Assembly (NCBI GenBank): GCA_002840555.1
Contig: PHBJ01000001.1
Location: 124,001-188,000 of the forward strand
Direction: 5' to 3'
DNA: 64,000 nt
Origin: Deltaproteobacteria bacterium HGW-Deltaproteobacteria-13
GTDB lineage: Bacteria > Desulfobacterota > Syntrophia > Syntrophales > Smithellaceae
The notes below the pieces were generated by a model. It was not told the DNA's origin. It saw only the letters and a program-made list of their open reading frames with translations, and did no database searches. Made by a program: the position numbers and the translations under genes. This document shows positions 1 to 64,000 of this stretch, in pieces; positions within the stretch are counted from its first letter, which is position 1; each line of letters starts with the position of its first letter.

Positions 1-1420
<1,420 letters not shown>

Positions 1421-1423
1421 GAA

Positions 1424-1487
1424 AATGTTCTAGGTTCAATGTTCAACGTTCAACGTTGATAGGAACATAGAACGTAGAACATAGAAC
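1424..1487. repeat. Imperfect palindrome built from GTTC/GAAC units
   Basis: The left half repeats GTTCAAYGTTCAACG-like units, and the right half repeats GAACATAGAACGTAGAAC, which is close to its reverse complement. The element fills the gap between atpC and atpQ inside the ATPase operon, so it would be transcribed as a long imperfect hairpin. No function is evident. It resembles the low-complexity GTGAATNGTGAA repeats seen in other gaps of this window (about 4008, 7509 and 19996). Confidence 0.6.
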
Positions 1488-1503
1488 TCTTGAAGGAGTG
1501 AGC

Positions 1504-1857
1504 ATGGTCGAAATAAGACGAACATCTAATGGGCGACGCCGGAAGATAGCCGATCACTTCACCGAGCAGGTTGCCAAAAAAGAAGCGCTGAGGAAGAGAG
1601 GCCTTCGGCACAAAGACGAAACCGTCTGGTTTGGTCTGGGTATGTTCGGAATCGTCGGATGGGCGGTGGCCATTCCCACACTGGTCGGAATCGCTCTGGG
1701 GTTGTGGATCGACCGCACCTGGCCCACCCGGTATTCCTGGGCGCTCATGTTATTAATCGCGGGTGTGATGGTCGGATGCATGAATGCCGCCTACTGGGTG
1801 AGGAAAATTCGCGGTAAAATTATCGAGGAAGATGACGATGATATCCAGCAGTCTTGA
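1504..1857 (+). CDS. atpQ: N-ATPase accessory subunit AtpQ (AtpI-like membrane protein)
   Basis: The 117-residue product has a basic soluble N-terminus (to about residue 45) and two hydrophobic segments, roughly FGIVGWAVAIPTLVGIALGL and YSWALMLLIAGVMVGCM. It ends in an acidic tail (EEDDDDIQQS). This is the layout of the ATPase_gene1/AtpI-like family, whose N-ATPase member is called AtpQ. AtpI-type proteins are thought to help assemble the c-ring. I use the ATG at 1504 because AAGGAG ends at 1498, five bases upstream. The in-frame GTG at 1498 lies within that ribosome-binding site. The 3' end overlaps atpR by 20 bases. Confidence 0.88.
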   Translation: MVEIRRTSNGRRRKIADHFTEQVAKKEALRKRGLRHKDETVWFGLGMFGIVGWAVAIPTLVGIALGLWIDRTWPTRYSWALMLLIAGVMVGCMNAAYWVRKIRGKIIEEDDDDIQQS

Positions 1858-2152
1858 CAAGGATAGTTTGCTTTTCTTAATAGCGGCTTTTACCGCCGGT
1901 GCGGCTTTCGGAGCGGTCTATTTTACCGCGCTGTGGCACACGGTGCGGCAACTGCCGTCCGCGAAGAGTCCCGCGCGTCTGCTGCTGATCAGTTATATCT
2001 TTCGCGTTGCGGCGGTGCTGGCGGGGTTTTATCTGGTGATGGGCGCGGGGCACTGGGAGAGACTCATCGCGGCCACACTGGGTTTTATCATTGTCAGAAA
2101 GATTTTGACATATCATCTGGGACCGCAAAATGCGGCCGGGGTGATTCACTAA
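1838..2152 (+). CDS. atpR: N-ATPase accessory subunit AtpR
   Basis: A small membrane protein of 104 residues with three predicted hydrophobic segments. It has the arginine-bearing stretches YFTALWHTVRQL, SYIFRVAAVLAGFYLV and LGFIIVRKI, which are typical of the AtpR family found only in N-ATPase operons. Its exact role is unsettled; membrane arginines facing the c-ring have been suggested. The ATG at 1838 has GAGGA eight bases upstream, whereas the ATG at 1832 is too close to it. It overlaps atpQ and lies 44 bases before atpB, in the order Q-R-B that defines N-ATPases. Confidence 0.9.
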   Translation: MISSSLDKDSLLFLIAAFTAGAAFGAVYFTALWHTVRQLPSAKSPARLLLISYIFRVAAVLAGFYLVMGAGHWERLIAATLGFIIVRKILTYHLGPQNAAGVIH

Positions 2153-2196
2153 ACATTGACGGCGGACAATAAAAACCGCCGGTCCGGAGAGTCGAT

Positions 2197-2922
2197 ATGG
2201 AAATTGTATCTCTCAATCAAATCAGTCCCGACCAGGTGGTCATCTGGAGCTATGGATTTATCATCCTGAACGTGACAATCCTCTATACCTGGCTGGTCAT
2301 GGGAATTCTGGTCATTGGTTCAATCCTGGTGACACGCAATATTTCTTCGGAAATGAATGTTTCGCGCTGGCAGCATTTTCTGGAAGTGATTGTTTCCATT
2401 ATTCGGGGTGAAATAAGAGAGATGACGAAAAAAGGCGCCGACAGTTACATTCCTTTGATCGGCACGCTTTTCCTATTTATCTGCACATCCAACGTGCTGG
2501 CTGTCGTGCCGGGATATGTCGCGCCGACATCGTCCATAACGACAACGGCGGCGCTGGCCACCTGCGTATTTATTGCTGTTCCCTTCTATGGCATTTCACG
2601 CAACGGCGTTCTTCATTATTTCAAGGAATATTTTCAGCCTACGTTTATTTTCTTCCCGTTCCATGTCATGGGAGAAATATCCCGGACGCTGGCGCTGACA
2701 GTTCGACTTTTCGGCAATATCATGAGTCATGAAAAAGTCATCGGAATATTGCTGGCGGTTACGCCTTTCCTGTTCCCGGTCGTCATGCAGATACTGGGGC
2801 TTCTGATCGGCGTCATTCAGGCCTACATTTTTGCGATACTTTCCATGGTTTATATAGCCTCCGCGCTCAGCGCCGAGGATGAACATCATGTTGAAGTGAA
2901 AAAAGAAACCGTTGCAGTATGA
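2197..2922 (+). CDS. atpB: ATP synthase F0 subunit a
   Basis: The 241-residue subunit a is a multi-helix membrane protein that forms the ion half-channels next to the c-ring. The fourth to fifth helix region contains LALTVRLFGNIMSHE, which holds the essential stator arginine and the conserved LFGN. A later helix, LIGVIQAYIFAILSMVYI, has the family Q-A-Y-x-F-x-x-L pattern. The protein ends in a charged tail after SAEDEHH. A GGAG-type ribosome-binding site precedes the ATG. The gene sits between atpR and atpE, as expected for this operon type. Confidence 0.96.
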   Translation: MEIVSLNQISPDQVVIWSYGFIILNVTILYTWLVMGILVIGSILVTRNISSEMNVSRWQHFLEVIVSIIRGEIREMTKKGADSYIPLIGTLFLFICTSNVLAVVPGYVAPTSSITTTAALATCVFIAVPFYGISRNGVLHYFKEYFQPTFIFFPFHVMGEISRTLALTVRLFGNIMSHEKVIGILLAVTPFLFPVVMQILGLLIGVIQAYIFAILSMVYIASALSAEDEHHVEVKKETVAV

Positions 2923-2953
2923 TAAATCTTTATAAAGTAAAGGAGGAGTTTTT

Positions 2954-3220
2954 ATGGATAAGGTAAGTCTCGTCGCGATGGCCTCGATTATCGGTGCGGG
3001 TTTGGCAATGGGGATCGGTTCGATCGGTCCCGGACTGGGCATGGGGCAGGCAATCGCCCAGGCGCTGGCCGCGATAGCCCAGCAGCCGGATGAGAGGAAT
3101 TCTCTAACAAGAACGCTTTTTGTCGGATTGGCTATGATTGAATCCATCGCCATCTACTGTTTTGTTATTTCCATGATTCTTATTTTTGCCAATCCTTTCT
3201 GGGGGTTCGTAATTAAGTGA
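2954..3220 (+). CDS. atpE: ATP synthase F0 subunit c (N-ATPase type)
   Basis: The 88-residue hairpin forms the rotor ring. Helix 1 carries the glycine motif GIGSIGPGLGMGQA, the polar loop is AQQPDERNS, and helix 2 carries the ion-carrying glutamate E63 in LAMIESIAIYCFV. Compared with the Na+-binding c subunit of Ilyobacter tartaricus, E63, S64 and Y68 match ligands E65, S66 and Y70. M30 stands where Q32 is, and I65 where T67 is, so the Na+ shell is incomplete and the coupling ion cannot be read off with confidence. The start has a strong AGGAGG about eight bases upstream. One ring is built from many copies, and the strong site fits high expression. Confidence 0.96.
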   Translation: MDKVSLVAMASIIGAGLAMGIGSIGPGLGMGQAIAQALAAIAQQPDERNSLTRTLFVGLAMIESIAIYCFVISMILIFANPFWGFVIK

Positions 3221-3232
3221 GGGGGATGATCC

Positions 3233-4003
3233 ATGCATATCGACTGGTTTGTTTTTTTAGCGCAGATTTTTAACTTCCTCCTGCTCATGTACCTGTTGAA
3301 ACGCTTCCTCTACGGGCGGATCATCAAGGCCATGGATGACCGGGAAACAAAAATTGCCGGGCGCTTTGCAGAGGCCGAAGAGCTGAAAGTAAAGGCCAAC
3401 GAGGAAGCCGAGCTTTATGAAAAGCGCAACCAGGTGCTCAATGAGGCCAAAGAGCAGATGCTCAACGAGGCCACGATGGCCGCCGACGCCAAGCGTAAGG
3501 AACTGATGGAAAAAGTGCGCCTGGAAGTCGATCAGGTGAAGACGCGCTGGCAGGATATGCTGGTTCGCGAGCAGGATGCTTTTTTCTACGATCTGCGGCA
3601 ACGGGCGGCCAAACAGTTATATGACACCGCGCGCAAAGCCTTGAGCGATTTGGCCGATGTGAAGTTGGAGGATCGTATCGTCGATGAATTTCTCCGACGG
3701 ATCAAGGCCCTCGATGAGGAAAAAAGCGTTCAACTCCGCAAAGCGATTACCGGCGGCGGCAATAAGGTGATCATTCAGAGCGCTTTCGGCATTCCCGCAC
3801 TGCGTCAGACTGAAATTGCGGAAGCCTTGAAAAAACAGATCACCAATGGTTTTACGATCCGCTACCTGGAGCAGCCGGAGATTGTGTCAGGCATTGAATT
3901 GCGGGTGAATGGACATAAAATTGCCTGGAGTCTCAATGAATATCTGGAGACGCTCGTGGAGAATCTGACTGAAACACTCCAGAAAGAGGCACACGCGGCT
4001 TAA
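3233..4003 (+). CDS. atpF: ATP synthase peripheral-stalk subunit b with delta-like C-terminal domain
   Basis: This 256-residue protein is well over the roughly 160 of a usual b subunit. An N-terminal membrane anchor (HIDWFVFLAQIFNFLLLMYLL) leads into a long charged coiled coil (about residues 30-140). The last 90 residues, from GGGNKVIIQSAFGIP through IRYLEQPEIVSGIELRVNGHKI to SLNEYLETLVENL, resemble the C-terminal domain of subunit delta. No atpH gene is present between atpF and atpA. Long b subunits without a separate delta are known for N-ATPases. The protein should bridge the membrane stator directly to the top of the alpha/beta hexamer. Confidence 0.92.
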   Translation: MHIDWFVFLAQIFNFLLLMYLLKRFLYGRIIKAMDDRETKIAGRFAEAEELKVKANEEAELYEKRNQVLNEAKEQMLNEATMAADAKRKELMEKVRLEVDQVKTRWQDMLVREQDAFFYDLRQRAAKQLYDTARKALSDLADVKLEDRIVDEFLRRIKALDEEKSVQLRKAITGGGNKVIIQSAFGIPALRQTEIAEALKKQITNGFTIRYLEQPEIVSGIELRVNGHKIAWSLNEYLETLVENLTETLQKEAHAA

Positions 4004-4041
4004 AGACGGTGAATGGTGAATCGTGAATGGGAAAAAACTTA

Positions 4042-4080
4042 CTGTCATTGCGAGGCGACTCTTGGGAGCCGCGGCAATCC
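4042..4080. repeat. Dispersed hairpin repeat, GTCATTGCGAGG...GCGGCAATCC type
   Basis: The arms ATTGC and GCAAT, plus inner GGC/GCC, fold around a short loop. Upstream, at about 4008-4032, are GTGAATGGTGAATCGTGAATGG low-complexity units. The element fills the 137-bp gap between atpF and atpA. Repeats of this wording are common in intergenic regions of deltaproteobacterial genomes. Confidence 0.6.
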
Positions 4081-4140
4081 AAATAGTTCAAGGCGAAGCG
4101 CGGCGGATAGAAAAATGGCAAAGATGTCAGGAGGCGAATA

Positions 4141-5736
4141 ATGAATCAAGAGGCAGAGGCTAAAAAAGTGGAAAATAAGGACTTACAAACCTTCCTGGAT
4201 GATACGTTTGATACCATGGGAAAAGTCCTGGACGAACAGAATCCCGAACTGCGGCAACTGGAAATCGGCACCGTGCAATTTGTCGGCCGGGATATTGCCA
4301 GAGTCAGCGGTCTGCCGCATATCCGCGCGGAGGAGCTGGTTCGCTTCGCGGGAAATTATATGGGGCTTGTTTTTAATATTGACCCGACGGAAATCGGCGT
4401 CATCCTGCTGGATCCCAGTGAGAATCTGCAAGTGGGATCGGAAGTGCAGCGCACCAAGCGCGTGCTGGATGTGCCGGTTGGGGACGGGCTTTTAGGACGG
4501 GTTGTCGATCCCCTCGGACGTCCCCTGGACGGTTTGGGCGAAGTCAATACCGTTATGCGTCTGCCGGTGGAAAGACCCGCGCCCGCGGTTATGGACCGCG
4601 CCCCGGTTGTCGTGCCCCTGCAAACGGGCATTAAGGTTATCGACGCGCTCATTCCCGTCGGACGCGGCCAACGCGAATTAATTCTGGGTGACAGAATGAC
4701 CGGCAAAACAGCCATTGCCATTGATACGATTATCAACCAGAAGGAAACGGGCATCATTTCTATTTATTGCGCCACCGGCAAGAAAAGCGCCGATGTGGCC
4801 AAGGTCATTGCCGAATTGCGCGATCACGGCGTTATGGGATCCTGTATCGTCGTGGTGGCCACGGGTGAAGACACACCGGGCCTGCAGTTTATCGCGCCGT
4901 ATGCCGCAACGTCCATGGGAGAATATTTCGTTGAGCAGGGACGTGATGTTTTGATTATCTATGATGATCTGACATCGCATGCCCGCGCTTACCGGGAAGT
5001 GTCGCTGCTTTTGCGTCGTCCTCCAGGGCGGGAAGCTTTCCCAGGCGACATATTCTATATTCACTCCCGTTTACTGGAACGCTCCACGCATATGCGGCCG
5101 GAATTGGGCGGCGGGTCATTGACCTCACTGCCGATTACCGAAACGGAAGCGCAGGACATGTCTTCCTACATTCCGACCAATCTGATTTCCATCACGGACG
5201 GGCAGATTTATCTCTCTCCGGTTCTTTTCAGCAAAGGTATTTTGCCTGCGGTGGATGTCGGTAAATCCGTTTCCCGCGTGGGCGGCAAAACGCAATTACC
5301 CGCGTATCGATCGGTTGCGGGCGATCTTCGGCTTTCCTACTCGCAGTTTGAAGAGCTGGAATCCTTCTCGCGTTTTGGCACGAGACTTGATGAAAGTACG
5401 AAGCGAATACTGGAAAGAGGCTGGCGCGTTCGGGAAATTCTCAAACAGGGACAGTACAAACCTCTGCGCGCCTCCGAACAGATTGCAAGTCTGTTGTCAG
5501 TAACCGGCGGCGCCCTGGATCAAGTTCCTATCGAGAAAATTCGCGAAGTGGAGGGGCATGTGCTGGAAGCGTTTAATCAGGAGCTTCCGGAATTGCGCGA
5601 ACGCATCGATTCCGGTAAAAAACTGGAAATGATCGATCGCGATTACATTATGGGAAAAATAAAACCGGCAATCGCGCCGTTTGAAGAGGCTGAGGAAGCA
5701 AATGCAAACAACGGAGTCCCTGAAAAGAAGAATTAA
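4141..5736 (+). CDS. atpA: ATP synthase F1 subunit alpha
   Basis: The 531-residue alpha subunit provides the non-catalytic nucleotide sites of the F1 hexamer. The Walker A motif GDRMTGKT lies at residues 183-190. The Walker B region is [31 protein letters not shown], which holds the conserved alpha arginine that contacts the catalytic site. The first 35 residues are an acidic, charged extension before the beta-barrel begins. A GGAGG ribosome-binding site precedes the ATG. The 3' end overlaps atpG by 35 bases in another frame, so the two are probably coupled. Confidence 0.97.
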
Positions 5737-6580
5737 AAGCGCCGGTGATTTGTTGTCGGTGGTCAAAACCATGAAGGCTTTGGCCGCCGTGAGCATCCGT
5801 CAATATCAGAAGGCCGTGGAATCTCTTGACGATTACAACCGGACGGTGGAGATGGGTCTGCAAATTGTCCTCAAGGAACGCATGGGTGCGATGACGCAAA
5901 GTAAAAACATGGCTGTAAAGCGCATGGGGGCCATAATTTTCGGTTCCGATCAGGGCTTGTGCGGACAGCTCAACGAACAGATCTCGGTTTATGCGCTGGA
6001 TTCCCTCAAAGAAGCCGGCGTAAAAAAAGAAAACCGCAAAGTGCTTGCCGTCGGCGCGCGCGTCGCGGATTATGTGGAAGATGCCGGACAGCCTGTAGAT
6101 GAATTGATGGCCACCCCCAGTTCCACGGCGGGCATCACTCCGCTGGTGCAGGAAATCATCATGGTTATTGAAGAGTGGCATTTTCGTAATAACGTTGATC
6201 ATTTTATGCTGTTCTACAACGATTATATCAGCGGCGCCAACTATCGCCCCTACCATGTTCAGCTATTGCCTGTAAGTCGTGACTGGCTTAAGGAGATGGC
6301 CCACAAAAAATGGGATTCCAAGTCCCTGCCTATTTTCCGGATGGACGGCAGCAAGATTTTTTCTTCGCTCATCAGGGAATATCTTTTCGTGTCGCTTTAC
6401 CGCGCGTTTGCCGAATCGCTGGCCAGTGAGAATGCCAGCCGCCTGGCATCCATGCAAAACGCCGAAAAAAATATTGAAGAACAAATGATGGATTTGAACG
6501 TGCAGTTTCACCGTACGCGTCAGATGACGATTACAGAGGAACTGCTGGATATTGTTGCCGGGTTTGAGGCGTTGAGTTAA
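5702..6580 (+). CDS. atpG: ATP synthase F1 subunit gamma
   Basis: Gamma is the central rotor shaft. The 292-residue product begins [35 protein letters not shown], the usual N-terminal shaft helix, and ends with the matching C-terminal helix near [20 protein letters not shown]. The central Rossmann-like part contains [16 protein letters not shown] choose the ATG at 5702, with GAGGAA five bases upstream. A frame-extended ATG at 5681 would add seven basic residues not expected in the family. It is the last gene of the operon, which agrees with N-ATPase order. The conserved MK at the shaft is present, but overall similarity to standard gamma looks modest. Confidence 0.94.
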
Positions 6581-6621
6581 AAATTGAACATCTATTGTCG
6601 ACAAGAAGGAAGGTGATCATC

Positions 6622-7506
6622 ATGGCAGTAGAAATGCACATTTGCGGTATATGCGCGTGGCGGAGGGAATGTCAGAAAAAGTTTAAATTAAGCAAGGATA
6701 AGGACTCCTTTGTCGGAAGCCATTGTCCCGACTACACGAGGGATCTGTCGATCAAGACGGTGGCTTCAGATGAGAACGAGGATGAAAAAGTAGCCATGGA
6801 CCGGATGGTCCAGGGGCAGGTATCCAAGTGGCGGCAACTGTTCGCCCGGGCTTCAAACCAGGGCCTTAAAATTGAAAATTTCAAAGGCGGGCCGATAATT
6901 ACTCTTTCGCGGGAACCGGGAGCCGGCGGAAGCGAAATTGCCAGAAAGCTGTCGAAAGCTTTAGGTCTTGATCTGATCGGCGGCCAGATTATTCAGCACG
7001 TTGCCGACAGCGCCAAGATGAGCAGAAAAGTGATAGAAGCTCTTGATGAAAAGGAAGTGAAGTTTCGGGACACCCTTCTTTTATCTCTCTTCGGAGAAAA
7101 TCGTCCCTGGCCGGGAGAATACCTGCAGCATCTGACCAAGGTGATCGGGTCTATCGGTATTTTTGGCAATGTCATTATTGTGGGCAGGGGGGCTAATTTT
7201 GTTCTGCCGAAAGACAGGATATTCAGGGTCAGAGTCATTGCTCCCATGGAACAAAGAATTAAACATTTTATGGAGGACAGAGGATATACAAAGGCTGAAG
7301 CGGAACAATATGTGATCAAAACGGAAAATAACCGCAAGGCGTTTGTAAGAAAATATTTTAATGCCGATGTCACGGATCCTAAACACTATGATATAATCGT
7401 CAACACGGAGAAAATATCATTGGGACAAGCGACGGAATCAATTATTTCGTCTTTCAACCAAAGAAGGAACCGGAAACGGCACGAGGCGGAATCGGTAAGT
7501 CAATAA
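6622..7506 (+). CDS. Cytidylate-kinase-like protein with cysteine-rich N-terminus
   Basis: The 294-residue protein has two parts. Residues 1-45 hold four cysteines in HICGICAWRRECQ and SHCPDY, spaced like a small metal site. From about residue 90 it matches the cytidylate-kinase-like family: the P-loop ITLSREPGAGGSEIARKL, then LIGGQIIQHVADSAKMS, IIVGRGANFVLP, and an Arg-rich lid around RKAFVRKYF. CMP kinase-like members transfer phosphate to small substrates, but the true substrate of this subfamily is not known. The start at 6622 has AAGGAAGG directly upstream; the longer frame from 6595 does not. It lies 41 bases after atpG and may be read from the ATPase operon. Confidence 0.8.
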   Translation: MAVEMHICGICAWRRECQKKFKLSKDKDSFVGSHCPDYTRDLSIKTVASDENEDEKVAMDRMVQGQVSKWRQLFARASNQGLKIENFKGGPIITLSREPGAGGSEIARKLSKALGLDLIGGQIIQHVADSAKMSRKVIEALDEKEVKFRDTLLLSLFGENRPWPGEYLQHLTKVIGSIGIFGNVIIVGRGANFVLPKDRIFRVRVIAPMEQRIKHFMEDRGYTKAEAEQYVIKTENNRKAFVRKYFNADVTDPKHYDIIVNTEKISLGQATESIISSFNQRRNRKRHEAESVSQ

Positions 7507-7508
7507 AG

Positions 7509-7619
7509 TGTGAATAGTGAAAAGTGAATAGGGAATAGTGAAAATGAATTGTCATTCCCGCGTAGGCGGGAATCCAGAAAAAGACAATGCTGGATTGTCC
7601 AATCAAGTTGGACAATGAC
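7509..7619. repeat. Cluster of three dispersed repeats between convergent genes
   Basis: First come low-complexity units GTGAATAGTGAA (7509-7550). Next is a hairpin with arms ATTCCCGC (7554-7561) and GCGGGAAT (7566-7573). Then comes a second hairpin with arms ATTGTCCAA (7594-7602) and TTGGACAAT (7608-7616) around the loop TCAAG. Both hairpins keep the flanks of the family seen at 9597 and 11157. They separate the kinase-like gene from the oppositely transcribed pseudouridine synthase and may act as a bidirectional end structure, though neither has a T-run. Confidence 0.75.
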
Positions 7620-7632
7620 AGTTGAAGCGCAG

Positions 7633-8634
7633 CTAAAGTTTCCGGTTGCCGGCGGTTGAATCAACCGGATTAACGCTTAAACGCAGCTGCGCGCACAGAT
7701 CGGTCATGTCATCCGGCATATCCGCTGTAAATGCGACCCGCTTGCGGTTGTGCGGATGAATAAAAGAAAGATGTGCCGCGTGCAAAGCCTGCCGGTTAAA
7801 TTCTTTCAGCCGTGCCTTCAACAGCGGATCAACAACAGCGCGGATTTTGGCGGAGTTTCCGTAAACGGCATCACCGATAACCGGATAACCGAGATCAGAC
7901 AAATGCACGCGAATTTGGTGCGTGCGTCCGGTTTTGATTTCCACCTCCAGCAGCGTTGCCACGCCGAAACGCTCGTTTACTTTCCAAAAGGTGAGAGCGT
8001 CCTTGCCCCGTTTTGTTCTTGTAGACATTTTTTTGCGATCAACAGTATGCCTGCCCACCGGCTTTACGATTTCTCCCTGATTGTCTTTCGGGTTGCCCCA
8101 AACCAGCGCCAGGTATTTTTTTTGTACATCATGCTGTTCAAATTGAGCAGACAGCTGACGATGCGCGTCATCCGATTTTGCCGCGACAATCAGGCCGGAG
8201 GTGTCTTTGTCGAGTCTGTGTACAATGCCCGGTCTCAGGACGCCGCCGATTCCCGATAAATCATGACAATGAAAGAGCAATGCGTTGACCAGCGTTTTGT
8301 CCGGGTTGCCCGGTGCCGGATGGACCACCATCCCGGCCGGTTTGTTGATGACGATAATGGCTTCGTCTTCGTAAACAATATTAAGGAGCATTTCCTGCGC
8401 TACGGCAGCCGCTTCCACCGGCGGCCTTTTGGTCAGGATAATCACATCGCCTTCTTTTAGTTTCTGGCTGACTTTAGGCACATTGCCGTTAACCAGGACG
8501 TCGCCGTTTTCAATAATACATTTAACATGCGAACGGGAAATGTCCGCGTCACTCTGCGCGAGATAGATATCCAGCCTCTGCCCAATCTGGCTTTTATCTA
8601 TCGTAAAACGTATTTTTTCCGATTGCTCGCTCAA
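7633..8634 (-). CDS. rluD: RluA/RluD-family pseudouridine synthase
   Basis: This 333-residue enzyme would isomerise uridine to pseudouridine in rRNA; RluD of E. coli acts on helix 69 of 23S rRNA. An S4-like RNA-binding domain occupies about residues 10-75 (GQRLDIYLAQSDADISRSHV...DVLVNG). The catalytic motif HRLDKDTSG spans 139-147, with the nucleophilic aspartate D142. Later come KTGRTHQIRVHLSDLGYPVIGDAVYG and AALHAAHLSF-like text. Length and domain order are those of RluD; RluA-type relatives lack the S4 domain. The gene stands alone on the minus strand. The gap to the next gene, 8635-8739, shows no clear structure. Confidence 0.9.
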   Translation of the reverse strand: MSEQSEKIRFTIDKSQIGQRLDIYLAQSDADISRSHVKCIIENGDVLVNGNVPKVSQKLKEGDVIILTKRPPVEAAAVAQEMLLNIVYEDEAIIVINKPAGMVVHPAPGNPDKTLVNALLFHCHDLSGIGGVLRPGIVHRLDKDTSGLIVAAKSDDAHRQLSAQFEQHDVQKKYLALVWGNPKDNQGEIVKPVGRHTVDRKKMSTRTKRGKDALTFWKVNERFGVATLLEVEIKTGRTHQIRVHLSDLGYPVIGDAVYGNSAKIRAVVDPLLKARLKEFNRQALHAAHLSFIHPHNRKRVAFTADMPDDMTDLCAQLRLSVNPVDSTAGNRKL

Positions 8635-8739
8635 GTTGTTACTCCTGCACTTCCCTCATTATGTCATACCGGTCGTAGATGACCTTTAGGTTACGAAAGC
8701 CGGTATCCTGTTTGCAATATTCAAGATCAGTCGCCATGT

Positions 8740-9525
8740 TTACTTCTCTTTTTTAAATAGATCATCACATGGACAGTGACCGTGCTTAACCCAGTAGCGA
8801 CTACAGGCTTTTAAACAGGCTTCATGATTTGGTTGGTCTGAAAACCAATCGATACCGTACCAACCGTCCTTAGTGGGGACCATAATCGGCTCATTCATAG
8901 TTTTTAACGGTGTACGGATGATGGTTTTGTATTCCTCTTGCGTCAGGCTGCTGTTAAATTCCTTTACCCTTTCTGCGGATATAACGCCCTGACGAACAAG
9001 TTCTTCTTCATCATTCATTGTATCGATAACCAGATTGATGTTTTTAAACTCAACGGGCAACTCTGCTAAACTAATTCGTTTCCATACTTTTCCATCTAAT
9101 TTAAAAATAACGTAAGGTGGATTAGGCCGTCCCCATTTGTTGTAGGCAAGCATCCCAACCGGCTTTGTAACGATATAAGTTGTACCGTTTATTATGTCCA
9201 AGGCAAGCAACTCCAAGCTTGAACGCCCAACATCTTCGCTGTATTCATCTTTCCATTTGATGGCTTTTTTTGTTTCCGGTAATGTAAAAGTTATAGAATG
9301 TTCCGCGATGCCCGGCCTTTGACCAAGTTCATGGCGTCCGCCATGTTTCTGCCATCGCTCCACAATGATTTTACTGCCGTCATGCAAAAGCACCTCTTCC
9401 TTCCAACTTGCCGTATCGCCAAATCCTAAAAAACCAAAAGCGTTATTTGTTAATCCGGTAAAGATAAAAGCAAGTACTAAATTCATGCCGAAGATAATTT
9501 TGTATCGCTCTTTTCCTTTTCTCAT
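8740..9525 (-). CDS. Unknown exported protein
   Basis: I do not recognise this 261-residue protein. A basic start (MRKGKERYK) and a hydrophobic stretch (IIFGMNLVLAFIFTGLTNNAFG) look like a signal peptide or anchor, so the rest is probably periplasmic. The mature part is mixed alpha/beta, with SWKEEVLLHDGSKIIVERW and two tryptophan-rich stretches near the end. It ends with a cysteine cluster, ACLKACSRYWVKHGHCPCDD, that could form disulphides or bind a metal. AGGAG lies seven bases before the ATG. Its neighbours give no functional hint. Confidence 0.6.
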   Translation of the reverse strand: MRKGKERYKIIFGMNLVLAFIFTGLTNNAFGFLGFGDTASWKEEVLLHDGSKIIVERWQKHGGRHELGQRPGIAEHSITFTLPETKKAIKWKDEYSEDVGRSSLELLALDIINGTTYIVTKPVGMLAYNKWGRPNPPYVIFKLDGKVWKRISLAELPVEFKNINLVIDTMNDEEELVRQGVISAERVKEFNSSLTQEEYKTIIRTPLKTMNEPIMVPTKDGWYGIDWFSDQPNHEACLKACSRYWVKHGHCPCDDLFKKEK

Positions 9526-9596
9526 ACCACGCTCCTGAGTTTATATTGAACAGATGAAAAGTATGATGCAATGAAACTTTTTAACTAAATAATTTC

Positions 9597-9660
9597 CTGG
9601 ATTCCCGCCTGCGCGGGAATGACACTTCTTTGTCATTACCCGGCTTGACTGGGTAATCCA
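9597..9660. repeat. Two dispersed hairpin repeats (ATTCCCGC and ATTACCC types)
   Basis: Arms ATTCCCGC (9601-9608) and GCGGGAAT (9613-9620) form the first hairpin, and ATTACCC (9635-9641) with GGGTAAT (9651-9657) the second. They are flanked by CCTGG and ATCCAGT. They lie between selA and the unknown exported gene, just past the selA stop, and could serve as a transcript end structure on the minus strand. They belong to the family at 7551, 7590, 11157 and 41849. Confidence 0.75.
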
Positions 9661-9697
9661 GTGTAGGGCACATTCCCCCAATGCGCCGCTTTCTTAA

Positions 9698-11110
9698 TTA
9701 GATGTTGATCTGTCTCAGCCCTTCGATGAGGAAAACAAGCTCATCCTCGGTTACCGTGCGAAGATCGAAAAGAATTTCATCTTTGTCCACACGGGCGATG
9801 ATCGGCATTTCAAGCTTGCGCAGTTTTTCTTCCATCTTGGTGGCCGGCATATTTTTATTTTTGACGGCGACTAAAACGGTCGGAATCTGCTGCGTGGGCA
9901 GTGAGCCGCCTCCGGCTGCCGCGAAATCTTCCCGGATCGAAAATTTCAACTGATCGAAATTTTCATTTTGCAATTTCCGGATTAACTCTTCGGCGCGTTT
10001 TTTGACATCGGCAACGGGTTCGGTCAAAGCCTTCAACGCTCTTAATGTCTTCGGCGCCGCGGCGGTATTCAAGTAGTGCATCAAGGTGGCTTCCAGCGCG
10101 GCCAGTGTGAATTTGTCGATGCGCAGGGCGCGATTCAAGGGATTCTTTTTAATTTTCGCTAGGACTTCTTTTTTGCCGACGATGATGCCCGCCTGCGGAC
10201 CGCCCAGCAGTTTGTCGCCGCTGAAGGTGACCACATCAACACCCTTGGCCAGAGTCTCGCGCACAGTGGGTTCATGCTGGAGGCCATACAGATCAAGATC
10301 GATCAGGCAGCCGCTGCCCAGATCATCCATGACCGGGATGCCGCGGCTTTTCCCCAAAGCGGCCAGCGATTCGATATCCGCTTCTTCGGTAAATCCTACA
10401 ATACGGTAATTGCTGGTGTGCACTTTCATAATCAGGCCCGTTTTATCGCTGATAGCCTTTTCGTAATCGCCGAGGCGCGTGCGGTTGGTTGTTCCCACTT
10501 CGCGAAGTTTGGTCGCGCTTTTGTGCATGATTTCCGGGATGCGGAATTCGCCGCCGATTTCGATGAGCTCGCCTCGCGATACGATCGCTTCTTTTTTCTC
10601 GGCCAGGGCATTGAGCACCAGCAAAACCGCCGCCGCGTTGTTGTTGACGATTAACGCGTCTTCGGCTCCGGTGAGAGCGCAAATTAACGAGCTGACGTGA
10701 TCATAACGCTGACCGCGTTCACCCTTAACCAGATCATACTCCAGATTGGAGTAGCCTCTGCCCACTTCCATAATTCTTTCCAGGGCTTCGGGGCAAAGCG
10801 GCGCGCGTCCCAGATTGGTGTGCAGAATGACGCCGGTGGCGTTGACAACGCGGCGCAGACTGTAGCGGTATAATCCCCTGATTGATTTTTCCACCTCTTT
10901 GGCGACGGCGGCCGTGTCGGGGCTGAATTCCGAAGGCAGCTTCTTTTTGACATTGACGATTTTATCTCTTAAGTCCTGCACAACCTTGCGGCAGGTTTCC
11001 TTGACGATTTCATGCGGCGCCAGATCATAAATATTCTGCCGCTCCAGAATCAGAAGAATTTCGTCAATTTTCGGCAGCTTTTTCAACATTTCTTTTCGTA
11101 GATCGTCCAT
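9698..11110 (-). CDS. selA: L-seryl-tRNA(Sec) selenium transferase
   Basis: SelA is a PLP enzyme that converts seryl-tRNA(Sec) to selenocysteinyl-tRNA(Sec) using selenophosphate. The 470-residue protein has the family N-terminal domain (about 1-85), then VVNATGVILHTNLGRAPL and YSNLEYDLVKGERGQRY. The PLP-binding segment TFSGDKLLGGPQAG puts the Schiff-base lysine at K300. Length is typical. Its presence means the organism makes selenoproteins, usually formate dehydrogenases or hydrogenases in such anaerobes. Neither selB, selC nor selD is in the window, and none of the genes here shows an obvious in-frame UGA. Confidence 0.96.
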   Translation of the reverse strand: MDDLRKEMLKKLPKIDEILLILERQNIYDLAPHEIVKETCRKVVQDLRDKIVNVKKKLPSEFSPDTAAVAKEVEKSIRGLYRYSLRRVVNATGVILHTNLGRAPLCPEALERIMEVGRGYSNLEYDLVKGERGQRYDHVSSLICALTGAEDALIVNNNAAAVLLVLNALAEKKEAIVSRGELIEIGGEFRIPEIMHKSATKLREVGTTNRTRLGDYEKAISDKTGLIMKVHTSNYRIVGFTEEADIESLAALGKSRGIPVMDDLGSGCLIDLDLYGLQHEPTVRETLAKGVDVVTFSGDKLLGGPQAGIIVGKKEVLAKIKKNPLNRALRIDKFTLAALEATLMHYLNTAAAPKTLRALKALTEPVADVKKRAEELIRKLQNENFDQLKFSIREDFAAAGGGSLPTQQIPTVLVAVKNKNMPATKMEEKLRKLEMPIIARVDKDEILFDLRTVTEDELVFLIEGLRQINI

Positions 11111-11156
11111 AAATACCCTCTTTTGATATCAAATCAATTCTTCGCGTTTTTTTGTC

Positions 11157-11230
11157 TTTGTCATTACCCGGCTTGACCGGGTAATCCAGTATTATTACTT
11201 CCTGGATGCCGGATCAAGTCCGGCATGACA
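11157..11230. repeat. Two dispersed hairpin repeats with CTTGA/TCAAG loops
   Basis: The first hairpin has arms ATTACCCGG (11163-11171) and CCGGGTAAT (11177-11185) around CTTGA. The second has ATGCCGGA (11206-11213) and TCCGGCAT (11219-11226) around TCAAG. Between and outside the stems are the family flanks TGTCATT/ATCCAG and CTGGAT/ATGACA. They sit between the radical SAM gene and selA. Confidence 0.8.
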
Positions 11231-11243
11231 GAGGTATAGTATT

Positions 11244-12494
11244 TCAAATAATCTTCGCCTGTTTGCGGCAATAATCGCGGAAATTATTTACGGCGATAAA
11301 AAATTCTCTCATCATGATTACCCAGAGGTAGCGGCCGTAAGGCGTTAAATGCAGATAGGGAGGAAAATAACGAAAAGCTCTGACGATTTCGAAAGCCGCT
11401 ATTTCCTTCCACATGGTTTTTAAAAATTGGCCGTCATATTTTTTCTGCAGAGCCTCGATATCCAGTTTTGTGCTGAATAATTTCATCATAAAATCATAAC
11501 TCATCTGATCGCGCAGATCAAACTTGCGGGAAGCCTGCAGAGGCAGTTTCCCCTGCTCCAGGGTATCGATATATTTCGCGATGTCAAAAGTATTGGAGTA
11601 ACAGGTTCCGCGCAGATAGCCGATAGCGCCGCTGCCCAGGCCCGCGTATTCGTCGTAATCCACAACATATTCATCAATCAGGGTCTTTTTGCGGGAAAAG
11701 CACCAGGCTGAAGAAAAATCATAATTTTTCTCCAGACGCCTTACGATCAGTTCGTATAATTTTTGTTCGCGTCTAAAATCAACCACACCAACGGTTTTTC
11801 CCATTATCTCCTGCGTTAAGGCGGAAATCATCAGGGGGTAAAAGGTCACTTGATCCATGTTTAAATTAAGCAGAGCGGCCAAATCTGCATCGAGCATTTC
11901 GGCTGTTTGCCCGGGGAAATTAAAAATCATATCGGCATTTAAGGTATCAAAACAGCCTTGCGTGTTTTTAAGCCGTTCCACAATAATTTCGCCCGAACCG
12001 TATTTATCATAACGTCCGATTTTTTTAAGCAGGTTATCATCAAAGGTTTGAACTCCCACGGAAAGTCTTTTGACGCCACTTTGCTGTAAGATTTCAATAT
12101 TCTTATGATTTAAATGATTAGGATTTGTTTCCACGGATATGTCAGTAAGCGAAAAAATTTCCCGCGCCAGATTCAGCGTTTGGGCCAGTTCATCAATGAG
12201 CACGGTCGGGGTGCCGCCGCCGACATAGATCCCTTTGAATTTATATCCTTTTTCCTGATAAATCTTAATTTCCCGGCGCAGCGCTTTAAAGTATTTCCGG
12301 GTAAGCGGTTCTTCAAAGGTTATCCGGTGAAAGGAGCAGTACGGACAAAGTTCCTCACAAAAAGGAATATGCATATAGAGGAGCCGCTGTTTTTCATCGC
12401 TGCATGACGGCATTTCCGGCAAAAGCCCTTCTTCAAACTTAAGCGAACGGGCAAACTCCCGTTTTGTTATTTTGGTGACGATTTGGTTAATCAA
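11244..12494 (-). CDS. HemN-like radical SAM protein (coproporphyrinogen III oxidase family)
   Basis: The 416-residue protein has the radical SAM cysteine motif in PFCEELCPYCSF (C-x3-C-x2-C), followed by the SAM-binding GGTPT and VETNPNHL segments. This is the HemN/HemW pattern. HemN makes protoporphyrinogen anaerobically, HemW is a haem chaperone, and related ChuW/HutW proteins open haem. The C-terminus (AFRYFPPYLHLTPYGRYL) is not the usual HemN tail, so I do not assign one of these functions. The start is TTG at 12494, chosen because AAGGA precedes it by six bases and the alternative ATGs are inside the conserved domain. Confidence 0.75.
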   Translation of the reverse strand: MINQIVTKITKREFARSLKFEEGLLPEMPSCSDEKQRLLYMHIPFCEELCPYCSFHRITFEEPLTRKYFKALRREIKIYQEKGYKFKGIYVGGGTPTVLIDELAQTLNLAREIFSLTDISVETNPNHLNHKNIEILQQSGVKRLSVGVQTFDDNLLKKIGRYDKYGSGEIIVERLKNTQGCFDTLNADMIFNFPGQTAEMLDADLAALLNLNMDQVTFYPLMISALTQEIMGKTVGVVDFRREQKLYELIVRRLEKNYDFSSAWCFSRKKTLIDEYVVDYDEYAGLGSGAIGYLRGTCYSNTFDIAKYIDTLEQGKLPLQASRKFDLRDQMSYDFMMKLFSTKLDIEALQKKYDGQFLKTMWKEIAAFEIVRAFRYFPPYLHLTPYGRYLWVIMMREFFIAVNNFRDYCRKQAKII

Positions 12495-12552
12495 AATAAA
12501 TCCTTAGTGTTTATATTAATTAGTGCATATTATAACATTTCGATTTCAAAGG

Positions 12553-12655
12553 ATAACGAGGCGGCAATGAGGAGGCGCCGGAAGCGTATAGTACCATACG
12601 TTGTAGAAGCCGACGACGCAGCCAACAAAGTTAGCCGAAGAAAGCGAATCGTTAT
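12553..12655. other. Candidate structured element upstream of def
   Basis: The segment is closed by the 7-bp inverted repeat ATAACGA (12553-12559) and TCGTTAT (12649-12655). Inside are a near-palindrome CGTATAGTACCATACG (12585-12600), GGCGCC, and a hairpin-like GCCAAC-AAA-GTTAGC (12621-12635). Its base composition differs from the AT-rich flanks. A 60-codon frame crosses it but gives an unlikely arginine-rich peptide. It could be a structured leader RNA or a small dispersed repeat; the sequence does not decide. Confidence 0.4.
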
Positions 12656-12757
12656 TGTTGTTTAGCAAAATATATATGTTTATTGCAAGCTACAATTCCT
12701 TGAAATAACGAAGAATAGGTGGTAAATGGCTCAAAAATAATTTTTCGGTGATGTTTT

Positions 12758-13318
12758 ATGTCCTCCAAAAGAGTTTTAACACTATGGAATGATGAGGGAG
12801 AAAACCCCAAGGATATTTCTATCCTGAGAAAGAAATCCGTTGACTTGCCTGTGCCTTTGGATAAGGAATCACGGGAAATAATTCAAACATTAATAGATTC
12901 TTTTCTGGAAAAAGATGATGCTGTGGGGCTTGCCGCGCCGCAAATCGGCATTAACAAAAGAGTAATTGTTTTCCGTAATAAAGGCTTTGAAGGAAAGGGC
13001 CGGATAAAAAATGCCGACGATTTCGAAGTATTGGTCAATCCACGGATAAACCAGATGCGCGGCGAGCTTGTATCGATGGCCGAGGGGTGCCTTTCATGTC
13101 CCGAAATTCAGGTGGAGATAAGCCGCTTCCCCGAAATTAAAGTGCGCGCCGTAGATGCCAAAGGCGAAAAAGTTAACAAAAAATATCTGGATTATGTCGC
13201 CCGTGTTATTCAGCATGAGGTTGACCATCTGGATGGCAAACTGATTGTTGATTACGGAGGCGATATTTATTATCCCAAGAGCAAACAACTCTTTTTTGAA
13301 AAGCTTTTTAAATATTAA
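12758..13318 (+). CDS. def: Peptide deformylase
   Basis: Removes the formyl group from the N-terminal methionine of new proteins, using a metal ion. All three family motifs are present: GLAAPQ (57-62), EGCLS (109-113, metal ligand C111), and QHEVDHLDG (152-160, ligands H153 and H157 with the catalytic E154). The 186 residues are usual for the family, with a slightly long N-terminus. It is followed after 45 bases by gcvT in the same direction, so the two may be cotranscribed; the functional link, if any, is one-carbon metabolism. Confidence 0.96.
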   Translation: MSSKRVLTLWNDEGENPKDISILRKKSVDLPVPLDKESREIIQTLIDSFLEKDDAVGLAAPQIGINKRVIVFRNKGFEGKGRIKNADDFEVLVNPRINQMRGELVSMAEGCLSCPEIQVEISRFPEIKVRAVDAKGEKVNKKYLDYVARVIQHEVDHLDGKLIVDYGGDIYYPKSKQLFFEKLFKY

Positions 13319-13363
13319 TCTGCCTGCTGCTGGACTATAAATACGGATATGGGGTGAAACAAA

Positions 13364-14455
13364 TTGAAAAAAACACCATTATATGAAAAGCATGTTGCTC
13401 TGAATGCCAAAATAATTGATTTTGGCGGCTGGGCCATGCCTGTGCAATACACCAATGTTATTGATGAACACAGGACAACCAGAAGCGCAGCCGGTCTTTT
13501 TGACATCTGCCACATGGGGGAGATTGAAGTTAAAGGGCCGCAGGCGCTTGATCTTTTACAACTGGTTTTGACCAGAAATTTAGCGGATCAAGCCACCGGT
13601 CAGGTCAAACTGTCCGCTCTGCTCAATGAAGAAGGCGGTGTTATCGACGATTTAACCGTGTACAAAATGGATGAAAATTCCTATCTGCTGGTAACCAATG
13701 CCACGCCCAGGGAACGCGACTGGCAATGGATCAAAGCAATTCGCGATGCGGAAAAATTCGATTGCGATTTAAAAGATATCAGCGATAATACGGGTAAACT
13801 TGATTTGCAGGGTCCCCGCTCCGAAGAAATTTTACAGAAGCTGACAGAGGCTGATCTGAAAACGATGCGTTTCTATCATTTTTGCAAATCCCATGTCGCC
13901 GGATTTCCGGCAATTATTTCCCGCAGCGGTTACACGGGAGAAGACGGATTTGAGATTTATGCCGAAAGTAATGTGATTGGCGAAATCTGGGATAAAGTAA
14001 TGGCGGCAGGAGTTCCCTTGGGCATGAAACCTGCGGGATTGGGCGCTCGCGACACGTTGCGCCTGGAGGGGGGCATGATGCTCAACGGTCAGGATATGGA
14101 CGAATCGGTCAGTCCGCTGGAAGTGCCTTATAGCTGGATCGTTGATGCGCATAAAGAATTTATCGGCTCTGCCGCACTCAGGGCAAAACAAAATTCCGGA
14201 ATCAGGAAAAAGCTGGTTGGATTGGAAATGACCGGACGCGGCATAGCCCGCCACGGTTACAAAGTTTTTTTCAAAACTCAGGAAATCGGTGTTGTGACTT
14301 CCGGAACCTTTTCGCCCACCTTGAACAAAGCAATCGGTTTGGCGTTTATAAATATTGATTTCAGCGCGCCGGATACGCAAATAGAAGTTGCCATTCGCGA
14401 TACAATGGCTATGGCAAAAATCGTTAAGCTCCCTTTTTATAAACGGTCAAAATAA
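13364..14455 (+). CDS. gcvT: Glycine cleavage system T protein (aminomethyltransferase)
   Basis: GcvT takes the methylamine group from lipoyl-H protein, releases ammonia and forms 5,10-methylene-tetrahydrofolate. The 363 residues match the family throughout: KKTPLYEKHVALNAKIIDFGGWAMPVQY, the ICHMGEIEVKGPQAL turn, SRSGYTGEDGFEIY, and GLGARDTLRLEGGMMLNGQDMDE. The start is TTG at 13364: GGGGTG lies eight bases upstream, and KKTPLYE is the normal N-terminus of the family. It leads the gcvT-H-PA-PB-lipA cluster; gcvH follows after 18 bases. Confidence 0.97.
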   Translation: MKKTPLYEKHVALNAKIIDFGGWAMPVQYTNVIDEHRTTRSAAGLFDICHMGEIEVKGPQALDLLQLVLTRNLADQATGQVKLSALLNEEGGVIDDLTVYKMDENSYLLVTNATPRERDWQWIKAIRDAEKFDCDLKDISDNTGKLDLQGPRSEEILQKLTEADLKTMRFYHFCKSHVAGFPAIISRSGYTGEDGFEIYAESNVIGEIWDKVMAAGVPLGMKPAGLGARDTLRLEGGMMLNGQDMDESVSPLEVPYSWIVDAHKEFIGSAALRAKQNSGIRKKLVGLEMTGRGIARHGYKVFFKTQEIGVVTSGTFSPTLNKAIGLAFINIDFSAPDTQIEVAIRDTMAMAKIVKLPFYKRSK

Positions 14456-14473
14456 TATTGAAGGAGGGACATT

Positions 14474-14872
14474 ATGTCCAAACAAAATCCGAAAGACAGG
14501 CTGTATTCCCGAGAGCATGAATGGGTCGTGTACTATGAAGATGGAACAGCAACAATCGGCATAACGGATTATGCTCAGGAAATGCTCACGGATATTGTCT
14601 TTGTCGACTTGCCCGAAATCGGAAGAAAAGTTGTCAAAAAGGCTACGGTGGCTGTTGTCGAATCGGTAAAGTCCGTATCCGATGTTTTTGCCCCTGTGAG
14701 CGGTGAAGTCATTGATGTCAATACAGCGCTGGAAGAAACACCGGAGTTGATCAATCAGGATGCTTTCGGTGAGGGCTGGATTGTGAGAATGCGCCTGTCC
14801 AATCCGGAAGAACTCGATATGCTGCTTGCCGCGGCGGATTATGATGAAATGCTGAAAGAGGAAAAACACTAA
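14474..14872 (+). CDS. gcvH: Glycine cleavage system H protein
   Basis: GcvH is the lipoylated shuttle that carries the aminomethyl group between the P, T and L proteins. The lipoyl lysine is K66 in VAVVESVKSVSDVFAPVSG, and the N-terminal YSREHEWVVYYEDGTATIGITDYAQ is typical. The length of 132 is normal. GAAGGAGGG precedes the ATG. The downstream lipA can make the lipoyl group on this protein. Confidence 0.97.
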   Translation: MSKQNPKDRLYSREHEWVVYYEDGTATIGITDYAQEMLTDIVFVDLPEIGRKVVKKATVAVVESVKSVSDVFAPVSGEVIDVNTALEETPELINQDAFGEGWIVRMRLSNPEELDMLLAAADYDEMLKEEKH

Positions 14873-14874
14873 AG

Positions 14875-16203
14875 ATGGATTATTGCCCTCACACCAGCGA
14901 AGACATAGAACAAATGCAGGCGGCGATCGGCGTTGCCGGCATTGACGAACTTTTTGCCGATATTCCCGAAAAATTCAGATTAAAGCAGATGCCGGATATT
15001 CCCGCCGCCTTATCCGAACAGGAAACCGTCTCTGTTATGAGCGATCTTGCCGGGAAAAATAAATTGCCGCAATTCACTTTAACGGGAGCGGGAGCCTATC
15101 ATCACTTTATTCCGGCTGTTGTCGGACATATCACGGGACGCGCGGAATTTTATACAGCCTACACGCCTTATCAGGCCGAAATCAGTCAGGGGCTTCTTCA
15201 GGCGATCTACGAATACCAGACCATGATTGCCCATCTTACCGGCACTGAAATTGCCAATGCTTCGATGTATGACGGCGCTTCCGCGATGGCTGAAGCCGCT
15301 GTGCTCTGTGCGAAAATGTCCGGCAGAAATAAAATCATCGTTGCCCGTTCGGTGCATCCCGAATATCGTCAGGTTTTACGAACATATTCGTGGGCTAACG
15401 GCTATACGGTTGTGGAACTGCCGTATGCTCCGTCCGGCCAAATTGATTTAGAATCTTTGCAAAGAAAACTTGATGATCAGGTTGCCGCCGTGCTGGTGCA
15501 AAGCCCGAATTTCTTCGGCGTCATTGAAGACATTGCGCCGGTTGCGGACGCTGTTCATAACAAAGGAGCGCTGCTCGTTGCCGGTTTTACCGACGGCACT
15601 TCTCTGGGCATTCTCAAGCCCGCGGGAGCTGCGGGCGCGGATTTTGTCGTGGGAGAAGGCCAGAGTTTCGGCAACCCTCTTAATTACGGCGGGCCTTACC
15701 TGGGAATTTTCGCCGCAAAAGAAAAATTCATGCGCCGGATACCCGGAAGACTTGTCGGCGCGACGGTGGATAAAAACGGCCGGCGCGGATTTGTGCTGAC
15801 TCTGCAAACACGTGAACAGCATATCCGCCGGGAAAAAGCGACTTCCAATATCTGTTCGAACGAAGCGCTCTGCGCGCTGGCGGCGGGAGTTTATCTTGCC
15901 GCGTTGGGAAAGAATCTTAAGCGGCTTTCCGAACTGAATATTTACAAAACACAGTACTTAAAAAATAAACTATTAGGGCTTGCGGGTTGGAAAGAAGTTT
16001 TTTCCTCGCCTGTTTATAATGAATTTGTTCTGCGCTGTCCCGATTCAAAAAAGGTGAATGAGAAATTGAAAAATGAAGGAATCACCGGCGGCTATGACCT
16101 GCAAAAAAATTATCCGGAACTGGAAAATTCCCTGCTGTTTTGCGCTACGGAAATGATTTCCAAAGAAGATATGGATAAGGTTGCTGACATCCTGAAACGG
16201 TAG
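14875..16203 (+). CDS. gcvPA: Glycine dehydrogenase (decarboxylating) subunit 1
   Basis: This is the N-terminal half of the split P protein, the form found in many anaerobes and archaea. The 442 residues include the family text MDYCPHTSEDIEQMQAAIGV, the PAVVGHI/YTPYQAEISQGLLQAIYEYQT block and the ANASMYDGASAMAEAA helix. It lacks the PLP lysine, which is in subunit 2, and pairs with that subunit to decarboxylate glycine. It starts two bases after the gcvH stop. Confidence 0.96.
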   Translation: MDYCPHTSEDIEQMQAAIGVAGIDELFADIPEKFRLKQMPDIPAALSEQETVSVMSDLAGKNKLPQFTLTGAGAYHHFIPAVVGHITGRAEFYTAYTPYQAEISQGLLQAIYEYQTMIAHLTGTEIANASMYDGASAMAEAAVLCAKMSGRNKIIVARSVHPEYRQVLRTYSWANGYTVVELPYAPSGQIDLESLQRKLDDQVAAVLVQSPNFFGVIEDIAPVADAVHNKGALLVAGFTDGTSLGILKPAGAAGADFVVGEGQSFGNPLNYGGPYLGIFAAKEKFMRRIPGRLVGATVDKNGRRGFVLTLQTREQHIRREKATSNICSNEALCALAAGVYLAALGKNLKRLSELNIYKTQYLKNKLLGLAGWKEVFSSPVYNEFVLRCPDSKKVNEKLKNEGITGGYDLQKNYPELENSLLFCATEMISKEDMDKVADILKR

Positions 16204-16245
16204 TTTACACCTTTTGCCCCTCCCTGGTGGGCAAAAAAGAAAGTT

Positions 16246-16333
16246 CCCTCTCCCTTGAAGGGAGAGGGGTAGGGAGAGGGTGATATTTGCGAATGTTTCA
16301 CCCTCCCTCTGTCCCTCCCCTCAAGGGAGGGAC
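16246..16333. repeat. GA-rich hairpin repeats, CCCTCTCCC...GGGAGAGGG family
   Basis: Two hairpins lie between gcvPA and gcvPB. One has arms CCCTCTCCC and GGGAGAGGG (16246-16268). The other has GTCCCTCCC (16311-16319) and GGGAGGGAC (16325-16333) around CTCAA. Just upstream, TTTTGCCC (16212-16219) and GGGCAAAA (16229-16236) can form a third. Related copies are at 17821 and 40487. The elements would be transcribed inside the gcv operon and could affect relative expression of gcvPB. Confidence 0.75.
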
Positions 16334-16363
16334 AGATTAAATTGGAATGACGAAGAGGTTAAC

Positions 16364-17806
16364 ATGGAATTGATATTTGAAATAAGCAAACACGGACGCA
16401 GCACCGCGGATGTACCCGCAAGCGATGTGCCGGCTTTTAATATTGGAGATGCAATCGGCAGTAAATATCTGCGCGACGATCTTGATCTGCCGGAAGTTGC
16501 CGAGATTGATTTAATCAGGCATTACACCAATTTGTCGCGGCGGAATTTCGGCGTTGATCTGGGCTTTTATCCTCTGGGGTCCTGCACGATGAAATATAAT
16601 CCGAAAGTTAACGAGAATGTCGCATTACTCCCCGGCTTTACCGGATTGCACCCCTATGCCGATGCTGAATCCGCTCAGGGGAATCTGCAGCTGATTGACG
16701 AAATGCAAAAATATTTATGCGGCATTTTCGGTATGGCGGAGTTTACCCTGCAGCCGGCGGCCGGCGCGCATGGCGAGCTGACCGGTGTCATGATGATTAA
16801 AAAATATTTCGAAAAGAAAGGGCAAAAGCGCCGGATTATTCTGATACCCGACGCCGCTCACGGAACCAATCCGGCATCCAGCGCGCTTTGCGGATTTGAG
16901 GTTGTGGAACTCCGTTCCAACAGCGAAGGTGGAGTCGATATCGAACATCTGCAATCTCTTATGACGGAAGATGTGGCTGCTTTGATGCTGACGAATCCCA
17001 ACACGCTGGGATTGTTTGAACGCAACATTGAAAAAGTTGCGCAAATCATTCATGAGAAAGGCGGTCTGCTTTATGGCGACGGCGCCAACGCCAACGCTTT
17101 TATGGGCAAAGTAAGACCCGGCGATCTGGGCTTCGATGTCATTCAACTCAATCTGCACAAAACATTTTCCACACCGCATGGCGGCGGAGGACCGGGCAGC
17201 GGTCCGGTAGGCGTGGCCAAAGCGCTTGTTGATTTTCTGCCCGTACCCCGCGTTGTCAAAGCCGATGATAAATATAAATGGTCGGGAAAATTTCCCGACA
17301 GCATCGGCCGTGTTCGCTCATTTTACGGAAATTTCAATGTGATCGTAAAGGCCTATACGTATATTCGATCTCTCGGCGCTGAAGGTTTGAAACGCGCCAC
17401 CGAGATGGCTGTGCTTAATGCCAACTACATCAAGGAAATACTAAAACCCTACTATGATTTGCCTTATGATCGCGGCTGCATGCACGAGTGTGTTTTTTCC
17501 GGCACCAGACAGGTTTCGGAAAGCGGCGTGCATACGAGTGATATTGCCAAGAGACTGATTGATTACGGTTATCACCCGCCGACCATTTATTTCCCGTTGA
17601 TTGTGCACGAAGCCATCATGATCGAACCGACCGAGACGGAAAGCAAGGAAACTCTGGATACCTTCTGTGATGCCATGATTGCCATCGCCCGTGAGGCCAA
17701 AGAAAATCCTGACGGTGTGAAGTGCGCGCCGGTGACGACGCCGGTCACCCGGTTGGATGAAGTGCTGGCCGCCCGCAAACCGGATGTCTGCTGGAAAAGA
17801 TCATAA
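16364..17806 (+). CDS. gcvPB: Glycine dehydrogenase (decarboxylating) subunit 2
   Basis: C-terminal half of the P protein, with the PLP lysine in [21 protein letters not shown] (lysine near residue 266). Other blocks are [27 protein letters not shown] near the start, and [10 protein letters not shown]. The 480 residues are standard. I start at the ATG at 16364 with AGAGG upstream; the longer frame from 16280 runs through the hairpin repeats and is not protein-like. With subunit 1 it releases CO2 from glycine and loads the aminomethyl group on GcvH. Confidence 0.96.
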
Positions 17807-17820
17807 TTCTTCCGTTTATC

Positions 17821-17842
17821 CCTCGCCCTTGAGGGGAGAGGG
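17821..17842. repeat. GA-rich hairpin repeat between gcvPB and lipA
   Basis: An imperfect hairpin of the CCTCGCCC-TTGA-GGGGAGAGG type. It belongs to the same family as the copies between gcvPA and gcvPB and at 40487. The GGGAGA at its right edge also serves as a ribosome-binding site candidate for lipA. Confidence 0.6.
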
Positions 17843-17861
17843 AAGGGAGAAAGTGATTTTT

Positions 17862-18725
17862 ATGAATGAACTTCAAAATACCAAACAACTCCTCCGCAAA
17901 CCTTCCTGGCTTAAAGTCCGCCCTCCCTATTCCAATGAATGCCGCAATATAAGATCAACGCTTGCCGGGCTTCAACTGCATACCGTTTGCCAGGAAGCGG
18001 CCTGTCCCAACATGGCCGAATGCTTTGCCTCGGGCACCGCTACCTTCCTGATCATGGGTAATATTTGCACACGCGATTGTCTGTATTGCAATGTTGAGCA
18101 CGGAAAACCGGCGGCCATTGACGAAAAAGAAATTCATCATTTGATAGACGCTGTAAAGAAAATGAAACTGGAATATGTTGTGATTACCTCCGTTACCCGG
18201 GATGATTTGCCGGACGGCGGAGCTCATGTTTTTGCCGACGTCATTGTTAAATTGAAGAAAGAAGCGCCTTCCTGCAGAATAGAAGTGCTGATTCCTGATT
18301 TTAAGGGAAATAAGACGGAGCTGGAAAAAATAATTTCCGCCGAGCCTGATGTCATCAATCACAATATGGAAGTTGTGAAACCCCTGTTCGCGCAATTGAG
18401 GCCGCAGGGCAATTACGCTGTTTCTCTGAATCTTCTGAAAAATATAAGTTCGTCTTCAATCATTTCCAAAAGCGGTTTTATGATCGGCTTCGGTGAGATC
18501 CGCGAAGATATTTTGCGACTGATTGATGATCTGGCGGAGGTTTCCTGCGCGCGCCTGACCATCGGGCAGTATCAGCAGCCGACGCTGAAACACTGGCCGG
18601 TGGCCAAGTACTACCACCCGGATGAATTTGCCGAGTTCAGAGAAATAGCTTATCAAAAAGGTTTTCAATACGTGGAGTCCGGGCCGCTGGTGCGCAGTTC
18701 CTATCACGCGGCAGTCGCACTTTGA
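17862..18725 (+). CDS. lipA: Lipoyl synthase
   Basis: LipA is a radical SAM enzyme that inserts two sulfurs into an octanoyl group on GcvH or other lipoyl domains. Both iron-sulfur motifs are visible: the auxiliary-cluster cysteines in CQEAACPNMAEC and the radical SAM motif in CTRDCLYC. The C-terminal serine of the third cluster ligand region is in LVRSSYHA. The product has 287 residues from the ATG at 17862; upstream codons in frame run through a repeat. Its place right after gcvPB suggests it serves the H protein. Confidence 0.95.
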   Translation: MNELQNTKQLLRKPSWLKVRPPYSNECRNIRSTLAGLQLHTVCQEAACPNMAECFASGTATFLIMGNICTRDCLYCNVEHGKPAAIDEKEIHHLIDAVKKMKLEYVVITSVTRDDLPDGGAHVFADVIVKLKKEAPSCRIEVLIPDFKGNKTELEKIISAEPDVINHNMEVVKPLFAQLRPQGNYAVSLNLLKNISSSSIISKSGFMIGFGEIREDILRLIDDLAEVSCARLTIGQYQQPTLKHWPVAKYYHPDEFAEFREIAYQKGFQYVESGPLVRSSYHAAVAL

Positions 18726-18738
18726 TGATGTCTTTTCA

Positions 18739-18767
18739 TTGACATGCCAGAGTGTTTTTTCTATACT
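18739..18767 (+). promoter_or_regulatory. Sigma-70-type promoter for the CrtC-like lipoprotein
   Basis: An exact -35 TTGACA (18739-18744) and -10 TATACT (18762-18767) are separated by 17 bp. They are 14 bases after the lipA stop and 90 bases before the lipoprotein start at 18857. This indicates that the lipoprotein gene is transcribed independently of the gcv cluster. Confidence 0.8.
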
Positions 18768-18856
18768 CCTTCGATAAATATTCTAATATCAATCCGCTTT
18801 GCGGAAGTAACCGGCTTTGGATAGTTTCTTGCCCTGGCCCGGATGTGGAGGCTCTC

Positions 18857-19963
18857 ATGAATAAACGCGTAACCTCGCTTGTCATTGCAGTTATGCTGGT
18901 CCCTTTCCTTTTCGCATGTGCTCATCTGGAAAAACCCTCGGAAACGATGGGGAAGAACAATGATTATATTGATTGGGGCAAGAACCCGCCAACTCCCCGC
19001 GACATGGCCAAGCACACGATCAAAGGAGAAAATCCTTTCGAGTGGTGGTATTTTGACGGCCATCTCGATACGGGAGAAACTTTTGTCGGAGTATTTCTTG
19101 CGCCCAGTTTTACAACAGGTAAGCCTGGAGTGACTTTTTCCCTTTATGGATCCGATTGGAAAAAAGAAAGTCATCAACTGACATTGGCAGACGATGACAT
19201 GAAAGTATCGACGGAAGATATCAACCTCATCTGCCCGGCAGGATACATCAGCCGTCTGGATAATGATAACTATCTCGTGGGATGGGATCTGGAAGGTATC
19301 AAGGCTGATTTTAAACTAACAACGCTCGCGCCCGGTTGGCTTCCTATCGGAGGTTCTGATGTTTATGACGATAAAAAGGAATTCTTCTGGGCAGTCCACC
19401 AGGGACAGAATCGCATTGAAGGGACAATTGTTCAAAACGGAATCACAAGAAAAGTAACGGGGGTAGGATATGCGGATCATAACTGGGGGAAAAAATCGCT
19501 CAATAAAATAGCCACCTCCTGGGTATGGGGCAGAATCATTACCGGCGGGTACACGATTATTTATGCGGATGTGCAATATCGTGACCCGAACATTAATTCC
19601 CGTCCGTTGTACATTGCCAGAGGGAATCAGATCATTGTCGGTTCCGGAAGTCCTGCGATCAGGCAGTTTGATTATGTTACGCACCCTGAACTAAAACGGC
19701 ATTACCCGCGGCAGATTTCTATCGATCATGCCGCGAAAGGAGTTGAAGCGCATATTCAAATTCGTTTTAGAACCCTGGTTGAGGATGTTGACATGCTGAC
19801 AGTTTCAAATTTAAATCCTTTTGCCCAGTGGGTCGCGCGTACATTCGTTACCAGACCGACTTACTTTCGAATTATTGCCGATTATGACGGCACTATAGTT
19901 GATAATGGCGTTTCCGTGCCTGTTAAAGGGGAATGTCTTTACGAGGTCATGGGTTTGGAATAG
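18857..19963 (+). CDS. CrtC/AttH-like lipocalin-fold lipoprotein
   Basis: The 368-residue product begins with a lipoprotein signal (LVIAVMLVPFLFACAHL, lipidated Cys after FLFA). The mature part has the hallmarks of the hydroxyneurosporene synthase/AttH family: NPFEWWYFDGHLDTGETFVGVFL, VTGVGYADHNWGKK and SWVWGRII, in two lipocalin-like halves. Members of the family include carotenoid hydratase CrtC and secreted AttH, but most are uncharacterised. A carotenoid role is unlikely here, because no carotenoid genes are nearby. GGAGG sits five bases before the ATG at 18857. It has its own promoter and separates lipA from lpdA. Confidence 0.8.
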   Translation: MNKRVTSLVIAVMLVPFLFACAHLEKPSETMGKNNDYIDWGKNPPTPRDMAKHTIKGENPFEWWYFDGHLDTGETFVGVFLAPSFTTGKPGVTFSLYGSDWKKESHQLTLADDDMKVSTEDINLICPAGYISRLDNDNYLVGWDLEGIKADFKLTTLAPGWLPIGGSDVYDDKKEFFWAVHQGQNRIEGTIVQNGITRKVTGVGYADHNWGKKSLNKIATSWVWGRIITGGYTIIYADVQYRDPNINSRPLYIARGNQIIVGSGSPAIRQFDYVTHPELKRHYPRQISIDHAAKGVEAHIQIRFRTLVEDVDMLTVSNLNPFAQWVARTFVTRPTYFRIIADYDGTIVDNGVSVPVKGECLYEVMGLE

Positions 19964-20075
19964 TGTGTTCTCTGGCGGAGATCATGCAGCGAGGGCAAGA
20001 TGAAACGTGAATGGTGAATAGTGAAGTTAATTTGCATTATAATTTAAATGATTCTGTAAATCGCGGGGTATGTAG

Positions 20076-21434
20076 ATGTCTGAAAAATATGATTTGATCA
20101 TTATTGGCGGCGGGCCGGGAGGAATTGCGGCGGCGGAAGTCGCCTTGGCGAAGAAGAAAAAAGTCCTCATCATTGAAAAGAACGGCTGGGGTGGAACATG
20201 CACTCATCGGGGCTGCATTCCGACCAAAGCTCTGCTTTCTTGCAGCAAGCACTACGCGGATTTGAAAAAACTTAAGAGGATGGGAATAAATATTGCGGAG
20301 GCGTCCGTTGATTTTTCCGCGATCAAGAAACATCAGCAGCAGATTGTGAAAGTGTCCTCTCTCGGCGCGCAAAAAGTTCTTACTGAAGCCGGGGGGGAAA
20401 TCAGGCAGGGCGCAGGAGAAATCATTTCACCTTCGGAAGTTCGCTTTACCGATGCGTCGGGCAAGAGCGAAACAATTTCCACTCAAAATATCATCATTGC
20501 CTGGGGTTCCGTGCCTCAGATTCTTCCGGGCATTAATCTTTCGGAAAGGATTCTAACATCGGACGGCATTTTGAATTTAAATGTGCTTCCCTCGAGCATG
20601 ATCATTGTCGGCGGCAGTGTGATTGGTGTTGAATTCGCCACCTTCTTTGCCGAACTGGGGACAAAGGTGACCATCGTGGAAATATTGGACAGGATTATTC
20701 CTCTGGAGGATCAGGAGTGTGCTGATTTGCTGCGTCAGGAATTGATCGGCAAGGGTGTGGTCATTCTCACCTCCACTAAGTTGGAAAGTCTGAAAGATAC
20801 AGGCGAATCGGTTTTCATGGCCGCTCAAAAAGACGGCAAACAACTGGAGGTCAGCGCCGATTATGCCCTTCTTTGCACGGGTAGAAAAGCTTTACTGCAT
20901 TCAGAAGAGTTGGACAAACTTGGCATTGAATATACAAAGGCCGGAATCAAGGTAGATAAAAATATGATGACGAATGTTGCCGGTATTTACGCCGTGGGTG
21001 ATGTTACGGGCGGTATGATGCTGGCGCATCGGGCATCGAAGCAGGCAAAATATGCAATTGATCTCATGTATGAAGTGGGTGATTCTATCTATAATGAAGA
21101 TTTCATTCCTTCAGTTGTCTACGGCCATCCGCAGATCGCGCGTGTGGGCTTCACCCAAAAACGCGCGGAGGAAGAAGGCCTTTCCGTGGAAGTTGTTAAA
21201 TCCCCATACAGCGCGAACATCATTGCCCGCGCCGAATTGATGGGGCAGGGTTTTGTGAAGGCGTTTTTTTATCAGGATAAAATGATCGGCGCGACGATTG
21301 TCGGCGAAGACGCCGCCGATTTGATTACGCCGCTTGCTCTGGCCGTATCCAATGGGATGACGAAAAAACAATTACGAAATTGGGTCATTCCGCATCCGGC
21401 GTTGAGTGAAATATTTACGTCTATCACCGGTTAA
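20076..21434 (+). CDS. lpdA: Dihydrolipoyl dehydrogenase (L protein)
   Basis: A flavoprotein that reoxidises dihydrolipoyl-GcvH with NAD+. The 452 residues contain the FAD motif LIIIGGGPGGIAAAEVAL and the redox-active disulphide GGTCTHRGC (C42 and C47). The NAD site is MIIVGGSVIGVEFATFFAELG, and the C-terminal catalytic pair is in HPALSE. THRG replaces the more common LNVG between the cysteines, which is a modest variation. The location just after the gcv cluster fits a role in glycine cleavage. Its ribosome-binding site is weak, and GTGAATGGTGAATAGTGAA repeats fill the upstream gap. Confidence 0.93.
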   Translation: MSEKYDLIIIGGGPGGIAAAEVALAKKKKVLIIEKNGWGGTCTHRGCIPTKALLSCSKHYADLKKLKRMGINIAEASVDFSAIKKHQQQIVKVSSLGAQKVLTEAGGEIRQGAGEIISPSEVRFTDASGKSETISTQNIIIAWGSVPQILPGINLSERILTSDGILNLNVLPSSMIIVGGSVIGVEFATFFAELGTKVTIVEILDRIIPLEDQECADLLRQELIGKGVVILTSTKLESLKDTGESVFMAAQKDGKQLEVSADYALLCTGRKALLHSEELDKLGIEYTKAGIKVDKNMMTNVAGIYAVGDVTGGMMLAHRASKQAKYAIDLMYEVGDSIYNEDFIPSVVYGHPQIARVGFTQKRAEEEGLSVEVVKSPYSANIIARAELMGQGFVKAFFYQDKMIGATIVGEDAADLITPLALAVSNGMTKKQLRNWVIPHPALSEIFTSITG

Positions 21435-21447
21435 AATAGGAGTTATT

Positions 21448-21798
21448 ATGAAATTAATAAATTACAAATCAGTGTCGCCGGCTCGTTTTGATAATGATGC
21501 GGCTAAGGGAGTTGCCGGACGGGTTGTCGCGGGCAAGGCTGACGGGGCGAACAATTTTTGTATGCGGATTTTTGAAATCGCACCGGACGGACATACGCCT
21601 AAGCACGTACATCCGTGGGAACATGAAATGTTTATTCACTCAGGTGTTGGAGAAATTTACGGCAATGGCCAGTGGAATCCCGTGCAGGCGGGCAGTGTCG
21701 TTTTTATGCCGCCGGATGAAGAACATCAGGTTAGAAATACCGGCAAGGAGCTTTTGATTCTGGCCTGCCTGGTGCCATCTGTAGCCCCAGAGCTATAA
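21448..21798 (+). CDS. Small cupin-domain protein
   Basis: A 116-residue single cupin. Metal-ligand candidates are in HTPKHVHPWEHEMFIHSG (cupin motif 1, H-x-H with Glu and His) and EEHQVRN (motif 2). Such proteins bind a metal and may act as sensors or small enzymes; the substrate is unknown. AGGAG precedes the ATG at 21448. The gene starts 13 bases after lpdA and is probably cotranscribed with it. It converges tightly with the flavoprotein on the other strand. Confidence 0.85.
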   Translation: MKLINYKSVSPARFDNDAAKGVAGRVVAGKADGANNFCMRIFEIAPDGHTPKHVHPWEHEMFIHSGVGEIYGNGQWNPVQAGSVVFMPPDEEHQVRNTGKELLILACLVPSVAPEL

Positions 21799-21813
21799 AA
21801 ATTTTATAAAATG

Positions 21814-23166
21814 TTATCTTTTGCCTGAAAATGGCTTTACATATTCAGCCGCTTTTTGTCCGGCTATGAAACCTGTCGAAAATGCAGCCTGTAAATTATA
21901 GCCTCCGGTATCGGCGTCAATATCCATAACCTCGCCGCAGAAATACAGCCCGTTAATTAATTTCGAGGCCATGGTGCGCGGATCGATCTCCGTAAGAGAA
22001 ACACCGCCTGCCGTAACGATCGCCTTCTCCAGCGCTAAAGGTGACTTGATATTAAAACGCAGCGCTTTGAGGAGCTCAACAATTTTTCCTCTTTCCGGGG
22101 CGGTGATCTGATGCGCCAGTTTTTCTTTGTCAATGCCGGTCAGTTCGATAAACGGTTTGATCATCTTGGCGGGCAGGTATTCTTTCATAATGCCGCCGAT
22201 TTTTCTTTTACTGGCATTATCCAGATCCCGTTGCAGGCGTTTGTGTAATTGTTCCCGGGTCAATGCCGGCTTTAAATCGATTAATATTGATACCGGGCCT
22301 TTCTCCAGGGCTTCAACAACGGTCAGACTGATCAACAAAATAATCGGACCGCCCAATCCGAAATGAGTGAAGAGCATTTCCCCGAAACGGCTTTCAATAA
22401 CCGGCGGCCGCGGTGATTTCTTTTCTCCTCGTCCATAGCTGCAATCGGGCGTGAGCGAGGAATCAATGGAAGCCGCTTTGTCCTGAAAAGCCGTTGCGCG
22501 GACATTACGGAGACTCACTCCCTGCATGGATTGAGCAAGTTTTTGTTCATGCACAATCAATGGCACCAACGCCGGTTTAAGTTTGACTATATTGTGTCCC
22601 AGCCCGGCGCTGATTTTGTAGCCGTCGCCGGTGGAGCCGGTAGATGGCCAGGTGGCGCCGCCTGTCGCCAGTATAACCGCTTTGCAGTGATAGTCTCCGT
22701 CTTGTGTTTTGACACCGTAAACAGCGTTGTCTTTTATCGTGATTCCGGTGACCTTGGTATTGAGCTTTATCTGAACATTATTCTCGACGAGATATTTTTT
22801 AAAAACGCGCACAACATCATGAGCATCGTCAGAAACAGGAAATATTCTGCCGCCTCGTTCAACCTTGGTAGGCAGGCCGTGGTTATTTAAAAAATCAAGC
22901 AACTCCGGACGAAAAAAATTATGAAAAGCGCTAAAAAGGAAACGGCCGTTATCCCCATACATGGCTATAAAATTCTTCAAATCCGCCGAATTGGTTAAAT
23001 TGCAGCGTGTCTTTCCGCTGACCAGAATTTTTTTCCCGCACCCATCGGTTTTTTCCAGAAGCAGAACTTTAGCGCCGCTTTCCGCCGCCGTTCCTGCAGC
23101 CATCAGTCCGGCTGCTCCGCCGCCGATAACAATAATATCGCCATCTGTTTTTTCTTCTGTATTCAT
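21814..23166 (-). CDS. BaiN/HI0933-family NAD(P)/FAD-dependent oxidoreductase
   Basis: The 450-residue flavoprotein has an N-terminal dinucleotide motif (IIVIGGGAAGLMAAGTAAESGAKVLLLEK) followed by GCGKKILVSGKTRCNLTNS, the signature of the HI0933/YhiN/BaiN family. The C-terminus GGVSLTEIDPRTMASKLINGLYFCGEVMDIDADTGGYNLQAAFSTG is also diagnostic. BaiN acts on bile-acid intermediates in gut bacteria, but the family is broad and the function here is unknown. I start at the ATG at 23166, with GGAGAT nine bases before it; a longer frame adds twelve unlikely residues. Confidence 0.88.
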   Translation of the reverse strand: MNTEEKTDGDIIVIGGGAAGLMAAGTAAESGAKVLLLEKTDGCGKKILVSGKTRCNLTNSADLKNFIAMYGDNGRFLFSAFHNFFRPELLDFLNNHGLPTKVERGGRIFPVSDDAHDVVRVFKKYLVENNVQIKLNTKVTGITIKDNAVYGVKTQDGDYHCKAVILATGGATWPSTGSTGDGYKISAGLGHNIVKLKPALVPLIVHEQKLAQSMQGVSLRNVRATAFQDKAASIDSSLTPDCSYGRGEKKSPRPPVIESRFGEMLFTHFGLGGPIILLISLTVVEALEKGPVSILIDLKPALTREQLHKRLQRDLDNASKRKIGGIMKEYLPAKMIKPFIELTGIDKEKLAHQITAPERGKIVELLKALRFNIKSPLALEKAIVTAGGVSLTEIDPRTMASKLINGLYFCGEVMDIDADTGGYNLQAAFSTGFIAGQKAAEYVKPFSGKR

Positions 23167-23463
23167 ATATTTGCATCTCCGCGTTGCCTGTGGGCGTAAC
23201 ATGAAAGGTTATTGTGGGTCAATCAGGGAATTCAAAAGCGAACGAATGCCTTCACTTTTCGCGAAGATATTCAATATATCTGATGAATTATTCCCCACTG
23301 TTGGGTAATCGCTCCCCGTTTATCGAATAAATAAAATGCAGTCTGTTCCCCTTTAAAATAATAGTTATTAATTTCAAATACATAGACATTGTTTATTAAT
23401 TTTTCTTTGTTGGCATACAATTTGCTGTAATGCACATCAGAAATAATATGGAGGTGGTTCATC
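23167..23463. other. Divergent intergenic region
   Basis: 297 bases between the flavoprotein (minus) and a small exported protein (plus). It is AT-rich from about 23320. A minus-strand frame covering 23271 to about 23440 gives protein-like text ending in YLFDKRGAITQQWGIIHQIY, but it has no believable start or ribosome-binding site and could be a gene remnant. No strong promoter match was found. GGAGGTGG at 23452-23459 is the ribosome-binding site of the next gene. Confidence 0.35.
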
Positions 23464-23844
23464 ATGAGGAAAGCTTTATGGTATATCGTTGGCGTAGTTT
23501 TTATTTTGTCAACGTTAGCTTTTGCCGCTGATAAACCCGCTTCCACGGTTAAGGCCAATCCGGTTAAGACAAATGTTATCAAGGCCGCCAGAATGCATGC
23601 TACCGGAAAAGTTGTCGAGATTTCCGGTGAGTCCATTAAGATTGAACGTACCGTAAAAGGCGACATAGAAAACATGGAGTTTGCTTTAGATAAGCCATCC
23701 GCGGGCATCAGTGTAAATGATTCTGTAAAAATAGATTACACGGAAAAAGATGGCAAATTAGTAGCATCGAGGGTGGCGAAAGTCACTTTCAAGAAAAAAG
23801 AAGTTAAACCGCCTGAAGCTAAGTCAGCTTCAGGCAAAAAATAG
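23464..23844 (+). CDS. Small exported protein of unknown function
   Basis: A 126-residue protein with a clear signal peptide (MRKALWYIVGVVFILSTLAFAAD, cleavage after AFA). The mature part has a lysine-rich linker, then about 60 residues of likely beta structure (MHATGKVVEISGESIKIERTV...ISVNDSVKIDYTEKDGKLVASRVAKVTF). This pattern resembles small OB-like domains of the DUF5666 type, and it ends in a basic tail. GGAGGTGG lies just upstream. A hairpin (CCCTTAA/TTAAGGG, 23863-23880) separates it from a second small exported gene, so the two may form one transcript. Confidence 0.7.
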   Translation: MRKALWYIVGVVFILSTLAFAADKPASTVKANPVKTNVIKAARMHATGKVVEISGESIKIERTVKGDIENMEFALDKPSAGISVNDSVKIDYTEKDGKLVASRVAKVTFKKKEVKPPEAKSASGKK

Positions 23845-23921
23845 TTGTAGGATAGTTGGAGTCCCTTAATTTTTAAGGGGTAGTATTAAAATAAAAAGTG
23901 ATTTAACAGGAGGATTTTAAG

Positions 23922-24143
23922 ATGAAGCGTTTAGGATTGTTCGTAGTAGCATTGGTTTTCGCATTTTCAACCACCGTATTTGCAGCAGAGAAAGCAGTTA
24001 CCGCAGCTCCCGCAGCACCCGCTGTTGAGAAAGCAGAACCCGCAAAGGCTGAAGTAAAGAAAGTAAAGAAAGCAAAGAAAGCAAAGAAAGCAAAGAAAGT
24101 CGAAGAGAAAAAAGCTGAAGAAGCAGCTCCGGCAGCAAAATAA
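23922..24143 (+). CDS. Alanine/lysine-rich small exported protein
   Basis: 73 residues: a signal peptide (MKRLGLFVVALVFAFSTTVFAAE), then a low-complexity mature part of about 50 residues rich in Ala, Lys, Glu and Pro. The stretch VKKVKKAKKAKKAKKVEEKK is encoded by a 9-bp tandem repeat (unit AAAGAAAGC, about 24056-24100). AGGAGG precedes the ATG, and a strong terminator follows, so it is very likely a real, well-expressed gene. The product could bind nucleic acid, phospholipid or peptidoglycan through its charge; no family was recognised. Confidence 0.75.
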   Translation: MKRLGLFVVALVFAFSTTVFAAEKAVTAAPAAPAVEKAEPAKAEVKKVKKAKKAKKAKKVEEKKAEEAAPAAK

Positions 24144-24169
24144 GCTTTTAAAAACTTTTTTAGACTCTA

Positions 24170-24206
24170 AAGAAGGGACAGGTTACGCCTGTCCCTTCTT
24201 TTTTTG
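24170..24206 (+). terminator. Intrinsic terminator
   Basis: A 13-bp perfect stem, AAGAAGGGACAGG (24170-24182) and CCTGTCCCTTCTT (24188-24200), with loop TTACG, is followed by a T run to 24205. It ends the transcript of the two small exported proteins and isolates it from the histidine kinase gene. Confidence 0.93.
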
Positions 24207-24251
24207 TTTATTTCTAGTTAATTGCCTTTATTTTTGATATATATCAAAAAT

Positions 24252-25805
24252 ATGTTTAAAAAAATCTTCATAAAGATCGTCACTTACAATGATAATCTGA
24301 CTGTGCGTGTCAGGCTGATCGCAATGTCCGTTGTTGGTCTTGCTTTAACGATGGCCATTTGGGGTTTCATTCAGCTTACCGCTCTGGATGGAATACTCGT
24401 AGAGCAACATGTAAAAAGGCTGGAAGGTGTAGCCGATACAATCAGCACTTTTTACCAGTATTTCCCGACAAAACGTGGTCTGAAAGCTCTTGATTTAGCT
24501 TTGAAAGACTTCATCCAAACCGATGTGCGTCTGGCAAGAATTGATATCTTCGATACCAGCCATAATGATGTTGACTATGTGGCTGGAGCCAGCCGGGTTC
24601 AATATGAATGGCCGGATAACATTGTTGCGTCCACCAGGGATAAAAACAAACCGCGGTATGTTAGAATAGAGACGGAAAGCGGCCCGGCTCTGGGGCTGCT
24701 TTATCCTGCTCCGGGAGAGACAAAAAATTCGCGTATCGTTGTCGGTATTATTGGTTTTTCGCGGGCGAATGCTGAAATTGTAAATAAAGCCCAGCAATTG
24801 CTGATTTTCAGCAGTATCGGATTATTAATGTTCATTCTTCTGGTATTAGGCTTAAGTTATCGCTGGATCATTGACAGACCGCTGAAGATGATCATTCAGA
24901 CAATTGATGAATTTCAAAAAGGACAATATGTAAACAGGATTCCCATTGTTCATCTGGATGAATGGGGACAGATATCTCAACACTTCAATATTATGGCTGA
25001 CGAGATTCAGGAGGTCATGAAGAGAAATCTGGATCTGAACAGACATTTGGAAGATCGTGTCCGTGAAGAAACGCTCAATGTGGTGCAGTTACAAAAACAG
25101 GTTGCTGATTTGAAACAATTAACTGCTTTAGGGCAGTTGACGGCTAATCTCGCTCATGATTTAGGCACGCCGCTTCATTCCATTGGCGGTCTGGCTAACC
25201 TTCTTTTGGAAAGAGGAGGCTGGCCGCCGGATGTGGCTCATAAACTGAATTTGATTGTCCAGCAGACTCAACGTTTGGATAACGTCATTCAAAATGTACG
25301 CAAAGCCACGCGCCTTCCGGAACCTCATTTTGAAGTATTGACTATTCAGCAGATTTTAAGCGAGACGCTCCCTCTTATCGAGCCGTTCCTGCAAAGAAAC
25401 AAAGTGGAAATGCGAGTGAATATTGATGAAGATGTCAAGCCTTTATACGCGGATCGTTATCGTATTCAAACCGCGCTGATGAATATAATTCAAAACGCTC
25501 TGGAGGCAATGCCGCAGGGAGGAGAAATAAATATATCGGCTCAGAATCTTTCCCCCAAAAATTTTCAGTCGATAACGATTAGTGATACGGGCGCGGGGAT
25601 GACATCCGACATGGTTGAAAAAGTATGCGAACCGTTTTTCAGCACAAGACGGGATGAAGGCTTGCGCGGACTGGGGCTGGCTATTGTCCGCGACATCATC
25701 AAAGTCCACGGCGGCACAATGGAAATAAAAAGCGCATCGGGACAGGGAACTTCCATTATTCTTATTCTGCCGATAGCCCTGCAGGATAACGCTTCTCACA
25801 CGTAA
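24252..25805 (+). CDS. Membrane sensor histidine kinase
   Basis: The 517-residue kinase has a first membrane helix at about 22-43, a periplasmic sensor of about 140 residues, a second helix near 181-203, and a HAMP domain. The DHp helix LTALGQLTANLAHDLGTPLHSIGG has the phospho-acceptor His near residue 302. The ATPase domain has the N-box MNIIQNALEAMP, G1 DTGAGM and G2 GLRGLGLAIV. It autophosphorylates on His and passes phosphate to a response regulator, probably the sigma-54 regulator encoded convergently next to it. The signal is unknown. I start at the ATG at 24252; the upstream TTG lacks support. Confidence 0.9.
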   Translation: MFKKIFIKIVTYNDNLTVRVRLIAMSVVGLALTMAIWGFIQLTALDGILVEQHVKRLEGVADTISTFYQYFPTKRGLKALDLALKDFIQTDVRLARIDIFDTSHNDVDYVAGASRVQYEWPDNIVASTRDKNKPRYVRIETESGPALGLLYPAPGETKNSRIVVGIIGFSRANAEIVNKAQQLLIFSSIGLLMFILLVLGLSYRWIIDRPLKMIIQTIDEFQKGQYVNRIPIVHLDEWGQISQHFNIMADEIQEVMKRNLDLNRHLEDRVREETLNVVQLQKQVADLKQLTALGQLTANLAHDLGTPLHSIGGLANLLLERGGWPPDVAHKLNLIVQQTQRLDNVIQNVRKATRLPEPHFEVLTIQQILSETLPLIEPFLQRNKVEMRVNIDEDVKPLYADRYRIQTALMNIIQNALEAMPQGGEINISAQNLSPKNFQSITISDTGAGMTSDMVEKVCEPFFSTRRDEGLRGLGLAIVRDIIKVHGGTMEIKSASGQGTSIILILPIALQDNASHT

Positions 25806-25849
25806 CTTATTTGTTTGTACCACAATGACGTCTGGCAATGATTTGCTGT

Positions 25850-27193
25850 TTATGGATTTTTTTCGTTGACCAGCCCGTAACGGCGAATTTTCAAGCGCAA
25901 TGTTTTGCGGTCGATATCCAGAATCTGGGCCGCTTTGGACTGATTCCAGAGGGTTGCCTGCAGGGTTTGCAGAATTTTCTCTCTTTCGGCAATTTCCAGC
26001 GGGGAAAGGTCCCCAGTGACATCAGTGTCGCTTTTGACTGATTCTTCCTGCTGCTGAAAACGCGTTGGCAGATTCTCCGGCAGGATAACCGCGAAAGGAG
26101 ACAACAGCAGCGTTTGCTGGAGTATGTTTTCCATTTCCCTCACGTTGCCCGGCCAGTCATAAGATATGAGTAATTCCATCGCTTCGACGGAAATCCGCAC
26201 ATTAGGATATCCGAATTTTTTCAGCAGGGATTCAATGAGCAGGGGAATATCTTCTTTGTGCTCTCTGAGAGGCGGCACGCGCAAACGCACGATAAATCTG
26301 TATAACAAATCCAGACGAAAATGGCCGTTGTTTACTTCTTCATCAATATTTTTGTTGGCTGCCGCCAGCACGCGTACAGCGACATGGTGAACCTCATGGC
26401 TGCCGATTCTTCTCACCTCGCCATTTTGCATGAACCGCAAAAATTTGCCTTGCAGAGCTGTTGACATTTCCGTTATTTCATCGAGAAAAACGGTTCCACC
26501 TTCAGCCGATTCCAGCAATCCGGTATGCTGATGCGAAGCGCCGGTAAATGATCCTTTTTCGTATCCGAACAATTCCGATTCCAATAAATTATCGGGAATC
26601 GCTCCGCAGTGGACGACGACAAAAGGTTTATCACGTCGTGAAGACATGCTGTGTAAAGATCTGGCGGTCAATTCTTTCCCTGTCCCGCTTTCGCCTTCTA
26701 TTAAAACACTGGCGGAAGCATCGGCAATACGCGCGATCTGCTTGTAGAAGTCGACCATCAGTGCCGATGAACCGATTAATTTCGGTTCTTCGGTTATTTC
26801 CGGCTGCAGTTTCATGCGCTTTTCCCGAAGTTCCCGTACATCAAGCACTTTCTTTACAATCGTGCGGCAGTCTTCAGGAGAAAATGGTTTGCTGATATAA
26901 TCCCAGGCGCCCAGACTGATGGCCTCCATGGTCGTTTCCAGAGAACCGTAAGCGGTCATGAGAATAACCGGCAAGTCCGGCCATTGCTTTTGCACCTCGC
27001 CTAAGAACTGCAGACCATCCATCTTCGGCATGCGAATATCAGACATGAGCAAATCATAGGAAGAAAGATCCTGTTCCAGAGCTTCCTGAGCGGAGGTGTA
27101 AGTTGTTACATCATAACCGTCAAGCCGCAGAGCCTCCTGCAGAAATTCACAGGCCACCGCGTCATCATCAATAACTAAAATACGTTTTTTCAT
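25850..27193 (-). CDS. Sigma-54-dependent response regulator (NtrC family)
   Basis: 447 residues in three domains. The receiver (1-120) has phosphorylation site D52 in LLMSDIRMPKMDG and the conserved K102. The AAA+ domain has Walker A GESGTGKE (167-174), the sigma-54 contact loop GSFTGA (214-219; the usual motif is GAFTGA) and Walker B GGTVFLDEI. The C-terminal Fis-type helix-turn-helix is AAQILDIDRKTLRLKIRRYG. It activates sigma-54 promoters when phosphorylated. The convergent kinase ends 44 bases away and is the natural partner. Targets are not known; the one good sigma-54 site seen in the window is upstream of acs. Confidence 0.93.
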   Translation of the reverse strand: MKKRILVIDDDAVACEFLQEALRLDGYDVTTYTSAQEALEQDLSSYDLLMSDIRMPKMDGLQFLGEVQKQWPDLPVILMTAYGSLETTMEAISLGAWDYISKPFSPEDCRTIVKKVLDVRELREKRMKLQPEITEEPKLIGSSALMVDFYKQIARIADASASVLIEGESGTGKELTARSLHSMSSRRDKPFVVVHCGAIPDNLLESELFGYEKGSFTGASHQHTGLLESAEGGTVFLDEITEMSTALQGKFLRFMQNGEVRRIGSHEVHHVAVRVLAAANKNIDEEVNNGHFRLDLLYRFIVRLRVPPLREHKEDIPLLIESLLKKFGYPNVRISVEAMELLISYDWPGNVREMENILQQTLLLSPFAVILPENLPTRFQQQEESVKSDTDVTGDLSPLEIAEREKILQTLQATLWNQSKAAQILDIDRKTLRLKIRRYGLVNEKNP

Positions 27194-27230
27194 AATTTAT
27201 TCATTCTTTTACATGTATGAAAGAATATGA

Positions 27231-27680
27231 TCAGGGAAGGGTCGCAGTAAAAAATCCCGAGAGCTTTTTGCTGCCTAAAGCATCTTGAGCCGTTATGTCG
27301 CACTGAAATCTTTTTTCACCGTTTTCTTCAAACTTTTTTACTACCTTGGCGCTGACAATTATAGTAGCCCTGTCTTTTGTGTTTTCTATATCATCCCAGT
27401 CAACCGGTTCCGTCATACTCAAAAACCGGGCACTGAATTTTCTTAAATATTTATTTCCAACCCATGAATTTATGGCTTCGCCGACAATAGCCATAATTAA
27501 CATGCCGTGGGCAATAACATTTTTCATGCCGATCGCTTTAATGAAGGTTTGATCGTAATGAAGCGGGTTAAAATCACCGGAGGCTCCGGCATAGCGGACC
27601 AAATGTGTTCTGGTAATGGTAGCCGATGTAAAGACCGGCATTTCGTTTCCAATTTCAATATCATTATAATTCAGGGCCAT
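27231..27680 (-). CDS. MaoC-like (R)-hydratase subunit
   Basis: A 149-residue hot-dog-fold protein with the hydratase-2 motif YAGASGDFNPLHYD (catalytic D36 and H41), followed by NVIAHGMLIMAIVGE. It would hydrate a trans-2-enoyl-CoA to an (R)-3-hydroxyacyl-CoA, or catalyse the reverse. The partner gene, six bases upstream, encodes the matching non-catalytic hot-dog subunit, as in mycobacterial HadA/HadB-type heterodimers. Context with acyl-CoA dehydrogenases and a CoA ligase supports a role in acyl-CoA breakdown rather than fatty-acid synthesis, but this is inference. Confidence 0.85.
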   Translation of the reverse strand: MALNYNDIEIGNEMPVFTSATITRTHLVRYAGASGDFNPLHYDQTFIKAIGMKNVIAHGMLIMAIVGEAINSWVGNKYLRKFSARFLSMTEPVDWDDIENTKDRATIIVSAKVVKKFEENGEKRFQCDITAQDALGSKKLSGFFTATLP

Positions 27681-27686
27681 ATCTTC

Positions 27687-28151
27687 CTATATTTCCATGA
27701 GTGTTGAGCGATATTTAACGACCAGTTCGCCCCGCTGATTAATCAGCTCTGTTTCCAGGACAGTAACGTCAATCGTTCTTTTCCCTTTTCCCTTTCGATA
27801 CATATCTACAACTTTCATTTTACGTGTAATAACATCGCCGGCATAAATGCTGCCATAATATTCATATTCTTCTTCTCTGTCCAGAAGCTTATTTAAATCG
27901 ATACCCAAAGTTTTAACTGTTCCGATCAATCCTCCTCCGGTCCAAAAAAAAGAACTCGTTGCAAAGGTCGGCGGTGCCGGTATTCCCTGGTATCCTGCTT
28001 TTTTTGCCGCTTCTTCATCATAGTAAATTGGATTGATTTCTTCCCTGCTGTCTTTTTGGGAAATGGCAATGGCAAACTCAACAATTTTATCTTTCTCTAT
28101 GGTGAAAGTATAGACAGGGAATTCCATTCCTAATTTTGATTTGTCTGCCAT
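27687..28151 (-). CDS. FAS1-like/MaoC N-terminal-type dehydratase subunit
   Basis: The 154 residues match the MaoC N-terminal (HadA-like) hot-dog family: KIVEFAIAISQKDSREEINPIYYDEEAAKKAGYQGIPAPPTFATS, then YAGDVITRKMKVVDMYRKGKGKRTIDVTVLETELINQRGELVV. It lacks the D-x4-H hydratase pair and normally forms a heterodimer with a catalytic MaoC subunit, here the next gene. The second ATG (28151) is preferred: GGAGG lies five bases away, versus two for the first. An inverted repeat lies just upstream. Confidence 0.82.
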   Translation of the reverse strand: MADKSKLGMEFPVYTFTIEKDKIVEFAIAISQKDSREEINPIYYDEEAAKKAGYQGIPAPPTFATSSFFWTGGGLIGTVKTLGIDLNKLLDREEEYEYYGSIYAGDVITRKMKVVDMYRKGKGKRTIDVTVLETELINQRGELVVKYRSTLMEI

Positions 28152-28162
28152 CATAGCCTCCG

Positions 28163-28178
28163 TATGAATACGTTCATA
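28163..28178. promoter_or_regulatory. Inverted repeat upstream of the MaoC pair
   Basis: Arms TATGAA (28163-28168) and TTCATA (28173-28178) surround TACG, immediately upstream of the ribosome-binding site of the first hydratase gene. On the minus strand it overlaps a -10-like TATGAT. Position and symmetry suit an operator; the regulator is unknown. It does not match the ACCGATCGGT palindrome near the TetR gene. Confidence 0.45.
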
Positions 28179-28291
28179 TCATAATTAGGCCAGAATGGCA
28201 CAATTTAATTACAAAAATTAGTAAAAAGTGAAATGTGAAAAGTGAAAAGATTCGTTACATCTTATCCGATTGATAGAAGAAAATTATTTTT

Positions 28292-28331
28292 TTAAAAAGC
28301 CTGCCCTGCGCATATTTGCGCGCAGGGCAGG
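28292..28331 (-). terminator. Intrinsic terminator after the acyl-CoA dehydrogenase pair
   Basis: On the minus strand, a perfect 12-bp GC-rich stem (arms CCTGCCCTGCGC at 28300-28311 and GCGCAGGGCAGG at 28320-28331) is followed by CTTTTT. It begins 47 bases after the stop of the first dehydrogenase. It separates the dehydrogenase transcript from the MaoC pair. Confidence 0.85.
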
Positions 28332-28377
28332 TGTGCTAGGGGTGGAGAAGATGTTTTGTTATGACTGAATTATATCC

Positions 28378-29574
28378 TTATTTAAGCTGTTTGCTGGAAT
28401 ATCCCAGAACATTTCTGGCCACGATCAGATGCTGGATTTGTCCTGTTCCTTCAAAAATATCAGTAATCTTGACATCGCGCATCCATTTTTCAGCGAGATT
28501 TTCACAAGAGAAACCTAAAGGCCCCAGAAGCTCGCAGCATTTCTGAACAATCAGCGTTCCATAGCGTCCGGATTTTGCCTTGGCCATGGAGGCTTCGAGA
28601 TTGTTGAATTCTCCATTGTCCATCATCCATGCGGCGCGCCAGGTCAGAAGCCGCATCGCGTCCAGATTGGCCTCCATCATGTAGAATTCCTTTTCCATCG
28701 CGCTTATGTTATTAGGATTATTTTCATAATCAAGCTCGACGCCGCTTTCTTCAATTTTCTCCCGCGTCAGATCGAGAGCCGCTCTGGTTACGCCCAGCGC
28801 CATGGATGCGACCAGCGGCCGCGTGTTATCAAACGTCTTCATCGCGCCTTTAAATCCTTCTGTGGATTCCTTGATCTCGGCGCTGCCCAAAATATTATTT
28901 TTCGGTATCCGGCAGTCATCGAGAACGTAAGTGCCTGTATCCGAGGCGCGCACACCCAGTTTGTGCTCCAGTTTTTCCAGTTTGAAACCGGGACGTCCTT
29001 TTTCTACCACAAATGATTTTATCCCTGACTTGCCGGCGCTTCTGTCCACTGTGGCCCAGATGACGGCGACTTCAGCGCGTTCCGCACAGGTTACGAATAT
29101 TTTTTCACCATTGAGCACCCACTCATCGCCATCCAATGTGGCCCGGGCGGTGATTGAGCCGGAATCGGAACCGGAGCCGGGTTCGGTAATGGCCATGGAT
29201 GCCCATTTTTCACCGAATCGTTCCATTTGCTCATCGGTCGCTACCGCCGCGATGGCGGCGTTTCCCAGTCCCGCGTTAGGCAGTGATAACAATAATCCCA
29301 GGTCTCCCCAACACATTTCTTCGATGACGATAACCATCGAAAGATTTGCTCCCAGTTTTTTAGATCCCGGTTTGTCCGGTTTCGCCTCTTCGCCTTCCTT
29401 TTTCTTTTTGGGACGGCTCATGATTTTTATTGAACGGAACACATCCAGTTCCTGCGGATACTTGTGTTCGTTTTCATCATAATAACGTGATATAGGCCGA
29501 AGCATGCCAGTCGCCATATTATTCATGCCGCTTCTCACATCCATCATCTTTTGTGTCATTTCCAGATTAATCAT
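28378..29574 (-). CDS. Acyl-CoA dehydrogenase family protein (first of pair)
   Basis: A flavoenzyme that would introduce a trans-2 double bond into an acyl-CoA, passing electrons to ETF. The 398-residue protein has the family blocks ASMAITEPGSGSDSGSITARATLDGDEWVLNGEKIFVTCAE, GVRASDTGTYVLDDCRIP and the C-terminal DIFEGTGQIQHLIVARNVLG, whose Glu corresponds to the catalytic base of MCAD. The N-terminus is short and carries a lysine-rich insert (SRPKKKKEGEEAKPDKPGSK) before the usual helices. GGAGG precedes the ATG. It is 11 bases after the second dehydrogenase, so the two may form a heteromer. Confidence 0.9.
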   Translation of the reverse strand: MINLEMTQKMMDVRSGMNNMATGMLRPISRYYDENEHKYPQELDVFRSIKIMSRPKKKKEGEEAKPDKPGSKKLGANLSMVIVIEEMCWGDLGLLLSLPNAGLGNAAIAAVATDEQMERFGEKWASMAITEPGSGSDSGSITARATLDGDEWVLNGEKIFVTCAERAEVAVIWATVDRSAGKSGIKSFVVEKGRPGFKLEKLEHKLGVRASDTGTYVLDDCRIPKNNILGSAEIKESTEGFKGAMKTFDNTRPLVASMALGVTRAALDLTREKIEESGVELDYENNPNNISAMEKEFYMMEANLDAMRLLTWRAAWMMDNGEFNNLEASMAKAKSGRYGTLIVQKCCELLGPLGFSCENLAEKWMRDVKITDIFEGTGQIQHLIVARNVLGYSSKQLK

Positions 29575-29585
29575 AGTTTTTCCTC

Positions 29586-30695
29586 CTATACCATGGCCAT
29601 GCCTTCGAGAATGGCGATGCCTCTGCCGTTGCGATAATATCTCTCCACCGGATTCTCACGAATGAAACCGTGTCCGCCAAGAATCTGCACGCCGTAATCG
29701 GTTATTTTCATCGTCATCTCTCCGGCGTAAAGTTTCGCCAGGTATGATTCTTTCTTCGCGTCGCGGCCTGCTTCCAGAGCGGAAGCCGCTTTCCATGTCA
29801 TCAGCCTCATGGCGTCAACTTCATAAGCCATTTCAGCGATCATGAAAGCTATTGCCTGACGGCTGGCTATCGGTTCACCGAACTGTACCCGCTCTTTGGC
29901 ATAATCGCGCGCGTATTCAAACGAGGCGCGTGAAACTCCGGTGCCGAGGGCCGACATGGCGATACGCGACTTTTGCAGGAATCTGCTGTAATCGCATCCT
30001 TTTTCTCCTCCGACACGATCATCGACGGATACTTCGCAGTTTTCCAATACTACAGGATAGCTCTCCAGCGCATACAGTCCGAGGTTCTTCTCCCGTTCAC
30101 CAATTTTAAGTCCGGGGTTATTTCCTTCAACAATAAACAGTTCCATTTTGCTATCGGCTGCGGCCGCCACCAGCAGATGGCCGGAATCCTTGGCCAGCGG
30201 TACGAAACATTTCCTGCCGTTGAGAATATACTTGCCGTCTTTTTTTTCTGCTTTTGTTTCCAAAGATACCGCGTCAAACTTAAACCGCGGCTCGTTTAAC
30301 GCCACCGTGCATGCTTTGTAAGCGGGATCGCAGTATAAGGATAAATACTTCTTTTTCTGTTCCTCCGTGCCCATCTCCAGAATGGTATAGATAAATGTAG
30401 AGGGAAGGGTCGCCGCTATGGCCAGGGCCATATCACCACAGGCAAGTTCTTCAAGAACAATTGTGTTCATGATCGGGGAATATTCCATACCGTATCCGCC
30501 GTATTCCTCGGGTACCATAGACACCGTTGCTCCCAATTCCCAAACCTTATCGATAATTTCCCGTGGAAGAGCTCTTGCCTCATCCATGTCATGAGAAGGA
30601 TTCCCTGAAACCATGCTCTTAACGAGTTTTGCCACGGTATCTTTCATGCTGCATTGCTCTTCAGACATACTAAAACCGAATTCTCTATCTTCCAT
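29586..30695 (-). CDS. Acyl-CoA dehydrogenase family protein (second of pair)
   Basis: 369 residues with the ACAD layout: VWELGATVSMVPEEYGGYGMEYSP, a middle beta domain, RVQFGEPIASRQAIAFMIAEMAYEVDAMRLMTWKAAS, and QILGGHGFIRENPVERYYRN. It ends abruptly after GRGIAILEGMAMV. The Glu of the catalytic position is there, but the usual last helix is missing. The beta domain lacks the typical TEPxxGSD text (it reads VALNEPRFKFDAVSL), so substrate or FAD contacts may differ. AGGAG precedes the ATG. It is upstream of the other dehydrogenase in the same operon; alpha2beta2 ACADs with unequal subunits are known from steroid side-chain degradation. Confidence 0.88.
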   Translation of the reverse strand: MEDREFGFSMSEEQCSMKDTVAKLVKSMVSGNPSHDMDEARALPREIIDKVWELGATVSMVPEEYGGYGMEYSPIMNTIVLEELACGDMALAIAATLPSTFIYTILEMGTEEQKKKYLSLYCDPAYKACTVALNEPRFKFDAVSLETKAEKKDGKYILNGRKCFVPLAKDSGHLLVAAAADSKMELFIVEGNNPGLKIGEREKNLGLYALESYPVVLENCEVSVDDRVGGEKGCDYSRFLQKSRIAMSALGTGVSRASFEYARDYAKERVQFGEPIASRQAIAFMIAEMAYEVDAMRLMTWKAASALEAGRDAKKESYLAKLYAGEMTMKITDYGVQILGGHGFIRENPVERYYRNGRGIAILEGMAMV

Positions 30696-30788
30696 AATAT
30701 TCTCCTTGCGTACGCGTCATCCTGTATGAAGGTGACACGTGAGTTTCTCTTCTAAAAATTACATTTGGTTCGTTAAACATTGAGAGAA

Positions 30789-30844
30789 ATTGCCGGGAGT
30801 AGTGTTTTTCCAGCCCCCCTTGTTTTTTACATACCCCCGGCAAT
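30789..30844. other. Inverted repeat between the SCP2 and dehydrogenase genes
   Basis: Arms ATTGCCGGG (30789-30797) and CCCGGCAAT (30836-30844) enclose 38 bases. On the minus strand the structure follows the SCP2 gene and is followed by TTTCTCTC, so it may weaken or end transcription before the dehydrogenase pair. The gap 30696-30889 shows nothing else clear. Confidence 0.5.
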
Positions 30845-30889
30845 CAGATTTGATATTGCTTAAATATTAGCGTTCAATTTTGCCCGTTA

Positions 30890-31459
30890 CTAGATAAGGG
30901 CCTGCAGCTTCATGAGAAGCACCATGTCGCCGGTGAATTTCATTTTGCCGTTCATGAAAAGATTCTGTCCGGTGGTTTCCTTGTTCTGCATGGCGATCCA
31001 GTCCTTCAGTTCGAGGCTGAGATCGACGCTCGGTTTAGCTTCTCCGTTAAAGATCATGGTCACAGGAATATTATTGCCATCCTGTTTCAAAGTCAGATTC
31101 AAGGTGCCTTTGGTTGCCATCAGATTCTGGAGTCTCGCCGGATCTGCGATTTGCACAGGATCGGTGAAGCGGTCAATCATTCCTTCAATCTTTCCGGTTA
31201 AGGAATCAAGAAAAATCTGTTCGGATAATGACAGGGCCAGCAATGGTTTGGCAACGCCACCCTTGATGACTTCCAGATTCGTTCCATCCTTAATATTCAG
31301 GCAGTAGCTCTGATCGTTTACGTTAAACTGAAGATTGACTTCCTTGCCGGCCAAAGATGAAAGATTAGCACCGGCGGTAATCTCTTTAAACTGAGACGGT
31401 ACAAGCTTGGTGAAAAAATCATCCACACTTACGCCACTAGGAACACTAAATTTTGCCAT
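30890..31459 (-). CDS. SCP2 sterol-carrier-like domain protein
   Basis: The 189-residue protein has an SCP2-type fold pattern in its C-terminal half: a beta sheet, then LTLKQDGNNIPVTMIFNGEAKPSVDLSLELKDWIAM and the closing NLFMNGKMKFTGDMVLLMKLQALI. SCP2 domains bind hydrophobic acyl or sterol-like ligands in the cytoplasm; there is no signal peptide. The N-terminal half may be a second, degenerate copy. It is divergent from the TetR gene, and its promoter carries the first ACCGATCGGT palindrome. A ligand-carrier or storage role for the locus's acyl-CoA is plausible but not shown. Confidence 0.8.
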   Translation of the reverse strand: MAKFSVPSGVSVDDFFTKLVPSQFKEITAGANLSSLAGKEVNLQFNVNDQSYCLNIKDGTNLEVIKGGVAKPLLALSLSEQIFLDSLTGKIEGMIDRFTDPVQIADPARLQNLMATKGTLNLTLKQDGNNIPVTMIFNGEAKPSVDLSLELKDWIAMQNKETTGQNLFMNGKMKFTGDMVLLMKLQALI

Positions 31460-31508
31460 ATTATTTTCCCCTCCAATTGATTTGGGATATTGAGGATACC
31501 CCGATTTT

Positions 31509-31528
31509 TATTTACCGATCGGTAAATA
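31509..31528. promoter_or_regulatory. Candidate TetR operator 1, over the SCP2 promoter
   Basis: A perfect 20-bp palindrome with core ACCGATCGGT (31514-31523) and symmetrical flanks TATTT/AAATA. It overlaps the -10 region of the minus-strand promoter at 31523-31551. The same core recurs at 31707. Two perfect copies in the region between a TetR gene and its divergent neighbour strongly suggest TetR binding sites. Confidence 0.85.
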
Positions 31529-31551
31529 CTAAAAACAGCAAGGTCTGTCAA
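31523..31551 (-). promoter_or_regulatory. Promoter for the SCP2 gene
   Basis: On the minus strand, an exact TTGACA (31551-31546), 17 bp, and a weak -10 TATTTA (31528-31523). The -10 is embedded in operator 1, so a bound repressor would block RNA polymerase. Confidence 0.65.
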
Positions 31552-31691
31552 TATATTTTTAAAAAATATTTGTATTTTTGTTTTGAATATTGTGATATAT
31601 GTAACATATGGTTATATAAACAACAACTTATGTAATAATAATTTGTTTTTTTTACGTAGGCTGAGATTAACCAAATACAAACTGAAAAAAC

Positions 31692-31721
31692 TTGAATATT
31701 TAGTTTACCGATCGGTTTAAT
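31692..31721 (+). promoter_or_regulatory. Promoter for the TetR gene
   Basis: -35 TTGAAT (31692-31697), 18-bp spacer, -10 TTTAAT (31716-31721), 19 bases before the TetR ATG. Operator 2 lies in the spacer and touches the -10, which is the arrangement for autorepression. Confidence 0.6.
31707..31716. promoter_or_regulatory. Candidate TetR operator 2, upstream of the TetR gene
   Basis: ACCGATCGGT palindrome identical to the core of operator 1, with partly symmetrical TTT/TTT and AATATT flanks. It sits 24 bases before the TetR start. Confidence 0.8.
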
Positions 31722-31739
31722 ATTTGAGAAGATAATCAT

Positions 31740-32444
31740 ATGACAGGGATTGAAAAAAAAATAAGATCATCCAGTGCCCACTCTCCTTCGGACAATTTAA
31801 AGAAGAAAGCCAAGGGCCGTCCCCTGGCCAATGACGGGAACGTCAGAGAAAGAATTTTGAAGGCTGCTCGCGAGGTGTTCATCTTGCATTCTTTTAAGGC
31901 GGCCAGTACTCGTATGATTGCCAAACAGGCCGGCGTTGAGCATCCGATGATTCATTATTACTTTGGTTCCAAGGAAAAGCTTTTCTACGCGATGGCTGAA
32001 ACTATTTACAACGAAACCCTTCCTGTGCAGGAAGCCTGGTTTGACGGCCTTGAGAGAATGTCATTACATGAAGGATTCTCGCTTTTCATTGATCGAATGC
32101 TTAATTACACCATGAAAACTCCCGACGCACTGAGGATAGCTGCTTTGAATGCGGTGAATATAGGCGATATCGAGGAAATACCCGGCTTCCGTTTCATTCT
32201 GATGAGCATGGCCGCTATGAGGCGCATCATGGAGGAAAAGCTTAAATTGCGGGGACCAAACCGCGAAATCGAAATGTTCATATATTGTTTTTTTAGTATT
32301 ATGATATCTTTTGTCGGAGCCAGGTCATGTCAGGCTCAGATACTGAATATGAATCCTTTGGATGAAAAATACCGGGCATGGGTAAAAGATGCCAGCATGA
32401 CTCTCTTTTACCCCTGGTTCAAAAAGATTCTTATCGGTCAGTAA
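31740..32444 (+). CDS. TetR/AcrR-family transcriptional regulator
   Basis: The 234-residue protein has the TetR DNA-binding domain at about residues 30-85 (NVRERILKAAREVFILHSFKAASTRMIAKQAGVEHPMIHYYFGSKEKLFYAMAE). An all-helical ligand domain follows, with a TetR_C-like pattern (LNAVNIGDIEEIPGFRFILMSM). The N-terminus has a basic tail (KKKAKGRPLANDG). Regulators of this type usually repress until an acyl-CoA or similar ligand binds. The divergent SCP2 gene and the operators between them indicate control of that gene and of itself; control of the dehydrogenase and Liv operons is plausible. Confidence 0.9.
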   Translation: MTGIEKKIRSSSAHSPSDNLKKKAKGRPLANDGNVRERILKAAREVFILHSFKAASTRMIAKQAGVEHPMIHYYFGSKEKLFYAMAETIYNETLPVQEAWFDGLERMSLHEGFSLFIDRMLNYTMKTPDALRIAALNAVNIGDIEEIPGFRFILMSMAAMRRIMEEKLKLRGPNREIEMFIYCFFSIMISFVGARSCQAQILNMNPLDEKYRAWVKDASMTLFYPWFKKILIGQ

Positions 32445-32506
32445 TCGGGATCCTTTCGAAATAATATTTAAAAAATACAATATGCGGTATCGTGCCTCAA
32501 ATTGTC

Positions 32507-32535
32507 TTGACACCCTTCCGGCGTCTTGCTATATT
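32507..32535 (+). promoter_or_regulatory. Near-consensus promoter for the liv operon
   Basis: TTGACA (32507-32512), 17 bp, TATATT (32530-32535). It lies about 75 bases upstream of livM and would drive the eight-gene operon. No ACCGATCGGT copy overlaps it. Confidence 0.85.
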
Positions 32536-32614
32536 TTTTACAAATAAACAGCAGAATTTGAAGCAGAGATAACGAACTCTCAATCAACGGTATCAGCGTG
32601 GTGACCCCGTGGAC

Positions 32615-33679
32615 ATGAAGCGCGATTACTATGAGGATGTTGAGTTATTTAAGAGCGGAACTATTCTGGCTTGGTCTGTCGTTTTACTGATTTTCCTTTT
32701 TACTGTACCCATTTATTTGCCTTCCTACAATGTCTACCTGTTAAATGTCATTCTGGTTAATGTCATTCTGGCGATAGGCCTCAATATTCTGGTGGGCTAC
32801 ACGGGCCAGATATCGCTGGGCCATGCGGGCTTTTTCGCCATCGGCGCATACGGCACTTCACTCATCATGATGCACTTGCATTTTCCCTTTTTAGTTGCGC
32901 TGATGATTGCCGCGCTTATCGCCGCGTTCTTCGGCTTTATTATCGGGCTTCCGGCGCTGAGGCTTGAAGGTCCGTATCTGGCGATTGCCACTCTGGGTTT
33001 CGGCTTAACCATTATGCACATTATCGGCCGGTGGGATATCTTCGGCGGCAGAATGGGGATTACCGCTCCGCCGCTTGATCTGGGTATTTCCGATTCATCC
33101 TTAAGCTGGGTCATTGCCGGTGATGTAAAAATTTATTATCTCATTTTGATTATTACCATCCTGCTGGTTGTCGGGGCGCGCAACCTCATGAAGACCCGCG
33201 TCGGGAGGGCTTTTATGTCCATTCGCGACGATGATATTGCCGCCGAAGTCATGGGCGTTAATCTCACGATCTATAAAACCATGGCATTTGCCGTGAGCGC
33301 TTTTTACGCGGGAGTGGCAGGCGGTCTTTATGGTTTTGTCGTCGGCTTCTTCGATCCCTTCACTTTCAATTTGATTCTTTCCATTATTTTCCTGGTCATG
33401 ATTACGGTCGGAGGCCTGGGTTCGATCATGGGCGCGATCATGGGCGCTATCCTTATCACCTATCTCCAGTATGACCTTCTGAAAAATGTGGAAAATCTGC
33501 CTTACTTGGGCGGGTTGCTTATGACCCTGTCCAGAAAATGGTTTACCGTGATCGGGCTTGCTAATTTCTCCAGCATTGCGCTGGGGCTGATTATGATTGC
33601 GATAGTTATTTTTGAACCATTGGGGATGTTCGGCATATGGATCAGGATTAAAAAATATTGGAAAACCTGGCCATTTTAG
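32615..33679 (+). CDS. livM: Branched-chain amino-acid-type ABC transporter permease LivM
   Basis: 354 residues with about ten membrane segments and the LivM signature ILVGYTGQISLGHAGFFAIGAYGTSL. The later cytoplasmic loop RVGRAFMSIRDDDIAAEVMGVNLTIYK is the coupling motif for the ATPases. Liv-type transporters carry branched-chain amino acids, but many also take short-chain amides, urea or aromatic and fatty acids. The ATG at 32615 is used; a GTG two codons earlier is equally possible because the ribosome-binding site is weak. It is first in an operon with an acyl-CoA ligase, so the cargo may be a carboxylic acid. Confidence 0.92.
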   Translation: MKRDYYEDVELFKSGTILAWSVVLLIFLFTVPIYLPSYNVYLLNVILVNVILAIGLNILVGYTGQISLGHAGFFAIGAYGTSLIMMHLHFPFLVALMIAALIAAFFGFIIGLPALRLEGPYLAIATLGFGLTIMHIIGRWDIFGGRMGITAPPLDLGISDSSLSWVIAGDVKIYYLILIITILLVVGARNLMKTRVGRAFMSIRDDDIAAEVMGVNLTIYKTMAFAVSAFYAGVAGGLYGFVVGFFDPFTFNLILSIIFLVMITVGGLGSIMGAIMGAILITYLQYDLLKNVENLPYLGGLLMTLSRKWFTVIGLANFSSIALGLIMIAIVIFEPLGMFGIWIRIKKYWKTWPF

Positions 33680-33700
33680 AAGAGCAGGGGGAACAACAAC

Positions 33701-34573
33701 ATGTTTGAGATGCTGTTGATTGAGGGGCTTGCCATTGGAGCGTGCTACGGTCTTTTCGGCGTTGCCGTTGCCATCGTTTATAAAACCTCGGATGTTGTAA
33801 ATTTTGCTCAGGGCGAAATGGGCATGGTGGCAACCTTTGTCGCCTACCATATTCTAACCGTATATAATTTTCCTTTCTGGATCGCATTTCCCGCCACCAT
33901 GGTTTTTGCGATTTTGCTGGGCATGGCGATTGAATTTTGTTTTTTACGTCCGGCGAAAAACCCGACCGTGCTGGGTTTACTCATTATTACTTTAGGCGTG
34001 GAAATGCTGCTGATGGGATTGGCCGGATGGAAGTGGGGCGCAGAGCAGAAAGATTTCCCCTTTTTGCTGTCTGTCTATAAGACGCACGAAATCCTCCCCG
34101 GCCTGGCGCTTAATGAATGGACCATCGGCGTATTCATTTTATCCATTGTCATCATGATATTACTGTTCTTATTTTTCCGTTATTCCAAACTGGGCATTGC
34201 CATGCGGGCAACTCAGCAAAATGTCAATGCGGCCAAGATCATGGGCATCAAGGTCGAGAGAGTTTTTTCGATAACCTGGGCCATGAGTTCTCTTATCGGG
34301 GCCGTGGCGGCCATGTTTTTTGCGGCGCGGTCTGTGCTGGACCCCAACTTTATGATGGAACCGTTTATGCGCGCTTTTGCTGCGGCAGTGCTGGGCGGCC
34401 TCACGAGCATTCCCGGTGTTGTTATCGGCGGATTAATTCTGGGGATTATCGAAAACTTCTTCGGTTATGCCTGGCCGGAATGGAAACCGATAGTCGCTTT
34501 TGTCGTGATTATTCTCATTATCACAATCAGGCCGAGCGGATTATTCGCGAAGCATTATATCAAGAAGGTTTAA
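33701..34573 (+). CDS. livH: Branched-chain amino-acid-type ABC transporter permease LivH
   Basis: 290 residues, mostly membrane helices. The LivH signature GLFGVAVAIVYKTSDVVNFAQGEMGMVATF is near the start. The coupling loop SKLGIAMRATQQNVNAAKIMGIKVERVF and the AFAAAVLGGLTSIPGVVIGGLILGIIENF helix complete the match. It forms the membrane channel with LivM. Spacing of 21 bases from livM shows cotranscription. Confidence 0.93.
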   Translation: MFEMLLIEGLAIGACYGLFGVAVAIVYKTSDVVNFAQGEMGMVATFVAYHILTVYNFPFWIAFPATMVFAILLGMAIEFCFLRPAKNPTVLGLLIITLGVEMLLMGLAGWKWGAEQKDFPFLLSVYKTHEILPGLALNEWTIGVFILSIVIMILLFLFFRYSKLGIAMRATQQNVNAAKIMGIKVERVFSITWAMSSLIGAVAAMFFAARSVLDPNFMMEPFMRAFAAAVLGGLTSIPGVVIGGLILGIIENFFGYAWPEWKPIVAFVVIILIITIRPSGLFAKHYIKKV

Positions 34574-34615
34574 TTTCGTATCCGTATTGATTCGTTGAGT
34601 CAGATGGAGATCATG

Positions 34616-35065
34616 ATGGGCCGGAAAGCAAAAATAATTATTCTCGTCTCGGTGACGCTGATTATTTCCTGTTTTGCCTTTTGGGATGCTCCCCGCAATC
34701 AAGTGGCGATGTTTCTGGAAAGAAACGCAGTTGAAAAAACAGCCCACGCCTATTTAAAAGCCGAGAAGGAAAAAAATAGCGGGCAGATTTATGCGCTTCT
34801 TGCTCCGTCATCTGATTATAAGCGAACACATTCCTATGAAGAATTCATGAAGGACATCGCCGAAAATCATCCATTGTCAATCCATGAGTATAAGATTGTG
34901 AGAATTGATCGCCTGCGGGGTAACGACAACAGAAAAAACTATCCGGGTGTGGACAAGTTTGTCCAGGTTGAGGTGGAAGTAACTTTTTCTCATACAGGAC
35001 CGAACAGCATCTATAACTACAGCTTCACTTTTCTGAAAGAGAAAGGGAAGTGGTACAAGGGCTGA
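34616..35065 (+). CDS. Unknown small protein in the liv operon (NTF2-like?)
   Basis: A 149-residue protein with a hydrophobic N-terminus (KIIILVSVTLIISCFAFWDAP) that is a signal anchor or a lipoprotein signal (Cys in LIISC). The mature region AVEKTAHAYLKAEKEKNSGQIYALLAPSSDYKRTHSYEEFMKDI...VEVEVTFSHTGPNSIYNYSFTFLKEKGKWYKG resembles NTF2-like cone folds seen in DUF4878-type proteins. Function is unknown. The start at 34616 has GGAGA six bases upstream. It lies between the permease and binding-protein genes, so it may assist uptake at the periplasmic face. Confidence 0.65.
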   Translation: MGRKAKIIILVSVTLIISCFAFWDAPRNQVAMFLERNAVEKTAHAYLKAEKEKNSGQIYALLAPSSDYKRTHSYEEFMKDIAENHPLSIHEYKIVRIDRLRGNDNRKNYPGVDKFVQVEVEVTFSHTGPNSIYNYSFTFLKEKGKWYKG

Positions 35066-35136
35066 TAAATGATCATATTTATTAGATGGGAGAGGATTAT
35101 AAATTATTCAATGTATTTGAACGCAAGGAGGTCATT

Positions 35137-36327
35137 ATGAAAAAAGTAGTCATTGCATCAATGATTGTATGCGCTGTATTTGTGTGCTCACTTCTCGTCT
35201 ATGCCGCCGCCAAGCCGGGTTTCGACGATAAGGAAATCCGCATTGCCCAGTGGGGGCCGCAGACGGGACCGGCCGCGCCCTGGGGATCGGTAGCCAGGGG
35301 GAGTGGTCTTCTGTTTCAGATGGTCAACGATGAAGGCGGCATTCATGGCCGCAAAATTAAATATTTCATCCGTGACGATCAATATAATCCCGCCCAGACC
35401 AAAGCTGTCGTTAAGGAACTGGTTGAGCGCGAGGGGATTTTCGCTTTTGTGGGCGGTGTTGGCGCGGCCTGCGGTATGGCCGTGAAAGACTATCTGGCTC
35501 AAAACAAGATTGTCTGGGTGGCGCCGTCGACCGCCATTGATGAGTATGTGTTTCCGGTCAATCCCTATATCTTCGCTATTTATCCTCTCTATGATGATGA
35601 AGCCAGCATCCTGACCAAATACGCGGTGGAAAAACTGAAAGCTAAAAAAATTGCTTTCTTCTATCAGAATGACACTTATGGCAAAAGCGGTTTGAAAGGT
35701 TGTAAATCCAGAATGAAGGCGCTCAGGATGAAACTGGTGGAAGAGATTTCCGTAGAGCCGGGTGAAAAAGATCTTTCCTCCCAGATGCTGAGATTGAAAA
35801 ATTCCGGCGCCGATGTCGTGATCATGTGGGTCAATCCGACTTCCGCCGCCATCGCTTTAAAAACATGCTCTACCATAGGATTTAAACCGCAGTGGATTTC
35901 TTCCGACACATTGTCCGATTATCCCTTGATGAACAAGATTACAGGCGGGTTATGGGAAGGTGTTATTACCGGCATGTTTGGCCTGGCGACCTCCAGTAAT
36001 GATCCCCGTATGATTAAATATCGTGAAGCCGCCAAAAAATACGCGCCTGAAGAGCGTTTTGGAACTTTCTACACGGCAGGCGCTATGTATGCTGAGCCCC
36101 TGGTAGATGCTCTCAAACGGGTCGGTCCGAAACTGAGCACGGAGGCTTTTATAAAACAACTCAACGCGACAAAGAATTTTCAGGGTATTGGCCCGCTTAT
36201 CAACTGGAGTCCGAAAGTTCATCAGGGAACGGATTCAATTCAGATTACTAAATGCGGTCCCAATTCGAGCTATATTACATTGCAGGATTGGACGAAAAAC
36301 GAACTGGCAACGTGGAAGAAGAAATAA
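35137..36327 (+). CDS. livK: ABC transporter periplasmic substrate-binding protein, LivK type
   Basis: 396 residues starting with a signal peptide (KKVVIASMIVCAVFVCSLLVYAAA). The type I periplasmic fold follows: EIRIAQWGPQTGPAAPWG, GSGLLFQMVNDEGGIHGRKIKYFIRDDQYNPAQTKAVVKELVE and the hinge VAPSTAIDEYVFP. It captures the substrate and delivers it to LivHM. GGAGG precedes the ATG at 35137. A strong hairpin follows the gene and may keep its mRNA more abundant than that of the ATPase genes. Confidence 0.92.
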   Translation: MKKVVIASMIVCAVFVCSLLVYAAAKPGFDDKEIRIAQWGPQTGPAAPWGSVARGSGLLFQMVNDEGGIHGRKIKYFIRDDQYNPAQTKAVVKELVEREGIFAFVGGVGAACGMAVKDYLAQNKIVWVAPSTAIDEYVFPVNPYIFAIYPLYDDEASILTKYAVEKLKAKKIAFFYQNDTYGKSGLKGCKSRMKALRMKLVEEISVEPGEKDLSSQMLRLKNSGADVVIMWVNPTSAAIALKTCSTIGFKPQWISSDTLSDYPLMNKITGGLWEGVITGMFGLATSSNDPRMIKYREAAKKYAPEERFGTFYTAGAMYAEPLVDALKRVGPKLSTEAFIKQLNATKNFQGIGPLINWSPKVHQGTDSIQITKCGPNSSYITLQDWTKNELATWKKK

Positions 36328-36335
36328 CTAAACCG

Positions 36336-36360
36336 GAGGCGGGGCTGGCAGCCCCGCCTC
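36336..36360 (+). other. Intercistronic hairpin between livK and livG
   Basis: An 11-bp perfect stem, GAGGCGGGGCT (36336-36346) and AGCCCCGCCTC (36350-36360), with loop GGC. There is no T-run, so it is not a full terminator. Hairpins after binding-protein genes are known to protect the upstream mRNA from 3' decay, and this placement fits. Confidence 0.7.
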
Positions 36361-36405
36361 AACCAAAAAAATAAATACTGTTACCAAAAAAATGGTTCGC
36401 AACTT

Positions 36406-37179
36406 ATGGCTCACTTTAAAGTGGAAAATTTAAGCATCTCCTTCGGCGGCATCAAAGCGGTTAATAATGTCAGCTTTGAAGTTGAGCCCAATAAGATATT
36501 TTCAATTATCGGACCTAACGGAAGCGGGAAAACCACAATCTTCAACATGATCAGCGGTATTTATAAACCGAACGAGGGCGGTATTTTTCTTGAAAATGAG
36601 AATCTTGTCGGCATGCGGCCTGATACTATTGCCCGCAAGGGAGTGGCGCGGACGTTCCAGAACATACAGCTCTTCGGCAATGCCACGGTCATGGATAACC
36701 TCATGCTGGGACGCCACATTCACATGAAGACAGGAATTGTAGGCGGAGCTTTTATGCTGGGCAGACATTCGCCCGCCGCGAAAGAAGAGATCAAGCACCG
36801 GGAAATCATCGAGCATATCATTGATTTTCTTGATCTTCAGGCTTTGCGCGATTTATTCGTATCCAATTTGCCCTACGGCAAACGCAAACTGGTGGAACTG
36901 GGCAGAGCACTGGCGCTGCAGCCCAAGGTTCTGCTTCTGGATGAACCTTCCGCCGGCATGAATACGGAAGAAAAAGATGATCTGCGTATCTGGATCAAGG
37001 ATATTCAGGAAGACTATAAAGTGACGATACTGCTCATTGAGCATGACATGAATATGGTCATGGGTATTTCCGACAGAATCCTGGCCATCAGCCAGGGTGT
37101 AAAGATTATTGAAGGAACGCCGCAGGAGGTACAAAAGAATCCTGACGTTATTGCCGCGTATCTGGGAGAGGAGGAATAA
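36406..37179 (+). CDS. livG: ABC transporter ATP-binding protein LivG
   Basis: 257 residues with Walker A GPNGSGKTT, the LivG-type insert after the Q-loop (GVARTFQNIQLFGNATVMDNLMLGRH), the signature region LPYGKRKLVELGRAL (a variant of LSGGQ), and Walker B VLLLDEPSAGMN. It hydrolyses ATP with LivF to power uptake. The stop codon overlaps the ATG of livF by one base. Confidence 0.95.
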   Translation: MAHFKVENLSISFGGIKAVNNVSFEVEPNKIFSIIGPNGSGKTTIFNMISGIYKPNEGGIFLENENLVGMRPDTIARKGVARTFQNIQLFGNATVMDNLMLGRHIHMKTGIVGGAFMLGRHSPAAKEEIKHREIIEHIIDFLDLQALRDLFVSNLPYGKRKLVELGRALALQPKVLLLDEPSAGMNTEEKDDLRIWIKDIQEDYKVTILLIEHDMNMVMGISDRILAISQGVKIIEGTPQEVQKNPDVIAAYLGEEE

Positions 37180-37949
37180 TGCTCTCGGTTAAAAACATCG
37201 AAACCTGGTACGATCTGATTCGGGCGCTGCACGGCATCTCCTTTGAAATCAAGCAGGGCGCTATTGTGGCGCTTTTAGGCAGTAACGGCGCGGGCAAGAC
37301 CACAACCCTCAAAACGATCATGCGCCTTCTGGAGGACGACCAGCCGGAAAAGGGAACCATTGAGTTTATGGGCAAAAGAATAGACCGCATGGATACGGAA
37401 GAAATCGTCCGGCTCGGCATCAGCTATGTGCCGGAAGGACGCGAGGTCTTTCCCGAACTCACCGTGATGGAAAATATTCTCATGGGCGCCTATACCCGCA
37501 GTGACAGGAAAGGAATTCAGGAAGATATTGACGGCATCCTCAAGCAGTTTCCCATCTTGAATGAACGCAGAGGTCAGCAGGCCGGACATTTAAGCGGAGG
37601 CGAACAGCAGATGCTGGCCATCGGGCGGGCGCTGATGAGCCGCCCCAAACTGCTGATGCTGGATGAACCGTCGCTGGGGCTTTCTCCACTGCTTACCAAA
37701 GAGATATTTACGATCATTCAGAAAATCAATCAGCAGGGCGTGACGATTCTTCTGGTGGAGCAAAACGTCAATATGGCGCTGAAATATTCACATTACGCGT
37801 TTTTGATGGAAAACGGACGTATCGTCCGTGCGGATAAGCCGGAAGTTTTGTGTGAAGACAACGACGTCAAAGAATTTTACCTGGGCATTGCCACGGAAAC
37901 ATCGGTTAAGGGATACAAACGTTATCGAAGAAAGGTTCGTTTCCGGTGA
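37179..37949 (+). CDS. livF: ABC transporter ATP-binding protein LivF
   Basis: 256 residues with Walker A GSNGAGKTT, the LivF block GISYVPEGREVFPELTVMENILMGAY, signature LSGGEQQMLAIGRALM and Walker B LLMLDEPSLGLSP. The C-terminal 20 residues after FYLGIA are a basic extension (SVKGYKRYRRKVRFR). It follows livG with a one-base overlap and precedes the acyl-CoA ligase by 12 bases, so the transporter and the ligase are one operon. Confidence 0.95.
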   Translation: MLSVKNIETWYDLIRALHGISFEIKQGAIVALLGSNGAGKTTTLKTIMRLLEDDQPEKGTIEFMGKRIDRMDTEEIVRLGISYVPEGREVFPELTVMENILMGAYTRSDRKGIQEDIDGILKQFPILNERRGQQAGHLSGGEQQMLAIGRALMSRPKLLMLDEPSLGLSPLLTKEIFTIIQKINQQGVTILLVEQNVNMALKYSHYAFLMENGRIVRADKPEVLCEDNDVKEFYLGIATETSVKGYKRYRRKVRFR

Positions 37950-37961
37950 GGTATAGAAAGT

Positions 37962-39779
37962 ATGAATAAAGACGAAGTCAAGACCCTGCCTCAGGCGCTG
38001 AAGCGTTTGGTGCAAATACAGCCGGACCGGATTGCCATGCGCATGAAGGACTTCGGCATCTGGCACGACATCACCTGGAAACAGTACTATGAAAACGTGA
38101 AGAAGGTGGCCATGGGATTGTATGCACTGGGTGTCAAGCCCTTCGATCATGTGGCCATTGTCGGCGAGAATAAACCCCAATGGCTCTTTTCAGCCATGGG
38201 CGTCATGTCACTGCGAGGGATTTTTGTCGGTGTTTATACCACCAATCCGGCGGCGGAATGCGAATACGTGGTGGGGCATTCCGAATCGGTTGTGTTTTTC
38301 TGCGAAGATGAAGAACAGTTTGATAAGGCGCTGGCGTGCCGCGAACGAACGCCGCATCTGAAAAAAATTGTGGTCTGGGATATGGAAGGACTGAAGCACT
38401 TCGACGACCCCATGCTGATGAGCTTTGATAATCTTCTGGAACTGGGGGCGAAGGTTGATCGGGAAAAACCGGGTCTTTACGAGAGAATAATAGATGAAGG
38501 AAAAACAGAGGAGACTGCTTCCATCATCTACACCTCAGGCACCACCGGCCCGCCGAAGGGCGCAATGATCGGTCACCAGAATTATTTATGGATTGCCCGC
38601 GCGAATGAAAAGATCACCAGGATGAGTGTGGAAGATGAAACCATCTCTTTCCTGCCGCTCAATCACGTCTATGAACAGATATTCGATTTAATGATGCACA
38701 TGTGGGCCGGACACACTGTCAATTTTACCGAAAATACGGACACCGTTATGAACGACCTGCGCGATGTCTCGCCGACGCTTTTCCATGCCGTGCCCAGAAT
38801 CTGGGAAAAGTATCATTCCGGCATCGTGCTGAAAATGGCCGATGCCACCTGGCTCAAGCGCAACGCTTTCAATCTTGCCTTCATGATCGGCTCCAAATAC
38901 AATAACTGTAAACTCGCCAAAAAACCCATCCCCTGGTATTTGTATCTGGCTTACCAGCTTGCATATTTCAGTGTGTTCTGGAAACTCAAGCAGCGTCTTG
39001 GTTTTGACAAAGTGCGACTGGGCTTTTCGGGCGCCGCGCCCATTTCGCACGAGATTCTGAAATTCTTTCAGAGCATCGGCATTCCCATTCGCGAAGGCTA
39101 CGGGCTTACCGAGACTACGGGCATAACGCATATATCCGATGCAGAAAATTTCAAACTGGGAACCGTCGGCAGAGCCTTGCCGGGGTCCGAAGTGAAAATT
39201 GCCGAAGACGGTGAAATCTTAATCAAACACGGCGGAATTTTTCAGGGATACTTCAAGGAACCGGAGGCAACAGAGGCGGCTCTGGAGGGCGGCTGGTTTC
39301 ACACCGGAGATGTGGGGGAAATAGATGCGGAAGGCTACCTCAAAATTACCGATCGCAAGAAAGATTTGATCATCACGGCCGGCGGAAAAAACGTCGCGCC
39401 GCAGTATATCGAAAACCTGTTGAAGTTCTCTCCCTATATCACGGACGCTGTTGTCATCGGCGACAGGCGCAAATACATTACGGCGCTGATTGTCATTGAT
39501 GAAGAAAATGTTGTTAAATACGCACAGGATCATAAAATTCAATATACAACTTTTGCCAGCTTGACACGTGCGGAAGAAGTCGTTAAACTCATCTCCGAGG
39601 AAGTAAACAAGGTGAACAACCAGATAGCCCGCGTGGAAAATATTCGCAAATTCCGTCTGCTGGATAAGAAACTTTACACCGAAGACGGCGAAGTAACTCC
39701 CACCATGAAGGTCAAACGCAAATCCATTTCCAAAGAATACAAAGATGTTATCGAAGAAATGTACAAAGGCGAAGAATAA
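37962..39779 (+). CDS. AMP-forming acyl-CoA synthetase (long-chain type)
   Basis: 605 residues. It activates a carboxylic acid to acyl-CoA with ATP. The AMP-binding motif is IIYTSGTTGPPKGAMIGHQN; later come GYGLTETTG, GWFHTGDVGEIDAEGYLKITDRKKDLIITAGGKNVAPQYIE and the C-terminal catalytic lysine region TPTMKVKRKSISKEY. The form is that of long-chain/FadD15-like ligases, but chain length cannot be read from sequence alone. Being in the liv operon implies that the imported acid is its substrate. Confidence 0.92.
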   Translation: MNKDEVKTLPQALKRLVQIQPDRIAMRMKDFGIWHDITWKQYYENVKKVAMGLYALGVKPFDHVAIVGENKPQWLFSAMGVMSLRGIFVGVYTTNPAAECEYVVGHSESVVFFCEDEEQFDKALACRERTPHLKKIVVWDMEGLKHFDDPMLMSFDNLLELGAKVDREKPGLYERIIDEGKTEETASIIYTSGTTGPPKGAMIGHQNYLWIARANEKITRMSVEDETISFLPLNHVYEQIFDLMMHMWAGHTVNFTENTDTVMNDLRDVSPTLFHAVPRIWEKYHSGIVLKMADATWLKRNAFNLAFMIGSKYNNCKLAKKPIPWYLYLAYQLAYFSVFWKLKQRLGFDKVRLGFSGAAPISHEILKFFQSIGIPIREGYGLTETTGITHISDAENFKLGTVGRALPGSEVKIAEDGEILIKHGGIFQGYFKEPEATEAALEGGWFHTGDVGEIDAEGYLKITDRKKDLIITAGGKNVAPQYIENLLKFSPYITDAVVIGDRRKYITALIVIDEENVVKYAQDHKIQYTTFASLTRAEEVVKLISEEVNKVNNQIARVENIRKFRLLDKKLYTEDGEVTPTMKVKRKSISKEYKDVIEEMYKGEE

Positions 39780-39781
39780 AT

Positions 39782-40468
39782 ATGTTGAGATTTTCCAGAC
39801 TCATTACGTTAACGATTTTTATTGTTGTGATGAGTCTTGCGTTTGCATGGGCGTCCGATGAGGGCTGGCTGAAAATCGGAGAATCGGATGGAATTACGGG
39901 ATATACGCGGTCAACGGCCAGAAGCAGTGTTGATGAGATCAAGGCCGTGGGTATTGTGGATGCGCCGATCGCGGTTGTCGAAGCCGTTATCCGTGATGTT
40001 TCCGTGATGCCGCAATATATATTTATGTGCAGAGAAGCCGCCATGATCGATACGCCGGACATGAAGAGCGGGGGAGATGTTATTTATTTCTATAGCGTGA
40101 CCGATCTGCCTTTTCCCGTAGATGACCGGGATGCCGTGGCCAGGGCCGTTTTGTCCGTCGATAAAGCGACAGGCATTATCTATTGCCATGCGGAAGGGAT
40201 AAAAACTACATATAAGCAGGATAAAAAAATAGTGCGGATGCCGCTGTCGATCATCGATTGCACTTTGGCGCCCAGGGGCGCGGACAAAACCCAGGTGACT
40301 TATCAGATTCTGGCCGATCCCGGAGGTGAATTGCCATCCCCTCTGGTCAGGATTCTTACCAAAGGTTATGGCATTAAGACCATAGCCGGTCTCAGGGAAA
40401 TGGTGAAGAAAGATAAATTCAGGAATGTCAGAAAGATTGTCACGACCACCCTGACAACCAAACGCTAA
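39782..40468 (+). CDS. Exported START-domain protein
   Basis: 228 residues beginning with a signal peptide (LITLTIFIVVMSLAFAWASD). The rest has the START/SRPBCC pattern: GWLKIGESDGITGYTRSTARSSVDEIKAVGIVDAPIAVVEAVIRDV, then FPVDDRDAVARAV. START domains form a deep pocket for lipids and hydrophobic molecules. It begins two bases after the ligase stop, so it is the last gene of the liv operon. A role in holding a hydrophobic substrate in the periplasm is an inference. Confidence 0.85.
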   Translation: MLRFSRLITLTIFIVVMSLAFAWASDEGWLKIGESDGITGYTRSTARSSVDEIKAVGIVDAPIAVVEAVIRDVSVMPQYIFMCREAAMIDTPDMKSGGDVIYFYSVTDLPFPVDDRDAVARAVLSVDKATGIIYCHAEGIKTTYKQDKKIVRMPLSIIDCTLAPRGADKTQVTYQILADPGGELPSPLVRILTKGYGIKTIAGLREMVKKDKFRNVRKIVTTTLTTKR

Positions 40469-40486
40469 TCCATAAAACTTACTTGC

Positions 40487-40509
40487 CCCTCTCCCCTCAA
40501 GAGAGAGGG
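40487..40509. repeat. GA-rich hairpin repeat between convergent genes
   Basis: Arms CCTCTC (40488-40493) and GAGAGG (40503-40508) around CCCTCAAGA. It belongs to the CCCTCTCCC family seen near gcvPB and lipA. It lies between the START gene (plus) and the alcohol dehydrogenase (minus); the rest of 40510-40596 is GC-rich without clear features. Confidence 0.6.
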
Positions 40510-40596
40510 AAGAAGACGGTCCCTTCATGAATAACGATGATGCCCGGCCGGGGGTGTTCTGCTCGCACGCACATGGCGCCTGGCTTAAGCCTTGCT

Positions 40597-41760
40597 TTAG
40601 CGGGCGTTCATGAGTATCTTGATAATCACATCTTGCGTGTAGCCTTCATAACACCACACCTGAGATAAAGCGAAAGCGTTCCCGGCTATTTTTTCAATAT
40701 CACTTTCGGGAATATCGGCGGCCCCCAAAGATACCGGGCTTCCGATGGATTCAAACCACAGCTTAAGGCAGGAAATTCCCTTCTGCGCCAATAGCCGTGA
40801 GCCACGGCCCTTCACATGAAAAATTTCACTTGCGAATTTCGCCAGTCTTTCTGTTTTTGCATCCAGCATGCAGGACATCCATGCTGGTAAAATGATAGAG
40901 AGCCCCGCTCCGTGGGCAATATCATAAATGGCGCTCAACGAATGTTCAATCATGTGCGCGGGCATCTGCACCTTTCCCATGCCTGCGGTGGTTAATCCGT
41001 TAAAACCAAGGATGGCACTCCACATCATATTCGCGCGGGCATTATAGTTATCCGGTTCTTCCATAATAATATCCGTGCTCTCCATCACTGTTTTTATCAG
41101 CGCCTCGACCAGTCTATCCTGCAGAGGAGTTTTTAAAGCCGTATTGTTGAAATAGCCTTCCAGCATGTGAGTGATAACATCGACGGCGCTGTAAGCGCTG
41201 TACTCCGGGCTCAGTGAAATAAGGACAGTGGGATCAAGAATGGAAACCGCGGGTTGAATAAACGGTGATACGATGCAGTATTTCTGACAGTTGTCTTCAT
41301 TCGTGACAACGGCGCCATTATTCATTTCGGATGCGCTTGCCGAAACGGTGACGACGGTTAAGATGGGAAGGGCGCTCTTGATCGGTTTGCTGAAGGTAAA
41401 GAAATCCCAAACGTCATGATCCGCCTTGACACCCGCCGAGATGGCCTTTGCGGCGTCAATGACACTGCCGCCGCCCACAGCCACAATGACATCCACTTCT
41501 TCTTTGCGCGCCGTTTCGATCCCTTTCTGAACATGAGAAAGAACCGGGTTCGATTTCACGCCCGGGAAATCGACAATGCCCACTCCGGCTTTTTTGAGAG
41601 AGTCCGTCACCTGATCATAAATGCCGTTTTTATAGATACTGCCCATGCCGTAAACCAGCAGGGCCTTTCGCCCGAAACGGGAAGTTTCGTTGCCTATTTT
41701 GGGAATCTGGCCTTTGCCGAATATAATTTTTGTCGGATTTTCAAAAATGAAATTCTGCAT
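40597..41760 (-). CDS. Iron-containing alcohol dehydrogenase
   Basis: 387 residues of the group III (Fe-ADH) family. The NAD-binding GGGSVIDAAKAIS is near residue 95. Metal ligands fit DVITHMLEGYF, HMIEHSLSA and YDIAHGAGLSI. These enzymes interconvert alcohols and aldehydes with NAD(P)H; BdhA/YqdH-like members reduce butyraldehyde. The substrate here is unknown. It is on the opposite strand to the liv operon and is probably monocistronic. Confidence 0.9.
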   Translation of the reverse strand: MQNFIFENPTKIIFGKGQIPKIGNETSRFGRKALLVYGMGSIYKNGIYDQVTDSLKKAGVGIVDFPGVKSNPVLSHVQKGIETARKEEVDVIVAVGGGSVIDAAKAISAGVKADHDVWDFFTFSKPIKSALPILTVVTVSASASEMNNGAVVTNEDNCQKYCIVSPFIQPAVSILDPTVLISLSPEYSAYSAVDVITHMLEGYFNNTALKTPLQDRLVEALIKTVMESTDIIMEEPDNYNARANMMWSAILGFNGLTTAGMGKVQMPAHMIEHSLSAIYDIAHGAGLSIILPAWMSCMLDAKTERLAKFASEIFHVKGRGSRLLAQKGISCLKLWFESIGSPVSLGAADIPESDIEKIAGNAFALSQVWCYEGYTQDVIIKILMNAR

Positions 41761-41848
41761 GGCTATTCCCCCTTGATGATTAATGGTCTCATCATCGTAT
41801 GATTATGCCGGTCGCAATGGCTGTGAACCATAGCTTGCTTAATGCCTG

Positions 41849-41886
41849 ATTCCCGCCCGCGCCGGAATGACCGTGGGGGCGGGAAT
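41849..41886. repeat. Dispersed hairpin repeat, ATTCCCGCCC type
   Basis: Arms ATTCCCGCCC (41849-41858) and GGGCGGGAAT (41877-41886), 10 bp, with an 18-base loop. It is a larger-loop member of the family at 7551 and 9597. It lies between the YdbL-like and alcohol dehydrogenase genes. Confidence 0.65.
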
Positions 41887-41933
41887 GGCAAATTTACCTG
41901 TCAATAGGGGACGATTAATAGATGCAGCCGCCG

Positions 41934-42503
41934 CTATTTCTTTTTCCAATTGCCGTTATCGTCCTGCACAAACCAGCCGGACTGGGATTTTTCCCGCCAG
42001 CTGTTGGCGAATATTTTCCTGATCTGAGGAATCGATTCCGGTCCGAGCTTGTTCGCGTTCGCGATTTCACTATAGAGCGCCGCGCGGTCTTTGTTTTCCT
42101 GGTCGATCAGTTTGTTGACCTGGCTTCTTTCCTGAAGATTCAATCCGGCTGTCTCTTTGGCTTCGATCAGCCCCTTGTTATTCTCGCCGATGGCACCCTT
42201 ATCATAGAATGCTTTCAGCTGCGCGAACCTGCCCTTAATCGATTCCCTGATCCCGCGGATAGCGGGGGTTGACGCATCAATATTCACTTCGGCGTATGCC
42301 GCTTTCACACCAAACGTTAAATCCAACCGGCTGGAGGGACCTACCTTTTCCACGGGGGCTTCATTGCTTTTGGTACGGATATCATCAACGATCTTGTCCG
42401 CCGCTTTCTGAACTTCAGCCGCCGGGAAATAAACATTAACGGTAACACAGGCAACGACAAGAAAAACGGCAATATAACTGATTGCTCTGATGGTTTTTTT
42501 CAT
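41934..42503 (-). CDS. YdbL-like DUF1318 lipoprotein
   Basis: 189 residues with a lipoprotein signal (MKKTIRAISYIAVFLVVAC, lipidated Cys at 19). A DUF1318 domain covers the C-terminal two thirds (SIKGRFAQLKAFYDKGAIGENNKGLIEAKETAGL...LIDQENKDRAALYSEIANAN). In E. coli YdbL is a periplasmic partner of the AsmA-like bridge protein YdbH and the lipoprotein YnbE. Here the YdbH-like gene is directly upstream, and no YnbE gene is visible. The lipobox on this protein, unlike E. coli YdbL, raises the possibility that it covers both roles. Confidence 0.78.
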   Translation of the reverse strand: MKKTIRAISYIAVFLVVACVTVNVYFPAAEVQKAADKIVDDIRTKSNEAPVEKVGPSSRLDLTFGVKAAYAEVNIDASTPAIRGIRESIKGRFAQLKAFYDKGAIGENNKGLIEAKETAGLNLQERSQVNKLIDQENKDRAALYSEIANANKLGPESIPQIRKIFANSWREKSQSGWFVQDDNGNWKKK

Positions 42504-42552
42504 AAATCCTCCTATTCTAAAAAGTGTTTTTTATTTTAACACAATTATTTTT

Positions 42553-45162
42553 TTACGGCACGTTCTTTGTTTCTTTTTTTGACTTGCCTATTCTGCCCAT
42601 CCTTTCCGCCATGTCTTTGAAACTTATATAGTTATCAGGATTCTGATTGATAATATCAACGCCTCTGAGCAGCGCTTTTCTCACAAGATATTCTTTGCCC
42701 GCGTCGTGAATAAGTCCTCGCAGCTTAAAGATATCATCTTTCAGCGTGCACCGGATGCCGATCTGGCTGTAAGGATAATCTTTAAAAAACTGGTTTAATC
42801 CACTGCCCAGGATGGCGGAAATAGCGCCCGAGCCGGTGCTGATAATCGAAAGATCGTTAATGGCTTCAACGCTGATCCGTTTCGGCACATTCTTACTGGT
42901 ATCCGTTGCAATCACGAGATCGAAACTGGACGGCTGGTTGTATTCCATCAAAAAGTTTTTTAGCGATCCTTTGATAAGACCGGTCATCCGTCCGACTTTG
43001 ATGCTCGACGTGAGCTTTTCCAGATCAATATGATCAAAGCTCGCATCGGCTCCAAAAAACTGTGACGCGGAAAACAGCCTGCCCGCGGAAATATTTTCAA
43101 TCTTGATTTGACCGCCGAACAGCCGCGCGACAATCGCGCCGCCGGTTGTCCATTTGCCATTTTGAAATATTACGGAGGATAAATTGCCGTCAATCATTCC
43201 GGACAAAGGCACAGGCTCATCCGGTCCGATCAACGATTCAAGATTTACATGCTTGATGCCAATGCCTGTTTCCACGCGCATTTCCGGCCTTAGGAGATTT
43301 TCCATCTTGAAACCGGCAAGACTGATTTCACCGCCGGAAACGGCGACACTTACCGGATCAGGCAGGATCAACCTGTTGCCGGAGAATATCACCGGTGTTG
43401 CGAACCTGTTAATCCGTATATGATTCTTTTCGAACAGATCAAAGGCAACGGCGCCTTTCTTATTTCCGGAAGAAAACGCGGCAGGATGACCCTCCAGTGC
43501 AAGATCGTAGGGCAGGGAGATGTTCAGCCCTGTCAATGTGAGCGAGTTTACAGGCGAGCGTACAGCGCCGCCGCGCAGGGCCAGATCGCCCGAAATGGTT
43601 TTCTGCTGAGGCGATATCAGAGCAGTCAGCTTCAAGTCCGATTCTCCTTCAATCCTCAAGTCTTTCAGATTCGGATAATTCTGACCAACGTAATTTTGCA
43701 TGGCAGTGCTAAATAACCGCCCCAGCGAAATTTTCTTAGCATTGAGAGAGAGGAGAGTTTTGTCGCGCGACACATCAGCGGAAAATTTATAATCGCCGGT
43801 CTGAAAAAGATCGCCCGTCCCGGACAAGGAAACAGAAAAAGGCTTTTGAACAAACGTGCCCAATGAAGAAATCCTTGCCTTCTTACCCTTGAAGTCCTGA
43901 TAATAGGTTCCCCACAGAAGCTCACCGCCTGCGCAATCCATTGAGAAATTGAAACTGCCTTTGCGGCCTTTTCCCGGCGCGTCAAACTTCAGGGCGATTT
44001 TGCTGTTAACCTTCTCTGCCGCTTTAGAACTGTCAGGCGAAGCAAAACCGCCTTCACGAAGATCAACCAGTGCTTTTGCGTCCCATATCAGGATATCATC
44101 TTCCTGCCTGCCGCGGCTCTCTATTTCGAATCCGGTCTTACCTTTCAATGTCCAGGCGCGGTAATCCTCGGGCAGAAGGGGTTTGGCAAGAATGAAGATT
44201 CGCGCGATGTCCAGAGATGAGGCATGCAAAGACGCGTTCCAAACCAGCGGTTCCGCCGATGCTGAAACCTCGCCTTTCAACAATCCGATGTCCGCGCCGG
44301 AGAATTCCAGCGATGTGAGAGAAAAACCGGACGTCTTCTGATTATATGAGGCATTGAATTGCGCCTCAATATTTTTAACCGCAAGCTGACCTTTGCCTTT
44401 CCCCTGGGTAATATTACTGACCGTTGCCTTCGCGCCGACAAGTGAGATAATATCACCGTCCAGCTTAATCCCTGATGTGAACGCTCCGCCATCGAGCTTT
44501 CCCTCACCATATAAACTCTCATCAAAAATGATCTTAAACAAACCGGAAGCGGAAGGTGTGGGCGAAAATCGGGCAAAGTCAAGCGCGGCCGTAAAGGTTC
44601 CTTTTGCCGCAATGCTTTTGGACGTAATGTTGAAAACGCTCTTACCCTCCAGATGTCCACTGCCTTCAGGATTAAAATTATTTATCGTCACATTTAAGCC
44701 GGGCAAGGAATAAACTGTCGGACCTGATTTCAAATCCAGTTGGCCGTTTTTTATCTCAAGAAGTCGAACAGGCGGCAGCTTTTTCAGAGTATCAAGCGGG
44801 TTGGTTTTCGACTTTTCTTTTTTTAGATAAAAGGTTAATTTCGGATCGGAGAGAACCATCTTCTCTATATTGATCTTTAACCAACGGCTTACATGGCCTT
44901 GAATATCCACCCGGGCAAGTGTGATCGCGAAACCATTCTCCTTCATCTCTTTGATTTGCAGGCCGTTGATATGGCCGCCCAGTTGGCGGTTCAGATAAAT
45001 GTCATCGACATGCAGATAAATACCGGTGACGGGCTGCGCGTACGCGGCAAGCGAATTTACGGCGCGGGGTGATTGCAGAAGGGGAAACAGACCTATAAGA
45101 ATTGTCGCGGGAACGGCAAGAACCAGAATGATAATTATAATAATAAATATTTTCTTTTTCAT
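42553..45162 (-). CDS. YdbH/AsmA-like envelope protein
   Basis: About 869 residues: an N-terminal membrane anchor (KKKIFIIIIIILVLAVPATILIGL) followed by a long, almost helix-free repeat of beta strands, as in AsmA-like lipid-transfer bridges. The C-terminal part (GGQIKIENISAGRLFSASQFFGADASFDHIDLEKLTSSIKVGRMTGLIKGSLKNF) matches the YdbH dicarboxylate-transport-type domain. In E. coli, YdbH works with TamB and YhdP in phospholipid movement to the outer membrane. I start at the ATG at 45162; a TTG four codons earlier is also possible. The downstream YdbL-like gene is 49 bases away. Confidence 0.8.
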   Translation of the reverse strand: MKKKIFIIIIIILVLAVPATILIGLFPLLQSPRAVNSLAAYAQPVTGIYLHVDDIYLNRQLGGHINGLQIKEMKENGFAITLARVDIQGHVSRWLKINIEKMVLSDPKLTFYLKKEKSKTNPLDTLKKLPPVRLLEIKNGQLDLKSGPTVYSLPGLNVTINNFNPEGSGHLEGKSVFNITSKSIAAKGTFTAALDFARFSPTPSASGLFKIIFDESLYGEGKLDGGAFTSGIKLDGDIISLVGAKATVSNITQGKGKGQLAVKNIEAQFNASYNQKTSGFSLTSLEFSGADIGLLKGEVSASAEPLVWNASLHASSLDIARIFILAKPLLPEDYRAWTLKGKTGFEIESRGRQEDDILIWDAKALVDLREGGFASPDSSKAAEKVNSKIALKFDAPGKGRKGSFNFSMDCAGGELLWGTYYQDFKGKKARISSLGTFVQKPFSVSLSGTGDLFQTGDYKFSADVSRDKTLLSLNAKKISLGRLFSTAMQNYVGQNYPNLKDLRIEGESDLKLTALISPQQKTISGDLALRGGAVRSPVNSLTLTGLNISLPYDLALEGHPAAFSSGNKKGAVAFDLFEKNHIRINRFATPVIFSGNRLILPDPVSVAVSGGEISLAGFKMENLLRPEMRVETGIGIKHVNLESLIGPDEPVPLSGMIDGNLSSVIFQNGKWTTGGAIVARLFGGQIKIENISAGRLFSASQFFGADASFDHIDLEKLTSSIKVGRMTGLIKGSLKNFLMEYNQPSSFDLVIATDTSKNVPKRISVEAINDLSIISTGSGAISAILGSGLNQFFKDYPYSQIGIRCTLKDDIFKLRGLIHDAGKEYLVRKALLRGVDIINQNPDNYISFKDMAERMGRIGKSKKETKNVP

Positions 45163-45258
45163 TATCAGTAACAAGCCAGAGCCGGTATAAGTAATTTATT
45201 TTTGATTGAAGTGAATTTCTGTCTGTTCTGTTCCCACTGTCATCCCCGCGAAGAGGCG

Positions 45259-45368
45259 GTGTCGTAATTAACGTTCCTGTCATTATATGTTTTTTCGTGT
45301 CCCCCGCTGGAGGGGATCAAGGGGGTGGAAGAAAAATCAGGTAATGACATCTTCTTCTATTACGACAC
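45259..45368. repeat. Short element with 10-bp inverted ends and an internal C/G-rich repeat
   Basis: GTGTCGTAAT (45259-45268) and ATTACGACAC (45359-45368) bound 110 bases. Inside, starting near 45300, is a CCCCCGCTGGAGGGG / CAAGGGGGTGG motif of a type common in intergenic regions of related genomes. It lies between the YdbH-like gene and the MORN gene stop. It could be a small non-autonomous element or two repeats in contact. Confidence 0.45.
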
Positions 45369-45379
45369 AATCTCCCGGG

Positions 45380-46207
45380 TCAGTTACATTCTATGGCAAA
45401 TCCAACCGGGTTGTCCTTTTCGAAATTGCCCGTAAACTGCCTGCCGTTACCGCAAGTGAAAGTTCCTTTGCCGTGGAATTTACCATTAGCAAATTCACCT
45501 TCGTATTTAATGCCGTTCGAATAGGTGAACACGCCTTTGCCCTGGATGGCGCCATTAACAAAATCCCCTGTGTATTTACTGCCGTTTGTAAAAGTGAAAA
45601 TTCCCTTGCCGGTGCGATGATCATTAGCAAAGTCCCCTTCATATTTATTGCCATGTGCAAAAGTGAAAGTTCCTTTGCCCGCGCGCTTGTCATTAACGAA
45701 ATCGCCTTCGTATTTATCGCCATTTAAATAGGTTAGAATTCCTTTGCCCGTGCGCCTGTCATTAACAAAAGCCCCTTCGTATTTATTGCCGTTTGTAAAG
45801 GTGAAAGTTCCTTTACCGTTGCGCCTGTCATTAGCAAAATCACCAACGTATTTATTGCCGCTGATAAAAGTGTAAGTTCCTTTGCCGTGTTTTTGGCCGT
45901 CAACAAAGTCGCCTGCGTATTTATTGCCATTGGCATAGATGAAGGTTCCTTGGCCGTTGTGCCTGCCATTCTTCATTTGCCCTTCATAACGCCCGGTTTC
46001 CTTGCCTTTCTGCTGCCAAATCTCTGTTCCGGAGCCGGAAGCGTATCCATCCACACACGGACCTGACCAGGAGACCGTACTGCCTGAATCAGAGGCCATA
46101 CTCCATATTTTACAATTTGTTTTATCGGCAGCAACCCATTGGCCCGCGTTCACTCCAAAGGGAATCAGCAAGAGACCTGCAATAATGAATGGGCATAAAG
46201 ATTTCAT
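45380..46207 (-). CDS. Exported MORN-repeat protein
   Basis: 275 residues with a signal peptide (MKSLCPFIIAGLLLIPFGVNAG). A 50-residue cysteine-containing region follows, then eight full 23-residue MORN repeats (residues 74-257, pattern Y-x-G-x-F-x-x-x-x-x-x-G-x-G-x-x-x-x-x-x-G) and a partial ninth. MORN repeats form an elongated beta-hairpin stack. Bacterial ones are poorly known and may bind lipids or proteins. The DNA is a 69-bp tandem repeat, so copy number may vary between strains. GGGGGGATGT precedes the ATG. Confidence 0.88.
   Translation of the reverse strand: MKSLCPFIIAGLLLIPFGVNAGQWVAADKTNCKIWSMASDSGSTVSWSGPCVDGYASGSGTEIWQQKGKETGRYEGQMKNGRHNGQGTFIYANGNKYAGDFVDGQKHGKGTYTFISGNKYVGDFANDRRNGKGTFTFTNGNKYEGAFVNDRRTGKGILTYLNGDKYEGDFVNDKRAGKGTFTFAHGNKYEGDFANDHRTGKGIFTFTNGSKYTGDFVNGAIQGKGVFTYSNGIKYEGEFANGKFHGKGTFTCGNGRQFTGNFEKDNPVGFAIECN
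45437..45988 (-). repeat. 69-bp tandem repeats encoding MORN units
   Basis: Eight imperfect 69-bp units in frame inside the MORN gene. The best-conserved codons give GKGTFTF and GNKYEGDF. No frameshift is seen between units. Confidence 0.85.
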
Positions 46208-46356
46208 ACATCCCCCCTGTGCGTTGATATGTTCTTTATTGATGATAACTTATACTATTTTAGACAATGCAAATCAATAAGACTATTCACTCTTTATCTT
46301 TCACGTTTTACTTTTTTACGTTGTTCCTTAAATCTTAAAACTTGCGGTTTTTTTTC

Positions 46357-46384
46357 TTGCATTGTTTTCAAGAAGTTGTATTAT
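46357..46384 (+). promoter_or_regulatory. Candidate promoter for the beta-lactamase-like gene
   Basis: TTGCAT (46357-46362), 16 bp, TATTAT (46379-46384). The leader to the start codon would be about 190 bases, and an inverted repeat sits just after the expected transcription start. Confidence 0.5.
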
Positions 46385-46405
46385 TTGTGTAACTCAAGCT
46401 TCATA

Positions 46406-46428
46406 AACAAAGTGCATTAAACTTTGTT
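46406..46428. promoter_or_regulatory. Inverted repeat, possible operator
   Basis: AACAAAGT (46406-46413) and ACTTTGTT (46421-46428) with a 7-base spacer. It is about 20 bases after the -10 of the promoter candidate, where a bound repressor would interfere; it could equally be an RNA hairpin in the leader. Confidence 0.45.
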
Positions 46429-46582
46429 AGTCCCACAATCCCGGCTTATTCGGAGGGCATTAGCCAGGCCCTTGCTTCATTACGTATCACAAAAAAATTA
46501 GATGTTAACTGAAGGCTGAAAATTGATTTTTCAAGATCAGACCTTAATGACTATTAAAAAAAATAATAAAAAGGAGGTTTTT

Positions 46583-47782
46583 ATGAAGAAGCATTTTCTC
46601 ATGGTTTTAATTTTGAGTTTTTCGATTCTGACAATGTTTGCATTAAGCGCTTGTCAACAAACTTCCACCGGTCCATTCCAGATCCCTGAAGATACGCCGC
46701 AGGCCGCATATTCCATTGATAAACTCCATTGGCCGGGTGATAGTCCATACACGATAAATAAAAGTTTGGTAAATTTATTGTCTCAATCTATTTTGACGGG
46801 ACAATTTGGAGAAATTCACAGTTTTATTGTTATTCAGAATGATGTGCTTGTTCATGAGTCGTATTATCGCGGATGGTCAAGGCACAAAATGCACCCATGC
46901 TTCTCAGCGACAAAAAGTGTTACATCGGCGTTGTTTGGCATTGCAATGGAACAAGGCGCAATCAAAAGTCTGGATGATCGCTTATTAAGCTATTTCCCTG
47001 AATATACAGACATTAAATACCTTGACGAGCGCAAGGAATCCATAACACTGCGGCATTTATTAACCATGTCTGCCGGACTCGATTGGAATGAATTTGTAGT
47101 TCCTTACTTGGATGCCAATGGTAATTGGAATATGGAAAATGATGTGGTTGCGCTAATGTATGCTTCCGATCCATATAAATACGTTTTAGATAAGGAGGTC
47201 GTAACGGATCCGGGGACGACCTTCAACTATAGCAGTGGAAGCTCAGACCTGTTAGGCGGCATTATAGCAAAATCTACCGGTGTTTCAGTAAAGAATTATG
47301 CAGAAACAAATCTGTTTGAACCGTTAGGCATTACTAAATATGACTGGCCTGCTTTACAAAATGGCGGACAGGAAGCCGCAGCCGGATTATCGTTACATCC
47401 GGTAAACATGGCGATGTTCGGTTACCTTTATCTCAAAGAGGGCCAATATAAAGGCAGACAAATAATTTCAAAAGAATGGGTGCAGGAATCGACAGCCAAA
47501 CACATATCTTTCACTATGAATTCAATGGATTTCGATTACGGTTATCAATGGTGGCGTTGGGGAGCTTCGATTCTTGAAAGCGGCTTACTGCCTCCTCTTA
47601 AAACAAATGATATTTATTATGCCATGGGCGTAGGCGGCCAGGTAATTTTTGTTGTGCCTCACCTTGACCTTGTCGTAGCGGTAACAAGTTGGAATGGAGG
47701 CACTCCGGAAGAAATTCAAAAGAGCATGAATCTCTGTGGAGCTGTTTTATGGACGATAAAAAAACGATGGCCATATATTTAA
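46583..47782 (+). CDS. Beta-lactamase-fold serine hydrolase lipoprotein
   Basis: 399 residues beginning with a lipoprotein signal (LILSFSILTMFALSACQQ). The class C beta-lactamase/esterase motifs are present: S108-A-T-K111 in HPCFSATKSVTSAL, Y-S-S in TFNYSSGSSDLLG, and a GGQ near VGGQVIFVVP in place of KTG. Such proteins are usually esterases, peptidases or amidases rather than resistance enzymes. GGAGG precedes the ATG at 46583. The codon choice is more AT-rich than that of neighbouring operons, which hints at separate ancestry. Confidence 0.88.
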   Translation: MKKHFLMVLILSFSILTMFALSACQQTSTGPFQIPEDTPQAAYSIDKLHWPGDSPYTINKSLVNLLSQSILTGQFGEIHSFIVIQNDVLVHESYYRGWSRHKMHPCFSATKSVTSALFGIAMEQGAIKSLDDRLLSYFPEYTDIKYLDERKESITLRHLLTMSAGLDWNEFVVPYLDANGNWNMENDVVALMYASDPYKYVLDKEVVTDPGTTFNYSSGSSDLLGGIIAKSTGVSVKNYAETNLFEPLGITKYDWPALQNGGQEAAAGLSLHPVNMAMFGYLYLKEGQYKGRQIISKEWVQESTAKHISFTMNSMDFDYGYQWWRWGASILESGLLPPLKTNDIYYAMGVGGQVIFVVPHLDLVVAVTSWNGGTPEEIQKSMNLCGAVLWTIKKRWPYI

Positions 47783-47812
47783 ACAGCCTTATTGATATTT
47801 TTTAACACGGTT

Positions 47813-47869
47813 GCCCTTTCATGCGCCCATCCATTAACTGAACTTCAACGGATGGGCGCATGAAAGGGC
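47813..47869. other. Long perfect hairpin after the serine hydrolase gene
   Basis: A 20-bp perfect stem, left arm 47813-47832 and right arm 47850-47869, with a 17-base loop. The left arm begins GCCCTTTCATG and ends CCCATCC. It starts 30 bases after the stop codon. There is no T-run on either side, so it is not a standard terminator; it may stop 3' exonucleases or be a mobile palindromic repeat. Confidence 0.85.
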
Positions 47870-47998
47870 TTATTTCCCATCCACTGTTCACCTTTCTCCT
47901 TAATACTTAAATCTTAATTACTTAAAACTTTTGAGCTGGTCTGGGTTCTTCGGATAGAGAGCAGGGATTTATAAAGGAATACGCGGGCGTCTTTTGTG

Positions 47999-48026
47999 TT
48001 GACAATAGTGTTGAAATCTCTATAGA
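47999..48026 (+). promoter_or_regulatory. Candidate promoter upstream of the polyamine cassette
   Basis: TTGACA (47999-48004), 16 bp, TATAGA (48021-48026). A second, weaker candidate is TTGACT (48091-48096) with GATAAT (48112-48117). Both precede the deoxyhypusine-synthase-like gene at 48257. The 47783-48256 gap otherwise contains only the hairpin at 47813 and AT-rich sequence. Confidence 0.5.
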
Positions 48027-48256
48027 ATAACGCCGAAAAAGCAATCTCCCATGACGTAATTTGAAGTATTTTTCTGAAAAAAAAATAACATTGACTTCGA
48101 TATTGTGGAAAGATAATAAAGACGGTCTTATAGTAGCATGGTCAGGCCGAATGCGATCCGGCATCCGGAAATCACTGGATACCGGCCGACATGATGACAC
48201 GGTTTCTTCGTTGGAATGAGAAATGTGAATACAAATTATTTGGAAAGGCGAAAAAG

Positions 48257-49441
48257 ATGAAAAAGAGAAATGCACAATGCCCCGGCAGATTAAAATATCT
48301 TGCCGGCAAAAGGATTCTTCCTGAACCGATCTCGGCAAAGACGGATATCGTACAATTAATTGATAATATGGACGCTTACAATGGCGGCAGATTAAGAGCG
48401 GCCTGTCATCTGCTCAGAGACAAATATTCCAAGAGTGATGTCACGGTGGGTATGAGTCTGGCCGGAGCGCTGACGCCTGCGGGTCTCGGGCCTTCGGCGA
48501 TCATTCCTCTGATGAATCATGGTTTTGTGGACTGGATAACCGCGACCGGCGCGAATATGTATCACGATCTGCATTTTGCCTTTAACCTGCCGATGCATCG
48601 GGGCTCGCATCTTGTCGACGATGTTGATCTGCGGGATAAGGGCGTAACCCGGATCTACGATATCCTGTTTGATTATGAAGATGTGTTGATGGAAACGGAT
48701 CGCCGATTGAGAAAAATAATGCTCCAGCCGGAGTTTCAGAAAGAAATGGGCACCCGTGAATTCTATCACCACCTGGGAAAGGCCATGGACGAATATGAAA
48801 AGAAAAACAAACTGGGAGAAGTAAGTATTGTCGCGGCCGCGTACCGGAACGGGATTCCCGTTTTTACATCGTCTCCCGGCGATTCCACCATCGGCATGAA
48901 TATTGCCGGCCTGGAGCTTTTAGCTCAAAGCGCGGGACTGCTGGATAAATTCAAACTGAAAATCAATCCGAGTATCGATGTCAATGATTCTACCGCCATC
49001 ATCCTGAATGCCAAGCGATACGAGAAGGGAAAAACCGGCGTTATTCTGATCGGCGGCGGCAGTCCGAAAAACTTCATGCTCCAGACGGAACCGCAGATTC
49101 AGGAAGTTCTCATGATCCCGGAAGTGGGACAGGATTATGACATCAATATTACCGACGCCAGACCGGATACGGGAGGATTATCGGGAGCCCCTCCGAGCGA
49201 GGCGGCCAGCTGGGGCAAGATCGATCCGACAAAGCTCGAAGAAGCCGTTACGGCTTATGTCGATGTCACGGTGGCCGTTCCGCTGATGGTCGCCTATGTA
49301 AGGCATACGACCAAGCCCAAAAAATTAAAAAGACTCTATAATCGGGGACCGGAGCTGCACAAAAAACTGGTTGCCTCCTATCTGGAGAACAACAAAGAGG
49401 TGGCGCAGCTGACAAAACTGATGAAAAAGCTCCGGGAGTAG
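48257..49441 (+). CDS. Deoxyhypusine-synthase-like protein (possible homospermidine synthase)
   Basis: 394 residues of the DHS family. The active-site lysine is K321 in SEAASWGKIDPTKLEE, equivalent to K329 of human DHS. NAD-binding features include MSLAGALTPAGLGPSAIIPLMNHGFVDWITATGAN and VILIGGGSPKNF. True DHS modifies eIF5A, which bacteria lack. Bacterial relatives are thought to transfer the aminobutyl group of spermidine to putrescine or another amine, giving homospermidine. The next gene is an ornithine-decarboxylase-like enzyme that would supply putrescine. The start at 48257 has GGAAAGG upstream; the longer frame adds 22 unlikely residues. Confidence 0.85.
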   Translation: MKKRNAQCPGRLKYLAGKRILPEPISAKTDIVQLIDNMDAYNGGRLRAACHLLRDKYSKSDVTVGMSLAGALTPAGLGPSAIIPLMNHGFVDWITATGANMYHDLHFAFNLPMHRGSHLVDDVDLRDKGVTRIYDILFDYEDVLMETDRRLRKIMLQPEFQKEMGTREFYHHLGKAMDEYEKKNKLGEVSIVAAAYRNGIPVFTSSPGDSTIGMNIAGLELLAQSAGLLDKFKLKINPSIDVNDSTAIILNAKRYEKGKTGVILIGGGSPKNFMLQTEPQIQEVLMIPEVGQDYDINITDARPDTGGLSGAPPSEAASWGKIDPTKLEEAVTAYVDVTVAVPLMVAYVRHTTKPKKLKRLYNRGPELHKKLVASYLENNKEVAQLTKLMKKLRE

Positions 49442-49449
49442 AAGAAAAA

Positions 49450-50595
49450 ATGAGAATGAAAAAACAGGTTGCCGAACTGATTCAACAGCATGGGACCCCT
49501 TTGTTCATCCTGGACCACAAGAAGCTGAGGCGCAATTACCGGACCTTCAAGAAAAATCTGTCCAGGGTTCAATGCTATTACGCGGTAAAGGCCAATACGC
49601 ATCCGGAGATCATCAAAACGCTTTTCCTGGAAGGATCGAGTTTTGATGTCGCTTCCTACAATGAGTTCATGCAGGTCTACGAATATATCAAGCATTTTGA
49701 AGAAAAAGATCAGGAGTCTTTCATCTGGGATAAGATTATTTTTTCCAATACCATCAAAGACAGGGAAACGCTGAGCAAGATAAAAAAATACCGGCCCCTT
49801 GTCACTTTCGATAATAGCGATGAATTGAAAAAAATAAAGGCCTGCTGCAACACAGCCGGCTTGATTCTACGATTGAAAGTGCCGGATACGGGTTCGCAGG
49901 TGGAGATGAGTTCGAAATTCGGAGCGGAGCCCGGCGATGCCGACTATCTTATCCGCCTGGCCCATGACGCGGGACTTGTGGTTGAAGGGTTGAGCTTTCA
50001 CGTGGGAAGCCAGTGCACAAATTTTGACAATTATACGGCGGCGTTTGCCATTACCTCTGAAATACTCAATGATGCCAGGGCAAAGGGATACGGCTTGAAT
50101 ATCGTGGACATCGGCGGCGGGTTTCCAGTGCCCTATGACGCTCAGGTTCCCGAATTTGAAGAGCTGGCAGGCCTCATTAATTCCGAATGTAAAAGACTCT
50201 TTCCCGCGGATGTCGAAATTATCGCGGAACCCGGAAGATTCCTGGCGGCGACGGCGGCAACGCTGATTACCGAAATTATCGGCAAATCCAGAAGAGACGG
50301 GAAGATTTTTTATTACATCAATGACGGCGTTTATCATACCTTTTCCGGTGTGATTTTTGATCATTGGATTCCCAATTTCACCGCGTTCAAAAATGGCGAA
50401 AAAGAAGTATGCGCCGTCGTCGGGCAGACGTGCGACAGTTTTGATAAGATATCCCAATCGGTTCAACTTCCGGGAAATCTGGGAATCGGGGATTATCTGC
50501 TGACGGAAAATATTGGCGCATACAGCATTGCCTCCTCGACGAATTTCAACGGTTTCGACGGCGCCAAAATAATACACACCAATCTGAACCGGTGA
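49450..50595 (+). CDS. PLP-dependent ornithine/lysine decarboxylase, fold III
   Basis: 381 residues of the alanine-racemase-fold decarboxylases. The PLP lysine is K47 in CYYAVKANTHPE. Other family blocks are SFHVGSQC, VDIGGGFPVPY, AEPGRFLAATAATL, the catalytic cysteine of VGQTCDSFD, and LLTENIGAYSIASSTNFNGF. These are the hallmarks of eukaryote-type ornithine decarboxylase; some bacterial members prefer lysine, giving cadaverine. It starts eight bases after the DHS-like gene, so the two are one operon. Confidence 0.9.
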   Translation: MRMKKQVAELIQQHGTPLFILDHKKLRRNYRTFKKNLSRVQCYYAVKANTHPEIIKTLFLEGSSFDVASYNEFMQVYEYIKHFEEKDQESFIWDKIIFSNTIKDRETLSKIKKYRPLVTFDNSDELKKIKACCNTAGLILRLKVPDTGSQVEMSSKFGAEPGDADYLIRLAHDAGLVVEGLSFHVGSQCTNFDNYTAAFAITSEILNDARAKGYGLNIVDIGGGFPVPYDAQVPEFEELAGLINSECKRLFPADVEIIAEPGRFLAATAATLITEIIGKSRRDGKIFYYINDGVYHTFSGVIFDHWIPNFTAFKNGEKEVCAVVGQTCDSFDKISQSVQLPGNLGIGDYLLTENIGAYSIASSTNFNGFDGAKIIHTNLNR

Positions 50596-50625
50596 AGATT
50601 ACCGAGGCGCTGCAATTTATACTCA

Positions 50626-50644
50626 GCGGGTCTGAAGGACCCGC
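50626..50644. other. Small hairpin between the decarboxylase and MFS genes
   Basis: Arms GCGGGTC (50626-50632) and GACCCGC (50638-50644) with loop TGAAG. No T-run. It may modulate expression of the downstream transporter. Confidence 0.5.
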
Positions 50645-50700
50645 ACGACATATCCCATGACACCATTCATTGAACGGGTCATTTCCAGGTTAAGGTTATA

Positions 50701-51867
50701 ATGATCAGCCCTGCAAAGTTCATATTTTATCTCATCGAGTTTATCAATTGTTACGCCGCCGTTTACTATTCCAACTTTCTGTTTTTTTATCTGCGGCGCA
50801 CATTCGGTTTCGGTGAGGTGGAGAATCTGCTGACGGCGGCCATCGGCGGTTTTGTTTATATTTTTGCCGCCTGGCAGGGCGGTAAACTGGCGGATCGCCA
50901 CGGGTGCGTCAGGATGCTTTATCTGGGCTCCTGTGTTATCATCTTATCTCTGGCCTTGGGCGCTGTATTCCCTGCTCCGACAGCGCAGGTCGCCCTGTAT
51001 TGTTTGTGGACCATGGGCGTTTGTTTTATCTGGCCGGCCCTTGAAGCGCTGATCAGTGACAAGGCAGGCGCGTCGCTGCCGAAGATGGTCGGCATTTATA
51101 ATGTCACCTGGGCCGCCGGAGGCGCGGTAGGATATTTCACGGCGGGTATCCTGATTGAAAAACTGGGAATGAGCAGCTTGTTCTGGCTGCCGCTTGGGCT
51201 TACGGTCGTCGAGCTTGCCCTGATACCATGCGCCGCAATATGCCTGAAAAAAGAAAAAGACCTTCCTCCATCCCCGAAGGAGTTCCTGCCTTCGGCTCAT
51301 CTTCCGGCAGACACCAAACTGTTTCTGCGGATGGCCTGGATCGCCAATCCTTTTTCCTATGTGGCGATCAATACCGTCATTCCGTTGATTCCCTCCATTG
51401 CGGAAAAACTTGATCTTTCCACGGGCATGGCGGGGATTGTCTGTTCCATCTGGATGTTTGCGAGGCTCACTGCTTTTGCCGTATTTTGGCAATGGACAGG
51501 TTGGCATTACCGTTTCCGTTGGCTGGCGGGATCTTTTGGGCTCCTGATCGTCAGCTTTTTCGGAGTGCTGATGTCGCAATCGATTGGATGGCTGCTGATT
51601 GCGCAAGTTGGCTTTGGATTGTCCATCGGGCTGATCTATTACTCATCCCTTTATTATTCCATGAACGTGACGGAGAATCAGGGCGCCAGCGCCGGTTTTC
51701 ATGAGGCTATGATCGGGATGGGGCAGTTTGTCGGTCCGGCCATGGGCGCTGCCGCCGTCTATCTTGTTCCCGCCGCCATGGGCATCAGCGCCTGGTCTGT
51801 GGGCGGTTTGCTTTGCGCCGGATTCTCCGGGTTGCTCCTGGTGAAGCACTACAGGACAAGGCCGTAA
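50701..51867 (+). CDS. MFS transporter
   Basis: 388 residues with about twelve membrane segments. The MFS loop motif GGKLADRHGCVRMLYLG lies between helices 2 and 3. It begins with an unusual first helix (FIFYLIEFINCYAAVYYSNFLFFYLRRTF). The substrate cannot be predicted. It is 105 bases after the decarboxylase in the same direction, so export or uptake of a polyamine or its precursor is a reasonable guess only. Confidence 0.85.
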   Translation: MISPAKFIFYLIEFINCYAAVYYSNFLFFYLRRTFGFGEVENLLTAAIGGFVYIFAAWQGGKLADRHGCVRMLYLGSCVIILSLALGAVFPAPTAQVALYCLWTMGVCFIWPALEALISDKAGASLPKMVGIYNVTWAAGGAVGYFTAGILIEKLGMSSLFWLPLGLTVVELALIPCAAICLKKEKDLPPSPKEFLPSAHLPADTKLFLRMAWIANPFSYVAINTVIPLIPSIAEKLDLSTGMAGIVCSIWMFARLTAFAVFWQWTGWHYRFRWLAGSFGLLIVSFFGVLMSQSIGWLLIAQVGFGLSIGLIYYSSLYYSMNVTENQGASAGFHEAMIGMGQFVGPAMGAAAVYLVPAAMGISAWSVGGLLCAGFSGLLLVKHYRTRP

Positions 51868-52054
51868 AGCAAGACGGTGTGACGCTCAATAACCGGTTTG
51901 CGCATCAGTAATAGCTAGCAGACGATGCAGATTGCCGGTTGTAATGTTGCATAAAATTTAAAATAAGGACCCTGAAAGTTACTAAACAGCAACGAGCAAC
52001 TCAAGTTGATTGAGGACATGCTTTCGGCTACACGATGGGATATACTTTTTCTTT

Positions 52055-52489
52055 TTACTTATTTTTTTTACTCTTACCCTTACCCTTGCCTTTTCCATTA
52101 CCTTTTGTGTCATAAAGATCGTTGCCGCGCTTAAGGGCGTGGAACGCCGGCGAACCGGGTTTAATGCCAAGGCTTTTAGCCAGCACGCCCCATCCCCGGC
52201 CCTTGCCTTGTTTATATTGTTCAGTCACCTGTTGTACCGGTCTTCCGGACATTTCTCCGAGTCGCAGGGCAACATAAGCATCCGCCGGTTTGGGAAAATT
52301 GCTGAGCACCGTCGTGATCTGCGCATCGCCGATATTGAAACGAGCGGCCATCTTCGCGCGGAATCCGGACGGATCCGCCTGAGCCTGAATGTTGAAAGCC
52401 GGCATCCAATCAAAGTCAGCCGCCAAAAGTGATGACGGCAAAAGAAGCATAATGATCAGCACCGCGAAAACCATTTTATTCAGTTTCAT
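52055..52489 (-). CDS. Unknown exported protein with Gly-Lys tail
   Basis: 144 residues with a signal peptide (MVFAVLIIMLLLPSSLLAAD). The mature part is helical and ends with a low-complexity basic tail, GNGKGKGKGKSKKNK. Middle text such as RFNIGDAQITTVLSNFPKPADAYVALRLGEMSGRPVQQVTEQYKQGKGRGWGVLAKSLGIKPGSPAFHALKRG recurs in hypothetical proteins of related anaerobes, as far as I can recall. Function unknown. The upstream gap 51868-52054 shows nothing clear. Confidence 0.7.
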   Translation of the reverse strand: MKLNKMVFAVLIIMLLLPSSLLAADFDWMPAFNIQAQADPSGFRAKMAARFNIGDAQITTVLSNFPKPADAYVALRLGEMSGRPVQQVTEQYKQGKGRGWGVLAKSLGIKPGSPAFHALKRGNDLYDTKGNGKGKGKGKSKKNK

Positions 52490-52560
52490 GATATTCTCCT
52501 CATTATTTCCGTATTTTTACTGATAAGAACTAACTTAACGTGCTTAGGCCTGTATGTTAA

Positions 52561-52998
52561 TCATTTCAATATTGACCACAAAGGCAAACCGGTTTCTTCG
52601 TCAAAGCGTCGATCGAAAGCAGGTCCGTCAAAAGCGTCGAGAAGGAATTCGCACGCAAATACGACGGTGCCCGACGCGAGATGTCCGCCATATGATTTTC
52701 CTGATTCATCGGATAGCGTTATGTGCGCGTGGACAAAAGGATTCCCCTCTTTGCCAGATATATTCCCGGCCAGTTTCGTGATCTCCAACGGGCGGTCGAA
52801 AGAATGAAACTCGTAGATGCGGGTTTCCTGATTATAAAAACCGACGCGTGCTTTCTGGACGGCGCCTATTGCTTCGATTCGTCCCAGTTTGATACCACGC
52901 TCTATGGATATCTTTGTCAATTCTTCCAAGAGGTCGCAGCCGTAACTGAGCTTCCCCATAATAGTTTCCCGATGGCTTACTGATTTGAATTCCGTCAT
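52561..52998 (-). CDS. PPC/DUF296-domain protein
   Basis: 145 residues matching the PPC domain: FKSVSHRETIMGKLSYGCDLLEELTKISIERGIKLGRIEAIGAVQKARVGFYNQETRIYE, then the metal-site-like VHAHITLSDESGKSYGGHLASGTVVFACEFLL. In plants this domain is part of AT-hook proteins; the bacterial stand-alone form is a trimer of unknown role. GGGGAAAT lies upstream of the ATG at 52998. Confidence 0.85.
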   Translation of the reverse strand: MTEFKSVSHRETIMGKLSYGCDLLEELTKISIERGIKLGRIEAIGAVQKARVGFYNQETRIYEFHSFDRPLEITKLAGNISGKEGNPFVHAHITLSDESGKSYGGHLASGTVVFACEFLLDAFDGPAFDRRFDEETGLPLWSILK

Positions 52999-53072
52999 TT
53001 CTATTTCCCCTGTCTTCAATGGGCTCTTAATCGATTCCCGCCTGCTCACGGGTGTCTCTGGAGAACATCTGA

Positions 53073-53882
53073 TTACGGTTCATATTCCGTGAGGTATTCC
53101 TTAACCTCCCGGGTGAAGGAATATGATAAAATTTTCCCTTTTTTCGTGCGAATCTTCAGCACATCGTTATCATCGATGCTTATGATTTGCCCTCTGATAA
53201 TTTTCCCGTTCTTCAAAACAATTCCCTTAATTCCTGAATAATAGTTCCGTGTGTCAATGGGGGGTGCAATTTTCTTTTGCGGTTTCTGTGCCGGTTCGGC
53301 TTTTTGTGCAGCTACCTCTATTTTCTTTTCCGGTTTTTGCGCCGATTCGGTCTTTTGCTCCAGAGTCTCTATTTTATCTTCCGGCTTTATTGCAGGCACG
53401 CTATTTTGCGAATCTATCTCCGTCTTGTTTTGCGGTTTCTGCGCCGTCTCATTCTTTTGTGCCGCGGCCTCTATTTTCTTTTCAGGCTCCCGGACCGGCC
53501 CTGTCTTTTGCGCTGCGGACTCAGTTGCCTTTGCCGCAATTTCCGCGCTTTTTCCTGTTGTCTTTTGAATCTTGAAAAAATCAATTTCGCCGGCTTTTTT
53601 TAATTTGGTCAACGCTTTTTGGGCAAGCGGCAGGGTTTTGTATCCGCCTATGTATGTTCTGTAAAATTCTCCCTTCCCGGGAACGTCTTCCTTCTGGTAA
53701 TAGGCGGCAAGTCCTTTGGCCTTCAGGCTGTCAACGAACTTAGCTGCGTTTTCCTCACTTTTGAATGAAGCAACGTGACCGGTATAGCCGGCAAAAACAG
53801 GAGTGGCGGCAAACACGGAAAATAATATTCCGGCCGCAAGCAATACCATCCAATTTGATTTTTTAAAGATGCTGTTTCTCAT
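53073..53882 (-). CDS. Exported SPOR-domain protein with AQK repeats
   Basis: 269 residues. The signal peptide is WMVLLAAGILFSVFAATPVFAG. A SPOR-type fold (residues about 32-105, GHVASFKSEENAAKFVDSLKAKGLAAYYQKE...FYRTYIGGYKTLPLAQKALTKLKK) would bind septal peptidoglycan. It is followed by about five imperfect repeats of AQKxExAQKPxKKIE, rich in Lys, Glu and Gln. A small C-terminal beta domain (GIVLKNGKIIRGQIISIDDNDVLKIRTKKGK) ends the protein. SPOR proteins are usually involved in cell division or sporulation. The repeat linker probably spans the periplasm. Confidence 0.8.
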   Translation of the reverse strand: MRNSIFKKSNWMVLLAAGILFSVFAATPVFAGYTGHVASFKSEENAAKFVDSLKAKGLAAYYQKEDVPGKGEFYRTYIGGYKTLPLAQKALTKLKKAGEIDFFKIQKTTGKSAEIAAKATESAAQKTGPVREPEKKIEAAAQKNETAQKPQNKTEIDSQNSVPAIKPEDKIETLEQKTESAQKPEKKIEVAAQKAEPAQKPQKKIAPPIDTRNYYSGIKGIVLKNGKIIRGQIISIDDNDVLKIRTKKGKILSYSFTREVKEYLTEYEP

Positions 53883-54040
53883 TTTCTTTAGCTCCTCCAG
53901 GTTAGACGTTAATGATCCGTGCTTTACCAGTCCGAATTATTTAGAATGACGGAGATGACAACTGAATATTTTTGTGAGGGAAAGTATAGAAAATGCGGTC
54001 TTGCATGTCAAGATAATCTTGGCCGTGCGCGGAGCTATCC

Positions 54041-54069
54041 TTGACACGCAGCAGCAACAGGCCTATACT
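54041..54069 (+). promoter_or_regulatory. Near-consensus promoter for the M24/glycerate kinase/C69 operon
   Basis: TTGACA (54041-54046), 17 bp, TATACT (54064-54069), 54 bases before the ATG at 54124. Its position inside the longer reading frame supports the later start for the peptidase. Confidence 0.85.
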
Positions 54070-54123
54070 TTCTTCAGACAAAAGAAATTACTAGCTTATT
54101 CCATATCAAACAATGGAGGCGAT

Positions 54124-55293
54124 ATGAATACCTACATCGATTATAGTAAGCGCGTCAAAAAGATACAGGAAGAGATGAAAAAGGCCAACCTCGACATCTT
54201 CGTCGGCACACGAACGGTAAGCCTGAGCTATGTAGCCGGCGCTTTCATTCCGTGGCGGAGCGCGGTTGTCGTATCGAAAGACGGTTCCGCGGGTCTTATT
54301 ACCATGCTCATCGATTCCGAGCGATTGAAGAATGAGTCCTGGTTGGGTAATATTTCACCCTATGCCCCTCTTCCCGGGATGGATCTCATGGACCTCATCA
54401 TCTACAACATCAAACAGAGTGGCGCGGAAACCGGAAGGATCGGCGTGGAACTCGGCCATTCTCCCCGCGGGAATACGGGATATCTGTTTGCTACGGAATA
54501 CGAATTATTAAAAGGTGCGCTGCCGAAAGCAACATTTGTCAACGCGAGTAACGTTGTTGACCGCGCCTCTTATATCAAGGAGCCGGGCGAAATCAAACTG
54601 CTGCGGCAGGCAGCCGCCATAGCGGACGCGGCCATTGATTGCGTCAAAGGTTCGCTGGACATCGGTATGACGGAGACGCAAATAGCAGGCATCGGCGAAA
54701 TGGAACTGCGCCGCCTCGGCAGTGAATATCACTGGGCCGTTACCGGATCGTCGGAGGTAGCCTCCGGATACAGGGCAACCTACAACATGAACGGGACAAC
54801 GCAGCCCACCCAGAAAATAGTACAGCGGGGTGAAAATATCATCGTTGACCTGCATCCGCTGTATCAGCTGTACCCCTCGGACCTTGCGCATAATTTTATT
54901 TTAGGGAAGCCGACTTTGGAACAAAAGAAAATTGCCGATGCCTATCTGGCGACCGCGGAAACCATTGTCCGGAATTTCAAGGCGGGAAACAAGGTGGGTG
55001 ATGTTCACAAGACTGTCATGGATAAATTGACTGAACTTGGATATGCCGGGTATACGATTCCTTCCTTCGGCCACGGACTTGGCGTATTCGGCCATGAATG
55101 GTACCCGGCTATTATCAGCAATGATGAATTTCGCGATGTTGTTCTTGAAGAGAATGTTGTCGAAGTCGCCTTCCTGGCTATGAGCGTTCCCGGAATATGC
55201 GGCATGAGATTGGAATGCCCGGTCCTGGTGACGAAGGACGGCGGAGAGATGCTCTGTAAAACGCCATTGGAACTGACGGTACTCGATGTTTAA
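54124..55293 (+). CDS. M24-family metallopeptidase (Xaa-Pro aminopeptidase-like)
   Basis: 389 residues: an N-terminal creatinase-type domain (TYIDYSKRVKKIQEEMKKANLDIFVGTRTVSLSYVAG) and a C-terminal pita-bread domain. Candidate metal ligands are D in IIVDLHPLYQLYPSDLAHNF, H in FGHGLGVFGHE, and E in VVEVAFL and RLECPVLV. M24 proteins cleave Xaa-Pro bonds or act on creatine-like substrates. TGGAGG precedes the ATG. It leads an operon with glycerate kinase and a C69 peptidase. Confidence 0.88.
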   Translation: MNTYIDYSKRVKKIQEEMKKANLDIFVGTRTVSLSYVAGAFIPWRSAVVVSKDGSAGLITMLIDSERLKNESWLGNISPYAPLPGMDLMDLIIYNIKQSGAETGRIGVELGHSPRGNTGYLFATEYELLKGALPKATFVNASNVVDRASYIKEPGEIKLLRQAAAIADAAIDCVKGSLDIGMTETQIAGIGEMELRRLGSEYHWAVTGSSEVASGYRATYNMNGTTQPTQKIVQRGENIIVDLHPLYQLYPSDLAHNFILGKPTLEQKKIADAYLATAETIVRNFKAGNKVGDVHKTVMDKLTELGYAGYTIPSFGHGLGVFGHEWYPAIISNDEFRDVVLEENVVEVAFLAMSVPGICGMRLECPVLVTKDGGEMLCKTPLELTVLDV

Positions 55294-55298
55294 TACCA

Positions 55299-56642
55299 AT
55301 GAACACGGTTAAAGATTTGGAAAATATTTACCGGGATGCCGTCCGGGAGGTTGACCCGGCCGGCCTCATTTCGTCCCGTGTTCGAGTGGATGGCCGGACG
55401 CTGTTGATCCGCGGCCCGGACGCAGAGATTTCCGAAGACCTTTCCCCATACAAACAGATCATTGTTCTGGGCATCGGTAAGGCATCCGCCCGCATGGCCT
55501 CAGCGGCGGAGAGCCTTCTGGCAGACGAACTCTCCGGCGGATTCGTTATCACAAAATACGGTCATGGCCTTCCCCTGCGGAAGATTCAAGTGATGGAAGC
55601 GGGCCACCCCCTGCCCGATGAAAACAGCGTGGCCGGAGCCCGCATCATTGAGCAAATGGCGGGCGCCGCTGATAAAAACACTTTGATCATTAACCTCATC
55701 TCCGGCGGAGGATCGTCCCTCTTTTGTCTGCCCGCGGATGGAATAAGTCTTGAAGACAAACGGCAGACGACCCAAACTCTGCTTGCCTCCGGTGCGAACA
55801 TCGATGAAATGAACTGTATCCGGAAGCATCTTTCGAAGATAAAGGGAGGAGGCCTGGCCAGGATCGCCTTCCCGGCAAGACTCATCAACCTTATATTATC
55901 GGATGTGATTGGCGACAGAATCGACACCATCGCGTCCGGCATCACAGCCCCGGACCCGACAACGTTTCAGGACGCCCTCGCGGTCGTTCGGAAATACGCT
56001 CTTGAAGATAAATTGCCGCAGGCTGTAACTCATCATCTTTTCCTGGGGGTGCGGGGAGATATCCCCGAAACGCCTAAAGCTGGAAGCCCGGTATTCAACA
56101 AAACCGTCAATATCATTTTGGGGAACAACACGCTGGCCTGCAACGCAGCGTGCGCAACCGCGCAAAGGCTGGGATATGACGCGCGTATCCTCAGCACGAC
56201 TCTGACCGGCGAGGCCTCGGGGGCAGGATCATATTTTGCCAGGCTTGCCTGCGAAATTAACTCAGGCCGATCCGGCGATACTTTACCTGCCATCATCATT
56301 ACCGGAGGGGAGACGACCGTGACCCTCAGGGGAAAAGGAAAGGGCGGAAGAAACCAGGAGATGGCTTTGGCTTTTGCCTGCGAGCTGTACCGGATATTCC
56401 CGGATGCGCGCAATGTTTTTTTCCTGTCCGCGGGTACGGACGGCAGCGACGGACCGACAGACGCGGCGGGCGCTTTTGTGACTCCACGGCTTCTGGAGCA
56501 GATGCAAGAGATCGCCGCCGGGGCGGCGGCGCGGCTTGCGGAAAACGACGCGTATCATTTTTTCCGGGATACCGGCTGTCTTTTCAAGACAGGTCCTACC
56601 TATACGAATGTGTGCGATATCCAGATCCTTGCTGTGATCTGA
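55299..56642 (+). CDS. Glycerate 2-kinase (GckA/TtuD type)
   Basis: 447 residues of the DUF4147/MOFRL family. The N-terminal domain has VLGIGKASARMASAAESLL and LISGGGSSLFCLPADGISLEDK. The C-terminal MOFRL domain has GGETTVTLRGKGKGGRNQEMALAFA and FLSAGTDGSDGPTDAAGAFV. It makes 2-phosphoglycerate from glycerate, linking serine or hydroxypyruvate breakdown to glycolysis. It starts five bases after the peptidase stop. Confidence 0.93.
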   Translation: MNTVKDLENIYRDAVREVDPAGLISSRVRVDGRTLLIRGPDAEISEDLSPYKQIIVLGIGKASARMASAAESLLADELSGGFVITKYGHGLPLRKIQVMEAGHPLPDENSVAGARIIEQMAGAADKNTLIINLISGGGSSLFCLPADGISLEDKRQTTQTLLASGANIDEMNCIRKHLSKIKGGGLARIAFPARLINLILSDVIGDRIDTIASGITAPDPTTFQDALAVVRKYALEDKLPQAVTHHLFLGVRGDIPETPKAGSPVFNKTVNIILGNNTLACNAACATAQRLGYDARILSTTLTGEASGAGSYFARLACEINSGRSGDTLPAIIITGGETTVTLRGKGKGGRNQEMALAFACELYRIFPDARNVFFLSAGTDGSDGPTDAAGAFVTPRLLEQMQEIAAGAAARLAENDAYHFFRDTGCLFKTGPTYTNVCDIQILAVI

Positions 56643-56668
56643 AAATATTGTTCATCTCAGGAGGTCTT

Positions 56669-57940
56669 ATGTGTGATACCTGCGGTATCGGTCCGGAACT
56701 CACCGGCTTGGGAATCAGCATCTTTGGAAAGAACTCTGACCGGGAGGCTGACGAAACCCAGCTTGTTTTGTCCGTGCCGTCCAAAAACTACCCTGCAAAA
56801 GAAGATCTTCAATGCACCTATATGACCGTTCCCCAGGCCCAATCGACTTACGCCATGGTTCTATCCAAGCCTTTCTGGATGTGGGGCGCGGAGATGGGTG
56901 TCAATGAAAAAGGCGTGGCCATTGGGAACGAAGCCTTGTTTACCAAAGTCAAACCGGAGAAGAAGCCGGGACTCATCGGAATGGATCTCTTACGCCTGGC
57001 CCTGGAGAGGGGCGCCAATGCCGATGAAGCGGCACAGCTTATCATCGGGCTGCTGAAAAAATATGGGCAGGCGGGCGCGTGCGGATATCGCGACAAGAAG
57101 TTTAACTACATGAACTCTTTTATCATCATGGACAGGCAGGGCATCATCAAACTGGAGACAGCAGGCAGAGACTTTGCGCTTCAGCGACTTGACGGTTACG
57201 CCGTGATTTCCAACGGGATCACCATTGCCAAAGACTGGGACGCATCATCACTGGCCGCGGGCACTGATTTTGGCAAATTGAGCGATTCCTTCACTACGTA
57301 TTTTGCGGGCAGCGCTTTTCGCAAAAACCGGAACCGGGCCTCTATCCTCAAGGCAAAAGGCGCTATCGGCGCAACCGATGTCTTTGCGCTGTTGAGAGAC
57401 CATTTTGCCGGGCTTCCGGCAAAGGGTTTCAACCGGGACGTGTGCATGCACGCGTCCGGCCCGCTGATCAGGAAATCACAGACAACCGGTTCCCTGGTTG
57501 TGGAACTGCATCCGGATGAAAAATTCAGAATATTCGTCACCGGCGGGTCTGCGCCATGCCTGACTGCGTTCAAACCCTTTGTGCCTGCCGCGCCGCTCCG
57601 TGATCTTGGTATCGGCGCGGGTGATTATTCCGATCAATCATTTTGGTGGAGGCATGAGGCCTATTATATCAACGCGAACTTACGTTATGAAGTCGTCAGG
57701 CCCATGGTTCAAAAATACATACTGGACGGAGAAGCTCAATGGACGGCACGCTTTCCCGCACACGCATGGGACAGCGCGGAGCCCTTGCTGGTTGATATTT
57801 CCCGTGAAGCACTCAAAGAATCGGACGACAGGGAAAAGGCCATGATGGAGCGGATGAAGGATATAAAAAAGACGGCCCCCGTACTGACCTCCCGGTTTTG
57901 GACGCGGACGGCTCGTCGTTGCCGGGTTCCCCTGGTATAA
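56669..57940 (+). CDS. C69/secernin-family peptidase-like protein
   Basis: 423 residues. The first residues MCDTCGIGPELTGLGISIFGKNSDREADETQ have the nucleophile C2 and the GKNSDR motif of secernin/C69 Ntn-hydrolases. YAMVLSKPFWMWGAEMGVNEKGVAIGNEA and GLIGMDLLRLALERG are the next family blocks. C69 members are dipeptidases, but secernins are less well characterised. AGGAGG precedes the ATG at 56669. It is 26 bases after glycerate kinase in the same operon. Confidence 0.87.
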   Translation: MCDTCGIGPELTGLGISIFGKNSDREADETQLVLSVPSKNYPAKEDLQCTYMTVPQAQSTYAMVLSKPFWMWGAEMGVNEKGVAIGNEALFTKVKPEKKPGLIGMDLLRLALERGANADEAAQLIIGLLKKYGQAGACGYRDKKFNYMNSFIIMDRQGIIKLETAGRDFALQRLDGYAVISNGITIAKDWDASSLAAGTDFGKLSDSFTTYFAGSAFRKNRNRASILKAKGAIGATDVFALLRDHFAGLPAKGFNRDVCMHASGPLIRKSQTTGSLVVELHPDEKFRIFVTGGSAPCLTAFKPFVPAAPLRDLGIGAGDYSDQSFWWRHEAYYINANLRYEVVRPMVQKYILDGEAQWTARFPAHAWDSAEPLLVDISREALKESDDREKAMMERMKDIKKTAPVLTSRFWTRTARRCRVPLV

Positions 57941-58024
57941 TCCGCTGCCGGGACGCAATTTTCTATCACGTTTATCCGCAGGCCTCCGCTGATCATATAG
58001 CGGCACGCCGTCCATTCCGGAATA

Positions 58025-58966
58025 TCAAATCAGTTCATCGAATATCTTGTTGACCACATCAACATAATTATCCCGGTGATGTGTTTTCCATATTTTCTTT
58101 TGAATTTTTTTTCTGTTTTCAAAAAAGCCGCCCATATAGGTCCAGAGTTCTTTCATCTTGTTTACAATATGCGAAGGGCCGGACAAAATTTTCAAATATT
58201 CAGCAAATAAATGGTCATGGAAAGCCCTGATAATTTTTATTTTTTCAGCATAAGGTTTTTCGGTGTTGAATTTAATTTCTTCAGCAAGGAACGGGTTTTC
58301 CAGCAGGCCCCTGCCGATCATCCACCGGTCTATTGTTCCGAACCGCTGTGAAAGCATCTTCAATTTTCCGGCAGAATCGATATCCCCGTTATAGACAAGC
58401 CGGTGTTTTGTGAGATGAACACACTGTTCAAATATGTCGAGGTCGACCTTGCCTTCATACATTTGCACAGCGGTCCTCGGATGGATGATCAATTCCTCAA
58501 GTTGGAACCGGTTGAAAATGGGCATAAGCTGCAGCACCTCGTCAGGATATTTAAACCCTATTCGGAGCTTGATTGATAATTTCGGTTTTAAGTCGGGAAT
58601 CGCTTTTTCGAGAAATGATTCGACTCTGTCCGGATGACAAAGCATACCCGCCCCTCTGCCTTTCTTCACAACCATGGGGAACGGACAGCCGAGATTCCAG
58701 TTTACCGTACCGTATCCGATTTTATACAACGCATTGGCGAGCAATGTGAAATCATGCGGCTGGGTACTCATGATCTGCGGTATAGAGGGAATGCCCGTAT
58801 TGATATTGGGGTAATATTCGCGCAGAAGATTATTCTCAGGTTTCATTTTCTTTGATGAGGGGATAAATGGCGTAATCGCCACATCAACTCCCTTGAAATA
58901 AAGAGGGAACAGGTTGCGATAAATCCTGTCGGTTGTTCCCTGAATGGGTGCGAGGTATATGATCAT
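58025..58966 (-). CDS. dus: tRNA-dihydrouridine synthase
   Basis: 313 residues of the Dus family. The FMN barrel starts at APIQGTTDRIYRNLFPLYF. The catalytic cysteine is in WNLGCPFPMVVKKGRGAGMLCHPD. KLRIGF, IIHPRTAVQMYEG, YNGDI and WMIGRGLLENPFL complete the FMN and tRNA sites. It most resembles the DusC branch, which reduces U16 of tRNA. It converges with the C69 gene; no terminator was seen in the gap. Confidence 0.92.
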   Translation of the reverse strand: MIIYLAPIQGTTDRIYRNLFPLYFKGVDVAITPFIPSSKKMKPENNLLREYYPNINTGIPSIPQIMSTQPHDFTLLANALYKIGYGTVNWNLGCPFPMVVKKGRGAGMLCHPDRVESFLEKAIPDLKPKLSIKLRIGFKYPDEVLQLMPIFNRFQLEELIIHPRTAVQMYEGKVDLDIFEQCVHLTKHRLVYNGDIDSAGKLKMLSQRFGTIDRWMIGRGLLENPFLAEEIKFNTEKPYAEKIKIIRAFHDHLFAEYLKILSGPSHIVNKMKELWTYMGGFFENRKKIQKKIWKTHHRDNYVDVVNKIFDELI

Positions 58967-59094
58967 GAATATTTTCTAAATCCTTTGGGCTGTTCTTATA
59001 CCAAGTCGCATTTAAAAGCCAACAAAGATAGCGCTTGATTTAGAAATGGAATTAGTTGAATAATTAAACCTGTTGATTATTTAGAGGTTAATTT

Positions 59095-59646
59095 ATGAAA
59101 CTGCTCATACGTGGCGGAAGTATTGCTGCAGGTCATGGTGTAACCAAAAGTTATGCGGACATTCTCACAGAATCTTTGCGCCCGAGAGGAATCGAGGTGA
59201 TTAACCGGTCCAGGTATAGAGAGACCTCTTTTGACGGCATCGGAACATTCAACGAGGATATTGATTCCTTCCGGCCTGACATTCTTCTTGTTCAGTTCGG
59301 TGTTGATGATGCTTTCCAATCCGTCTACCGCTCTGAATTTCAGGAAAATCTCGTGCAAATGATCAGGCTGGCGCGCTATCGCTTCAATCCGGTCATCTTC
59401 CTGGCGACTTCCCACACGCTTGATGATCCCAATGATATGGATGCCGTTTATATTTTTTACAGGTCTTTGAGGATTGTTGCTTCAGACCTGGGATGTCAAT
59501 TGATCCCCGTACACAACTACTGGGCCGGATATCTTGATGAGCATAATCTGAGCAGTAAGGATTTGGTCCTGTCCGATTCCAGGTATCCGAATGAAAGCGG
59601 CCATCAGGTTATTGCACAGGCAATGCTTCAGTGGTTGAATATTTGA
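59095..59646 (+). CDS. SGNH-hydrolase-like protein with altered catalytic residues
   Basis: 183 residues with the SGNH fold order. Block I reads RGGSIAAG (S9 nucleophile, Gly in place of the usual Asp of GDS). Block III reads FGVDDA (D71-D72 where GxND is usual). Block V reads LSDSRYPNESGHQ: D161 is kept, but Y164 stands where the catalytic His normally is. No signal peptide is present. It may be inactive, use H170, or have another role. It is preceded by an AT-rich gap without clear signals. Confidence 0.72.
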   Translation: MKLLIRGGSIAAGHGVTKSYADILTESLRPRGIEVINRSRYRETSFDGIGTFNEDIDSFRPDILLVQFGVDDAFQSVYRSEFQENLVQMIRLARYRFNPVIFLATSHTLDDPNDMDAVYIFYRSLRIVASDLGCQLIPVHNYWAGYLDEHNLSSKDLVLSDSRYPNESGHQVIAQAMLQWLNI

Positions 59647-59764
59647 CCGTTTGAAGAATAAAACATATAATAGCTCCGGCATTTTTAAAATGCTTTTAAG
59701 AAAAATATTGTAAAATACAAAAATGGCTGTTTTAGAATGGAGATATCAATATTTTTTGAGGGAT

Positions 59765-60697
59765 ATGAATAAATTAATTCGATCGTTTCAGATGATTGCC
59801 TTCTCCATATTTTTTGTGCTTCCGTTTATTTTTATTTCGGGTTGTGAAAGCCGGTATGGAGATTTGGATCTCAGTGTCTATCAATACCGCGACACAAAAG
59901 ATCTTGTCAAATTTGTTTACGATGCTTCACAGAGGCTCAAGAAGGATGGATTGAAAAGTCTGGAATATTTCCGGAACAATCGCAATATTCTTTTTACATC
60001 TGACCGCTATCTTTACATTTACGATATGAACGGAGTGAATATCTATCACGCGGGTATGCCGGATCTCGAGGGTAAGAATCTTTGGGATCTCACGGATAAA
60101 AACGGTAAAAAAGCGGTTCAAATGATCATTTCCGCGTTAGCTGATAAAAACAATCCGCACGCCTGGGTGCATTATTCCTGGTGGGAGCCGGGTAAATTCT
60201 ACCCAGTTCCTAAATCCTCCTGTCATTTCAAAGTTACTACCCCCGAGGGTAAAGTATTGTTCGTCGGCGGAGGCTTGAATTATCCCCACGAAGAAAAGGA
60301 ATTTATCAGAATTATCGTCGATGACGCCGCTCAATTGATAAAAGATAAAGGCGAACCGGCGCTTTCCGAGATAGCCGGTCCTGCCTCTCAATATAATTTC
60401 CGGGATGTGAAAGTTTTTGCTTTTACATCGTCAGGCAAGCTGCTGATATCGCCGGTGATGAACGATAGTCTTACGGAATTCAAATTGCTGGATTGTGTTG
60501 ATGAGATGGGGCATAAGCCCTTTGCGAAAGCGCTGAATGAACTAAAAAACAAGAATGCGGTTTGGGAAGTTTTTCTCGCGAAAAACCGGTATCAGCGGAT
60601 ACTCGTCAAAAAGAGCTTATACCTGCGCAAAGCCTATATCGCAGGTCAGGAAATCTATGTCGGCGCGATAACAGACCTTCCCCAACCACCGGGATGA
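59765..60697 (+). CDS. Cache-domain lipoprotein
   Basis: 310 residues. The lipoprotein signal is IAFSIFFVLPFIFISGCES. The mature part has two Cache-like modules: VKFVYDASQRLKKDGLKSLEYFRNNRNILFTSDRYLYIYDMNGVNIYHAGMPDLEGKNLWDLTDKNGKKAVQMII, and a second near DAAQLIKDKGEPALSEI...VKVFAFTSSGKLLISPVMND. Cache domains sense small molecules, normally as part of chemoreceptors or kinases, but here there is no signalling domain. The ATG at 59765 is chosen because the signal begins there. It ends 13 bases before an NCS2 permease gene. Confidence 0.82.
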   Translation: MNKLIRSFQMIAFSIFFVLPFIFISGCESRYGDLDLSVYQYRDTKDLVKFVYDASQRLKKDGLKSLEYFRNNRNILFTSDRYLYIYDMNGVNIYHAGMPDLEGKNLWDLTDKNGKKAVQMIISALADKNNPHAWVHYSWWEPGKFYPVPKSSCHFKVTTPEGKVLFVGGGLNYPHEEKEFIRIIVDDAAQLIKDKGEPALSEIAGPASQYNFRDVKVFAFTSSGKLLISPVMNDSLTEFKLLDCVDEMGHKPFAKALNELKNKNAVWEVFLAKNRYQRILVKKSLYLRKAYIAGQEIYVGAITDLPQPPG

Positions 60698-60710
60698 TTG
60701 AGGCGACCCC

Positions 60711-62057
60711 ATGGCAGACCATAATAAATATGAATATTCCGTAAATGAAGTGCCGCCGGTCGGGCATTTGTTGTTGTCTTCATTCCAACACGTTCTGATC
60801 ATGGTTGTTGCTATCGGCATCCCTATCATTTTTGCCGGTCAGCTCAACGAAACGCCGGAATTTACGGCTTCCCTGGTTACCTTCTCCATGCTGGCCTCTG
60901 GTATCGGCTCGATCATACAGGCCCTGCGATTGCCCTATCTTGGTTCCGGTTATTTATGCCCGAATCTTTGCGGCCCTTCTTACTTGAGCCTTTCGCTTTC
61001 CGCGGCATGGATTGGCGGCCTGCCTTTAATGCGCGGCATTACAATTGTCGCCGGTCTGATCGAAATGTTTCTTGCGCCGGTCATTCAAAAGCTCAAAAGC
61101 GTGTTCCCGATATACATTGTCGGGCTGGTTGTCGCGCTGGTCGGCATCAGCATCATTCAGATTTCGGTAACGTCGTTCTTCGGTCTTACTTTTCAGGGAG
61201 ATGCCATCCGCAACATCGATATTTTTGTCGGTGCCGTGTCTTTATTAATAATGGTTTTCTGCAATTTGTGGGGCAGGGGATTTGTGAAGGTTTATTGTCT
61301 GATTATCGGGATTTTCTCGGGCTGGATTCTGGCTCTGGCACTCATCCCTGAGTATTGGCAAAACCTTGTATCCGTAAAAAACATTCCGCTTTTCGCGATG
61401 CCTCAATTTCAGGCGCTTCTGAATCCGATCACATTTCATTTCAATCTGATGATTCCGCTGATTGTTATTGCCATCGGCAGCACGTTGAAAACCTTCGGTA
61501 ATCTTCTGGCGGCGCAGAAGATGTCGGAACCTGAACTTCAAGAGGTTAACTACGTGCCCATCCGCAATGGCATTGTGGCTGACGGCCTGGCAACGACGAT
61601 ATCGGGATTGCTGGGTTCGATGGCGGTGGACACCTCTTCCAGTAATATCGGTCTGGCCGGCGCTACCCGGGTGCTCAGCCGCTGGATCAGCGTGGTGGCC
61701 GGAGTCATTTTTATTGTGCTCGCTTTTTTCCCGCTGTTGACCAATGCCCTCTCCTGTATACCCAAGCCTGTTCTTGGCGCCTCACTCATTTTCAGCGGGT
61801 GCTTTATGATTTGCGCAGGGCTCATCCAGATGTTGGAAGAAAAATGGGATCAGCGCAGAACCTTTGTTGTCGGCATCGCGTTATTTTTTGGTTTAAGCAC
61901 TGCTTTTCTGCCTTCGCTCTATGCCCGGGCGCCGAAGATTATACAGACATTTTTTACCGATCCATTACCGACAACAACCATTCTGGCCGTCATCTTGAAT
62001 CAATTTTTCAACCTGGATGTTCTCTATAAAAAAATGAAAACAAGGATATTTAGATAA
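60711..62057 (+). CDS. NCS2-family nucleobase permease
   Basis: 448 residues with 12-14 membrane segments. The NCS2 pattern is seen in VDTSSSNIGLAGATRVLSRWIS, where the usual Q of the motif is S, and in LASGIGSIIQALRLPYLGSGYLCPNLCGPSYL. Members are proton symporters for uracil, xanthine or urate. The motif change makes the substrate uncertain. GAGGCGA precedes the ATG. It is likely cotranscribed with the Cache lipoprotein. Confidence 0.88.
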   Translation: MADHNKYEYSVNEVPPVGHLLLSSFQHVLIMVVAIGIPIIFAGQLNETPEFTASLVTFSMLASGIGSIIQALRLPYLGSGYLCPNLCGPSYLSLSLSAAWIGGLPLMRGITIVAGLIEMFLAPVIQKLKSVFPIYIVGLVVALVGISIIQISVTSFFGLTFQGDAIRNIDIFVGAVSLLIMVFCNLWGRGFVKVYCLIIGIFSGWILALALIPEYWQNLVSVKNIPLFAMPQFQALLNPITFHFNLMIPLIVIAIGSTLKTFGNLLAAQKMSEPELQEVNYVPIRNGIVADGLATTISGLLGSMAVDTSSSNIGLAGATRVLSRWISVVAGVIFIVLAFFPLLTNALSCIPKPVLGASLIFSGCFMICAGLIQMLEEKWDQRRTFVVGIALFFGLSTAFLPSLYARAPKIIQTFFTDPLPTTTILAVILNQFFNLDVLYKKMKTRIFR

Positions 62058-62368
62058 TCTGCCTTAAAAAATTGGAACTAAAAATACCGGCCCTGTAAGA
62101 TATTTTCATCGCGCGCCTGCGGTGAGCTAAACAGATTGGAGCAGGATTTTGTTATGGGGGGAAATCAGGTAAAGAAAACAAATTCTTATCAGGGCACACC
62201 CTGTTTCCCCGTACCCTGTATGGGTTATCTCTGAGCCCCGTTGTATTTCATCAGAAAAGAGCTTGATTCCTGTCGGACAAAAGCCTACATTATGTAGGAG
62301 AATTTCTCACCGCTAATTCGGACTGACGCTGATATCACAATCCATCATCTTGTAGTATTTAATAATCG
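62058..62368. other. First part of the acs upstream region
   Basis: About 310 bases after the permease gene. It contains no credible ORF. Noted here: a palindrome at 62285 and short complementary runs around 62195-62225 (AGGGCAC, ACCCTG). No terminator for the permease gene could be identified. Confidence 0.4.
62285..62299. promoter_or_regulatory. Upstream palindrome, possible activator site for acs
   Basis: CCTACAT and ATGTAGG flank a single T. It is centred about 87 bases upstream of the -24 element. Activators of sigma-54 promoters bind to sites about this far upstream, so it is a natural candidate. Confidence 0.5.
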
Positions 62369-62498
62369 CTTTTCAGGGGGTACGTGTATTGCATCCGCCA
62401 TATGTGATACGCTCCTACGTTGCGGCAGGTTAATCAGAGTACGCGAGTCTGACAAACAGGAACAATGCCCGACGATGGAGCGTACCCCTCCTGAAAAG
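62369..62498. repeat. 130-bp element bounded by 16-bp inverted repeats
   Basis: Left arm 62369-62384 (CTTTTCAGG + GGGTACG) pairs fully with the right arm 62481-62498 (CGTACCC + CT bulge + CCTGAAAAG). A second pair, TACGCTCC near 62409 and GGAGCGTA near 62478, competes with it. The left arm overlaps the sigma-54 -24 box. It may be a small non-autonomous mobile element or a regulatory structure; no target-site duplication is evident. Confidence 0.7.
62377..62394 (+). promoter_or_regulatory. Sigma-54-like promoter of acs
   Basis: GGTACG at 62379-62384 and TTGCAT at 62389-62394, with the invariant GG (62379-62380) and GC (62391-62392) exactly 10 bases apart. Consensus is TGGCACG-N4-TTGCW, so there is one mismatch in the GGCACG part. 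Predicted start of transcription is near 62404, leaving a leader of about 240 bases before acs. Confidence 0.7.
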
Positions 62499-62642
62499 AT
62501 TTGTAAAGGTCATATCTCTCTTTAAAGAGCAGGCGAAGAGACGCATGGCCGGGATGCTCATTCACAAGAAGATAAATCATGCCTTTTTGGCGGAATTTGG
62601 CGGAAATAGAAGGCATAAAAAATAATTTTAAGGAGAATATAT

Positions 62643-64000
62643 ATGGCTGAAATTAATGAAACAGATTTTTACGACAAGGTCTTTCCTGTACCTGAAAGAG
62701 TAAGAGAGAAATCTTACATCAAGAGCAGGGCGGAGTACGACAAACTTTACAAAGAATCGATCACCGATCCCAATGCTTTTTGGGCAAAAATGGCCAACGA
62801 AAGATTGACCTGGTTTAAACCCTTTGACAAAAAGAAAGTTTCGGACTGGTCATTTGATGCGAAAGATGTTCATTCCAAATGGTTTGAAGGCGGCAAGATC
62901 AACGTGAGTTACAACTGCCTGGATCGTCATCTGGCAACCAAGAAAAACAAGGCCGCGATTATTTTTGAAGGCAACGACCCCAATGACTGGAAGGTTTATA
63001 CCTATTTCGACATGTATCGCGAAGTCAACAAGTTCGCCAATGTTCTCAAAACTTTGGGTGTCAAAAAGGGTGACCGCGTTACCATCTTTCTGCCCATGAT
63101 CGCGGAACTGTCCATCGTCATGCTGGCCTGTGCCCGCATCGGCGCGGTTCATTGTATCGTTTTCGGCGGATTCTCAGCAGAAGCCTTAAGAGACCGTATT
63201 ATTAACAGCGACTCTAAAGTGGTCATTACCTGCGACGGCACTTACCGCGGCGCCAAAGCCGTTCCCCAGAAAGCCACATGCGACAAAGCCGTGGATCAAA
63301 GCCCCAGTGTGAAAACCATGGTGGTTGTGAAACGCACCGGAACGGAAGTTGCCATGAAAGAAGGCCGCGATGTCTGGTATGAAAAACTGATGGCTGACGC
63401 CGCGCTTTACTGCAAACCGGAAGAAATGGACGCGGAAGATCCTCTGTTCATCCTGTATACATCCGGTTCGACCGGCCAACCCAAGGGCGTTGTGCATACT
63501 CAGGCCGGTTACCTGCTCTATGCCTCCATGACCCAACAGTTGGCTTTTGATGTTCGTGAAGACGACACTTACTGGTGCACCGCCGACATCGGCTGGGTCA
63601 CCGGTCACAGCTACATCGTTTACGGCCCTCTGTGCAATGGCCACTCCAGCATTCTTTTCGAAGGCGTTCCCAACTATCCTGACTTCGGCCGGTTCTGGGC
63701 AGTCGTCGAAAAATATAATGTCAACAATTTCTATACCGCACCCACCGCGATCCGCTCCATCGCCAAAGAAGGAGACAAGTGGGTCGATATGCACGATATT
63801 TCCTCGCTGCGCGTTCTGGGTTCGGTCGGCGAACCTTTGAATCCCGAAGCCTGGTGGTGGTATTACAACAAGATCGGCGGCGGCCGCTGCACGATTTCCG
63901 ATACCTGGTGGCAGACCGAGACCGGCGGACATATGATTCTGCCTCTGCCCGGCGCGATTGACATCAAACCGGCCAAAGCCATGGTTCCGTTCTTCGGTGT
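62643..64000 (+). CDS. acs: Acetyl-CoA synthetase, AMP-forming (3' end outside window)
   Basis: 452 codons are present of about 650 usual. The N-terminal cap KESITDPNAFWAKMANERLTWFKPFD, AYNCLDRH-like VSYNCLDRHLATKKNKAAIIFEGND, VTIFLPMIAELSIVMLACARIGAVHCIVFGGFS, the P-loop LYTSGSTGQPKGVVHTQAGY, TADIGWVTGHSYIVYGPL and SDTWWQTETGG follow in family order. Acs interconverts acetate and acetyl-CoA; in some syntrophs it is thought to run backward to make ATP from acetyl-CoA and AMP. AAGGAG precedes the ATG. The frame is intact to the window edge. Confidence 0.96.
   Translation, partial: MAEINETDFYDKVFPVPERVREKSYIKSRAEYDKLYKESITDPNAFWAKMANERLTWFKPFDKKKVSDWSFDAKDVHSKWFEGGKINVSYNCLDRHLATKKNKAAIIFEGNDPNDWKVYTYFDMYREVNKFANVLKTLGVKKGDRVTIFLPMIAELSIVMLACARIGAVHCIVFGGFSAEALRDRIINSDSKVVITCDGTYRGAKAVPQKATCDKAVDQSPSVKTMVVVKRTGTEVAMKEGRDVWYEKLMADAALYCKPEEMDAEDPLFILYTSGSTGQPKGVVHTQAGYLLYASMTQQLAFDVREDDTYWCTADIGWVTGHSYIVYGPLCNGHSSILFEGVPNYPDFGRFWAVVEKYNVNNFYTAPTAIRSIAKEGDKWVDMHDISSLRVLGSVGEPLNPEAWWWYYNKIGGGRCTISDTWWQTETGGHMILPLPGAIDIKPAKAMVPFFG

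What the first reader, a model, noticed from the sequence alone, without database searches (positions are those of the whole stretch)
62285..62642. Sigma-54-like acs promoter with upstream palindrome inside a mirror-arm element
GG and GC are exactly 10 bases apart, with GGTACG-N4-TTGCAT, and a CCTACAT/ATGTAGG site sits 87 bases upstream. The -24 box lies in one arm of a 16-bp inverted repeat that brackets 130 bases. If the element is mobile, its insertion would have given acs its promoter; if not, it may be a structural switch. Acs is central to energy metabolism in syntrophs, so this matters.
Basis: partly seen in the sequence, partly recalled or inferred. Interest (0 to 1): 0.68.

Follow-up and report, generated by a model that had tools for sequence, protein, structure and literature searches.

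The report
Conserved structured RNA leader before acs
In fatty-acid-eating syntrophic bacteria of the Smithella group, the gene for their main energy-yielding enzyme (acetyl-CoA synthetase) is preceded by an undescribed, evolutionarily conserved folded RNA leader, and just before it lies a switch region of three repeated protein-binding sites that a neighbouring two-component regulator probably uses, so the 'mobile element with a sigma-54 promoter' is really a two-part control region.

Summary
The sequence features reported are real, but the interpretation changes. The 130-nt 'mirror-arm element' (62369-62498) is a three-way-junction RNA leader. It folds far better than shuffles (z -4.7) and is conserved with compensatory changes (94% of 645 cells paired; 11 of 29 pairs changed on both sides, 4.2 in shuffles). 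G.U pairs outnumber A.C 59 to 7, so the RNA strand is the acs strand. It precedes acs in 21 Syntrophales genomes of two families and, rearranged, a second AMP-forming acyl-CoA ligase gene in two of them. No Rfam family matches. It is single-copy per target gene, not mobile. Upstream lie three dyad sites (TGTMRG-N7-CYKACA-like) spaced 22 and 23 bp, then a fixed-spacing promoter box ending where the RNA begins. The sites also precede a Pat-like gene in four genomes and, in one, a histidine-kinase/LuxR-type regulator operon. That regulator co-occurs with the RNA (19 of 21 genomes, p 4e-20). A sigma-54 promoter would start transcription inside the RNA fold. Its consensus is no better than chance in the window and is broken in two relatives, so it is unlikely but not excluded. 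What the RNA senses or does is inferred, not shown.

The parts
62271..62289 (+). Operator site 1, TGTCGGACAAAAGCCTACA (dyad GTCGG-N7-CCTAC)
   Evidence: Best hit of the operator matrix in the whole 64-kb window, 23.3 bits; conserved upstream of acs in relatives; absent in the ligase copies L077/L078
62293..62311 (+). Operator site 2, TGTAGGAGAATTTCTCACC (dyad GTAGG-N7-CTCAC), 22 bp from site 1
   Evidence: Third-best window hit, 12.3 bits; position fixed 23 bp before site 3 in all 23 copies
62284..62298 (+).
   Evidence: Sequence and site alignment
62316..62334 (+). Operator site 3, ATTCGGACTGACGCTGATA (dyad TTCGG-N7-CTGAT, core 62317-62333)
   Evidence: Second-best window hit, 19.5 bits. Pattern of site 3 + N19 + TAYT is found 23 times in 155 genomes, only at acs, acyl-CoA ligase or HK genes, reversed-pattern control 0
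62356..62369 (+). Conserved box TATTTAATAATCGC, proposed -10 region; proposed transcription start about 62369 (inferred)
   Evidence: Fixed 19 bp after GATAYC in all copies while the 19 bp between vary; ends where helix P1 begins; not a sigma-70 consensus match
62369..62498 (+). Three-way-junction RNA leader
   Evidence: Fold z -4.7; covariation; CM R1 hits in 21 genomes; no Rfam match
62369..62383 (+). Helix P1, 5' arm (CTTTTCA + GGGGGTAC), pairs with 62482-62489 and 62492-62498
   Evidence: re-paired after a deletion in L077/L078
62386..62410 (+). Hairpin P2 with conserved loop CMGYCAT (GTATTGCAT-CCGCCAT-ATGTGATAC)
   Evidence: closing pair U-A changes to G-C in family f2; degenerate in G011, G016 and L077
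62411..62481 (+). Helix P3 (GCTCC/GGAGC) with variable interior
   Evidence: C-G to U-A in G000 and G-C to A-U in G002; lengthened in G007 (CCCCUAUGU/ACAUAGGGG)
62482..62498 (+). Helix P1, 3' arm (GTACCCCT, bulge CC, TGAAAAG)
62379..62392 (+). Sigma-54-like GG-N10-GC; overlaps P1 and P2, judged not to be the promoter
62579..62616 (+). Second hairpin (ATGCCTT...AAGGCAT) shortly before the ribosome-binding site, also seen in relatives
   Evidence: pair changes not counted
62643..63998 (+). acs, AMP-forming acetyl-CoA synthetase (runs past the window end)
   Evidence: Pfam and NCBIfam TIGR02188, E 3e-292 for the full-length gene

Best explanation
The region is a two-module control region of acs. 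Module 1 is DNA: three phased dyad sites bound by a LuxR/NarL-type response regulator (best candidate: the GacA/UvrY-like one encoded about 5 kb downstream with its PAS histidine kinase). The regulator activates a sigma-70-type promoter whose -10 region is about 62356-62361, with a start near 62369. Module 2 is RNA: the first 130 nt of the transcript fold into a three-way junction (P1-P2-P3, conserved P2 loop CMGYCAU) that adjusts expression of the acyl-CoA synthetase mRNA. Shown by computation: sites, fixed spacing, regulator co-occurrence, structure conservation and strand, target genes. Inferred: which protein binds, the start site, and what the RNA does. Among RNA functions I rank specific recognition of the leader (by a protein or a metabolite of acyl-CoA metabolism) slightly above plain 5'-end protection of the mRNA, because loop and interior bases are conserved and not only the helices.
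For: RNA: fold z -4.7. Counted on a model-fitted alignment, 93.8% of cells pair and 18 of 36 pairs change on both sides, against 5.5 in shuffles and 4-11 in slid controls. My manual alignment gives 94.0% and 11 of 29. G.U 59 against A.C 7 cells. In the ligase copies the original P1 3' arm is deleted and a changed 5' arm pairs with other sequence. Folding from 62404 instead of 62369 drops z from -4.1 to -2.3. Targets: before acs in families f1 and f2 and before an AMP-forming acyl-CoA ligase. Operator: the three sites rank 1, 2 and 3 in the window and recur before the Pat-like gene in four genomes, before HK-RR in G049, and in L137 and L091 without the RNA. Regulator: LuxR-type RR + PAS-HisKA_3 kinase beside acs; RR orthologue with the element in 19 of 21 genomes, Fisher p 4e-20. 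RR scores best against GacA/UvrY, 187 bits, below its 280 cut-off. GacA's site is TGTAAG-N6-CTTACA (PMC4950607); here TGTMRG-N7-CYKACA. Placement: with a start at 62369 site 3 spans -52 to -36, the place of the CrbR ACTU motif in the P. fluorescens acs promoter (PMC5715377).
Against: No transcript or binding data. The -10 box is not a sigma-70 consensus, and the -52/-36 agreement depends on the start site I chose. Many both-side changes come from the two ligase copies, probably one event. Relatedness inflates the shuffle tests. P2 is degenerate in G011, G016 and L077. G116 has the element but no close RR match, and G052 (68% complete) lacks it too. No terminator-like hairpin on the + strand of the leader and no clear RBS-masking switch was seen, so a regulatory output of the RNA is not demonstrated.
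Confidence: 0.75

Rival explanations
1. One reading: a sigma-54 promoter (GG 62379-80, GC 62391-92) starts acs at about 62404, activated by an enhancer-binding protein at the upstream palindromes; the hairpin is incidental or regulates sigma-54 access.
For: GG-N10-GC is kept in 21 of 23 copies, also in the rearranged ligase copies; rpoN in all 15 carriers tested; the operators lie at a typical enhancer distance.
Against: The -24 GG sits in a run of 2-6 G and both boxes lie in helices P1/P2, so their conservation is confounded. Consensus not above chance in the window. Broken in G015 and L076. P1 and P2 would not be transcribed intact although they covary with + strand G.U pairs. The same operators precede a Pat-like gene with no GG-N10-GC seen. 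The associated regulator has no AAA+ domain.
Confidence: 0.1
2. The leader is only a 5' stabiliser: a strong stem at the extreme 5' end protects a highly expressed mRNA from decay, with no ligand or partner.
For: P1 begins at the proposed start site; stems are strong; no terminator-like hairpin or RBS mask found.
Against: The P2 loop CMGYCAT is conserved across both families and both target genes, and the f1 acs copies conserve an interior ACAGGAACGA, more than a stabiliser needs.
Confidence: 0.35
3. The leader is a metabolite-binding riboswitch for a compound of acetate/acyl-CoA metabolism (for example CoA, an acyl-CoA, AMP or pyrophosphate).
For: Three-way junction with conserved loops; found only before AMP-forming acyl-CoA synthetases of two families.
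Against: No visible expression platform; narrow distribution (two families of one order, none in a 395-genome phylum sample); interior conserved bases are lost in the ligase copies.
Confidence: 0.25
4. The element is a mobile inverted-repeat element (MITE-like) whose insertion gave acs its promoter.
For: Inverted arms bracket 130 bases.
Against: Single copy in the genome, orthologous position in 21 genomes, no copies at unrelated genes; the arms covary as an RNA helix.
Confidence: 0.02

Closest known systems
CrbS/CrbR (MxtR/ErdR) control of acs through the ACTU motif, Pseudomonas and Vibrio (PMC5715377, PMC8402216)
   Same: LuxR-type response regulator activates acs; a 17-bp imperfect inverted repeat at -52 to -36 before a sigma-70-type promoter; regulon also holds other acetate genes
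   Different: Kinase here is a PAS-PAS-HisKA_3 protein without SLC5/STAC domains matched; RR is closer to GacA/UvrY (187 bits) than to ErdR (80 bits); three tandem sites of another consensus; a structured RNA leader follows
GacA/UvrY/SirA response regulators and their UAS TGTAAG-N6-CTTACA (PMC4950607)
   Same: Nearest named RR family by score; near-identical half-sites (TGTAAG...CYTACA occurs in several relatives)
   Different: Spacer 7 instead of 6; score below the family cut-off; target is a metabolic gene rather than Rsm/Csr small RNAs; the encoded kinase is not a GacS-type hybrid
Cis-regulatory leader RNAs / orphan riboswitch candidates (Rfam)
   Same: Conserved three-way junction in the 5' UTR of functionally related genes, with compensatory changes and conserved loops
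   Different: No Rfam family matches; narrow taxonomic range; no recognised terminator or RBS-masking platform
Sigma-54 (RpoN) promoters
   Same: GG-N10-GC spacing and TTGC at -12
   Different: Lies inside an RNA structure; lost in two copies; not above chance in the window

Membership tests
Sigma-54 promoter | GG-N10-GC at -24/-12 | tested here: met
   Present in the window and 21 of 23 copies; broken in G015 and L076
Sigma-54 promoter | Match to TGGCACGN4TTGC above chance | tested here: not met
   2 mismatches; 3 such matches in the window against 6.0 expected
Sigma-54 promoter | rpoN in the genome | tested here: met
   15 of 15 carriers
Sigma-54 promoter | Enhancer-binding (AAA+) activator linked to the site | tested here: inconclusive
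   Linked, co-occurring regulator is Response_reg+GerE without AAA+; other activators in the genome were not surveyed
Sigma-54 promoter | Transcription start 12 bp after GC | not testable with these tools
   Needs 5' end mapping; structure conservation argues against
CrbS/CrbR system | LuxR-type RR genetically linked to, and co-occurring with, the acs control region | tested here: met
CrbS/CrbR system | CrbS: SLC5 symporter-STAC fused to the kinase | tested here: not met
   Kinase matches PAS-PAS-HisKA_3-HATPase_c only
CrbS/CrbR system | RR passes the NCBIfam ErdR model | tested here: not met
   79.7 bits against cut-off 390
GacA/UvrY family | RR passes the NCBIfam UvrY/SirA/GacA model | tested here: not met
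   Best-scoring model but 186.8 bits against cut-off 280
GacA/UvrY family | UAS TGTAAG-N6-CTTACA | tested here: not met
   Half-sites alike, spacer is 7
Rfam RNA families | Match to a described covariance model | tested here: not met
   None at gathering threshold; best at E<=1 is 18.4 bits against a cut-off of 49.8
Cis-regulatory structured RNA | Covariation-supported structure on the sense strand of a 5' UTR | tested here: met
   that it is transcribed is inferred
Cis-regulatory structured RNA | Effect on expression, ligand or protein partner | not testable with these tools
   Bench work needed
Mobile inverted-repeat element (MITE) | Multiple copies at unrelated loci | tested here: not met
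   One copy per genome plus one at a related gene in two genomes

The most novel reading that the evidence does not exclude
A new riboswitch-like RNA class, restricted to syntrophic Syntrophales, that reads a metabolite of acyl-CoA/acetate metabolism and tunes AMP-forming acyl-CoA synthetases, stacked on a dedicated two-component regulon that also controls a Pat-like protein acetyltransferase: three layers of control on the acetyl-CoA/ATP step.
Probability: 0.2. Interest if true: 0.85.

Novelty: new variant of a known kind. Interest (0 to 1): 0.58.

Why it matters
In the related syntroph Syntrophus aciditrophicus, Acs runs in reverse and makes ATP from acetyl-CoA, AMP and pyrophosphate, a main energy source (PMC4992975). 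A dedicated regulator array plus an undescribed conserved leader RNA in front of acs gives a direct handle on how such bacteria set their terminal energy step, and the RNA can be tested in a test tube without culturing the organism. The linked regulon (acs, a second acyl-CoA ligase, a Pat-like acetyltransferase, the kinase and regulator) is a coherent hypothesis from sequence alone.

Tried and rejected
Rfam at gathering and at E<=1: nothing.
Antisense RNA: the - strand folds less well (z -2.7), and + strand G.U pairs dominate.
Mobile element: rejected on copy number and orthology.
Upstream block as part of the RNA: AUAC/GUAU and GUNGG/CCNAC pairings are possible in single sequences, but site halves are mismatched in several relatives, spacing is fixed, and the sites recur without the RNA (L055, L091, L137, Pat-like promoters), so I read it as DNA. 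Not formally excluded.
Absence of rpoN as a refutation of sigma-54: rpoN is present everywhere tested.
Pseudoknot between the P2 loop (CCGCC) and GGCGG in the RBS-proximal hairpin: fits G000 and G020, not most relatives; dropped.
CsrA site at the conserved ACAGGAAC: interior lost in the ligase copies and changed in G016 and G044; dropped.
Terminator-type riboswitch platform: a hairpin with a U-rich tail follows the element in the f2 loci L075 and L076, but none on the + strand of the window leader.
The class search covered the same 155 genomes as the order. Two genome contigs matches, L124 and L126, are chance.
Alignment A5 contained antisense rows and was not used.

Full report
WHAT IS THERE. 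The window ends inside acs (ATG 62643). All are correct: GG-N10-GC at 62379-62392, CCTACATTATGTAGG at 62284-62298, and inverted arms 62369-62384 / 62481-62498. The + strand folds as a three-way junction at -53.7 kcal/mol (z -4.7, 0 of 200 shuffles); the - strand is weaker (z -2.7). Rfam has no match.

RELATIVES. BLAST over 40 relatives found the element only upstream of acs orthologues. A family-wide search extended this to four genera. A covariance model (R1) over all 155 genomes of the order gave 21 carriers in two families. It also gave two second copies, in G015 and G016, placed directly upstream of another AMP-forming acyl-CoA ligase (Pfam AMP-binding; NCBIfam PRK06187 above cut-off). A phylum sample of 395 genomes added none outside. 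Names come from a whole-collection pattern scan: Smithella, Smithellaceae, Syntrophaceae, Syntrophales. The window genome's own organism name is not shown by the tools; its relatives place it in or near Smithella. Acs orthologues in G100 and G102 lack the element, and G031 has the operator block but no RNA.

RNA. On the model-fitted alignment of 23 copies 93.8% of cells pair, with 18 of 36 pairs changed on both sides (shuffle mean 5.5; slid structures 4-11). Because that alignment leans towards its model, I made a manual structural alignment: 94.0% paired, 11 of 29 pairs changed on both sides, shuffle mean 4.2, 0 of 1000 shuffles as high. Changes fall in P1 (U-A to C-G in G007), P2 (closing U-A to G-C in family f2) and P3 (G-C to A-U in G002, C-G to U-A in G000). 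In the ligase copies a deletion removed the original P1 3' arm, and the altered 5' arm (UGGGUGCG, UCGGUGCG) pairs with CGUAUCCG, formerly interior sequence. The helix was kept while its partners were exchanged. G.U cells number 59 against 7 A.C cells, and 41 against 7 without the constant G.U pair (p 6e-7), so the pairing strand is the acs strand. Caveat: the sequences are related, many changes sit in two copies that may share one event, and cell counts are not independent.

CONTROL BLOCK. Upstream, the alignment is conserved in blocks of fixed spacing. Three dyad sites are centred at 62280, 62302 and 62325. Sites 2 and 3 are exactly 23 bp apart in all 23 copies, and a TATTNAATAATCG-type box starts 19 bp after GATACC. 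The site-3 + N19 + TAYT pattern occurs in 155 genomes only at acs, the ligase, and one kinase gene, with zero reversed-pattern hits. A matrix built from the sites ranks the three sites 1, 2 and 3 in the window and finds further sites upstream of the Pat-like gene in four genomes, with the kinase-regulator pair beside it in all four loci and directly before it in three. In G049 the block without the RNA precedes the kinase-regulator operon. In L137, a different deltaproteobacterium, the same array precedes a small membrane-protein gene. So the block works as DNA independently of the RNA.

REGULATOR. Beside acs lie a PAS-PAS-HisKA_3 kinase and a Response_reg-GerE regulator. Orthologues of the regulator (>=84% identity) occur with the element in 19 of 21 carriers and in only 2 of 134 non-carriers (Fisher p 4e-20). 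In one of those two, G057, the contig begins 65 bases before acs. The regulator scores best with the UvrY/SirA/GacA model, below its cut-off. GacA's published site TGTAAG-N6-CTTACA (PMC4950607) resembles the half-sites here with one more spacer base. CrbR activates acs in Pseudomonas through an inverted repeat at -52 to -36 (PMC5715377). If transcription starts at 62369, site 3 (core 62317-62333) lies at exactly -52 to -36. This is a suggestive coincidence, not proof, since I placed the start by the beginning of P1.

SIGMA-54. The GG-N10-GC pair is retained in 21 of 23 copies, but its bases are also helix bases, the GG lies in a G run, the match is not above chance in the window, and two copies lose it. 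A start at 62404 would leave P1 and half of P2 untranscribed, and folding from 62404 lowers the z-score from -4.1 to -2.3. rpoN is present. I leave sigma-54 at 10%.

FUNCTION. Shown: conserved operator array, conserved RNA, shared target type (AMP-forming acyl-CoA synthetases), linked regulator. Inferred: activation by the linked regulator, the start at 62369, and post-transcriptional control by the leader. The P2 loop CMGYCAU is conserved across both families and both target genes, which favours specific recognition; the lack of a visible expression platform favours a stabiliser. In the related syntroph Syntrophus aciditrophicus, acetyl-CoA synthetase makes ATP from acetyl-CoA, AMP and pyrophosphate (PMC4992975), so control of this gene is control of the energy budget.

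Noticed in passing
L120:2688-5375 (-), L117:7835-10519 (+), L119:9492-12221 (-), L116:12806-15490 (-): A 894-909-aa ADP-forming acyl-CoA synthetase fused to a GNAT domain (Pat-like) next to acs, with its own copy of the operator array in all four genomes: possible post-translational control of Acs by acetylation in the same regulon.
   Followed up: partly
L137 (Deltaproteobacteria CSP1-8), about 1134-1240 (-): The same three-site array and 19-bp box upstream of a small hydrophobic membrane protein (MPLIHVVIVLVVVGVILWLI) in another lineage, without the RNA; suggests a wider regulon for this operator type.
   Followed up: partly
L028-L037, upstream of the acs paralogue (about 63% identical to window acs): The paralogue has an unrelated conserved promoter (TTGACATCAAAGCGATCTTAGGGTAGGGAA-like) in all genomes of the genus examined and no trace of the element.
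   Followed up: no
62579-62616 and relatives: A second conserved hairpin (AUGCYUU...RAGGCAU) 10-20 nt before the acs ribosome-binding site, followed by AAAAAAUAAUUU; pair changes not tested.
   Followed up: no
L075 and L076, just downstream of the element: In family f2 a long perfect hairpin (AUCAUAUGUUCCUUCG.../CGAAGGAACAUAUGAU) with a U-rich tail follows the leader; might be a terminator or attenuator.
   Followed up: no
L115:335-2041 (-): A 568-aa protein near the kinase-regulator operon in G049 looks like an AcoR-type sigma-54 activator (by eye only).
   Followed up: no
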